Source of the DNA: Fusobacteriaceae bacterium
GTDB lineage: Bacteria; Fusobacteriota; Fusobacteriia; Fusobacteriales; Fusobacteriaceae
Direction of reading: 5' to 3'
Length of the DNA: 32,815 bases
Assembly (NCBI GenBank): GCA_031289425.1
Contig: JAITPM010000108.1
Span: forward strand, 1-32,815
Part shown: piece by piece, positions 1 to 32,815 of the stretch
Layout of the letters: the number at the start of each line of letters is the position of its first letter
How positions within the stretch are numbered: the first letter of the stretch is position 1
Made by a program: the position numbers and the translations under genes
Notes under the pieces: model-generated
Told to the model about the DNA's origin: nothing
The model's input: only the letters and a program-made list of their open reading frames with translations
The model's database searches: none

Positions 1-2
1 CA

Positions 3-146
3 TCAGAAGTAAATGGTCTATCAGATATAACTATGTTTTTCGGAACAAAATTATATTTGATTACTTGTTTTTGGTGTGGGCTTGGTATAAATAAATTGTT
101 TGATCTAAATTTGAATTTATATGATGATAGAGATCTAAATAGATAA
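3..146 (+). CDS. C-terminal tail of an unidentified protein (5' end outside window)
   Basis: One frame is open from the first bases to a TAA at 144-146, giving about 47 residues. A hydrophobic stretch (LYLITCFWCGLG) is followed by a polar, Asp/Asn-rich tail. The next genes are LPS-kinase-like, so it could be the end of an O-antigen polymerase/ligase-type membrane protein, but no diagnostic motif is visible. The open frame is short and could be chance. The following 200 bases (147-349) are extremely AT-rich and I see nothing definite in them. Confidence 0.3.
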   Translation, partial: SEVNGLSDITMFFGTKLYLITCFWCGLGINKLFDLNLNLYDDRDLNR

Positions 147-349
147 AATTAAAAAAATGGCCTGATTTTCAATGGAATTTCTGTTTAGAATTTAATTGGC
201 ATAAACAAATATGATGATTGCATATTTTTATTATAAATTGATGAAATTTTGAATATTGATTAAATTCAAATATATAAAGCACATAGTTTAGTTATTCAAA
301 CAGCAATGAATAGAGTAAAATTATTATTTAAATATTGGAGATGTTTGTT

Positions 350-1033
350 GTGGATGATTATTCTGTTTTTTTAAAATATTTTGGTAAAAAATTTAATAAT
401 TTTTCTAATTGTATAAAAAATCATAAAGATAAAAGATTTGTATTTAATGAAACAATAGATGGTGAAATATATTTTATAAAAAAATATTCTCTTACCAATA
501 GGCGTGGAATAGCCACTGCTTTAAAAATAAGAGAAGACAAAGCCGATCATTATGCAAAAATTTCTAAAAAATTAATGAAAATAGGAGTATCACATGCAGA
601 ACCTCTTTGTATATGTAAAAAAAGATTTTCTCTGTTAAAAATCGAATCATTGTTAATAACTAAATATTGTGGTGTTACGATTGATAAATATATAGATAAA
701 TTTAAGGAACACATAGATAAATTCAAATGTTTTTATAATATTTTTATAAAACTAACCCAAAATAAAATATATATTGAAGATTATAATTTTGGCGGGATGA
801 CGTTTGATAATGATAGTAAATATTTTTTATTAGATTTGGATGAATATAGAATAAAATTAGTTTTAACTTCAAAATATAAACAATATATGATTTTAAAACT
901 TTGGCGTAATTGTGCAAAAATAAGAGAAAAAAATGAAGAATTTTATAAATTTGCATCTATGGAAGTTAGACGAGTCGTAAAGGAACTTGGTTGGGAAAAA
1001 GAAATTCATATAGACGATTTTAAATATATTTGA
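350..1033 (+). CDS. LPS core kinase-like protein (RfaY/WaaY-type), copy 1
   Basis: This is a small kinase-fold protein, about 227 residues, of the kind that phosphorylates sugars of the lipopolysaccharide core at the cytoplasmic face. Seen: an ETIDGEIYFIKKY stretch that can serve as the ATP-binding strand and lysine, a YIEDYNFGG stretch where the catalytic loop should be, and LLDLDEYR where the metal-binding DFG-like aspartate is expected. The usual HxD histidine is not evident in the loop. The frame is open from TTG 335 and has an ATG at 341, but the GGAG at 337-340 is correctly spaced only for GTG 350. That start also aligns MDDYSVFLKYF with MDTSIFSKYL of the next gene. The two genes are clearly tandem paralogues. 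Family assignment is from motif pattern and size only. Confidence 0.68.
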   Translation: MDDYSVFLKYFGKKFNNFSNCIKNHKDKRFVFNETIDGEIYFIKKYSLTNRRGIATALKIREDKADHYAKISKKLMKIGVSHAEPLCICKKRFSLLKIESLLITKYCGVTIDKYIDKFKEHIDKFKCFYNIFIKLTQNKIYIEDYNFGGMTFDNDSKYFLLDLDEYRIKLVLTSKYKQYMILKLWRNCAKIREKNEEFYKFASMEVRRVVKELGWEKEIHIDDFKYI

Positions 1034-1076
1034 CTAGTATCGTATATTATTTTTTAAAGAGTGGTGTAGGTGGAAG

Positions 1077-1739
1077 ATGGACACAAGTATATTTTCAAAA
1101 TATTTGGACAAAAATTATGATGATAAAAAGCATTGTATAAAAAATCATAAAAATAAAAGATATGTTTTTGTAGAAGAAATTGATGGCAAGAAATATTATA
1201 TAAAAAAATTTGTTTTAAATGGAAGACGTGGAAAATTATTAGCCTTAGGTTTTAGGGAAGATAAAGCTGATAGAAATATAAGAATATCAAATGAATTAGA
1301 TGAATTGAATATTAATCATGTGAGGCCAATTTTTACTGCAAAAGCTAGATATTCATTACTTCAGGTAGCATCTATAATTGTTACGGAAGATGGTGGAGAA
1401 ATTTTAGAGACTTATGCAGAGAACTATGAAGAACATGTAGAGATATTTAATAAATTTTTTGATATTTTCATAAAACTATGTAAAAACGGTATTTTTCCTG
1501 ACGATTTTTCTTTTGCCAATGCACTAATAAATAAAAAAAAAGAAATTCTATTATTTGACTTTGATGAATATAGAACTAGAAAATTTTTTATAACAAAGAA
1601 GTTTAGGGAAAATATATTGCTTTCCCTTAGAAGATGTTTGTTTAGCCAAAAAGCAAAAAACTATAAAAAATTTGTAGAATTTTGCTATAAAGAAATAGAT
1701 CGGGTGAGAAAAGAATTAGACTGGGAAGATATTACATAA
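1077..1739 (+). CDS. LPS core kinase-like protein (RfaY/WaaY-type), copy 2
   Basis: This 220-residue protein is collinear with the preceding gene throughout. Shared landmarks are CIKNHK, YIKK (putative ATP-site lysine), FREDKAD/IREDKAD, a catalytic-loop-like IFPDDFSFANA, the acidic LFDFDEYR (DFG-like), and a C-terminal RVRKELDWE matching RVVKELGWE. It starts at ATG 1077, 43 bp after the upstream stop, behind a GGTGG. The likely role is phosphorylation of an LPS core sugar, based on resemblance to the RfaY/WaaP kinase group. The two copies have diverged well beyond a recent duplication, so they may act on different positions. Both are AT-rich like the rest of the region. Confidence 0.72.
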   Translation: MDTSIFSKYLDKNYDDKKHCIKNHKNKRYVFVEEIDGKKYYIKKFVLNGRRGKLLALGFREDKADRNIRISNELDELNINHVRPIFTAKARYSLLQVASIIVTEDGGEILETYAENYEEHVEIFNKFFDIFIKLCKNGIFPDDFSFANALINKKKEILLFDFDEYRTRKFFITKKFRENILLSLRRCLFSQKAKNYKKFVEFCYKEIDRVRKELDWEDIT

Positions 1740-1764
1740 CATCAAAGTTTTAGGAGTCAACATT

Positions 1765-2556
1765 ATGATTAAATTAGTAGTCTGCGATTTGGATGGAACA
1801 TTATTAAATGAAAATTCTGAAATATCAGATAAAACCAAAATAACTATAAAAAAATTAACTGAAATGGGCATTAATTTTGCTATTGCCTCTGGAAGAAGTG
1901 TAGTATCAGTTACAAGATTTAGAAATGAATTAGGAATAAGGATGTATTTCATATGCAATAATGGAGCAAATATTTATAATGAATCTGGTGATGTCATCTT
2001 TTCTGCTCCAATGGAAGATTATACTGTAGAAAAAATAGTTAAATTTTTGATAGATAGAAACATAAATTATAACGGGTTTGATGAAAATAATATTTATATA
2101 CATTCTCTGGATTCAGGTAGAATAGTATCTTTAGAGAATAAATATTTTTCGGTTAAGGAAATAATAAAAATGGATTATTATCCAAAGATGTCAAAGCTTT
2201 TGGCTAAGGGAGAGCCAGATGTAATATTGAAAGCAAAAGAACAAATGTTAAAAGAAGATTTTGCAAAGGATTTGGATATCACTATATCTCAACCGTTTTG
2301 TCTGGATGTAGTAGATAAAAATGCTACTAAAGGTGATGGAGTTAAGTTGCTTGCTAGAAATTTGGGGATATCTACTGATGAAATAATGGCATTTGGGGAT
2401 GGGGATAATGACCTTAATATGCTAGAGAGTGTAGGGCATCCTGTAGTTATGGAGAATGCTATGGAGAGTCTTAAAGTGAGATTTAACCATGTGGCTGAGA
2501 GTAATCGGAATGATGGGGTTGCTAGGTACTTGGAGAGGTATTTTGGGTTGGGATAG
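1765..2556 (+). CDS. Cof-type HAD-IIB sugar-phosphate phosphatase
   Basis: This 263-residue haloacid-dehalogenase-superfamily hydrolase is of the Cof/YidA type; such enzymes dephosphorylate small phosphorylated metabolites in the cytoplasm. All four HAD motifs are present: motif I CDLDGTLL near residues 7-14 (nucleophile Asp8), motif II ASGRS near 41, motif III lysine in NATKGDG, and motif IV GDGDNDLNML (Mg-binding acids). The spacing between motifs leaves room for the C2-type cap. It is preceded by TAGGAG and starts at ATG 1765. It lies 25 bp after the kinase pair and may be cotranscribed with it. The last roughly 100 bp use markedly more G-rich codons (AGG, GGG) than the rest of the gene. 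The substrate cannot be predicted. Confidence 0.93.
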   Translation: MIKLVVCDLDGTLLNENSEISDKTKITIKKLTEMGINFAIASGRSVVSVTRFRNELGIRMYFICNNGANIYNESGDVIFSAPMEDYTVEKIVKFLIDRNINYNGFDENNIYIHSLDSGRIVSLENKYFSVKEIIKMDYYPKMSKLLAKGEPDVILKAKEQMLKEDFAKDLDITISQPFCLDVVDKNATKGDGVKLLARNLGISTDEIMAFGDGDNDLNMLESVGHPVVMENAMESLKVRFNHVAESNRNDGVARYLERYFGLG

Positions 2557-2604
2557 GTCTTGTATTTGATAGTGTTTGATTAAAAATAGTAAAAATAATG
2601 TTGG

Positions 2605-2632
2605 TTGACATAAAAAAATAAAATGGTATGAT
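2605..2632 (+). promoter_or_regulatory. Strong sigma-70-type promoter upstream of a decayed antitoxin
   Basis: A perfect -35 TTGACA (2605-2610) and a near-consensus -10 TATGAT (2627-2632) are separated by 16 bp. Transcription would begin near 2640. It reads into about 215 nt with no real gene before the HigA-type antitoxin. This leader holds a short hairpin, CUGUU-ACGA-AGCAG (about 2667-2680), and an 11-codon ORF at 2725-2760. I see no intact toxin gene between promoter and antitoxin. Confidence 0.55.
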
Positions 2633-2856
2633 ATGTGCGTTAACACGGATACGGAGATTTAATATTCTGTTACGAAGCAGGTTAAAAATCGGGTTAAATA
2701 TAAAAATAGAGAAAAATAATTAAAATGCCTAAAAAACAATATTCAATTAAAAAGCATTGATTTTCTGCAATAAAAATAAATATTTCAAATGTGAAGAGAG
2801 GAAATGTGTTTTTTAGATATTATTAATGCATAAAAAGTGATTTAAAGGTGATGAGT

Positions 2857-3160
2857 ATGATGGTGACAAAACATTATAAATAAAATAGAATACAAGAATA
2901 CAATTGTTTTTCATCCTGGATATTATATAAAAGAATTGATTGAAGATTATAATATAACTCAAGAGGAATTCGTAGAAAAACTTGAGATCACGCCTAAGAT
3001 AATAAATGATATAATAAATGGTGATGCAAATATTTCTAATGAATTAGCAAAAAAATTATCAAATATGGTGGGAGTGTCATCAGAATTATGGTTGAATTTA
3101 CAAAAGAAATATGATGCAGTATTGAATAAAATAGAAATGGATAACCAATTGGCTTATTAG
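2857..3160 (+). pseudogene. HigA-type antitoxin, frameshifted near its 5' end
   Basis: The readable part is a small helix-turn-helix protein of the HigA/VapI group, the antitoxin of a type II toxin-antitoxin pair that represses its own operon. Seen: HPGYYIKELIEDYNITQ, then QEEFVEKLEITPKIINDII (HTH), then the family hallmark SSELWLNLQKKYD near the C-terminus. The HPG motif lies before the first usable start (TTG 2936), so the real N-terminus is upstream. A good ribosome site (AAAGGTG, 2844-2850) leads to ATG 2857/2860, but that frame stops after eight codons or fewer. Removing one A from the AAAA run at 2868-2871 joins it to the HigA frame as MVTNIINKIEYKN, open to the stop at 3158. Either a single-base insertion inactivated it or this is a sequence error. 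No HigB toxin was found beside it. Confidence 0.62.
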
Positions 3161-3218
3161 GGAATATTAATAGTTAATGTTCTTTGTTAAATAGCTTTGG
3201 GAGCAAATAAAATTCATT

Positions 3219-3257
3219 ATATCTCTAATAGAAAATTGTACTATTAGAGATATTTTT
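3219..3257 (+). terminator. Intrinsic terminator
   Basis: A perfect 13-bp inverted repeat (ATATCTCTAATAG, 3219-3231, and its complement at 3241-3253) has a 9-nt loop and is followed by a run of T (3253-3257). It ends transcription of the antitoxin gene, 59 bp past its stop. Confidence 0.85.
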
Positions 3258-3296
3258 GGGATATGTCAAAATATTGATGAATATTGAGATAAAACA

Positions 3297-3305
3297 TGGT
3301 ATAAT
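3297..3305 (+). promoter_or_regulatory. Candidate extended -10 promoter
   Basis: TGG followed by a perfect TATAAT (3300-3305) gives an extended -10 box with no good -35 at the right distance. It lies just after the terminator and 70 bp before the next gene start, so it could drive the small genes that follow. Confidence 0.35.
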
Positions 3306-3374
3306 TATATAGAAGAAGTAAGTAAGATAAGATTAAGTTCGAATTATTAACTAGGCTAAAAAGTGGTGATAAAT

Positions 3375-3690
3375 ATGAAAATAAATGGAATAAACATAAA
3401 AGAATATGGAGTTGTTTATAGTATCTAGTGAAATGATGGAAAATAATAACATAATGATGATGAAATTTGATGATGGAATTGTAAAAAATAATAATAAGGA
3501 AAATAGGGGAATTAGATTGAAATGTTTTGAATATTTTATAGGAATTATTGAAGAATTTAAAAATAATCAAATTTCTTGTGATTTAAAAGATTGGCTATCA
3601 ATTAAGAAAAAATTTATTTTGGTATACAATGCAGACAAGAATAGTTATACTGAATCAAGAGAATATCAAGAAACACATATAATATTTTGA
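3375..3690 (+). pseudogene. Unrecognised small protein, broken by a frameshift
   Basis: ATG 3375 begins MKINGINIKEYGVVYSI and then stops at 3426. A long open frame one register away covers 3406-3690 (…SSEMMENNNIMMMKFDDG…, ending QETHIIF). Dropping one T from the TTT at 3415-3417 fuses them as KEYGVVIVSSEMM, giving about 104 residues. Dropping a second T from the TTTT at 3685-3688 would extend it with FDVEGTIRNI. The N-terminal KINGINIKEYG pattern recalls phage tail-type proteins of Firmicutes, but no other phage gene is nearby and I do not assign a function. It may still be translated from ATG 3406. Confidence 0.4.
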
Positions 3691-3797
3691 TGTTGAAGGA
3701 ACAATTAGAAACATATAGTAATATTTTATATGATGCTATAGATATAATGACAAAGGATGATTTTGAAGAATATTATTTAAAAAAATTTTATTTATAA
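3690..3797 (+). CDS. Possible 35-residue acidic protein, overlapping the preceding stop
   Basis: ATG 3690 overlaps the TGA of the preceding frame and opens 35 codons (MLKEQLETYSNILYDAID…). The composition is amphipathic, charged and helix-like, ending at TAA 3795. There is no independent ribosome site, so it would depend on translational coupling, or it is the displaced C-terminus of the frameshifted gene before it. It has no recognisable family. Low confidence. Confidence 0.25.
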   Translation: MLKEQLETYSNILYDAIDIMTKDDFEEYYLKKFYL

Positions 3798-3813
3798 TTC
3801 AAAGGATGAAACT

Positions 3814-5025
3814 ATGCATATATATTTGGATAAACTTAAAAAAAATAAAAGAAAAAATATCATATATTTGACGGTTTTTATATTAATAGGAATATCGTAC
3901 TTAATATATTGTTATTTGAAGAAAATGTCATATATCCTGTCTTTTGGACTTCCCTTAATATTATTATGTATTGGGAAAATATGGGGATTGAGATGTATGC
4001 AAAATGCTTGGAACCGATTTGCATCATTGGGAGATGTTAATGAGAACCAAGAACAGTTCGACAATGAATTTGCTGATGAAGCTAATAGAAGACATTATGG
4101 TAATTTATGGATTACTAAAAACTGGATCTATAATGATGATGGAACTGCTATATTTCTCATGCCTATCGCAAGAGTAACTTGGGTATATGCGAAAAATACT
4201 AATAATGTTACATCTATAGTTATATATTTTGATGATAATAGTAATGAGATTTTTTATATGAAGCATGAAGATATTGTCGGAGTTTTGACTGTATTATCAA
4301 ATATAAATTCTAACATTATAGTCGGTTATTCTGAAGATTTGGCAACTGCTTATTTGAGTAATAAAAAAGAATTTAAGAAAAAAGTGGGAGAGTCTCCCAA
4401 AATTTATATTGATGCCACTTCACCTTTTAATAGAAATGGAATCTCTACATACTTTGAGACAATCGTGTATGCAAAGATATATAAACAAAAAATAAAATGT
4501 CATTTGGCATTGACGCAAGAGCAAGAAATGAAGGTGATTCTTTTTGATGAAGATGATAAAATAATATTTTCAGAAGATATTTCTTCACTTGTACGGCTAA
4601 AATGGAAGGGTTATGGATTGCTTAAGTTTATTTTTGAGTCACATGGACAAAAAAGAGAATACATTATAAAATCTTATAATTGTATGAAATGGCGGAAAGT
4701 ATTATATGATGCCAAAGATGGAAATAAAATCCCAGATTTTCTAAAGAGTGAAAGCTATTCTGATATAAATTCTTATAATTATACTCTAAATCAAAATAAA
4801 TACTATTTTAGATTTATTACATATCCGATATCATTAATATTATTCGTGTTTATGCAATATATTGCAAGAAAAGATAATATTCTTTGGGATGATGGAATTT
4901 TTTTAGGAATAATAACATATTATGTGTTTCCACTTTTGATACCTCATATATTTGTTATGTTTTTATTTAGAGTTTTGGGAAATTTTGGAGAAAAAATATT
5001 TAATAAAATAGTGGATAGTGAGTGA
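3814..5025 (+). CDS. DUF6709-like membrane protein with long C-terminal extension
   Basis: This 403-residue inner-membrane protein has no known function. Two hydrophobic segments near residues 19-35 and 40-55 are followed by a soluble region whose layout matches the DUF6709 family: FASLGDVNE, then NLWITKNWIYN, IARVTWVYAKN and a closing NIIVGYSEDL (about residues 65-175). After that come about 130 residues of a second PH-like beta-rich region and two more membrane segments (about 325-345 and 355-385). The extension beyond the DUF6709 part is longer than I would expect for that family. It starts at ATG 3814 after AAAGGATG, and its end overlaps the acetyltransferase gene by 8 bp, so the two are coupled. 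Confidence 0.75.
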   Translation: MHIYLDKLKKNKRKNIIYLTVFILIGISYLIYCYLKKMSYILSFGLPLILLCIGKIWGLRCMQNAWNRFASLGDVNENQEQFDNEFADEANRRHYGNLWITKNWIYNDDGTAIFLMPIARVTWVYAKNTNNVTSIVIYFDDNSNEIFYMKHEDIVGVLTVLSNINSNIIVGYSEDLATAYLSNKKEFKKKVGESPKIYIDATSPFNRNGISTYFETIVYAKIYKQKIKCHLALTQEQEMKVILFDEDDKIIFSEDISSLVRLKWKGYGLLKFIFESHGQKREYIIKSYNCMKWRKVLYDAKDGNKIPDFLKSESYSDINSYNYTLNQNKYYFRFITYPISLILFVFMQYIARKDNILWDDGIFLGIITYYVFPLLIPHIFVMFLFRVLGNFGEKIFNKIVDSE

Positions 5026-5497
5026 TATGATTATTAAATATAAAAAGTTGGACAAACAGGAAATAGAAGATACTAAAAACTTAATAAAAGAATATATAAA
5101 TTGGGTAGATATAGATCTATCTTTTCAAGATATTGAGGATGAACTGAAAAATTTTCCACTAAAATATGAAAAACCATATGGAGCCTTTTTCATTGCAAAG
5201 AATGGTGATGAGGTTGTTGGTTCGGTCGGATTAAAAAAAATTGAAAGTAATATTTGTGAGATGAAAAGATTGTATGTTAAGGATAAATATAAGGGCTATA
5301 AAATAGGTGAGACATTGGTTGGAATAATTATAGGGGAAGCTCAGAAATGTGGTTATGAAAAGATGCGATTAGATACATTGAAAAAAATGGGAATGGCTCA
5401 GAATTTGTATAAAAAATATGGGTTTTATGAGATATCTGCTTATGTTTATAATCCTATAGAAGGTGCTTTATACATGGAGAGGGATTTGAAGAAGTAA
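5018..5497 (+). CDS. GNAT-family N-acetyltransferase
   Basis: This 159-residue cytoplasmic enzyme would transfer acetyl from acetyl-CoA to an amine of an unknown small molecule or protein. The GNAT fold is visible. It has AFFIAKNGDEVVGSVGLKK (strands 2-3) and EMKRLYVKDKYKGYKIGETLV, holding the acetyl-CoA pyrophosphate loop with K-Y-K-G-Y-K-I-G in place of the usual R/QxxGxG/A. It also has the typical ending MRLDTL…AQNLYKKYGFYEI and a final YMERDL. The start is ambiguous between GTG 5018, which overlaps the upstream gene, and ATG 5027; neither has a strong ribosome site. It forms a two-gene unit with the DUF6709-like gene. Confidence 0.85.
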   Translation: MSDMIIKYKKLDKQEIEDTKNLIKEYINWVDIDLSFQDIEDELKNFPLKYEKPYGAFFIAKNGDEVVGSVGLKKIESNICEMKRLYVKDKYKGYKIGETLVGIIIGEAQKCGYEKMRLDTLKKMGMAQNLYKKYGFYEISAYVYNPIEGALYMERDLKK

Positions 5498-5549
5498 GAG
5501 ATTAGATAACTGTTTGTTTATGCTAAACTTAAATCATTAGGAGAATCAT

Positions 5550-5706
5550 ATGAAAAAAGTAATATTTTAATACTACTATTTAGTTTCATTATTTTTGGCG
5601 AATAGGAAATAAAATAATCTTAAATGGACTTTTATATACACTTTTACTGGGAATTATCTCAATATTGAAAACTTCTAAAAGGAGAATTGTTCCATGGAAA
5701 CAATAG
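5550..5706 (+). pseudogene. Small hydrophobic membrane protein with two frameshifts
   Basis: A good ribosome site (TTAGGAGAATCAT) precedes ATG 5550, but the frame stops after six codons. Adding one A to the A6 run (5553-5558) and one T to the T5 run (5592-5596) restores one reading frame of about 52 residues. It reads MKKSNILILLFSFIIFW, then RIGNKIILNGLLYTLLLG, then a basic tail ending IVPWKQ. Its TAG at 5704-5706 overlaps the start of the next gene. It is probably a dead or mis-sequenced two-helix membrane protein. Its function is unknown. Confidence 0.5.
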
Positions 5707-6269
5707 GAGTAGTTTTTATAATTTTAGCAATTTATATCTTCGTGTTTAAACCTCCTGTTTATTTAAAACTGGTGATAAAAAAAGATGGATTAATTTATAA
5801 CAGAAGAGAATCTACACTATACACAGGAACGATAAAGAAATATTATGAGACAGGACAAATTTTTTATGAAAAATATTATAAAGATGGTATGAAATATGGA
5901 TGTTGGAAAGAATATTATAGAAGTGGTGCAGTCATGTCTGAAGAAACTTATAAAAACGGTAAAAAAGATGGATGTCATAAAAAGTATTTTGAAAGTGGAG
6001 CAATCATGTCTGAAGAATTTTTTAAAGATGGAACAGTCGGAGATCATATAAAATATTATGAGACAGGAGTAATTGCGTCAATAGAAACACATGATCCCGG
6101 AAAAGAAGAAGGACAGTGGAAGGGATACGATAAAAATGGCAATTTTAGATATGTAGAAAATTATAAAAATGATAAAATAGATGGTATCAGTAAAGAGTAC
6201 GATGAAAAAGGGGATTTGATATCCGAAAAAGAGTATAAAAACGGAATATATATAAGGAAAATCAAATAG
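5694..6269 (+). CDS. YwqK-type MORN-variant repeat protein
   Basis: This 191-residue protein has an N-terminal membrane anchor (about residues 4-20, IGVVFIILAIYIFVF) followed by at least five MORN-variant repeats of the pattern G-x-x-K-x-Y-Y-x-x-G-x-I/V, Y-K-x-G/D-K-x-D/Y-G. Examples are IKKYYETGQIFYEKYYKDG, WKEYYRSGAVMSEETYKNG and HKKYFESGAIMSEEFFKDG. Databases often label this family a toxin-antitoxin YwqK antitoxin, but a biochemical role is not established. The repeats form beta-hairpins and are abundant in fusobacterial accessory regions. It starts at ATG 5694 after AAGGAGAATTG. It is convergent with the toxin gene that follows, with a 14-bp gap. Confidence 0.85.
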   Translation: METIGVVFIILAIYIFVFKPPVYLKLVIKKDGLIYNRRESTLYTGTIKKYYETGQIFYEKYYKDGMKYGCWKEYYRSGAVMSEETYKNGKKDGCHKKYFESGAIMSEEFFKDGTVGDHIKYYETGVIASIETHDPGKEEGQWKGYDKNGNFRYVENYKNDKIDGISKEYDEKGDLISEKEYKNGIYIRKIK

Positions 6270-6283
6270 TTACAATCTTATTG

Positions 6284-6580
6284 CTAAATGTTCTTTATAT
6301 ATTTTTTTAATTCATCATAAAAATTTTCTCTGGTACCAGCTAATAATACGATTATTATTTTATCTTCATGGAATTCGACTTTGTAGGCTAATTCATAATT
6401 AGTTTTATTATAATAAACATCATATCTGTTTATTCCAGTTAAATCTCCAGTTTTTAAATTTCCTATAGTATAATCTTTAGATATTAATTCTATGGCACCT
6501 TTAAATTTATTCTTCAGTTGTTTATCTTTTAGTTTTTTAAAATATCTAGCGGAAGATGGAGAAAATACGACTTCTGTCAT
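6284..6580 (-). CDS. RelE/ParE-superfamily toxin
   Basis: This is a type II toxin of about 98 residues, of the RelE/ParE fold (RNA cleavage on the ribosome or gyrase poisoning; which one cannot be told). Seen: VVFSPSSARYFKKLKDKQL (N-terminal helix-hairpin), TGDLTGINRYDVYYNKTNYELAY (central beta strands), and VEFHEDKIIIVLLAGTREN followed by the final FYDELKKYI helix. The frame opens at TTG 6595, but GAGGAT sits 7 nt before ATG 6580 (MTEVVF), which is the better start. The antitoxin stop is one base upstream, so the two genes are tightly coupled in the usual antitoxin-toxin order. Confidence 0.85.
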   Translation of the reverse strand: MTEVVFSPSSARYFKKLKDKQLKNKFKGAIELISKDYTIGNLKTGDLTGINRYDVYYNKTNYELAYKVEFHEDKIIIVLLAGTRENFYDELKKYIKNI

Positions 6581-6581
6581 T

Positions 6582-6920
6582 TTAATTATCCTCAAAAACT
6601 TCAGATAATTTTACACAATCTTCTTTTTTTATTTCATCTAACATTTTTAGAACAGCAGGTCGTATCTTATTTTGTCTATTTTTGAATTCTTCTAAAAGAG
6701 GCATTCCGGAATACCCTTCCGCTATTAATTCGGATAAAATTTGTTCTGAAAATTCTCCCGTTGTTTCTTTAATGGGAGTCACAATCAGAGAATTCCCTAT
6801 TATTTTTATTGAAGCTTCTTTTCCAAATCCTAAATGTTCTATTATTTTTTTTGGAATTGTTATTTGATTTTTGGAAGAAATAGAAATTGTTTTATTAAAA
6901 TTTGATAAGTTTATGTTTAT
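6582..6920 (-). CDS. AbrB/SpoVT-type antitoxin lacking a standard start codon
   Basis: This would be the cognate antitoxin of the toxin downstream. The frame contains an intact AbrB-type swapped-hairpin DNA-binding domain: NKTISISSKNQITIPKKI, then GKEASIKIIGNSLIVTPI. A toxin-binding tail follows (SEQILSELIAEGYSGM…FKNRQNKIRPAVLKML). No ATG, GTG or TTG precedes the domain in this frame. The first GTG (6782) lies after it and would leave only the 66-residue tail. The in-frame stop is at 6929-6927. AUA codons at 6920 and 6914 (ATAAACATAAAC) sit where the initiator should be, so a start may have mutated from ATG. Alternatively initiation is non-canonical. The coordinates given use ATA 6920. Confidence 0.62.
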   Translation of the reverse strand: MNINLSNFNKTISISSKNQITIPKKIIEHLGFGKEASIKIIGNSLIVTPIKETTGEFSEQILSELIAEGYSGMPLLEEFKNRQNKIRPAVLKMLDEIKKEDCVKLSEVFEDN

Positions 6921-6946
6921 GCTAAACTAATATTAGATAAATATAC

Positions 6947-6972
6947 GACAAGGGGGCATGCTCCCCCTTGTC
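6947..6972 (-). terminator. G5/C5 hairpin at end of the sugar operon (repeat family copy 1)
   Basis: GACAAGGGGG (6947-6956) and CCCCCTTGTC (6963-6972) form a 10-bp perfect stem with a 6-nt loop. It lies 65 bp past the stop of the last gene of the minus-strand sugar operon, so it probably marks its transcript end, though the U-tract is poor. Its ACAAGGGG core recurs at 15.3 and 32.06 kb, and a related AAGGGGG/CCCCCTT hairpin occurs at 11.6 kb. Confidence 0.6.
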
Positions 6973-7036
6973 AATATAGTCATTTTATAATTCTATTTTT
7001 ACACCTTACATTTGCCCCTATTTTATACATATAAAT

Positions 7037-8074
7037 CTATCCCAATACAACCTCTTTCCCAACCTCAAAAGACTCCATAATAGCGTCGATTATCTTGATA
7101 GATTGCAATCCATCAAAAGCTGAGACAGGTGATGGTTTATTATCTATGATAGTCTCAATAAAAGCATCAATAACGCCGGATTTTGTCTGGTTATCGTTGG
7201 TTTGAATAGCATCAGTCTCATATTTTTCTATGTTGCCGTCATTGTGAATAACTATAACTTGATATTTTGGGTCAGCATAAATCCTTATTATACCCTTTTC
7301 TAAATATAGAACCGTAGAATTATCCTCTTCACCGTAGAAAGTCCAACTAAAAGTACCAGTTCCTATGGCTCCATTCTTCATTCTTAAGGTTGCAATACCG
7401 TTATCACATACCTCAATGGGGCTGCCATCCTCGAAAGTCTTATGTAGCACTCCACCTACAGAGTATACACTTTGAAATTCATCATCGGTCAAAAACCTTA
7501 TTAAATCCAACTTGTGGGCACCTAAATCTCCTAATACACCGAATTCACATTTATCCTTTCTAAAAAACCACGTATTTTTTGATTCTACACTCCAAGATTC
7601 AGGACCACCGTGTCCAAAAACAGTTCTAAAAGTAATTATTTTACCGAGTTTTTTGCTGGCTATAATTTCTTTTGCCAGAATATGTGCTTTGGTAAATCTT
7701 TGGTTATGTCCCATCATGAATATTTTACCAGTCTCTTTTTGTACATCTAAGATATCCTTGGCTTCTGCGGAAGATATCGCCATAGGTTTCTCGCAAAGAA
7801 CATGCTTACCGGTTCTCATAGCAGCTATAGAGATGGCTGCATGGGTATTATTGGGAGTGCAGACACTGACTGCATCTATAGTAGGATCGTTTATAATGTC
7901 CTCATAACTTTTGGCTACTTTCCCACCAAATTTATCAACTAAAAATTGTGCTCTAGATGTATTTATATCGTAAAAAGCAGCAATTTCTGCATTAGGATTC
8001 TCAGTATATTCAGGGGCATGTCTTTTCTCTACTACAGCTCCTCCACCGATTATTCCGACTCTCACTTTTTTCAT
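7037..8074 (-). CDS. Gfo/Idh/MocA-family NAD(P)-dependent dehydrogenase
   Basis: This 345-residue cytoplasmic oxidoreductase oxidises or reduces a hydroxyl of a sugar or cyclitol. Seen: an N-terminal Rossmann start KVRVGIIGGGAVVEKRH (residues 3-19), VCTPNNTHA (about 71-79), the family lysine motif CEKPM (Lys96), and GDLGAHKLDLIRF with Asp183 and His187 as the catalytic pair. The length is typical. It is the last gene of the sugar operon, 20 bp after the isomerase gene. The context implies it processes the compound imported by the upstream ABC transporter, but inositol, a keto-sugar or another polyol cannot be distinguished. Confidence 0.92.
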   Translation of the reverse strand: MKKVRVGIIGGGAVVEKRHAPEYTENPNAEIAAFYDINTSRAQFLVDKFGGKVAKSYEDIINDPTIDAVSVCTPNNTHAAISIAAMRTGKHVLCEKPMAISSAEAKDILDVQKETGKIFMMGHNQRFTKAHILAKEIIASKKLGKIITFRTVFGHGGPESWSVESKNTWFFRKDKCEFGVLGDLGAHKLDLIRFLTDDEFQSVYSVGGVLHKTFEDGSPIEVCDNGIATLRMKNGAIGTGTFSWTFYGEEDNSTVLYLEKGIIRIYADPKYQVIVIHNDGNIEKYETDAIQTNDNQTKSGVIDAFIETIIDNKPSPVSAFDGLQSIKIIDAIMESFEVGKEVVLG

Positions 8075-8094
8075 TTATTACCTCCATGTAATGA

Positions 8095-9021
8095 CTATAT
8101 CTTATTTTTTAAGAATTTGTATCCAAGGTCTAGACCTTCTTTGACCAATTCAAGAGTATCTTGATATTCTAAATCTTCATGTTCTATTACAAGCTCATCA
8201 TCATAGCCTATTTCTTTCAAAGCTCCTATGAACTTATCCCAATCAATATTACCTTTGCCAGGCATTCTATGCCTCCAGAATCCAAAATCCCAGCAATGTT
8301 CTCTGCGAAGTTGTTTTCCTAAGATACTGTAATATTTTAATTTCTCAGGGAAAATCTCTGTATCTTTTGCATGTACGGCAAAAATTTTATTTTTATAATC
8401 CTTTAAGGCTTGGATATAATCTACTCCCAACCATAATAGATGTGAAGGGTCATAATTTAAACCGAAATTATCAAAAGGAAGTCTCGCAAACATTTCATCC
8501 CATAACTCAGGTGAATAAGAGATAGTCCCGGCCCAACCGCTTCTATGCCATCCGGGCATAGAACAATTTTCTATTATTATATTTATATTTTTTGCTTTAG
8601 CATATTCTAATATAGGGGTAAAAACCTTTTCCATTAGAGGAAAGTTATCTTCAATAGAAAGAGTCATATCTCTTCCTATAAAAGTACCCACATTTTTAAT
8701 TCTTAATAAGCTGGCTGCATCTATTACTTTTAGCAGATGGTTATTATATTTTTTCCTTTTATCCAGGTCATTATCAAGGTTATTATCATAATACCCTAAT
8801 GTTGTAATCTCTATATTATTTTTACCTAGATGTTCGTTTAATCTCAATGCATAAGCCTCATCTAGGTTCACCACGTCTATATCACTACCTGAATAATCTC
8901 TATCGTTATCTTTGGGCCAGCACGAGACTTCTAGAGCTTCAAATCCTATCTGATGAGCCCATTCTATCTTTTCTTCTATGGGAATATCTCCCATAATACC
9001 TGTCAAAAATCCTAATTTCAT
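8095..9021 (-). CDS. Sugar isomerase/epimerase, xylose-isomerase-like TIM barrel
   Basis: This 308-residue metal-dependent TIM-barrel protein is of the IolE/IolI/AP-endonuclease-2-like family. The expected metal ligands are at the ends of barrel strands: Glu151 in IIIENC, Asp191 in LNYDPSH (with His194), His217 in FAVHAKD, and Glu280 in LVIEHED. The N-terminal MKLGFLTGIMG and GFEALEVSCWP match strands 1 and 2. The likely reaction is isomerisation or epimerisation of a keto-sugar or inosose. It lies 9 bp after the permease gene and 20 bp before the dehydrogenase, so it is within the same operon. The enzyme pair (epimerase plus Gfo/Idh/MocA) is characteristic of inositol and rare-sugar catabolic operons. 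Confidence 0.9.
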   Translation of the reverse strand: MKLGFLTGIMGDIPIEEKIEWAHQIGFEALEVSCWPKDNDRDYSGSDIDVVNLDEAYALRLNEHLGKNNIEITTLGYYDNNLDNDLDKRKKYNNHLLKVIDAASLLRIKNVGTFIGRDMTLSIEDNFPLMEKVFTPILEYAKAKNINIIIENCSMPGWHRSGWAGTISYSPELWDEMFARLPFDNFGLNYDPSHLLWLGVDYIQALKDYKNKIFAVHAKDTEIFPEKLKYYSILGKQLRREHCWDFGFWRHRMPGKGNIDWDKFIGALKEIGYDDELVIEHEDLEYQDTLELVKEGLDLGYKFLKNKI

Positions 9022-9030
9022 AATACCCCC

Positions 9031-10056
9031 TTAATCACTTTTTCTTTGGAATACAACTGCAAGTATAATTATCACACCTTTAACCAAACCTACCAAGAAA
9101 GGTGGTATATGTGCTGCTACCAGAATTCCTTCTATCATTTGAAGCATTATAGCACCAAGAAATGTGCCTACAATCTTTCCTCTTCCACCAGCCATTGAGG
9201 TTCCGCCTATGGCAACAGCAGCAATGGCATCCATTTCAAACTGATTTCCAACATTGGCAGCGGTAATAGAAGTAAGACGTGATGCCAATAAAAATGAAGA
9301 TATACCAGTCAATAAACCAGTTATTACAAAACACATAGTCTTTATGTTTAATACATTTACACCGGTAAGAAAAGTAGCTGTTTCATTGGAACCAACTGCA
9401 TATACGTATCTTCCGAATTTACTATACTTTATAAAAATAGTCATAAATATTGTTACTATAACAAAAATAAGAGCAAGATTAGGAATACCAAAAACTTTTC
9501 CAGCAGCAATCTTTCTAAAACTCATGAGTATGTCTCCTTTTATGCCAAAAGGCAAGCGGCGTATCCAGAGAACTAGTGGAGAAGTTGATGCTTTAATAGC
9601 CCCATCTATATTGAAAGGACCACCTTGTCCCAGTTGGACTATAATAGATCTATAACCTATCATTGTAGCAAGGGTAACTATAAATGGTGCTATCTTACCC
9701 CTAGTGGTGATAATCCCGTTTATTGTCCCCAAAACCAATCCCATAAATATACAAAATATAAACATTAACCACGGATTAGTAGTTTTGTTTAGTACAGCAA
9801 CTCCAAGCCCTGATATAAGGGCACATTGAGAGCCTACTGATAGATCTATCTGACCGGATATTATAACTAATGCCATTCCAAGGGCTATTATCCCTTTTAT
9901 AGATGATTGGAGCATAAGTGTGGACATGTTGGTCCAAGATAAAAAGGATTTATTAAAATATGTTGCAATTATTATGATAACAATAAAAGAGAATATAAAT
10001 GTATTTTCTTTAAACATTTTTTTGATATCAAATTTATTATTTGTCAATTGTTTCAT
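9031..10056 (-). CDS. Sugar ABC transporter permease, RbsC-type
   Basis: This 341-residue inner-membrane permease forms the channel of a CUT2-class (ribose/galactose/inositol type) importer. It is strongly hydrophobic, with about 9-10 helices. Family landmarks: LALGMALVIISGQIDLSVGS, RGKIAPFIVTLATM, VYAVGSNETATFLTGV (the cytoplasmic loop facing the ATPase), and DAIAAVAIGGTSMAGGRGK. A clear GGAGG lies 6 nt before ATG 10056, inside the end of the ATPase gene. The two genes overlap by 20 bp, implying coupled translation. As expected for CUT2 systems there is one permease gene, presumably acting as a dimer. Confidence 0.95.
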   Translation of the reverse strand: MKQLTNNKFDIKKMFKENTFIFSFIVIIIIATYFNKSFLSWTNMSTLMLQSSIKGIIALGMALVIISGQIDLSVGSQCALISGLGVAVLNKTTNPWLMFIFCIFMGLVLGTINGIITTRGKIAPFIVTLATMIGYRSIIVQLGQGGPFNIDGAIKASTSPLVLWIRRLPFGIKGDILMSFRKIAAGKVFGIPNLALIFVIVTIFMTIFIKYSKFGRYVYAVGSNETATFLTGVNVLNIKTMCFVITGLLTGISSFLLASRLTSITAANVGNQFEMDAIAAVAIGGTSMAGGRGKIVGTFLGAIMLQMIEGILVAAHIPPFLVGLVKGVIIILAVVFQRKSD

Positions 10057-11587
10057 TGTTTCCCTCCGTCTTGTTTTCCCCCGTCTTATTTTCTGCCATC
10101 TTGGCTCCGGTAGCGTATTCCATAATATCTATTTCGTTGAATTCATCCCTTGTCATTTCTTTATTTATCATTCCTCTATACATTATGAGGCATTTATCAG
10201 CAACTTTAAATATTTCCGGATATTCAGATGTAAACATTATTATCCCCTTGCCTTCCTTAGCCAATTGGGTTATTATTTTATAAACTTCAAATTTTGCCCC
10301 AACGTCAACACCTTGAGTGGGGTTGTCTAGGATTATAACATCAGTATTCAATTCCAGACAACGGGCAATGATTACCTTTTGTTGATTGCCGCCGGAAAGA
10401 GATGTAATATAATCGTTATGGCTATCTACTTTTATGGACATATCATTTTTTCGAATATTGAAATTATCTATTTCAATTTTATCTTTTACAAATTTACTTT
10501 TTACATTTGATACAAATTTTGATATGGAAAAATTATTCAAAATACTCATATCTTTTATTATTGATCGTTCTTTTCTATTACGTTGTACCATAGAAATACC
10601 ATTTTTTATTGTAGATTTTATATTTTTGTAAAATATTTTTTTATTATTTATGAAGACATCACCGGAATCAATTTTGCACACACCATATAGTGCTTCTGCT
10701 AAATGATCTCTGCCATCGCCATGGAGACCGGTAATAGCTATTATTTCACCTTTATTTAAAGTAAATGATATATTATAAAATTTATCTATGCCTGCTATAT
10801 TTTTGACTTCCATAAGAACATCAGAAGATATTTGTTCTTTTTCTATTTTTTCATCTAATATATTTTTTCCAACCAAAAGTTCCGTTGCTTTTCTTTCATT
10901 TATATCTTTAAAAAATCCGCTTTGGACTAATTTTCCATCTCTAAGTACAGTATATCTGTCACAAACAGTAAATAGTTCAGGCATTTTATGCGATATATAT
11001 ATCATAGAAATGTTTCGTTCTTTAAGTTTTCTCATTATATCAAAAAGCATATCAATTTCTTTATTTGTGAGAGCAGTCGTAGGCTCATCCATTATTATAA
11101 GTTTTGCTTCGAACAAAAGGGCTTTTGCTATTTCAATAAGTTGTTTCCTGGAAGTATCCAAATTTGTAACTTCTTCTGTAACATCTATATCAATATTCAT
11201 TGATTTCAACACTTTTTGTGATTTCTCTATCATTTCTTTCCTATTCAGAATACCAAATCTTCCAGTTATTTCTTCACCTAAAAATAAATTTTCATATACT
11301 TTCAGGTCATTAACTAGGTTTAATTCCTGATGAATGAATCTGATCCCGATAGATTGCGTTTTTTTCGTAGTAAGATATTCTAATTTTTTATTATCAAAAT
11401 ATATTTCTCCGGAAGATGACTGATATGTACCCGCCAGTATGTTCATAAGTGTGGATTTACCGGCACCGTTTTCCCCTAAAAGGCCATGAATTTCTCCTGT
11501 ATCTACGAATAATGAAACATCTGTTAATGCTGCAACAGGCCCAAAATATTTGGATATATTTTTCATTTTCAGCAGCAATTGTTTCAC
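10037..11587 (-). CDS. Sugar ABC transporter double ATP-binding protein, RbsA/MglA-type
   Basis: This 516-residue CUT2-class ATPase has two fused nucleotide-binding domains. Domain 1 has a full Walker A (GENGAGKST, about residues 38-46), LIIMDEPT (Walker B) and the ISHK switch histidine. Domain 2 has a degenerate Walker A (TGLHGDGRD) but an intact LSGGNQQKV signature, DVIILDNPTQGVD and FTSEYPE, which is normal for the family. The frame opens at GTG 11587, but the AGGGGGTG there is better spaced for TTG 11578 or a later start (ATG 11566, MKNISKYFG). A strong hairpin separates it from the binding-protein gene. It energises uptake by the permease encoded next. Confidence 0.95.
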   Translation of the reverse strand: MKQLLLKMKNISKYFGPVAALTDVSLFVDTGEIHGLLGENGAGKSTLMNILAGTYQSSSGEIYFDNKKLEYLTTKKTQSIGIRFIHQELNLVNDLKVYENLFLGEEITGRFGILNRKEMIEKSQKVLKSMNIDIDVTEEVTNLDTSRKQLIEIAKALLFEAKLIIMDEPTTALTNKEIDMLFDIMRKLKERNISMIYISHKMPELFTVCDRYTVLRDGKLVQSGFFKDINERKATELLVGKNILDEKIEKEQISSDVLMEVKNIAGIDKFYNISFTLNKGEIIAITGLHGDGRDHLAEALYGVCKIDSGDVFINNKKIFYKNIKSTIKNGISMVQRNRKERSIIKDMSILNNFSISKFVSNVKSKFVKDKIEIDNFNIRKNDMSIKVDSHNDYITSLSGGNQQKVIIARCLELNTDVIILDNPTQGVDVGAKFEVYKIITQLAKEGKGIIMFTSEYPEIFKVADKCLIMYRGMINKEMTRDEFNEIDIMEYATGAKMAENKTGENKTEGNNETIDK

Positions 11588-11601
11588 CCCCTATTTTTAT
11601 T

Positions 11602-11625
11602 AATAAGGGGGCAAGCCCCCTTATT
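11602..11625 (-). terminator. Intercistronic G5/C5 hairpin between binding protein and ATPase genes (repeat family copy 2)
   Basis: AATAAGGGGGC (11602-11612) and GCCCCCTTATT (11615-11625) form a perfect stem, 10 bp with a 4-nt loop. It lacks a T-tract on the minus strand, so it is more likely to cause partial termination or 3'-end protection than full stop. That would let the binding protein be made in excess over ATPase and permease, as is common in ABC operons. Confidence 0.6.
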
Positions 11626-11637
11626 GTGATTTAAGAT

Positions 11638-12648
11638 TTATAAACTGTATCTTACTTTATATGCTTCTGAATTTTGGAATTCTTTATAATTTTTATTATC
11701 AACTTCTGCTGTAGGTATTAAATATTGTCCGTTAGCAGCTTTTTTAATATGAAATTCTTTACCATTTAGTATATCGGCTCCCATTTTAACCGCATCTCTT
11801 ACCATTGATGGAGAGAATAAATAAGTAACTTGACTGATTCCTTTATCTTTTAATAATGAATCAAATGTAACTAATAAATCTTTACTTCCACTTACACCAC
11901 TTATAAGCTTAACATTTATTTTCTTATTACCAGTATAAGCAATTATAGCGTCTATTATACCAAGAGCAACTTCATCATCATGAGTAAATATAGCCTTTAC
12001 ACTTTCTACTTCCTCTTTACTTACGTTGTTTAGGAAATTTTCCATTTGTTCTCTAGCTTTCGCTCTTTGCCAATCAGTACTGAATTGTTGTACTACGTTA
12101 AAATTCTTGTCTGCAGTTTCCATAAATCCATCAGAACGTTGTTGAGGAACAGTAGAGTTATCTCCCTTGAATTCAAGGATATTTACTTTGCCTTTTTTCA
12201 AATCTTCAGCAAAAAAATTACTAAAATATTTTCCAGCCAGTTGTCCGATAGTAACGTTATCGCCCATAACTTCAGCAGTAGGTGCAAATCCATCGATCAA
12301 TCTGTCATATATGATCAAAGGAATCTTAGCTTCTGTTACTTTTATAGCAGCAGATCTAAGTTCATTACCATTGTGAGGCCATAGAACAATAGCATCAACT
12401 TTTTCATTGATTAAACCATCAATTTGATTGTTTTGTTCAGAAGATTCTTGAGAAGTTAAAAATTTGTACTCAAAGCCTTCTTTCTTTGACAATTCTTCAG
12501 CAGCAGCTCTGGCATGTTGGATACTTTCACCAGTAAATCCGTGAGTTGCATTTGGTGTAAGGACACCTAACACTTTTTTACCACCTGCAGCAAATGCCAA
12601 GCAACTAATTAGAAAAAGTCCGATAATTACAGTTAAAAATTTTTTCAT
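11638..12648 (-). CDS. Sugar ABC transporter periplasmic binding protein (type 1 fold)
   Basis: This 336-residue solute receptor is of the RbsB/XylF kind. The N-terminal signal (MKKFLTVIIGLFLISCLAFA) allows either lipoprotein processing at Cys16 (LISC) or signal peptidase I cleavage after AFA. The mature protein follows the type 1 pattern: KKVLGVLTPNATHGFTGESI, VDAIVLWPHNGNEL, PLIIYDRLI, VMGDNVTIGQLAGKY, a SDGF stretch and AIFTHDDEVALGIIDAI. The type 1 family binds sugars or polyols by aromatic stacking and hydrogen bonds; specificity cannot be read from sequence alone. It has a strong AGGAGGT ribosome site. It is the second gene of the operon, after the repressor. Confidence 0.93.
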   Translation of the reverse strand: MKKFLTVIIGLFLISCLAFAAGGKKVLGVLTPNATHGFTGESIQHARAAAEELSKKEGFEYKFLTSQESSEQNNQIDGLINEKVDAIVLWPHNGNELRSAAIKVTEAKIPLIIYDRLIDGFAPTAEVMGDNVTIGQLAGKYFSNFFAEDLKKGKVNILEFKGDNSTVPQQRSDGFMETADKNFNVVQQFSTDWQRAKAREQMENFLNNVSKEEVESVKAIFTHDDEVALGIIDAIIAYTGNKKINVKLISGVSGSKDLLVTFDSLLKDKGISQVTYLFSPSMVRDAVKMGADILNGKEFHIKKAANGQYLIPTAEVDNKNYKEFQNSEAYKVRYSL

Positions 12649-12726
12649 ATCAATACCTCCTAAAATAAAATTATTTTAATAAATTAATATATGTAAATAA
12701 AATATTAATGGCAATAATTCTGAAAA

Positions 12727-13734
12727 TTATACAATTTTATTTGTGCTATCTCTGACGATTAGTTCGTGTTGTAATATAATTTTTTCCGGAAGAAGATTTT
12801 CTTCATTTATTTTCCTCAAAAGACATTTGAAAGATTCGGCACCTAATTCATAACCGGGCTGAGATACAGTCGTCAAAGATGGATCAGTAACAGCGGAAAA
12901 TTCTATATTATCAAAACCGACGATAGCTATATTTTGAGGAATTTTTATATTTTTTTCTTTGATAGCCTTTAATGCCCCTATAGCGATAATATCTGATATA
13001 GCAAAAATACCTACATTTTTTATTTCTCGACTTCTTATGAAAATCTCCATATGTTTTTGTGCATTTTTGATTGATAATTCGTCTAGTAAAATTTCATTGG
13101 ATGGATAAAAATCAATTTTATTATCTTTTAAGGCATCTAAATACCCTTCCTTTCTTAAAGTAACGTAAGTATAATCCTTATTTAGAGAGAATAAATAGAT
13201 CTCTCTTTTTCCTATAGAAATAAGGTGACTCACAGCTTCATAGGCAGCTTTTTTGTGGTCTATAGTCACATAAGAAAGGTCATTATCTTCGAAATATTCG
13301 CTACATTGGACAATTTTATTGTAATAATTTTCGTTTTTTATCTTATCAATAATCTTTTTTTTAGAAATTCGTTCTAAAAGGATAACACCATCTATAAGTC
13401 TTTTATTTAGAAGAGTGAGATAATCCAGTAATTGTTCTTCAGACCAATAACTATTTCCTAAGATTATGTTATATCCAAATTTTTTGGATGTATTACCTAT
13501 ACCTTCTAATATAGCAGAATAATATGGATTGGAAATAGCAGGAACCAATACTAGAATCATATTACTTTTTGTGCGCTGAAGACTGCTAGCCATAAAATTC
13601 GGAGTATAATTTAGCTCAGATATTATTTTTTCAACTTTTTCTTTTGTTTCTTTTTTTACTTTCTTACCATTGACGACTCTTGATACGGTAGCTAGCGAAA
13701 CACCGGCCTTTTTAGCGACATCATTTATTCTCAT
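12727..13734 (-). CDS. LacI-family transcriptional regulator
   Basis: This 335-residue repressor of the LacI/GalR family has an N-terminal helix-turn-helix (INDVAKKAGVSLATVSRVVNGK, residues 3-24), the hinge YTPNFMASSLQR and a periplasmic-binding-protein-like ligand domain (ILVLVPAISNPYY…, DGVILLERIS, IVGFDNIEFSAVTDPSLTTVSQP). It is the first gene of the minus-strand sugar operon. A LacI-type palindrome lies 14 bp upstream of its start, so it very likely represses itself and the whole operon until the sugar or a derivative binds. Gene order and the absence of another promoter with an operator before the binding-protein gene support a single transcript. Confidence 0.95.
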   Translation of the reverse strand: MRINDVAKKAGVSLATVSRVVNGKKVKKETKEKVEKIISELNYTPNFMASSLQRTKSNMILVLVPAISNPYYSAILEGIGNTSKKFGYNIILGNSYWSEEQLLDYLTLLNKRLIDGVILLERISKKKIIDKIKNENYYNKIVQCSEYFEDNDLSYVTIDHKKAAYEAVSHLISIGKREIYLFSLNKDYTYVTLRKEGYLDALKDNKIDFYPSNEILLDELSIKNAQKHMEIFIRSREIKNVGIFAISDIIAIGALKAIKEKNIKIPQNIAIVGFDNIEFSAVTDPSLTTVSQPGYELGAESFKCLLRKINEENLLPEKIILQHELIVRDSTNKIV

Positions 13735-13748
13735 AGAAAGCCTCTTTC

Positions 13749-13762
13749 TTAAAACGTTTTCA
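13749..13762. promoter_or_regulatory. LacI-family operator
   Basis: TTAAAACGTTTTCA is a near-perfect palindrome with the central CG and AAAACGTTTT core typical of LacI/GalR operators. It lies between the probable transcription start (about 13772 on the minus strand) and the ribosome site of the LacI gene, a position suited to blocking elongation or initiation. Confidence 0.75.
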
Positions 13763-13778
13763 TCTTTTTATAATAGAT

Positions 13779-13807
13779 TATATAGCTTATAAAATTAAAA
13801 TTGTCAA
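13779..13807 (-). promoter_or_regulatory. Promoter of the sugar operon
   Basis: On the minus strand, TTGACA (13807-13802) is followed after 17 bp by TATATA (13784-13779; an overlapping TATAAT ends at 13777). The operator lies just downstream. The rest of the 394-bp divergent gap (13735-14128) is plain AT-rich sequence apart from the plus-strand promoter. Confidence 0.7.
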
Positions 13808-14019
13808 TACGAAATATAACATTTTTTTCGTTTATAAATCAAAAGGTAAAGTTTAAGGGCAAAAATATAAAAAAATTATTTATGTGAAAAATAGATTTAT
13901 AGAAAACCTTTTCATATAGAAAATATATTTAAAAATATTGGGAAATTATAGAGCATAAACATATAATAAAATCTTCAAAGTGGAAGCTACTATTATATTT
14001 ACACAAAGAAAATTAAAAA

Positions 14020-14048
14020 TTGACAAAAGAACATAAATATACTATAAT
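14020..14048 (+). promoter_or_regulatory. Consensus sigma-70 promoter of the LivJ-like gene
   Basis: A perfect TTGACA (14020-14025), 17-bp spacer and perfect TATAAT (14043-14048). Transcription should begin near 14055, leaving a leader of about 75 nt. This predicts strong expression of the binding protein. Confidence 0.85.
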
Positions 14049-14067
14049 AAATGATAATTTTAAAATA

Positions 14068-14104
14068 TACTTTGATATTTTAAATATTTTTAAATTTCAA
14101 AGTA
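14068..14104 (+). promoter_or_regulatory. 5'-UTR stem-loop before the LivJ-like gene
   Basis: TACTTTGA (14068-14075) pairs perfectly with TCAAAGTA (14097-14104). The loop contains further AT self-complementarity. It ends 6 nt before the GAGGAGG ribosome site, so it could stabilise the mRNA or tune translation. Structure is inferred by eye only. Confidence 0.35.
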
Positions 14105-14128
14105 AAAAACGAGGAGGAAAATAAATAA

Positions 14129-15280
14129 ATGATGAAACGATTTTATTCTTTTTTGATGGTTGTATTTGTTTTATTAGTAGGATTAACTTTTTCTACAAAA
14201 GCAAAAGCCTCTAAGGCAGAGGAAGGAATACCTATAGGAATTATTGCTCCTACAACAGGTGGAGTAGCAGTTTATGGACAAGCTGTCGTGAATGGACTGA
14301 AACTCGCAATTGAGGAAATTAATGCTAAGGGTGGAGTACTCGGTGGTAAAAAATTGATTCCTACATATTTGGACGATAAAGGAGATGCCGTTGAAGGAAT
14401 AAATTCTTATAATAAATTGACTGGGGACAAAGTAAAGGCTATAATAGGTCCGGTAACTTCAGGAGTTGTCTCAGGTGTTGCTGAAAAAGCCAATAAAGAA
14501 GGAATGATAATACTTACACCAAGTGGAACAGCTGATTCTCTGACTATCGGGAAACCTACAGTATTCCGTACATGTTTTACGGATTCTTATCAAGGAAGAA
14601 TCATTGCTAAGTTTGCTGCTACAAAATTGAACATAAAAAAAGCAGCAGTATTATATTGTGGTGCTGATGAATATTCTTTAGGATTATTCACTGCATTCCA
14701 AGATGCTTGTAAAGAATTCGGTATAGAAATCGTTGCAAAGGAAACATCCGCTTCTATGGAAGACATTGATTTTTCTGCACAATTGGGTAATATAGCTGTT
14801 ACTGATGCAGAAGCTTTGTTTGTGCCTATGTATTATGGAACAGTAGCTCTATTGGCTCCGCAAGCTAGACATGCAGGATTTGACAAGATCCTTCTTGGTT
14901 CAGATGGTTGGGGTGGAATCGGAGATAAAATGGGAGATAATGAAGAATATTTCAATAATTCATTCTTTACAAGCCATTTCTCTTCAGAAGATAAAGCAGA
15001 AGAAGTTCAAAACTTTGTAAAAAATTATACGGCAAAATATGGAAAAGAATCATTAAATGAATTTAGTGCATTGGGATATGACAGTGCTTATGTGTTGGCA
15101 CAAGCTATCAACGAAGCAGGAAGCGATGAAACTGCTAAAATAGCAGAAGCTATGTCTAAAATGACGTTTAAAGGTGTAACAGGTAGGTTTAACTTTGATA
15201 AAAACGGAGACCCTGTAAAAGGAGCACCAATTATTGAATTAAAAGATGGAGAATTAAAGTGGAATTCTACAGTAGAATAA
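14129..15280 (+). CDS. LivJ-type branched-chain amino acid ABC transporter binding protein (orphan)
   Basis: This 383-residue periplasmic receptor of the LivJ/LivK family binds leucine, isoleucine, valine or related compounds. A signal peptide of about 28 residues (MMKRFYSFLMVVFVLLVGL…AKA) precedes the family pattern: IPIGIIAPTTGGVAVYGQ, NGLKLAIEEINAKGGVLGGKK, KAIIGPVTSGVVSGVA, IILTPSGTADSLT, VFRTCFTDSYQGRI and FSALGYDSAYVLAQAI. It starts at ATG 14129 (or 14132) after GAGGAGG. No permease or ATPase gene (livH, M, G, F) lies nearby. It must either use a transporter encoded elsewhere or act as a sensor or decoy receptor. Neighbours are divergent or convergent, so it is a single-gene transcript. 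Confidence 0.93.
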   Translation: MMKRFYSFLMVVFVLLVGLTFSTKAKASKAEEGIPIGIIAPTTGGVAVYGQAVVNGLKLAIEEINAKGGVLGGKKLIPTYLDDKGDAVEGINSYNKLTGDKVKAIIGPVTSGVVSGVAEKANKEGMIILTPSGTADSLTIGKPTVFRTCFTDSYQGRIIAKFAATKLNIKKAAVLYCGADEYSLGLFTAFQDACKEFGIEIVAKETSASMEDIDFSAQLGNIAVTDAEALFVPMYYGTVALLAPQARHAGFDKILLGSDGWGGIGDKMGDNEEYFNNSFFTSHFSSEDKAEEVQNFVKNYTAKYGKESLNEFSALGYDSAYVLAQAINEAGSDETAKIAEAMSKMTFKGVTGRFNFDKNGDPVKGAPIIELKDGELKWNSTVE

Positions 15281-15295
15281 TAAAATAAATCAATA

Positions 15296-15400
15296 AAAAT
15301 TCGCATATAGAAATCGGAGTGCAAGGGGTCATGACCCCTTGTTCTCAAATAGAGCACTAGATAAAAACCTAAGTTGTCTCAGTACTATATGCGGATTTTT
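15296..15400. repeat. Conserved intergenic hairpin element, copy C (about 105 bp)
   Basis: It lies between the convergent livJ-like and queH genes. The outer arms CGCATATAG (15302-15310) and CTATATGCG (15385-15393) pair perfectly and enclose a 20-bp perfect palindrome (15322-15341, CAAGGGGTCATGACCCCTTG). T-runs on both strands (after 15394 and before 15302) make it a likely bidirectional terminator. A second copy at 32034-32143 shares GCATATAGAAAT, AAGGGGTCA, CCCCTTGTTCTCAAA and GTTGTCTCAGTACTA in the same order, so this is a dispersed repeat and not a simple terminator. Confidence 0.75.
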
Positions 15401-15401
15401 A

Positions 15402-16016
15402 TTAACTTTTGGAAAAACAGCATCCACAAAAGTTTTGTCTATAGAGATTGAATTCTTTGGATATTTTGATACTTTCTAAAAATCTGTTTTTCTTTTTAAA
15501 ATCTCCATGTAAAAATTTCACTTTATATTTTTTTTCTAAATTTTCTCCCAATTCATTAATGACTTGGGAATTTTTTAAAGGACTGATAGAAAGTACCGTA
15601 GAAAAATAGTCAAAACCCATGCTGTTTGCTAGTCTTCCAGTCTCTTCCAATCTAAGATTATAGCAAATGAAACATCTTTCACCACCTTCTTTTGTATTTT
15701 CCAACCCTTTTACGTTAGGGAAAAAATCTTTTTCCGGGGAATAAAGTCCGTTAATAATTTTTATTGTATAATTTCTTTGCTTAATATAGCAAGATAATTC
15801 ATTATATCTTTTTAAATATTCGATTTTTTCGGTAATATTGGGGTTATAGAAATACAAAGTTATATCAAAAACATCTTTTAAAATTTCAATTACAGAGGAA
15901 CAACAAGGAGCGCAGCATGTATGCAACAACAAAGCTGGCTTTCTATCAAGAAAGTCAGCTTTTATATTTTCTATTTGATTATCCATAATTAAATCATAAT
16001 TAATCTTCTTTGCCAT
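15402..16016 (-). CDS. queH: Epoxyqueuosine reductase QueH
   Basis: This 204-residue enzyme catalyses the last step of queuosine synthesis, reducing epoxyqueuosine in tRNA to queuosine. It is the iron-sulfur alternative to cobalamin-dependent QueG. The QueH (former DUF208) hallmarks are all present: LLLHTCCAPCCSSV (Cys34, 35, 38, 39), FYNPNI, GGERCFICYNLRLEETG (Cys115, 118) and the C-terminal LYRQNFCGC (Cys197, 199), with the cysteines set for metal clusters. It lies 6 bp after the outer-membrane protein gene, so the two are probably cotranscribed, although no functional link is apparent. The convergent repeat element follows immediately. Confidence 0.95.
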   Translation of the reverse strand: MAKKINYDLIMDNQIENIKADFLDRKPALLLHTCCAPCCSSVIEILKDVFDITLYFYNPNITEKIEYLKRYNELSCYIKQRNYTIKIINGLYSPEKDFFPNVKGLENTKEGGERCFICYNLRLEETGRLANSMGFDYFSTVLSISPLKNSQVINELGENLEKKYKVKFLHGDFKKKNRFLESIKISKEFNLYRQNFCGCCFSKS

Positions 16017-16022
16017 AAACTT

Positions 16023-16775
16023 TTAAAAAGAATACTTTATGCCGGCACCCATAATCATGAGAGTACTATTATCAATAATAGGAGATCTCTCAACATCGGA
16101 TGAAAATTTCTCTACAGACATAAAAGCAAGTAATGTAATTTTTTCATTTAAATAATATTCCATAGCCAATTCTAATTGAGTAGAATATGCCATATTAGGA
16201 GAGTAAGTATTGGTAATTTTGCCACCTAATTCGTTACTATCTATTCCCCAATAATAATCAGTATAATTTTTTGAATAAAGATTTTCACTAATTGATGGAA
16301 TCATATAGAATTTATCTGTAACAGTAAAAGGTTTAATAATTTTTACATTTCCTTTGGTACCTTTTCTACTGCCGCTCATAGAAATCAAAGCTCTAGTATC
16401 ATAGAAATTAAAATCATAACCAACCAGGGCTCCGGCAGCTATCTGATAATGACGATCATCTATACTCTTATAACCATCGTCCATTTTTTTTGATTTAAGG
16501 TAATTGCCATCTAAAGGATTTACAAACAAAGAAAAAGTAAAAGCATCAGCATTAAATAAATCCAAACCGATATTAAAACCATCAAAGAAAAAATTTTCAT
16601 ATCTGGCATTAATAATAGGTATCGGAGCTACAACCGAGCTTCCTCTATAGAAATCATTTAAATTAGAAACTCCAAACCCCAATCCAATCGACAATTTGTT
16701 TTCTGCTGAAAGAATAAAACTAACAACAAAAAAACATATTGTGAATGTTAATTTAGAAAGAATTGAATTTTTCAT
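16023..16775 (-). CDS. MipA/OmpV-family outer-membrane protein
   Basis: This 250-residue protein has a signal peptide (cleavage likely after FILSA, residue 24). Its alternating beta-strand pattern ends in an aromatic residue (…MIMGAGIKYSF), as in outer-membrane barrels. The N-terminal part, GLGFGVSNLNDFYRGSSVV followed by PIPIINARYENFFFDGFNIG, matches the MipA/OmpV pattern. Such proteins have been described as peptidoglycan-enzyme scaffolds or porin-like barrels; the role here is unknown. The ribosome site is an unusually C/G-rich GGGGGG just before the start. It is the first gene of a two-gene unit with queH. Confidence 0.8.
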   Translation of the reverse strand: MKNSILSKLTFTICFFVVSFILSAENKLSIGLGFGVSNLNDFYRGSSVVAPIPIINARYENFFFDGFNIGLDLFNADAFTFSLFVNPLDGNYLKSKKMDDGYKSIDDRHYQIAAGALVGYDFNFYDTRALISMSGSRKGTKGNVKIIKPFTVTDKFYMIPSISENLYSKNYTDYYWGIDSNELGGKITNTYSPNMAYSTQLELAMEYYLNEKITLLAFMSVEKFSSDVERSPIIDNSTLMIMGAGIKYSF

Positions 16776-16943
16776 AAATTTCCCCCCAGAAAATTTAAAT
16801 AATCAGTATTATATAAACAAATAAATTCAATATTCAGATACATAATCAATATACCATTATTTTCCATATTATATCATATATTGTATAACAAATACAATAG
16901 TTTTATTATTTTATTTTTTGACTTTTGTAAATTAAAAAAAATG

Positions 16944-16979
16944 AATTATTTAGCCATTTGTGGGGCTAAATAATTTTTT
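16944..16979 (+). terminator. Intrinsic terminator without an obvious upstream gene
   Basis: AATTATTTAGCC (16944-16955) and its exact complement (16964-16975) form a 12-bp stem with an 8-nt loop and a T6 tract. An A-rich stretch before it could make it work on the minus strand too. No plus-strand gene lies upstream in the 404-bp gap 16776-17179, so it may end a small RNA or insulate the adhesin promoter from upstream transcription. Confidence 0.65.
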
Positions 16980-17015
16980 AAAACATTCAGATTGCAAGTT
17001 TTTTATTAAAAACTA

Positions 17016-17044
17016 TTGACTTTTAAACTATAATTTGGTACTCT
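17016..17044 (+). promoter_or_regulatory. Candidate promoter of the FadA-like adhesin gene
   Basis: TTGACT (17016-17021) is followed after 17 bp by TACTCT (17039-17044), preceded by an extended TGG. The -10 is weak; a good TATAAT at 17029 is too close to pair with this -35. The resulting leader would be about 130 nt, AT-rich, with a small TAGAGAATATTTTTCTC hairpin-like stretch. Confidence 0.3.
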
Positions 17045-17179
17045 TACATATAGAGAATATTTTTCTCGGGGAGTGTTGAGTTCTATTTCTAATTTAGAGA
17101 TATTATATATTATTTTTACTATTTAGAGAATGTTTTACTCAAAAATTATTTAAAAAATTTTCTAAGGAGATGATTTTTA

Positions 17180-17551
17180 ATGAAAAAGTTTTTATTGGCA
17201 GGTATTTTATTAGTCGGACTTTCGTCTATAGGCATAGCAAGTGAAAGTTATAGCAGTAATATGGCTGATCTAGAAGCTTCTTTGGAGGCTTTACAATCTG
17301 AAGAAAGACAAATTCTGGAAGCAAGAAGACAAGAGGCAGTGTCTGCACAAGAGAGAGTAAGAGGGCAAAGTGCTTTACTGGTGCAAATTCAAAAAAGAGA
17401 AGAACAAATAGAAAAATATCAAAATTTTAAATTTTTTGCACCTGAATATAAACTTTTAAAAAAGAAATATAGTGCTCTAAAAAAAGACGTAGAAAATGAA
17501 ATTAGATCACAACAAAAATTAATAACAGAACTTACGGGAGCTACAAAATAA
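17180..17551 (+). CDS. FadA-family adhesin-like protein
   Basis: This 123-residue secreted helical-hairpin protein resembles FadA, the fusobacterial adhesin that binds host cadherins and forms filaments on the cell surface. A signal peptide (MKKFLLAGILLVGLSSIGIA, residues 1-20) is followed by a predicted coiled coil (ADLEASLEALQSEERQILEARRQ), a central turn region, and FKFFAPEYKLLKKKYSALKKD. The last stretch aligns with the RFYKSQYQDLASKYEDALKK part of FadA as I remember it. Length and architecture match (FadA is about 129 residues). It starts at ATG 17180 after AAGGAGATG. A lipoprotein gene follows 51 bp later and is probably cotranscribed. Whether it is a true adhesin or a family paralogue is not decidable here. 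Confidence 0.82.
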   Translation: MKKFLLAGILLVGLSSIGIASESYSSNMADLEASLEALQSEERQILEARRQEAVSAQERVRGQSALLVQIQKREEQIEKYQNFKFFAPEYKLLKKKYSALKKDVENEIRSQQKLITELTGATK

Positions 17552-17602
17552 AAATTAAAAAAACGTGGGTTTTAATTTACAATATTTTAGGAGGCTGTTT
17601 TT

Positions 17603-18244
17603 ATGCGTTTAAAGAAAATGTTTGCATTGATAGCTGCAATCGCAGTTTTTAGTGCTTGTGAATTAGGAGCTGGGAATACTAAAACTACTACTGCCAGCAC
17701 AGGAATTAATTTGACAGAAGAAGAATTGAAGGTAGCTAATGGAAATAGTAATGTCGTAGCTAGTATATTGGTTAAAAAAGCTATACTTGAAGAAATAAAA
17801 TCTAGTCCATTTACAGATGAAGAAAAAAAGCTGATAGCTGATGCTAAAGAAAATATAGAAGTAGAAGCTTTTCTAAACAAGTTGGCACAAGCAAACGTTG
17901 TTGTGAGAGAAGAGGAAGTTTTGAAAGTATATGAAGATAATAAAGAAAAACTTGGAGCAGATGCTGATGTTGTAAGCGTTATGCCTCAAATAAAACAATT
18001 GATTTTCAACCAAAGATTGGGAGAAGAAAAGGTTAAATTAGTCAACAGTTTTATTGCAAAATATAACCTTAATGATGTTTTGAAAAAATATGTTCCTCAA
18101 GCATCTGAAGATACATTACAACAAGCAAATCCAGAACCAGTGAATCCTGGTACTATACCTGTTGCTGCTCCTGCTACTACAGAGGCAAAACCAACAGAAA
18201 CAAAACCTGCAGACGCAAAACCAACAGAAGCGAAACCTAAATAA
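17603..18244 (+). CDS. Lipoprotein with SurA-like helical segment and Lys/Pro repeat tail
   Basis: This 213-residue lipoprotein has the lipobox VFSAC, so Cys19 would be acylated after signal peptidase II cleavage. Residues about 37-165 are helical (SPFTDEEKKLIADAKE, VREEEVLKVYEDNKEKLG, then SVMPQIKQLIFNQRLGEEKVKLVNSFIAKYNLN). This reads like the helical chaperone arms of SurA/PrsA/PpiC proteins without a prolyl-isomerase domain. The tail is Pro/Ala-rich with four near-repeats of T-E/A-x-KP (TEAKP, TETKP, ADAKP, TEAKP), which suggests a wall-spanning spacer. It may help export or fold the FadA-like protein encoded upstream. A bidirectional terminator follows. Confidence 0.72.
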   Translation: MRLKKMFALIAAIAVFSACELGAGNTKTTTASTGINLTEEELKVANGNSNVVASILVKKAILEEIKSSPFTDEEKKLIADAKENIEVEAFLNKLAQANVVVREEEVLKVYEDNKEKLGADADVVSVMPQIKQLIFNQRLGEEKVKLVNSFIAKYNLNDVLKKYVPQASEDTLQQANPEPVNPGTIPVAAPATTEAKPTETKPADAKPTEAKPK

Positions 18245-18264
18245 AAAAGAATCTATAAAAATAT

Positions 18265-18296
18265 AGTGTTAATATTTTAAATATTAACACTTTTTT
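18265..18296 (+). terminator. Bidirectional intrinsic terminator
   Basis: GTGTTAATATT (from 18266) pairs with AATATTAACAC (to 18290), 11-12 bp with a very short loop, followed by T6 (18291-18296). It separates the plus-strand lipoprotein from the convergent carrier gene, whose stop codon adjoins it. Confidence 0.85.
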
Positions 18297-18298
18297 AT

Positions 18299-19513
18299 TT
18301 ACAAAATAGATTTATTTTTATAATTTATTATTAATATTATATATGATAAAAAGCCGAAAAGTAATATAATAGCTGAGATTAGAAATGCATAATTATAATT
18401 ATGAAATTTTTCTACGCAAATAGATGTAAATATTGGCCCTGTAAGAGCAGAAAGAGTGTAGCCACTAAAGAAAATAGACCAATTTTTACCAAGGTCAATA
18501 TCTCCAAATTGTTCCGCAATTATTTTGGGGAAAATGCACATGGTACTTCCGAAAGAAAAACAGATTATAGAAAAGGATAACAAAAATAATGTTATATTTT
18601 TGTAAAATCCCAGACAGACCATGCTTAAAAGCATAGCTAAGATTATACCACACACAATATATAGAGTATGAATCTTATCAGATAAAATTCCCATAATAAT
18701 TCGCCCTAAAAAACTCATTATAGCAAGAACCATGACGAGATAGGCACCTTGTTTTTCACTAAATCCCATGACTGCCTGTCCTATGTTGGAGGCATGTCCT
18801 GACATGATAAGACCCGAGCAGGTAGTAGAAAAAAATATAACCCAAAGCAAATAAAATTTTTTACTATTCAATACGTTTATAGAGACATTAGGCTCTATTT
18901 CTCTTTTTATATATTTTTTATTCTCACAATTATTTTCTGTATTTTTTTCTGTATCAGGCCACTTAAAAAAGAAAGAGCATGTAAAAGTTAAAATAACAAA
19001 GCCGATTCCCAGAACAGAGAATGCTCTGAACACACTGACTTTTTTAATTAAATAATGACCGAGTGGAGAAAACAAAATCGGAGCCAATCCACCGGTACCT
19101 GTAACAATACCTAGAGCAAAGCCCTTTTTTTCTTCAAACCATCTGGGGATAGAAGCTATGATCAAGTTATATATAAAGCCGTTCCCAAGCCCGGTCAATA
19201 CACTGAAAGTAAAATAAAACATTATCCTTGATGATGAATATCCACTTAATAACCACCCAAGACTCCATAATATAACGCCAAGCCACATTAGTTTCTTGAC
19301 ATTTTTTTTATTTAGCAGTTTTCCGGATATAATACTTCCAACTAGTATTAAAAGAACTAATATAGAATAAGCCAAAGATACATTAGTCAAGGACCAACCG
19401 GTTTTATTCATAATCGGAATATTAAATATACTCCATACATAAATTGCACCTGTACACATATTTAATCCGGATAAAATAAGAAGTATATACCATTTATATT
19501 TAGTATTTGTCAT
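18299..19513 (-). CDS. OFA-type MFS carboxylate transporter
   Basis: This 404-residue major facilitator has 12 predicted helices and resembles the oxalate/formate antiporter (OFA) family, which moves small carboxylates. Seen: NMCTGAIYVWSIFNIPI in helix 1 (a typical OFA opening), VLTGLGNGFIYNLIIASIPRWFEEKKGFALGIVTGTGGLAPILFSPL split across helices 4-5, and the loop motif MSFLGRIIMGILSDK between the halves. The substrate is unknown. It lies 72 bp after dlgD in the same direction, which suggests it imports or exports a keto-acid handled by that enzyme. The ribosome site is weak. Confidence 0.85.
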   Translation of the reverse strand: MTNTKYKWYILLILSGLNMCTGAIYVWSIFNIPIMNKTGWSLTNVSLAYSILVLLILVGSIISGKLLNKKNVKKLMWLGVILWSLGWLLSGYSSSRIMFYFTFSVLTGLGNGFIYNLIIASIPRWFEEKKGFALGIVTGTGGLAPILFSPLGHYLIKKVSVFRAFSVLGIGFVILTFTCSFFFKWPDTEKNTENNCENKKYIKREIEPNVSINVLNSKKFYLLWVIFFSTTCSGLIMSGHASNIGQAVMGFSEKQGAYLVMVLAIMSFLGRIIMGILSDKIHTLYIVCGIILAMLLSMVCLGFYKNITLFLLSFSIICFSFGSTMCIFPKIIAEQFGDIDLGKNWSIFFSGYTLSALTGPIFTSICVEKFHNYNYAFLISAIILLFGFLSYIILIINYKNKSIL

Positions 19514-19585
19514 TTTTTACCAGCTTTTATAGAGTGTATGTTATAATTTAAAATATATTTTTGTATTATGAAAGAATAAATGTTA

Positions 19586-20596
19586 TTATAAAGCTTTGAT
19601 TTCTTCCCAAACAGAGTCATCAACAAATATTCCTTTTTCATCATGTTCTTTTCTGCTGGAAACAGTACCTTCACCAGGAGCACGTATTCCGCTGGATTTT
19701 TCTGAAAGTTCAGAGCTTTTGATATGAGCAACAGTTTTATTGATAATCTCGGATATTGCGGCATTACTACTAGTTTTGTTGGGATCTATAATGATTATCA
19801 CTTGAGATGCTCCTCCACAACTGCCCATATTCTTTTTATCTAGGTCAGGAGCACCGATTCCGTCTGTCAGAGCTGCCCCTAAAATATCTAACATAAATGA
19901 AAAACTAGAACCTTTCCAATATCCTATAGGCAAAGTCCTCATAGAGTCCTCAATAGCACCGGGATCATCAGTCATATTTCCATTTTTATCAAATCCACCG
20001 GGATAAGGTAATTTCTTACCGGCTAATCTGGTAACTTGAAGTTTTCCATAGGCATATTGAGATATAGCCATATCCAATTGGATTACAGGATATTCATCAG
20101 TTCCGGGAATCGACATTACAAAGGGATTATTCCCTAATTTGCAATCTTTACCACCCCATGGAGGCATACAAGACTCAGTATTTGTCCACATAATAGATAT
20201 ATAGCCTTTACTTGCTGCATAGAGCCCGTATGTGCCGCCTCTCATCCAATGAGTGGTATTTTTTAATCCGACAAGTCCGATACCGTATTTGTCAGCTAAT
20301 TCTATACCTGCGTCGACACCTTTCAGTGCATTCAAAATACCAGGCCCCATATTTCCGTTATAAATGCGAATAGCGCCAAATTCTTTTTCTAAAGTAGGTT
20401 CTGCATCTATGTCAACCCATCCTTTTTTTATATAATCCACAAAACGTGCTACTCTATTCGTACCATGGGAATAGATCCCGTCATAAGTAGTTTCTGTATG
20501 AATTCTAGCGCATATTTCAGCTTTTTCTTCTGTCATGCCGTATTTTATAAAGGCACGTTTTATTTCTTTATTAATTTCTTCAAAAGATAGTCTCAT
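19586..20596 (-). CDS. dlgD: 3-dehydro-L-gulonate 2-dehydrogenase (2,3-diketo-L-gulonate reductase)
   Basis: This 336-residue NAD(P)H-dependent enzyme of the malate/L-lactate (Ldh2/YiaK) dehydrogenase family reduces 2,3-diketo-L-gulonate to 3-keto-L-gulonate. The sequence closely follows E. coli YiaK as recalled: DGIYSHGTNRVARFVDYI (catalytic His44 in YSHG), GIGLVGLKNTTHWMRGGTYG, SIMWTNTESCMPPWGGK, QYAYGKLQVTRLAGKKLP, LPIGYWKGSSFSFMLDIL, and the ending VDDSVWEEIKAL. It starts at ATG 20596 after AAGGAGAT. No other yia genes (L-xylulose kinase, YiaQRS) are present, so only part of that route is encoded here. It is paired with the OFA carrier downstream. Confidence 0.92.
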   Translation of the reverse strand: MRLSFEEINKEIKRAFIKYGMTEEKAEICARIHTETTYDGIYSHGTNRVARFVDYIKKGWVDIDAEPTLEKEFGAIRIYNGNMGPGILNALKGVDAGIELADKYGIGLVGLKNTTHWMRGGTYGLYAASKGYISIMWTNTESCMPPWGGKDCKLGNNPFVMSIPGTDEYPVIQLDMAISQYAYGKLQVTRLAGKKLPYPGGFDKNGNMTDDPGAIEDSMRTLPIGYWKGSSFSFMLDILGAALTDGIGAPDLDKKNMGSCGGASQVIIIIDPNKTSSNAAISEIINKTVAHIKSSELSEKSSGIRAPGEGTVSSRKEHDEKGIFVDDSVWEEIKAL

Positions 20597-20656
20597 AAAA
20601 TAGATCTCCTTATTATTTTAATGTAATACACTAAATAGAAAAAGTTAATCAGATGA

Positions 20657-20682
20657 TTGAGGGTATTTTTGGATACCCTCAA
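20657..20682 (-). terminator. Stem-loop at the end of the small membrane protein gene
   Basis: TTGAGGGTAT (20657-20666) and ATACCCTCAA (20673-20682) form a 10-bp perfect stem with a 6-nt loop that includes the stop codon of the preceding minus-strand gene. There is no T-tract on the minus strand, so read-through into dlgD seems likely and it may act as an attenuator. Confidence 0.5.
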
Positions 20683-20933
20683 AATTCAATTTTTTGTTGT
20701 TCAGATTGTCTTTCTTTTTTTGAATTTAAATCATCAATCAATTCTTTTAAAAGTTCATTATTTTCTTCAAAATTTTTGTTAATCCTTTTAAGATTATCCA
20801 ATGTTTTGTTTGTTTCCAAAATCCATTTAAGAATAAAAGCAAAAATAAAAAATAATGCAATAATTATACCTAAGCAAAGTATAATATATGTTGAATCAAA
20901 TGTAAATTTTGAAACTTCAGTAGCTGTATCCAT
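20679..20933 (-). CDS. Small membrane protein with cytoplasmic coiled coil
   Basis: This is an 84-residue protein of no recognised family. One strong hydrophobic segment (YIILCLGIIIALFFIFAFILKW, split here by a polar flank, residues about 16-37) is followed by a Lys/Glu/Asn-rich stretch with heptad-like leucines (TLDNLKRINKNFEENNELLKEL). This suggests a membrane-anchored coiled coil. AGGATG precedes ATG 20933 by 7 nt. It is cotranscribed upstream of dlgD if the intervening hairpin is leaky. It looks like a real gene because of its ribosome site, extended -10 promoter and coherent composition. Confidence 0.55.
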   Translation of the reverse strand: MDTATEVSKFTFDSTYIILCLGIIIALFFIFAFILKWILETNKTLDNLKRINKNFEENNELLKELIDDLNSKKERQSEQQKIEF

Positions 20934-20992
20934 AACATCACATCCTAAAATTATATATTTCTTATAAATTCAAATATCCAAAGAACAAATTT

Positions 20993-21001
20993 ATTATATC
21001 A
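20993..21001 (-). promoter_or_regulatory. Extended -10 promoter, minus strand
   Basis: TGATATAAT on the minus strand (21001-20993) is an extended -10 with perfect TATAAT and no convincing -35. It is 60 bp upstream of the small membrane protein gene and could drive that gene, dlgD and the carrier. Confidence 0.4.
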
Positions 21002-21071
21002 TAAAATAATGAAAATAAATATCGTAAAAATAAATATTCAAAAAATAATTTTTATATTTAATTATATGCAA

Positions 21072-21100
21072 TTGACAGATTAGAATAAAAATAGTAAAAT
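21072..21100 (+). promoter_or_regulatory. Sigma-70-type promoter of the DUF1456 gene
   Basis: TTGACA (21072-21077), 17-bp spacer, TAAAAT (21095-21100). It is positioned about 50 bp before the ATG of the DUF1456 protein. Confidence 0.75.
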
Positions 21101-21148
21101 TATAAGGGATACTGATAAAAATTGCAAAATATCATAGAGGGGTGTAAT

Positions 21149-21655
21149 ATGCAAAATAACAAAGTTCTAAAAGATGTTAGATATGCATTAAAATTACGTA
21201 ATAAAAAAATGGAAAAAATTTTTAAATTAGGGTCTATAGAAATTACTGAAGATGAAGTAGAAAAATTATTAAGCAGAGAAAAAACCAGGGAATTTATGAA
21301 CTGCAATAATAAATATCTTCATGGATTTTTAAATGGACTTATCATATATTATCGTGGTGGAAGTGAAGAAAATGCTAAAAAAATAAGTAAATTTGTAAAA
21401 ATTTCTAAAACTAATGCAAATAATTTGGTTTTAAAAAAATTAAAGGTGGCATTGTCACTTAAGGCGGAAGATATATCTACTATTTTCAAAATGGGAGACA
21501 TTGAAGTTACAAATTCTGAGATTAGCGGAATGCTCAGAGGAGAGAGCAGCAAAATATATAGGACATGTGGTGATAAATATTTAAGGAAATTTTTGAGAGG
21601 ATTAATCGCCTATAAAAGAGGAAATGTCCAGACTGAAAAGCAAGTGCAAGTATAA
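21149..21655 (+). CDS. YehS/DUF1456 family protein
   Basis: This is a 168-residue cytoplasmic protein made of two repeats of the DUF1456 motif. Repeat 1: NNKVLKDVRYALKLRNKK, MEKIFKLGSIEITEDEVEKLL, FMNCNNKYLHGFLNGLIIYYRG. Repeat 2: KLKVALSLKAEDISTIFKMG, IEVTNSEISGMLRGE, TCGDKYLRKFLRGLIAYKRG. This is the full family architecture (E. coli YehS). Its biochemical function is unknown. The frame is open from TTG 21122, but AGAGGGG sits 7 nt before ATG 21149, which is the better start and begins with the conserved MxNN. It stands alone behind its own promoter. Confidence 0.9.
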   Translation: MQNNKVLKDVRYALKLRNKKMEKIFKLGSIEITEDEVEKLLSREKTREFMNCNNKYLHGFLNGLIIYYRGGSEENAKKISKFVKISKTNANNLVLKKLKVALSLKAEDISTIFKMGDIEVTNSEISGMLRGESSKIYRTCGDKYLRKFLRGLIAYKRGNVQTEKQVQV

Positions 21656-21723
21656 ATTATTTTTCGATATTAATTATAGTGATTTTGTTATAGTGAAAAA
21701 AATAACAGGGAAAGAAGGGATTT

Positions 21724-21969
21724 ATGAATATAATAATAATCAGATCAGTTAATTTAATCATAAACATTTTATTGATTGCCGGAGCGGTAGCCTTTGTTGA
21801 TATATTTATGTTTTTCTATATGGATAGAAAATATGGTGATACATTGAATTTTTCTCATTATAAACAGGCATTGAAAATGCCATTGTATAATGGCATTTTA
21901 ATAAAAAAAATTATTTTCGGCATATTGGTTTATATTTTCGTAGGGTATTTTAGGAAAATGTTTAGGTAA
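21724..21969 (+). CDS. Small two-helix membrane protein
   Basis: This 81-residue protein matches no family I recognise. Two hydrophobic segments are predicted: about residues 9-31 (NLIINILLIAGAVAFVDIFMF) and 60-77 (KKIIFGILVYIFVGYF). They flank a polar loop (DRKYGDTLNFSHYKQALKM), and the C-terminus is basic. AGAAGGG precedes ATG 21724. It lies 68 bp after the DUF1456 gene and 54 bp before the hydrogenase gene in the same direction, so it may share a transcript with either. A link to the hydrogenase is conceivable but unsupported. Confidence 0.6.
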   Translation: MNIIIIRSVNLIINILLIAGAVAFVDIFMFFYMDRKYGDTLNFSHYKQALKMPLYNGILIKKIIFGILVYIFVGYFRKMFR

Positions 21970-22023
21970 GATTTAATTATAATTATTTTAAAAAATATAT
22001 TTTAAAAAATTGGGAGGATGACA

Positions 22024-23955
22024 ATGCCATATGGCAAAAAAAGTAATATACAAAAGTCGTTAGATTCGGAGTTTAATGAAGTCGGAAACAAAATAAATGA
22101 GCTTCTGGATGACAATGGCAGAAAAGTAAGAATAACAGGAAGAGTAGCAAACCCTTCTGTTTTGGATATCCCTGTGGGGATAACATTGAGACAGGTAATA
22201 GAAATGGCAGGTGGAATAAAAAATAAAAAAAATTTTAAAGCCGCTCAGTTTGGACTTCCATTTGGAGGTTTTTTTACTAGCAAAAATTTGGATGACGTAG
22301 TAGATTTTGATAGTTTTGAAAAGGGAATAGAGAGAACTATAATAATACTCTCTGACGATAATTGTATAATATCGTTTTCTAGGTATTATGTAGAATTTTT
22401 ACTGGGAAAACTGGAAGATGGTGATTATCAAGAATATAGAGCTGTAAAATCTGATATAGACAGAATTTGGAGAAATTTGGATAGAATATCTAAAGGTAAA
22501 TCTAATATGAGAGATATATATTTATTAAGATATATATCAGAAAATATTAAAAAAACGTTAAATCAAAAACATAATCTCATATTGGATGCAATAGACCAAT
22601 TTTACGATGAAATAGAAGAACATATCGAAGAACATAAATGCAGAGCAGGTAAATGTATTCAACTTTTAAAATTTACAATAACAAATAAATGTATAGGATG
22701 CACGGCATGTGCCAGAGTATGCCCCGTCAAATGTATAAGTGGTAAGCCTAAAGAAAGACATGTATTAGATAGTAAAATCTGTACTCATTGCGGTCAATGC
22801 GTGAGTATTTGCCCAGTTGGAGCGATTTTCGAAGGAGATCATACGATAAGCCTTTTGAATGATCTATCGACTCCCAATAAATTGGTCGTGGCTCAGGTCG
22901 CACCGGCTGTAAGGGTAGCTATTGGTGAATCATTCGGATTTCCACCCGGAGCTAATGTGGAGAAAAAAATGATAACTGCTCTTCGAAAAATAGGATTTAA
23001 TTATGTTTTCGATACTGCTTGGGCAGCTGATGTCACTATAATGGAAGAGGCCACAGAATTTCAAGATAGACTGGAAAAATTTTATAGAGAAGAAGATGTA
23101 AGACTCCCTATTTTGACCTCTTGTTGTCCTGCATGGGTAAAATTCATAGAACAATCTTACCCTGATATGGTGGATGTCCCATCTACGGTAAAGTCTCCGA
23201 TGCAGATATTTTCTACATTACTCAAGGATATTTGGGCAAAGGAAAATGGGTATGATAGAAACTATATAGCATCTGTAGCTATTATGCCATGTCTTGCAAA
23301 AAAATATGAAGCTGCCAGACCGGAATTCTCACGGGGAGACAACTATGATACTGACTATGTGATTTCTACCAGAGAGCTCATAAGAATTTTTAAAGATAGA
23401 AATATAGATTTAAAAGATTTGGAAGATGGAGAATTCGATAACCCTTTTGGTCAATATTCAGGAGCCGGAATAATATTCGGAAGAACCGGAGGAGTCATAG
23501 AGGCTGTGACAAGAACAACAATTGAGATGATAACAGGAGAGAGGCTGGAGAATATAGAATTCCAAGAACTGAGAGGTTGGGATGGATTTCGTATAGCTGA
23601 GCTCACTATAGGTCATATTGAGCTGAGAATAGGTATAGCACATGGATTGGAAGAAGCAGCAAAGATGCTGGACAAAATACGTTCTGGAGATGAATTTTTC
23701 CATGCAATCGAAATCATGGCTTGTAAAGGTGGATGTATCGGTGGTGGTGGCCAGCCAAAAGCTATAAAAAAACAAGATGTATTGGAGAAAAGAGCAGAGG
23801 GATTGGATATTATAGATAGAAATCTAAAAATCAGAAGAGCTCATGAAAATCCATTTGTGCAAATGATATATGATAAATATTTGGAATACCCATGTAGTCA
23901 TAAAGCGCATGAATTGATACATACCAGATATTTTCCTAAATTATATGGAGATTAA
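22024..23955 (+). CDS. hydA: [FeFe]-hydrogenase with HydB/NuoF-derived N-terminus
   Basis: This 643-residue enzyme should interconvert protons and H2. All H-cluster motifs are complete: TSCCPAW (Cys367, 368), MPCLAKKYE (Cys423) and EIMACKGGCIGGGGQP (Cys567, 571). Two [4Fe-4S] ferredoxin motifs lie at Cys223-233 (CIGCTACARVC) and Cys253-263 (CTHCGQCVSIC). Unusually, residues about 35-110 look like an SLBB domain. Residues about 120-211 follow the C-terminal domain of NuoF/HydB (YYVEFL…, ending EEHIEEHKCRAGKC), but the SCGxCxPCR cluster motif is replaced by FLLGKLEDGDYQEYR. It looks like a HydB C-terminus fused to HydA, minus the FMN/NADH domain and one cluster. The GGGAGG site favours ATG 22024 over ATG 22018. 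No maturases (HydE/F/G) are nearby. Confidence 0.93.
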   Translation: MPYGKKSNIQKSLDSEFNEVGNKINELLDDNGRKVRITGRVANPSVLDIPVGITLRQVIEMAGGIKNKKNFKAAQFGLPFGGFFTSKNLDDVVDFDSFEKGIERTIIILSDDNCIISFSRYYVEFLLGKLEDGDYQEYRAVKSDIDRIWRNLDRISKGKSNMRDIYLLRYISENIKKTLNQKHNLILDAIDQFYDEIEEHIEEHKCRAGKCIQLLKFTITNKCIGCTACARVCPVKCISGKPKERHVLDSKICTHCGQCVSICPVGAIFEGDHTISLLNDLSTPNKLVVAQVAPAVRVAIGESFGFPPGANVEKKMITALRKIGFNYVFDTAWAADVTIMEEATEFQDRLEKFYREEDVRLPILTSCCPAWVKFIEQSYPDMVDVPSTVKSPMQIFSTLLKDIWAKENGYDRNYIASVAIMPCLAKKYEAARPEFSRGDNYDTDYVISTRELIRIFKDRNIDLKDLEDGEFDNPFGQYSGAGIIFGRTGGVIEAVTRTTIEMITGERLENIEFQELRGWDGFRIAELTIGHIELRIGIAHGLEEAAKMLDKIRSGDEFFHAIEIMACKGGCIGGGGQPKAIKKQDVLEKRAEGLDIIDRNLKIRRAHENPFVQMIYDKYLEYPCSHKAHELIHTRYFPKLYGD

Positions 23956-23998
23956 AATATATAAAAATTAAAATATATAAAAATTAAAATATAAAAAT
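23955..23998 (+). repeat. Short AT-only tandem repeat after hydA
   Basis: A unit of about 17 bp (TTAAAATATATAAAAA) occurs twice, followed by a shortened third copy, directly after the hydrogenase stop codon. It is probably slippage-generated; no function is evident. Confidence 0.6.
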
Positions 23999-24078
23999 AA
24001 TAGGCTTTTAAAAACATGATATTTAAGTAAAATTATATTATATTTTTATTTCCAACGCTTAAATGACACTGACACCCC

Positions 24079-24107
24079 TTGACAAGTAATAAAAAATGTC
24101 ATATAAT
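24079..24107 (+). promoter_or_regulatory. Consensus promoter of the peptide-type ABC operon
   Basis: A perfect TTGACA (24079-24084), 17-bp spacer and perfect TATAAT (24102-24107). Transcription should begin near 24114, immediately before an inverted repeat. It probably drives all seven genes to 32012. Confidence 0.85.
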
Positions 24108-24114
24108 AAGAGCA

Positions 24115-24142
24115 TTCAGGTACTAAAAATATAGTACCTGAA
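24115..24142 (+). promoter_or_regulatory. Inverted repeat at the transcription start (operator or 5' hairpin)
   Basis: TTCAGGTACT (24115-24124) and AGTACCTGAA (24133-24142) form a perfect 10-bp inverted repeat with an 8-nt AT spacer, starting within a few bases of the predicted +1. It could be a repressor operator or a 5'-end hairpin protecting the mRNA. A second stretch, ATTAATTAATTTTTTT, lies between it and the AGGAGG ribosome site. Confidence 0.6.
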
Positions 24143-24185
24143 AATTGAGCATATTAATTAATTTTTTTAGGAGGAGATTTTAATA

Positions 24186-25739
24186 ATGAAAAAAGTAAAG
24201 AGCGCACTGGTATTGCTTCTAATGACATGTCTATTTCTAACGGCTAAAACTGAATCAAAATCTAAGACTCCAACAGCAAAACTAAGAACCGATTTGCACA
24301 TGGGAATGAGTGCGGAACCTACATCAATGGATCCGTCTCGATCAAAAGATCTGATTACATGGATATTTATCATGCAATCCTATGATACTTTGATTAAGTA
24401 CAATATTGAAACCAAGGAATTTATTCCAGCTTTAGCAAGTGCTTGGGAAGTAAACGAAGATTCTACAGAAGTGTTATTTACTATCCGTGATGACATCAAA
24501 TTTCAAAACGGTGATAAGATGACTATTGATGATGTTCTATTTTCTTTAAACCGTGCTTTGAAGTCAACTTTTACGGATCAAATCGATGGTTCCATAGACC
24601 ATTTTGAAAAAGTAGGAAATAATCAAATCAAACTGGTACAAAAATATGGTTATGCACCTATATTGGAAGTAATGGTTACTCCTTGTTGGGGTATTGTGAA
24701 CCAAAAATATATTGAAGAACATGAAGCAAAGGGAGAAGATGTGGGACGTATCCAATCTAACGGAACCGGAGCTTACACTATGACAGGATGGAAGAGCGGG
24801 GAAAAGCTTGTATTCAAAGCATTCGAAGATTATTATGAAGGTGCTCCTGCTATTAAAGATATTGATTGTATACTTATCGCAGATCAAACTTCTGGTGCTC
24901 TCGCATTAGAACAAGGAGCTCTTGATTATTATTACGGTGCGCAAAATAGCGATATCCAACATCTAAAAGACGTTCCTACGCTTAAAGTCTATGAAAATCT
25001 AGATGGTGCGGGGATATATGATATCACATTTAATGTAACTGACGGCGTGTTTGCCAATAAAAAGCTACGTCAAGCGGTTGCATATGCACTGGATAGAGAA
25101 GAAATACTTTTGGGAGGTCAAGAAGGCAGAGGTATCGTTACCAACACAATCTGTGCATCCGGAGCCTTTGGTTATATGCCAGATTATCAATGGTATTCAC
25201 AAGATAAAGAAAAAGCCAAGGCTCTTGTAGTAGAAGCTGGTTATCCAAATGGAGTTAACGTAGTATTTACGCAAGATTCTAGTCGTACATATATGGCATC
25301 TGCTGAAATTATGCAAGCTCAACTTAAAGAAATCGGCATAAATGTAACGTTTGATAAATTAGAACGTGCTACATGGCTCGATATTGTAGCTTCTCAAAGA
25401 AAATATACAGCATCATTACGTATGACGAATCATGTGGTGATGGATGCCGACTATATCCTTACTAGAAGACTGACAACAGGCATGATCGGCGGTGGAAACA
25501 ATTACGCAAATTATTCCAATCCAGAATTCGACAAATTGGTCGAACAAGCAAGAACTGAACCAGACAGAAATAAGAGACTCGAAATCTATAAAAAATGCTA
25601 TGATATTATCAAAGAGGATGTTCCATTTATTCCTATTTATACTACAAATAATTATCAAGTGGTAAATGCAAAGATCGGTGGTTGGATATCTCATCCTACA
25701 TATAGAACGCCTTGGTCAAAGCTTTATTATACTGAATAA
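24186..25739 (+). CDS. Peptide/nickel-type ABC transporter substrate-binding protein (SBP family 5)
   Basis: This 517-residue periplasmic receptor is of the DppA/OppA family. The signal sequence (MKKVKSALVLLLMTCLFLTA) has a cysteine in a poor lipobox (LMTC). The mature protein follows the family pattern: LHMGMSAEPTSMDPSRSKD, WIFIMQSYDTLIKYN, LASAWEVNEDSTEVLFTIRDDIKFQNGD split over the domain I signature, and KKLRQAVAYALDREEIL. It ends with YKKCYDIIKEDVPFIPIY. Homologues bind di- or oligopeptides, but also opines, glutathione, nickel-histidine or N-acyl compounds, so the ligand is open. Arginine codons are 8 of 18 CGN, unlike the nearly all-AGA genes at the start of the window. It is the first gene of the seven-gene operon. 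Confidence 0.93.
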   Translation: MKKVKSALVLLLMTCLFLTAKTESKSKTPTAKLRTDLHMGMSAEPTSMDPSRSKDLITWIFIMQSYDTLIKYNIETKEFIPALASAWEVNEDSTEVLFTIRDDIKFQNGDKMTIDDVLFSLNRALKSTFTDQIDGSIDHFEKVGNNQIKLVQKYGYAPILEVMVTPCWGIVNQKYIEEHEAKGEDVGRIQSNGTGAYTMTGWKSGEKLVFKAFEDYYEGAPAIKDIDCILIADQTSGALALEQGALDYYYGAQNSDIQHLKDVPTLKVYENLDGAGIYDITFNVTDGVFANKKLRQAVAYALDREEILLGGQEGRGIVTNTICASGAFGYMPDYQWYSQDKEKAKALVVEAGYPNGVNVVFTQDSSRTYMASAEIMQAQLKEIGINVTFDKLERATWLDIVASQRKYTASLRMTNHVVMDADYILTRRLTTGMIGGGNNYANYSNPEFDKLVEQARTEPDRNKRLEIYKKCYDIIKEDVPFIPIYTTNNYQVVNAKIGGWISHPTYRTPWSKLYYTE

Positions 25740-25786
25740 TCAAAGCAAATGAACTAAAAAACGGATTATCGGGAAAAAAAATATCT

Positions 25787-25827
25787 AAAGGCAGAGATAT
25801 TTGCATATTTCTGCCTTTTATAAAAGG
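25787..25827 (+). promoter_or_regulatory. Intercistronic hairpin overlapping an anti-Shine-Dalgarno palindrome
   Basis: AAAGGCAGAGATAT (25787-25800) pairs with ATATTTCTGCCTTT (25805-25818), 14 bp including one G-U. Its 3' arm is also part of the perfect palindrome CCTTTTATAAAAGG (25814-25827), whose second half is the ribosome site of the next gene. The two structures are mutually exclusive, so the 5' arm would free the ribosome site. The position after the binding-protein gene suits differential expression. Confidence 0.55.
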
Positions 25828-25833
25828 AGACAT

Positions 25834-26784
25834 ATGGGAAAGTACGTATTCAGAAGATTATTACTCATGATTCCGGTGCTCCTGGGGGTCTCATTTATCA
25901 TATTCGCAATCATGAATATGACTCCCGGCGACCCAGCTATGATGATACTGGGGGAAGGTGCTCCGGCGGAAGCTCTTGCTGCAAAAAGAGCAGAATTGGG
26001 ATTTAATTCTCCCTTCATTATCAGATATTTTCATTATTTATTAGACGCATTTCGCGGAAATTTTGGGCATTCATATCGAACAGGCATCCCTGTGGTTTCT
26101 GAAATACAGACAAGAATAGGGTATACAGTATTACTGTCTGTAATCAGTATTTGCTTGGCCGTTTTGATAGGACTTCCTATTGGAATCGTCTCAGCAGTCA
26201 AGCAATATTCTATAACGGATCAATTATCAATCGGAATATCGCTCATCGTAACTAGTATGCCTGGCTTTTTTATGGCTATGTTATTGATATTGATGCTATC
26301 GCTGAAATTAGGCTTGTTGCCACCGATGGGAGTTAATACATGGGTCAATTTTATCATGCCCAGTATTGCCTTATCTTCCTCAACGACGGCGTCCCTCATT
26401 CGTATGACACGTTCCACCATGCTGGAGGTCATACGTCAAGATTACATCAGAACAGCAAGAGCCAAGGGAGCATCAGAGAGGTTGGTCGTATATCATCATG
26501 CTCTGAGAAACGCATTGTTACCGGTAGTAACCGTTATTGGCGTCAATTTTGGTCAAGCATTAGGTGGAGCTATCGCTATAGAACAAGTGTTTGCTATTCC
26601 TGGGATTGGTCAATTGATGATTAATTCCATCCGGCAAAAAGATATGCCAATGGTGATGGCGGCAGTTATTTTTGCAGCCTTTATTGCCAGTATGATAAAC
26701 CTATTGGTAGATTTATTGTATTCCTTTATTGATCCTCGCCTCTCTAGTCAGTTTTCTTCCAAGAAACAAAAGGTTAAGGGGTGA
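25834..26784 (+). CDS. Peptide-type ABC transporter permease, DppB-like
   Basis: This 316-residue inner-membrane permease has about six helices. Landmarks are the N-terminal YVFRRLLLMIPVLLGVSFIIF (split here), MTPGDPAMMILGE, GFNSPFIIRYFHYL, the GNFGHSYRTG loop and the ATPase-contact EAA-type loop DYIRTARAKGASERLV. It ends FIDPRLS. These are diagnostic for DppB/OppB/NikB. The frame is open from 25801, but AAAAGGAGA directly precedes ATG 25834 and MGKYVFRR is the expected N-terminus. It pairs with the DppC-like protein encoded 4 bp downstream to form the channel. Confidence 0.95.
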   Translation: MGKYVFRRLLLMIPVLLGVSFIIFAIMNMTPGDPAMMILGEGAPAEALAAKRAELGFNSPFIIRYFHYLLDAFRGNFGHSYRTGIPVVSEIQTRIGYTVLLSVISICLAVLIGLPIGIVSAVKQYSITDQLSIGISLIVTSMPGFFMAMLLILMLSLKLGLLPPMGVNTWVNFIMPSIALSSSTTASLIRMTRSTMLEVIRQDYIRTARAKGASERLVVYHHALRNALLPVVTVIGVNFGQALGGAIAIEQVFAIPGIGQLMINSIRQKDMPMVMAAVIFAAFIASMINLLVDLLYSFIDPRLSSQFSSKKQKVKG

Positions 26785-26788
26785 TTGT

Positions 26789-27682
26789 ATGAATAATAAT
26801 ATAATCCAGGCAAATACAAAAAAGAAATTTAAGAAAAAAAGCCAGATTGCGGTAATTTGGACACGTTTCAAAAAAAATAAACTGGCTCTCGTAGGTTCAG
26901 TTATTTTTCTTGTTATGTTAATCGCTGTATTAGGTGCTGATTTATATCTTAACTATGATGTGGATGCCATCTCTATCCATATTAAAAACCGTTTTGCATC
27001 TCCTTCTATATCCAACTGGTTTGGAACAGATCAAAACGGACGGGATGAATTTGCCAGAGTAATTTATGGTGGACGTATATCCATGTTTGTAGGGATCGCA
27101 ACAGTATGCGTTTCTCTCACTTTTGGTGCTGCTATTGGCTCAATGGCGGCTTATTATGGTGGTAAAGTAGATGATATTCTTATGAGAATAATGGATGTAC
27201 TCTTAGCTATCCCAAGTATGTTGCTTGCTATAACACTAATTTCTGCATTTGGTTCTAGTTTGTTCAATCTGATTCTATCTATGGGAATATCTCAAATACC
27301 TCGTATGAGTCGAATCGTGCGTTCTGCAATCTTAGGTGTCAAAGAACAGGAATTTGTGGAGGCTGCCAGGGCTTTTGGTACAAGTGATAGACGTATTATA
27401 TTGAGACATATCTTGCCCAACGCCATGGGACCAATTTTGGTTCAGGTCACACAAACCGTAGCAAGAAGCGTTATTACCATAGCTTCCTTAAGCTTTATAG
27501 GTCTCGGAATATCGGAACCAACTCCGGAATGGGGGTCAATGCTCTCAGAATCCAAATCTCTCATGCGGTATTATCCACATCTTGCCGTATTTCCGGGAAT
27601 TTCTATTATTTTGTCGGTACTTTCTCTTACTCTTATTGGTGACGGGCTCCGTGATGCTATGGATCCGCGTCTAAGAAATTAA
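26789..27682 (+). CDS. Peptide-type ABC transporter permease, DppC-like
   Basis: This 297-residue permease is the second half of the channel. Typical DppC features: a cytoplasmic basic N-terminus ending WTRFKKNKLALVGSVIF, the periplasmic NWFGTDQNGRDEFARVIYGGR, then the EAA loop EFVEAARAFGTSDRRIILRHILPN and a final DGLRDAMDPRLR. An open frame extends back to 26729 inside the preceding gene, but ATG 26789 has a TAAGGGG ribosome site and lies 4 bp after the DppB stop, so it is the likely start. The DppD-like ATPase follows after 15 bp. Confidence 0.95.
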   Translation: MNNNIIQANTKKKFKKKSQIAVIWTRFKKNKLALVGSVIFLVMLIAVLGADLYLNYDVDAISIHIKNRFASPSISNWFGTDQNGRDEFARVIYGGRISMFVGIATVCVSLTFGAAIGSMAAYYGGKVDDILMRIMDVLLAIPSMLLAITLISAFGSSLFNLILSMGISQIPRMSRIVRSAILGVKEQEFVEAARAFGTSDRRIILRHILPNAMGPILVQVTQTVARSVITIASLSFIGLGISEPTPEWGSMLSESKSLMRYYPHLAVFPGISIILSVLSLTLIGDGLRDAMDPRLRN

Positions 27683-27697
27683 GGGAGGAAGAATAAT

Positions 27698-28693
27698 ATG
27701 AATAAATTACTAGAAATTAAGAATTTACATGTGATGTATAAAACCGATGATGATAATATCTATGCACTAAACGGGATTTCTCTTGATATTGATAAGGGAG
27801 AAAGCGTTGGACTGGTAGGAGAGACGGGAGCAGGAAAAAGTACCATTGCTCTTGCTACCATGCGCCTTCTTCCCGATAAAGTGAGCTTTGTCTCAAATGG
27901 TGAGATATTATTTGATGGTGTGGACATACTAAAAAATCGAACTGAAGCAGATATGCGTGCCATGAGAGGAAATGATCTGTCTATGATTTTTTCGGATCCT
28001 ATGAGTGCGCTAAACCCTATTCATACAGTCGGAGAACAGATAGGGGAGGTCATCGGATTTCATTTTCCTGATTTAAAAAAAGACGAGATAGAAAAAAAAG
28101 TGGATGAAATGATGGAAATGGTAGGTATTCCGGCTGAAAGAAAAATAGAATATCCGCATCAATTTTCCGGTGGAATGAAACAGCGTATTGTAATAGCTAT
28201 TGCTCTTGCTTGTCGACCACGATTGTTATTGGCTGATGAACCGACCACAGCACTGGATGTGACGATACAAGCCCAAGTTCTAAAAATGATGAATAATCTC
28301 AAAGAGCAGTTGGAAACATCTCTACTCCTTATTACTCATGACCTCGGCGTAGTGGCTCAAGTCTGCTCCAGAGTAGCTATTATCTATGCAGGAGAAATCA
28401 TTGAAAACGGACCTGTGGAAGATATATTTGATACAGATTTCAGACACCCATATACCAATGGACTCTTTGGTTCCATTCCGGATTTGATAAATAAAATAGC
28501 AAGACTCAGTCCCATAGAAGGACTTATGCCTGACCCTACAAATCTTCCGGTAGGATGCAGCTTTGCCGAACGATGTCCTCATCGCAAAGAAATTTGTGAT
28601 ACCGAAAAACCCAAAGAACATTATTTTGATAAACATATGATTAGATGTCATTTATTTGCTCATTTGAAAAAAGGAGGTACTAAGGATGAATAA
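27698..28693 (+). CDS. Peptide-type ABC transporter ATP-binding protein, DppD-like
   Basis: This 331-residue cytoplasmic ATPase has Walker A GETGAGKST (residues 41-49), the Q-loop region MIFSDPMSALNP (Ser where many relatives have Gln), the signature FSGGMKQRI, Walker B RLLLADEPTTALD and the switch LLITHDLGVVA. The C-terminal oligopeptide/dipeptide domain holds the conserved NLPVGCSFAERCPHRKEIC cysteines seen in DppD/OppD. It overlaps the next ATPase gene by 8 bp. It would form a heterodimer with the DppF-like partner to drive import. The missing Q-loop glutamine (IFSDP, not IFQDP) is worth noting. Confidence 0.95.
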   Translation: MNKLLEIKNLHVMYKTDDDNIYALNGISLDIDKGESVGLVGETGAGKSTIALATMRLLPDKVSFVSNGEILFDGVDILKNRTEADMRAMRGNDLSMIFSDPMSALNPIHTVGEQIGEVIGFHFPDLKKDEIEKKVDEMMEMVGIPAERKIEYPHQFSGGMKQRIVIAIALACRPRLLLADEPTTALDVTIQAQVLKMMNNLKEQLETSLLLITHDLGVVAQVCSRVAIIYAGEIIENGPVEDIFDTDFRHPYTNGLFGSIPDLINKIARLSPIEGLMPDPTNLPVGCSFAERCPHRKEICDTEKPKEHYFDKHMIRCHLFAHLKKGGTKDE

Positions 28694-29648
28694 CCAAGTA
28701 CCACTGATAGAGACTATGAACCTAAAGAAATATTTTTCGACCAAGAGAGGATTGTTACACGCAGTGGATGGGGTCAATATACGCATATATAAAGGAAAGA
28801 CCTTGGGTGTCGTTGGAGAAAGTGGTTGCGGAAAATCTACCTTAGGAAGGACTGTATTGAGACTTCTTGAGCCAACAGGTGGTAACATCTTATACAATGG
28901 AGAAAGTATTCTAAATTATGATAACGCAAAGATGAAAGAATTGCGGAAAAAGATGCAAATCATATTTCAAGACCCATTTACTTCTCTCAACCCACGTATG
29001 ACTGTCAGTGAAATCATAGCAGAACCTATGAAAGTATGTCAGACGGTCAATACAAGGGCAGAACGCGAAGATGTGATTGATAGACTCATGGAAACGGTCG
29101 GCCTGGCAGAGCGTTTTGTAAACACATACCCCCATGAATTGGATGGAGGCAGAAGGCAAAGAATCGGTATTGCAAGAGCACTTGCGGTTAATCCTGAATT
29201 TATCGTATGTGATGAGCCGGTATCAGCTCTGGATGTATCTATTCAGGCACAAATATTGAATCTCATGATGGATTTGCAGGATCAAATGGGACTTACATAT
29301 ATGTTTATCACACATGACCTATCGGTTATCAAACATATCAGCAATCATATAGCAGTGATGTATCTGGGACAATGTGTAGAATTTGCTGAAACAGACGAAT
29401 TATTCGAAAACCCTACACATCCGTATACGAAAGCACTCTTAAATGCTATTCCAATTGCGAGCCTTAAACATAAAAAACCACTTCATATCATTGAAGGAGA
29501 AGTAACGAGCCCAATAAATCCTAAACCAGGTTGCAGATTTGCCGATCGCTGCCCACATGCGACGGCTCAATGTAAAGAAGGGGATATTAATCTACGGGAA
29601 TTGGCTTCTAATCATTGGGTGTCTTGTATTAAGGCGGAGAAAATATGA
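28686..29648 (+). CDS. Peptide-type ABC transporter ATP-binding protein, DppF-like
   Basis: This 320-residue partner ATPase has Walker A GESGCGKST, Q-loop IIFQDPFTSLNPRM, signature LDGGRRQRI (Asp replaces the usual Ser of LSGGQ), Walker B EFIVCDEPVSALD, switch FITHDLSVIK and the C-terminal cysteine motif GCRFADRCPHA. The ribosome site GGAGG lies inside the end of the DppD-like gene, so translation is coupled. LDGGRRQR variants occur in DppF-type proteins, so activity is expected. A 175-bp gap with a repeat fragment separates it from the C45 gene. Confidence 0.95.
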   Translation: MNNQVPLIETMNLKKYFSTKRGLLHAVDGVNIRIYKGKTLGVVGESGCGKSTLGRTVLRLLEPTGGNILYNGESILNYDNAKMKELRKKMQIIFQDPFTSLNPRMTVSEIIAEPMKVCQTVNTRAEREDVIDRLMETVGLAERFVNTYPHELDGGRRQRIGIARALAVNPEFIVCDEPVSALDVSIQAQILNLMMDLQDQMGLTYMFITHDLSVIKHISNHIAVMYLGQCVEFAETDELFENPTHPYTKALLNAIPIASLKHKKPLHIIEGEVTSPINPKPGCRFADRCPHATAQCKEGDINLRELASNHWVSCIKAEKI

Positions 29649-29656
29649 TTTAATTA

Positions 29657-29700
29657 GTATGATGGTGCATCGAGGACGTAATCATACGCCCCTACGTAAG
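29657..29700. repeat. Hairpin repeat fragment (TGGTGCATC…AGG…CGTA type)
   Basis: GTATGAT (29657-29663) and ATCATAC (29681-29687) are inverted. Inside, GGACGTA and TACGCCC can form a second hairpin with one mismatch. The reverse strand reads CGTAGGGGCG…CGATGCACC, which resembles a dispersed hairpin repeat I associate with Negativicutes and other anaerobes. The start of the same motif (ATGGTGCATCCAGGGCGTAT) recurs at 32454, next to the hemagglutinin remnant. It is relatively GC-rich against its surroundings. Confidence 0.55.
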
Positions 29701-29823
29701 AAAAATGTTCAAAATACGATATGTTTCAAATATATGTATGCAGGGAGTGTATGATTGTACTCGTGGTAAATGCAGGCTTTATTTATATAAATATCTATGA
29801 AAATTATTTTAAAGGAGTGAAAT

Positions 29824-30867
29824 ATGTATCCGATAATAGAAATTACGGCGTCTACCCCATATGAACGTGGTGTAGAATATGGTAAGAAAGCAAAACAATG
29901 GATTGATATTGCTGTGGAACACTATTATAACCGTTTTAAAAAAGAAGGTTATACTGTTTCTGATTTAGAAAAATATGCAATGGAATTTATAAATTTTTTG
30001 ACATCTGAGACTCCTGCTCAAATGGATGAAGTAAGGGGTATCGCCGATGGTTCGGGATATACGCTTGTGCAAATTATGGTTGTGAACTGTCGTTATGAAA
30101 TTTCCAAATTTCCAAAAGCTTTGGAATGTACAACGGCTGCTATTTTGCCGGAAGCAACAAAAGATAAGAAGACATATCTTGTTAAAAATTGGGATTATAG
30201 TACACATATCATGCCACACGTTGTGGTCTTGCATTTCAATACACCTGACTACAAAGCATACGGTATAACAGAAGCAGGTCAGCTGGTACGTGAAGGATTT
30301 AATAGTTATAAAGTAGGTTTTGTAAATAATAATTTGCAATCTATAAACGATACGCCAGAAATCGGCATACCTGTCACATTTTTGCGAAAGCAGATTTTGG
30401 AAGCAAAATCATTTGAGGAAGCATGTAAGCTTATCGAAACATCCAAAAGAACAGTTTCTTGCAATATGATGATTGCAGACGGCTATGGTAATGCCAAAAA
30501 CTATGAGACATATCCGGAAGGTGTGGATATAATTACCGAACTGGATAATTTGGTAGTTCATGCAAATCATTTTGTAGTAAATCCTGAATTGGATGCTCTG
30601 AAAGATAGACCAAAGAATAGAGATGCAAGGTTGAGAGAAATATTAATGATGAAATACGGTAAGATTACTTCTGAATATATCATGATATGTATGCGTGACC
30701 ATAAGCATCATCCTCTATCTATATGTGGTCATCCTGAAGTGGGAGGTACAAATTATACCAAAGATAGAATTACCGTGTCATCGGCTATATATAATCTTAC
30801 AGATGGTGAAATGTGGTTTTGTTCCGGACCTCCATGTCAAGGCGAATATGTACATTTTACCCTATAG
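29824..30867 (+). CDS. C45-family Ntn hydrolase (isopenicillin N acyltransferase-like)
   Basis: This 347-residue protein is of the peptidase C45/acyl-CoA:6-aminopenicillanate acyltransferase family, which hydrolyses or forms amide bonds. In Ntn hydrolases of this family a Cys becomes the N-terminal nucleophile after self-cleavage. Here ALECTTAAI places that residue at Cys102, giving a beta chain of about 28 kDa. Other landmarks: PYERGVEYGKKAKQWI, MDEVRGIADGSGYTL, YLVKNWDY (the N-W-D signature), TEAGQLVREGFNSYKVGFVNNNL, VVHANHFV and SICGHP. There is no signal peptide, so it acts in the cytoplasm. It follows the importer genes and precedes prpF by 8 bp, suggesting it cleaves the imported compound. 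Alternatives are a conjugated-amino-acid or N-acyl hydrolase. Confidence 0.9.
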   Translation: MYPIIEITASTPYERGVEYGKKAKQWIDIAVEHYYNRFKKEGYTVSDLEKYAMEFINFLTSETPAQMDEVRGIADGSGYTLVQIMVVNCRYEISKFPKALECTTAAILPEATKDKKTYLVKNWDYSTHIMPHVVVLHFNTPDYKAYGITEAGQLVREGFNSYKVGFVNNNLQSINDTPEIGIPVTFLRKQILEAKSFEEACKLIETSKRTVSCNMMIADGYGNAKNYETYPEGVDIITELDNLVVHANHFVVNPELDALKDRPKNRDARLREILMMKYGKITSEYIMICMRDHKHHPLSICGHPEVGGTNYTKDRITVSSAIYNLTDGEMWFCSGPPCQGEYVHFTL

Positions 30868-30875
30868 GAGCATAT

Positions 30876-32012
30876 ATGAAAAAAATTTCGTTTACTTACA
30901 TAAGAGGCGGTACCAGCCGGGCAGTGTTTTTTTTGAAAGAAAACTTGCCGAAAGATACTACACAATGGAATAATATCTTCAAGAATGCTTTGGGATTACC
31001 ACGGGATATGAAAGAACCGAAGGGAGCTCTAGGGAAACATTTACCTACCAGTAAAATCGCAGTAATATCAAGTTCTGAACACTCAGGCTTTGATGTGGAT
31101 TATCATTTTTTCCAAATGAATGATAATACGGGAATAGCTGATGATAGAGGAACTTGCGGCAATATGTCCTCTGCTGTAGGGACTTTTGCAGCAGACCATG
31201 GACTTGTACAGGTAAAAGATGGAGAAAACACGGTAAAGGTATATAATGTGAATACCGGAAAGTTATTTCTTTCTACTTTTATCGTGAAAAATGGAATATC
31301 TGTCGTATTGGGAGATACTATTTTGCCGGGTCTTACTGAAACAGGTTCTCCTATTGTCCTTGATTTTAGATATCCTGGTGGAGGTTACTCAGGTAAGCTT
31401 TTTCCGACAGGGCATAAAACAGATAAAATAAATTGTGAATCCTATGGAGAAAAAAAAGTCACAATCATAGATTGCGTAAATCCTATTGTGATTGTAAAAG
31501 CTGAAGATGTGGGCATGACCGGCAGAGAATTAAAAAATGATGAAATCAATAATGATTCTATGAAAATATTGCAAATGATCAGAGGAAAGGTAGCTGTATT
31601 GTTGAAACTGGTGGAGAAATGGGAAGAAGCGGCTATATTGTCTACTTATATACCTCATATCTCAGTCGTTTCTAAAGCTACGGATTATGTAACTGCAAAT
31701 GGCGAGAATATTTATAAGAGTGATATGGATTTTTGTGCTAGATCTATATTTACCGGGCTTCATCCGACTTACCCAGCAGGAGCTGCCATCGCAACAGCTG
31801 CCGCTGCATGTATTTCTGATACTATTATAGAAAAGGAATGTACTCAAAATAATATACAGACAAAATCTATGATTCGTAAATTTACAATTGGACACCCATG
31901 TGGATGTTTTCCTGTTACGATTACAGTCAATGGAGAGGAAATCGAAAGCGGTAGGATTGTTAGAACTGCTAGGGTTATATTTGATGGAGAATTGTATTGC
32001 GAGCAGATGTGA
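30876..32012 (+). CDS. prpF: PrpF-family isomerase (methylitaconate/aconitate type)
   Basis: This 378-residue protein of the PrpF family (diaminopimelate-epimerase fold) shifts a double bond or proton in unsaturated dicarboxylic or tricarboxylic acids (2-methylaconitate, 3-methylitaconate, 4-oxalomesaconate). Seen: SFTYIRGGTSRAVFF at the N-terminus, where the family has RGGTSK, and DDRGTCGNMSSAVGTFA with the likely catalytic Cys94. It also has LDFRYPGGGYSGKLFPTG, VTIIDCVNPIV and the C-terminal IGHPCGCFPVTITV. The frame is open from 30813 inside the C45 gene, but TAGGAG sits before ATG 30876. No prpB, C or D genes are nearby, so the propionate methylcitrate role is unlikely; a dedicated substrate from the C45 reaction is more plausible. 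Confidence 0.9.
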   Translation: MKKISFTYIRGGTSRAVFFLKENLPKDTTQWNNIFKNALGLPRDMKEPKGALGKHLPTSKIAVISSSEHSGFDVDYHFFQMNDNTGIADDRGTCGNMSSAVGTFAADHGLVQVKDGENTVKVYNVNTGKLFLSTFIVKNGISVVLGDTILPGLTETGSPIVLDFRYPGGGYSGKLFPTGHKTDKINCESYGEKKVTIIDCVNPIVIVKAEDVGMTGRELKNDEINNDSMKILQMIRGKVAVLLKLVEKWEEAAILSTYIPHISVVSKATDYVTANGENIYKSDMDFCARSIFTGLHPTYPAGAAIATAAAACISDTIIEKECTQNNIQTKSMIRKFTIGHPCGCFPVTITVNGEEIESGRIVRTARVIFDGELYCEQM

Positions 32013-32033
32013 GGATAGTGTATGGTTGAAATG

Positions 32034-32143
32034 AAATTTTGCATATAGAAATGGGTACGGAAGGGGTCAAGCCCCCTTGTTCTCAAACTAGCATCACATA
32101 AAATTGAGGTTGTCTCAGTACTAGATTGTTGTGCTAGGTTTTT
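32034..32143. repeat. Conserved intergenic hairpin element, copy D (about 110 bp)
   Basis: This is a second copy of the element at 15296-15400, starting 21 bp after prpF. It shares GCATATAGAAAT, AAGGGGTCA, CCCCTTGTTCTCAAA and GTTGTCTCAGTACTA in order. The inner hairpin is AAGGGG (32061-32066) with CCCCTT (32073-32078). The outer 3' arm of copy C is lost here; instead CTAGCA (32088-32093) pairs with TGCTAG (32132-32137) before a T5 tract, so terminator capacity is retained by a different pairing. Confidence 0.75.
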
Positions 32144-32169
32144 GATTTATTGATATCAACAAAGAATAG

Positions 32170-32200
32170 ATCTGTTGTAAGACATTACAGCAGATTTTTT
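32170..32200 (+). terminator. Intrinsic terminator after the C45-prpF operon
   Basis: ATCTGTTGTAA (32170-32180) and TTACAGCAGAT (32185-32195) pair over 11 bp with one G-U, loop GACA, followed by T6. It is the second stop signal after prpF. The next 250 bases (32201-32453) are AT-rich and I see no gene or clear signal in them. Confidence 0.85.
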
Positions 32201-32453
32201 ATTTTGGGAAATATCATAACTTATCCTTATTGTGTATAAATTTCAATATAACAATATGATTACACTAGAGATATTTAAAAATTGTCACAATTAAGAAAAA
32301 ATATTTTAATTTTCTATAGCTTTTTACAGTGATTTGTTGTAGAATAGTAAAAACAAATAAGTGTAAATAAAATTTCTAAATATATCTAAATAATGACACA
32401 TTAATATTGGGAAATATGATTGGAAACTATATTTTTGTGTTGATTAAGTATAA

Positions 32454-32815
32454 ATGGTGCATCCAGGGCGTATAAATAATAATATTTATATAGTTGTGAA
32501 CACAAAATTGGCAGGATTGGTAGTAAGAAATAGAAATCTTGACGGTGGAGTGGAGGCCAACTGAATCATAAATGATGTAACAGGTAAGAATAGGACAGCT
32601 ATCAATGGTTATGTAGAGGTAGCAGGAAGAAAGGCTGACGTGGTCATTGCCAATAGAAACGGAATAGCAGTAAACGGTGGCGGATTTATCAATGTGGGAA
32701 GAGCTACTCTTACTACCGGAAGTATTGGAATGAAAGATGGTAAATTGGATACAATAGATGTCGAAAGAGGTAACGTTTCTATAGGGAATAGAGGTATAGA
32801 TATAACTTCTGTAGA
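32454..32815 (+). pseudogene. Two-partner-secretion hemagglutinin (TpsA-type) remnant, running off the window
   Basis: From about 32493 the frame encodes the hallmark TPS transport domain of filamentous hemagglutinin/CdiA-type exoproteins: VNTKLAGLV, NRTAINGYVEVAGRKADVVIAN, NGIAVNGGGFINVGRATLTTG, then DGKLDTIDVERG. The N-terminus is missing: no signal peptide or start of the TPS domain (no NPNGI-preceding repeats). In its place is a 13-codon in-frame leader (ATG 32454, MVHPGRINNN…) made from repeat sequence. A TGA at 32562-32564 interrupts the frame, and the usual NPNGI motif is changed to NRNGI. It is therefore a decayed, 5'-truncated gene. The 3' part lies outside the window. Confidence 0.8.

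Follow-up and report, generated by a model that had tools for sequence, protein, structure and literature searches.

What are the two intergenic elements that share a GC-rich hairpin and a set of ordered sequence blocks on a single contig of a Fusobacteriaceae bacterium? The contig, C78 of a draft genome of 2,445,578 bases in 123 contigs, was analysed over its full 32,815 nucleotides and is referred to below as the window; the two elements are called copy C and copy D. An initial annotation made from the letters of the window suggested that they could be either a REP-like or MITE-like mobile element or a structured RNA, remarked that their conserved single-stranded blocks would be unexpected for a simple terminator, and proposed looking for further copies, with the aid of a covariance model, and for a target-site duplication and a partner transposase.

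A nine-copy intergenic family

Whole-genome search confirms the shared element in the window: copies C and D match one another with an E value of 2.8e-14 and 78% identity. When C, D and a third copy were used as queries against the same genome, seven more full copies emerged, giving nine in all, each of approximately 125 bp: two in the window, one each on contigs C102, C62, C108 and C30, and three on C91, an 11.7-kb contig on which they span 7.3 kb. Pairwise identity among the nine ranges from 57 to 82% and the family is, therefore, an old one. All nine are intergenic and their gene neighbours differ; of the seven that can be judged in this respect (all but C91a and the C102 copy), six lie sense-downstream of a gene and the C108 copy lies antisense between two genes. 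Conservation, expressed as the mean majority share over the nine copies, is highest in the core hairpin (0.89), is close to 0.8 in the arms and loop of a second stem and falls to 0.64 in the 5' arm.

The proposed covariance model was built from the nine copies and run on 100 genomes, including this one. The nine copies score 78–132 bits, as they must by construction of a model trained on them, and the point of the search is that it brought up no tenth copy: the next matches in the genome reach 35 bits or less and are only lone hairpins and copy C read on its reverse strand. The full element was not found in the 99 other genomes, two of which are of the same genus, and the best match amongst them (46 bits) rests on the hairpin. 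Phage and plasmid collections contained no relative of the window element; one viral contig carries the core near its end.

Copy C (C78a; window positions 15292–15403, plus strand) fills a 121-bp gap between a livJ-type binding-protein gene (Peripla_BP_6), which ends at 15280, and the convergent queH gene, which ends at 15402, and its 3' part is unlike that of the other copies. The perfect 20-bp palindrome described for this copy, CAAGGGGTCATGACCCCTTG, is found at 15322–15341, as are the blocks GTTCTCAAA (15341–15349) and GTTGTCTCAGTACTA (15373–15387). The outer stem also exists but is longer than the 9 bp first given, as its plus-strand arms, AATAAAAATTCGCATATAG (15292–15310) and CTATATGCGGATTTTTATT (15385–15403), form 19 pairs, including one T-G wobble, with a T-run behind the stem on both strands. 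Folded as RNA, copy C reaches −43.7 kcal/mol, whereas its shuffled versions average −18.0 (z −8.8) and none of 200 is as stable.

Copy D (C78b; 32039–32162, plus strand) starts 26 bp past the end, at 32012, of a prpF-type gene, and lies sense-downstream of it. Its core hairpin, GAAGGGGTCAAGCCCCCTTG (32060–32079), is imperfect. A second stem (32088–32137, plus strand) pairs CTAGCATCACA (32088–32098) with TTGTTGTGCTAG (32126–32137) around a loop that contains GTTGTCTCAGTACTA, and a run of five T residues (T5) follows at 32139–32143. This stem, which had been put forward as the alternative to a changed outer arm, is real, but copy D as a whole has a weak fold (z −1.07) that 28 of 200 shuffles match. 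Around 25–30 bp beyond the second stem and its T5 there is a separate, strong terminator-like hairpin (32168–32197, with a T-rich tail to 32204). Elsewhere in the window, a lone hairpin, TAAGGGGGCAAGCCCCCTTA, sits at 11604–11623 between two minus-strand genes and is possibly a distant, simple relative of the core.

Stems, loops and termination

Across the nine copies the two proposed stems are paired in 77% of cells, a share that sliding them lowers to 52% or less, and we therefore regard them as real features of the ancestor of the family. RNAalifold retains only the core, and searches of Rfam at gathering and at relaxed thresholds returned no useful match for the element. Both sides have changed at three pairs; shuffles average 1.9 such pairs, and 145 of 500 equal or exceed the real value.

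These results bear on two readings in which the element acts at the RNA level. One takes the element for a structured RNA, as the initial annotation suggested, or for an attenuator, located at the 3' ends of genes and with loops conserved for function. The stability of the copy C fold, the six copies lying sense-downstream of genes and the conserved loop blocks would all agree with this, but we find it improbable given that no Rfam family matches, that covariation does not exceed that of the shuffles, that the outer and second stems pair differently in copies C and D, that no full copy was found in any of the 99 other genomes and that the copies have unlike gene neighbours. The remark that single-stranded blocks are unexpected for a simple terminator was a fair one, but common descent accounts for such blocks, and we take the conserved loops to reflect the common descent of the copies rather than as proof of an RNA. 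The other reading is that the copies are ordinary intrinsic terminators of shared origin. At copy C, stop codons indeed converge from either side and each strand has a T-run behind the outer stem, and a T5 follows the second stem of copy D. No T-run, however, stands behind the core hairpin; a terminator scan calls none at copy C, the loop of which exceeds the length that the scan allows, and finds its strong terminator separately, behind copy D; and 120 bp of common loops and linkers would be superfluous for termination. We consider this explanation, too, to have little chance of being correct. Some present-day function of the copies is possible all the same: on either strand copy C would form a long hairpin with a T-rich end, and its outer stem could thus act as a two-way terminator between the convergent genes.

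The core hairpin and adjoining transposases in other genomes

The 20-bp core follows the pattern GCAAGGGG-N6-CCCCTTGTT and may be written (T)GCAAGGGGTCNNGACCCCTTGTTC. With up to two mismatches it occurs at 24 places in the genome under study, against one for the reversed pattern, and with up to one mismatch there are 15 matches over both strands. At the latter threshold it is present in 15 of the 100 genomes, this one included, where a control gave one match in one genome. The sister family f4 (we take the families f1–f4 to belong to the Fusobacteriales) accounts for 14 of these, with 2–47 matches in each: all 13 genomes of genus g17, presumably Leptotrichia, and the single genome of g18. The core was found in none of the 19 other f4 genomes, neither of the two same-genus genomes and none of 58 other genomes of its own family. 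Across a wider set of 389 genomes, 29 carry the core (control, one match each in three of the 389), and 14 of the 29 are among the 293 genomes outside the order, with the highest counts in G217 (31), G182 (10) and G322 (8). Several near-perfect CAAGGGG-N6-CCCCTTG palindromes are seen in the distant genomes G217, G182, G322, G313 and G236, and their loop tends to be typical of the genome (TTTAAA or CTTAAG in G217, TCATGA in G182 and in G322, TTGCAA or TTGAAA in G313, CTATAG in G236). A literature search yielded no paper containing the hairpin string and none tying such a repeat to this order.

In f4 we examined 40 stretches, 20 from G071 (47 core matches) and 20 from G066 (24 core matches), which contain 42 hairpins. 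Some stand within other inverted-repeat scaffolds, of which there are at least three, some on their own and some in-frame within a gene; in one G066 reading frame, two in-frame hairpins are read as ARGQDPLS and ARGLDPLS. Both ends of a scaffold match at 24 of the 42 hairpins (13 of type B, seven of type C and four of type A), whereas 1684 random positions gave 11 such matches, the motifs having been derived from the same loci as were tested; most of the remainder match one scaffold end only and seven of the 42 match none. The scaffold motifs are GACCTGTTCGATAAC... for type B, GGCAATTGTAAAAGT... for type C and ACTATTTCCCATTTAAA... for type A, and the three scaffolds in G066 and G071 are bounded by inverted terminal repeats and show TA-like ends. 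They also occur without the usual core: type B with another hairpin (L130), type C with none (L080) and type A-like forms (L078, L085). At L130 (G066:C1:1431948-1432770), on the minus strand near 580, the core of the type-B scaffold is replaced by a repeated hairpin, CCGTCTCCTCTCGGAG. Plasmids contained no relative of two of the sister-family scaffolds. The 27 f4 places for which both neighbouring genes are known comprise 18 tandem, eight convergent and one divergent arrangement; REPs show the same gene-orientation bias.

At three loci, in the genomes G066, G322 and G331, the hairpin lies directly against, or within, a Y1 transposase of the IS200/RAYT type; the label relating G322 and G331 to the genome under study is 'same domain' only. 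These loci were reached via their hairpins, such that the association is not independently sampled, and a transposase lies near the hairpin in only one stretch of a set of 20 that carry hairpins. The three proteins are 42–46% identical (E values of 6e-28 to 4e-36), and their similarity to both Y1 proteins of the genome under study is far lower. Their shared motifs, DH[IV]H, W[AT]Q and YI[KN]NNR-KHNL, occur in this combination in none of the 11 subclasses of Table 1 of PMC6006769.

In G066 (L136) the reading frame with the two in-frame hairpins is that of an Eco57I/MmeI-type methylase, which is broken, hairpin to hairpin, by the transposase and continues with GFDVVVGNPPYV past a third hairpin. 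The transposase scores 35 bits with the Pfam Y1_Tnp profile and 43 bits with the NCBIfam model for REP-associated tyrosine transposases (cut-off 80). Its halves are permuted amongst the three hairpins, with the tyrosine half (profile positions 100–136) between hairpins 1 and 2 and the HUH half (18–88) after the second, and restoring the natural order of the halves gives 55.6 bits. Among 96 genomes of the order this protein has a strong match only in G066, so that 13 of the 14 hairpin-bearing f4 genomes are without a detected relative. In G322 (L205:6564-6965) a Y1 protein of 133 amino acids is flanked by two identical hairpins, each being the same 20-mer, CAAGGGGTCATGACCCCTTG, as in copy C. 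The protein spans no more than positions 23–99 of the profile and, hence, looks truncated too, and as its hairpins are near-perfect palindromes, an inverted orientation of the kind known from REPINs would be indistinguishable. In G331 (L204) the Y1 domain runs to the profile end (19–121 of 121), is followed closely by ACAAGGGGTTGCAACCCCTTGTT and lies within a methylase frame just before GGFDIVIGNPPY. Plasmids and viral contigs contained no relative of the G066 or G322 transposases. The Y1 domains of L136:992-4750 (G066) and L204:1-1875 (G331) lie in-frame at one and the same point of their Eco57I/MmeI-type methylases, immediately ahead of the (G)GFDxVxGNPPY motif; the kinship label of the two genomes goes no further than a common domain. 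A small extra inverted-repeat element (GTGTCTGAAAACT...AGTTTTCAGACAC) is present inside the G066 transposase, at approximately 2200–2330 of L136.

The partner transposase that had been proposed was not detected in the genome under study, in the sense of a cognate Y1 transposase flanked by the repeat. We rejected an IS200-type transposase on C98, whose ends and flanks are unlike the element, and a RAYT on C28, because its repeats, GGCGTTGCATGCAACGCC, differ. The latter gene (L150:1042-1770), a REP-associated tyrosine transposase, has the repeats GTAGAGGCGTTGCATGCAACGCC and their reverse twice within it and once behind, and its internal repeats resemble subclass 2.4 of PMC6006769. The C98 gene has its 5' region and first codons repeated once behind it (L063:1379-1567 and 2192-2377). 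A cognate transposase may have been lost from this genome, may be unassembled, or may never have been present, with the hairpins acquired by transfer.

Reading of the flanks likewise showed no clear target-site duplication in this genome, and the only duplication-like flanks are a 15-bp direct repeat around C91a and, at C62 and C102, repeated 5' flanks. The 15-bp repeat is part of a terminator-like hairpin; at C102 and C62 the 5' flank of the element and its left end are repeated nearby (L002:400-520, L004:1560-1660); and an extended tandem array, rich in A+T and made up of short units (AAGATATAAAGAAAAA and variants), reaches copy C91a (L043:1-280). No empty site was found in the two same-genus genomes, which are too distant, and too different in gene order, for the comparison to succeed; the gene behind queH in both is not of the livJ type and looks, we assume, like an MFS transporter. 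The inverted outer arms, 19 bp in copy C, pair only partially in the other copies, and no element with the same ends, as expected of an autonomous parent, is among the own-genome matches. A diversity-generating-retroelement hairpin, suggested by reading frames at C62 and C102, was dropped because the window copies do not lie behind such genes.

Nature and origin of the repeat

RUP, ERIC, Correia and other bacterial MITEs are imperfect palindromes of around 100–130 bp, intergenic and multi-copy. The repeat described here is similar in size and shares these properties, and differs from them in that its termini, a target duplication and a parent element were not found. Its core is also a dispersed, extragenic palindrome within the 20–40 bp typical of canonical REPs (20 bp, nine of nine copies intergenic), and none of GTAG, GTGG or CGTC, the forms of the GT(A/G)G or CGTC tag of a REP, stands beside the stem on either strand in any of the nine copies. 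As in the REP/REPIN-RAYT systems of PMC2817692, there is a palindrome and a Y1 transposase flanked by it; unlike those systems, there is no GT(A/G)G head and the copy number in this genome is low (15 matches). Untagged REP-like sequences have been named for M. tuberculosis, D. radiodurans, Bordetellae, Brucellae and Cyanobacteria (PMC3733652). These are, as here, short dispersed palindromes without a GTAG or CGTC tag, whereas the present hairpin adjoins a specific Y1 clade in three genomes and sits in longer scaffolds. TnpA-Y1 subclass 2.4 (PMC6006769) offers a parallel in having repeat units inside the transposase gene and a YIxNNP-like tyrosine motif, and differs from the present clade in its motif set. 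Our verdict is that the repeat is REP-like in its core and in the transposases met beside that core elsewhere, is not a canonical REP, being without the tag and without a detected cognate transposase here, and is MITE-like by virtue of its scaffold, the ends of which are putative.

The element is probably, then, a non-coding dispersed DNA repeat in which an untagged REP-like hairpin stands within a decayed MITE-like scaffold, the hairpin having formerly been moved by a Y1 transposase. The earlier suggestion of a REP-like or MITE-like mobile element gains support both from the nine dispersed copies and from a core that is common to dispersed palindromic repeats elsewhere and adjoins Y1 transposases at three loci. 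The Y1 clade (HUH, IS200/RAYT-type) would recognise the hairpin as single-stranded DNA, cutting and rejoining beside it. In the present genome the hairpin would have joined a MITE-like scaffold of greater length, which has conserved loops and a second stem rich in A+T, and this scaffold would have spread to at least nine intergenic places; we infer the mobility of the longer element from dispersal alone. The transposase would then have been lost and the copies have decayed, those behind genes perhaps serving now as terminators or 3' stabilisers.

A different origin, as a DDE-type MITE (of the IS630 or IS5 kind, for instance) carrying a GC hairpin by chance, with the Y1 transposase a coincidence, would fit the inverted terminal repeats and TA-like ends of the G066 and G071 scaffolds, the occurrence of scaffolds without the hairpin or with another, and a transposase-like ORF pair near one type-A copy, which we take to be a DDE-looking transposase. 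This seems unlikely to us, as the terminal inverted repeats of the window element could not be fixed, no insertion sequence with the same ends was seen in its own genome and the presence of one core in four unlike scaffolds would demand a separate explanation. The reading as a Y1-mobilised hairpin in a MITE-like scaffold can be extended, as a speculation that we hold to be rather unlikely, to a class of tagless REP hairpins served by an unlisted Y1 clade that nests in-frame in restriction-modification genes; four or more unrelated MITE-like scaffolds would each have taken up the hairpin as a modular core, and the HUH single-strand and the double-strand routes of transposition would share one hairpin.

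The two odd hairpins of the window are thus members of one old repeat family, and the significance of the finding lies more in the class of hairpin and transposase than in the window copies themselves. Untagged palindromic repeats for which no mover is known have been described; here, in three genomes, one such class lies beside a definite transposase clade and its mobility is, therefore, testable. The occurrence of one hairpin in several unlike scaffolds also raises the question of whether small mobile repeats swap modules.
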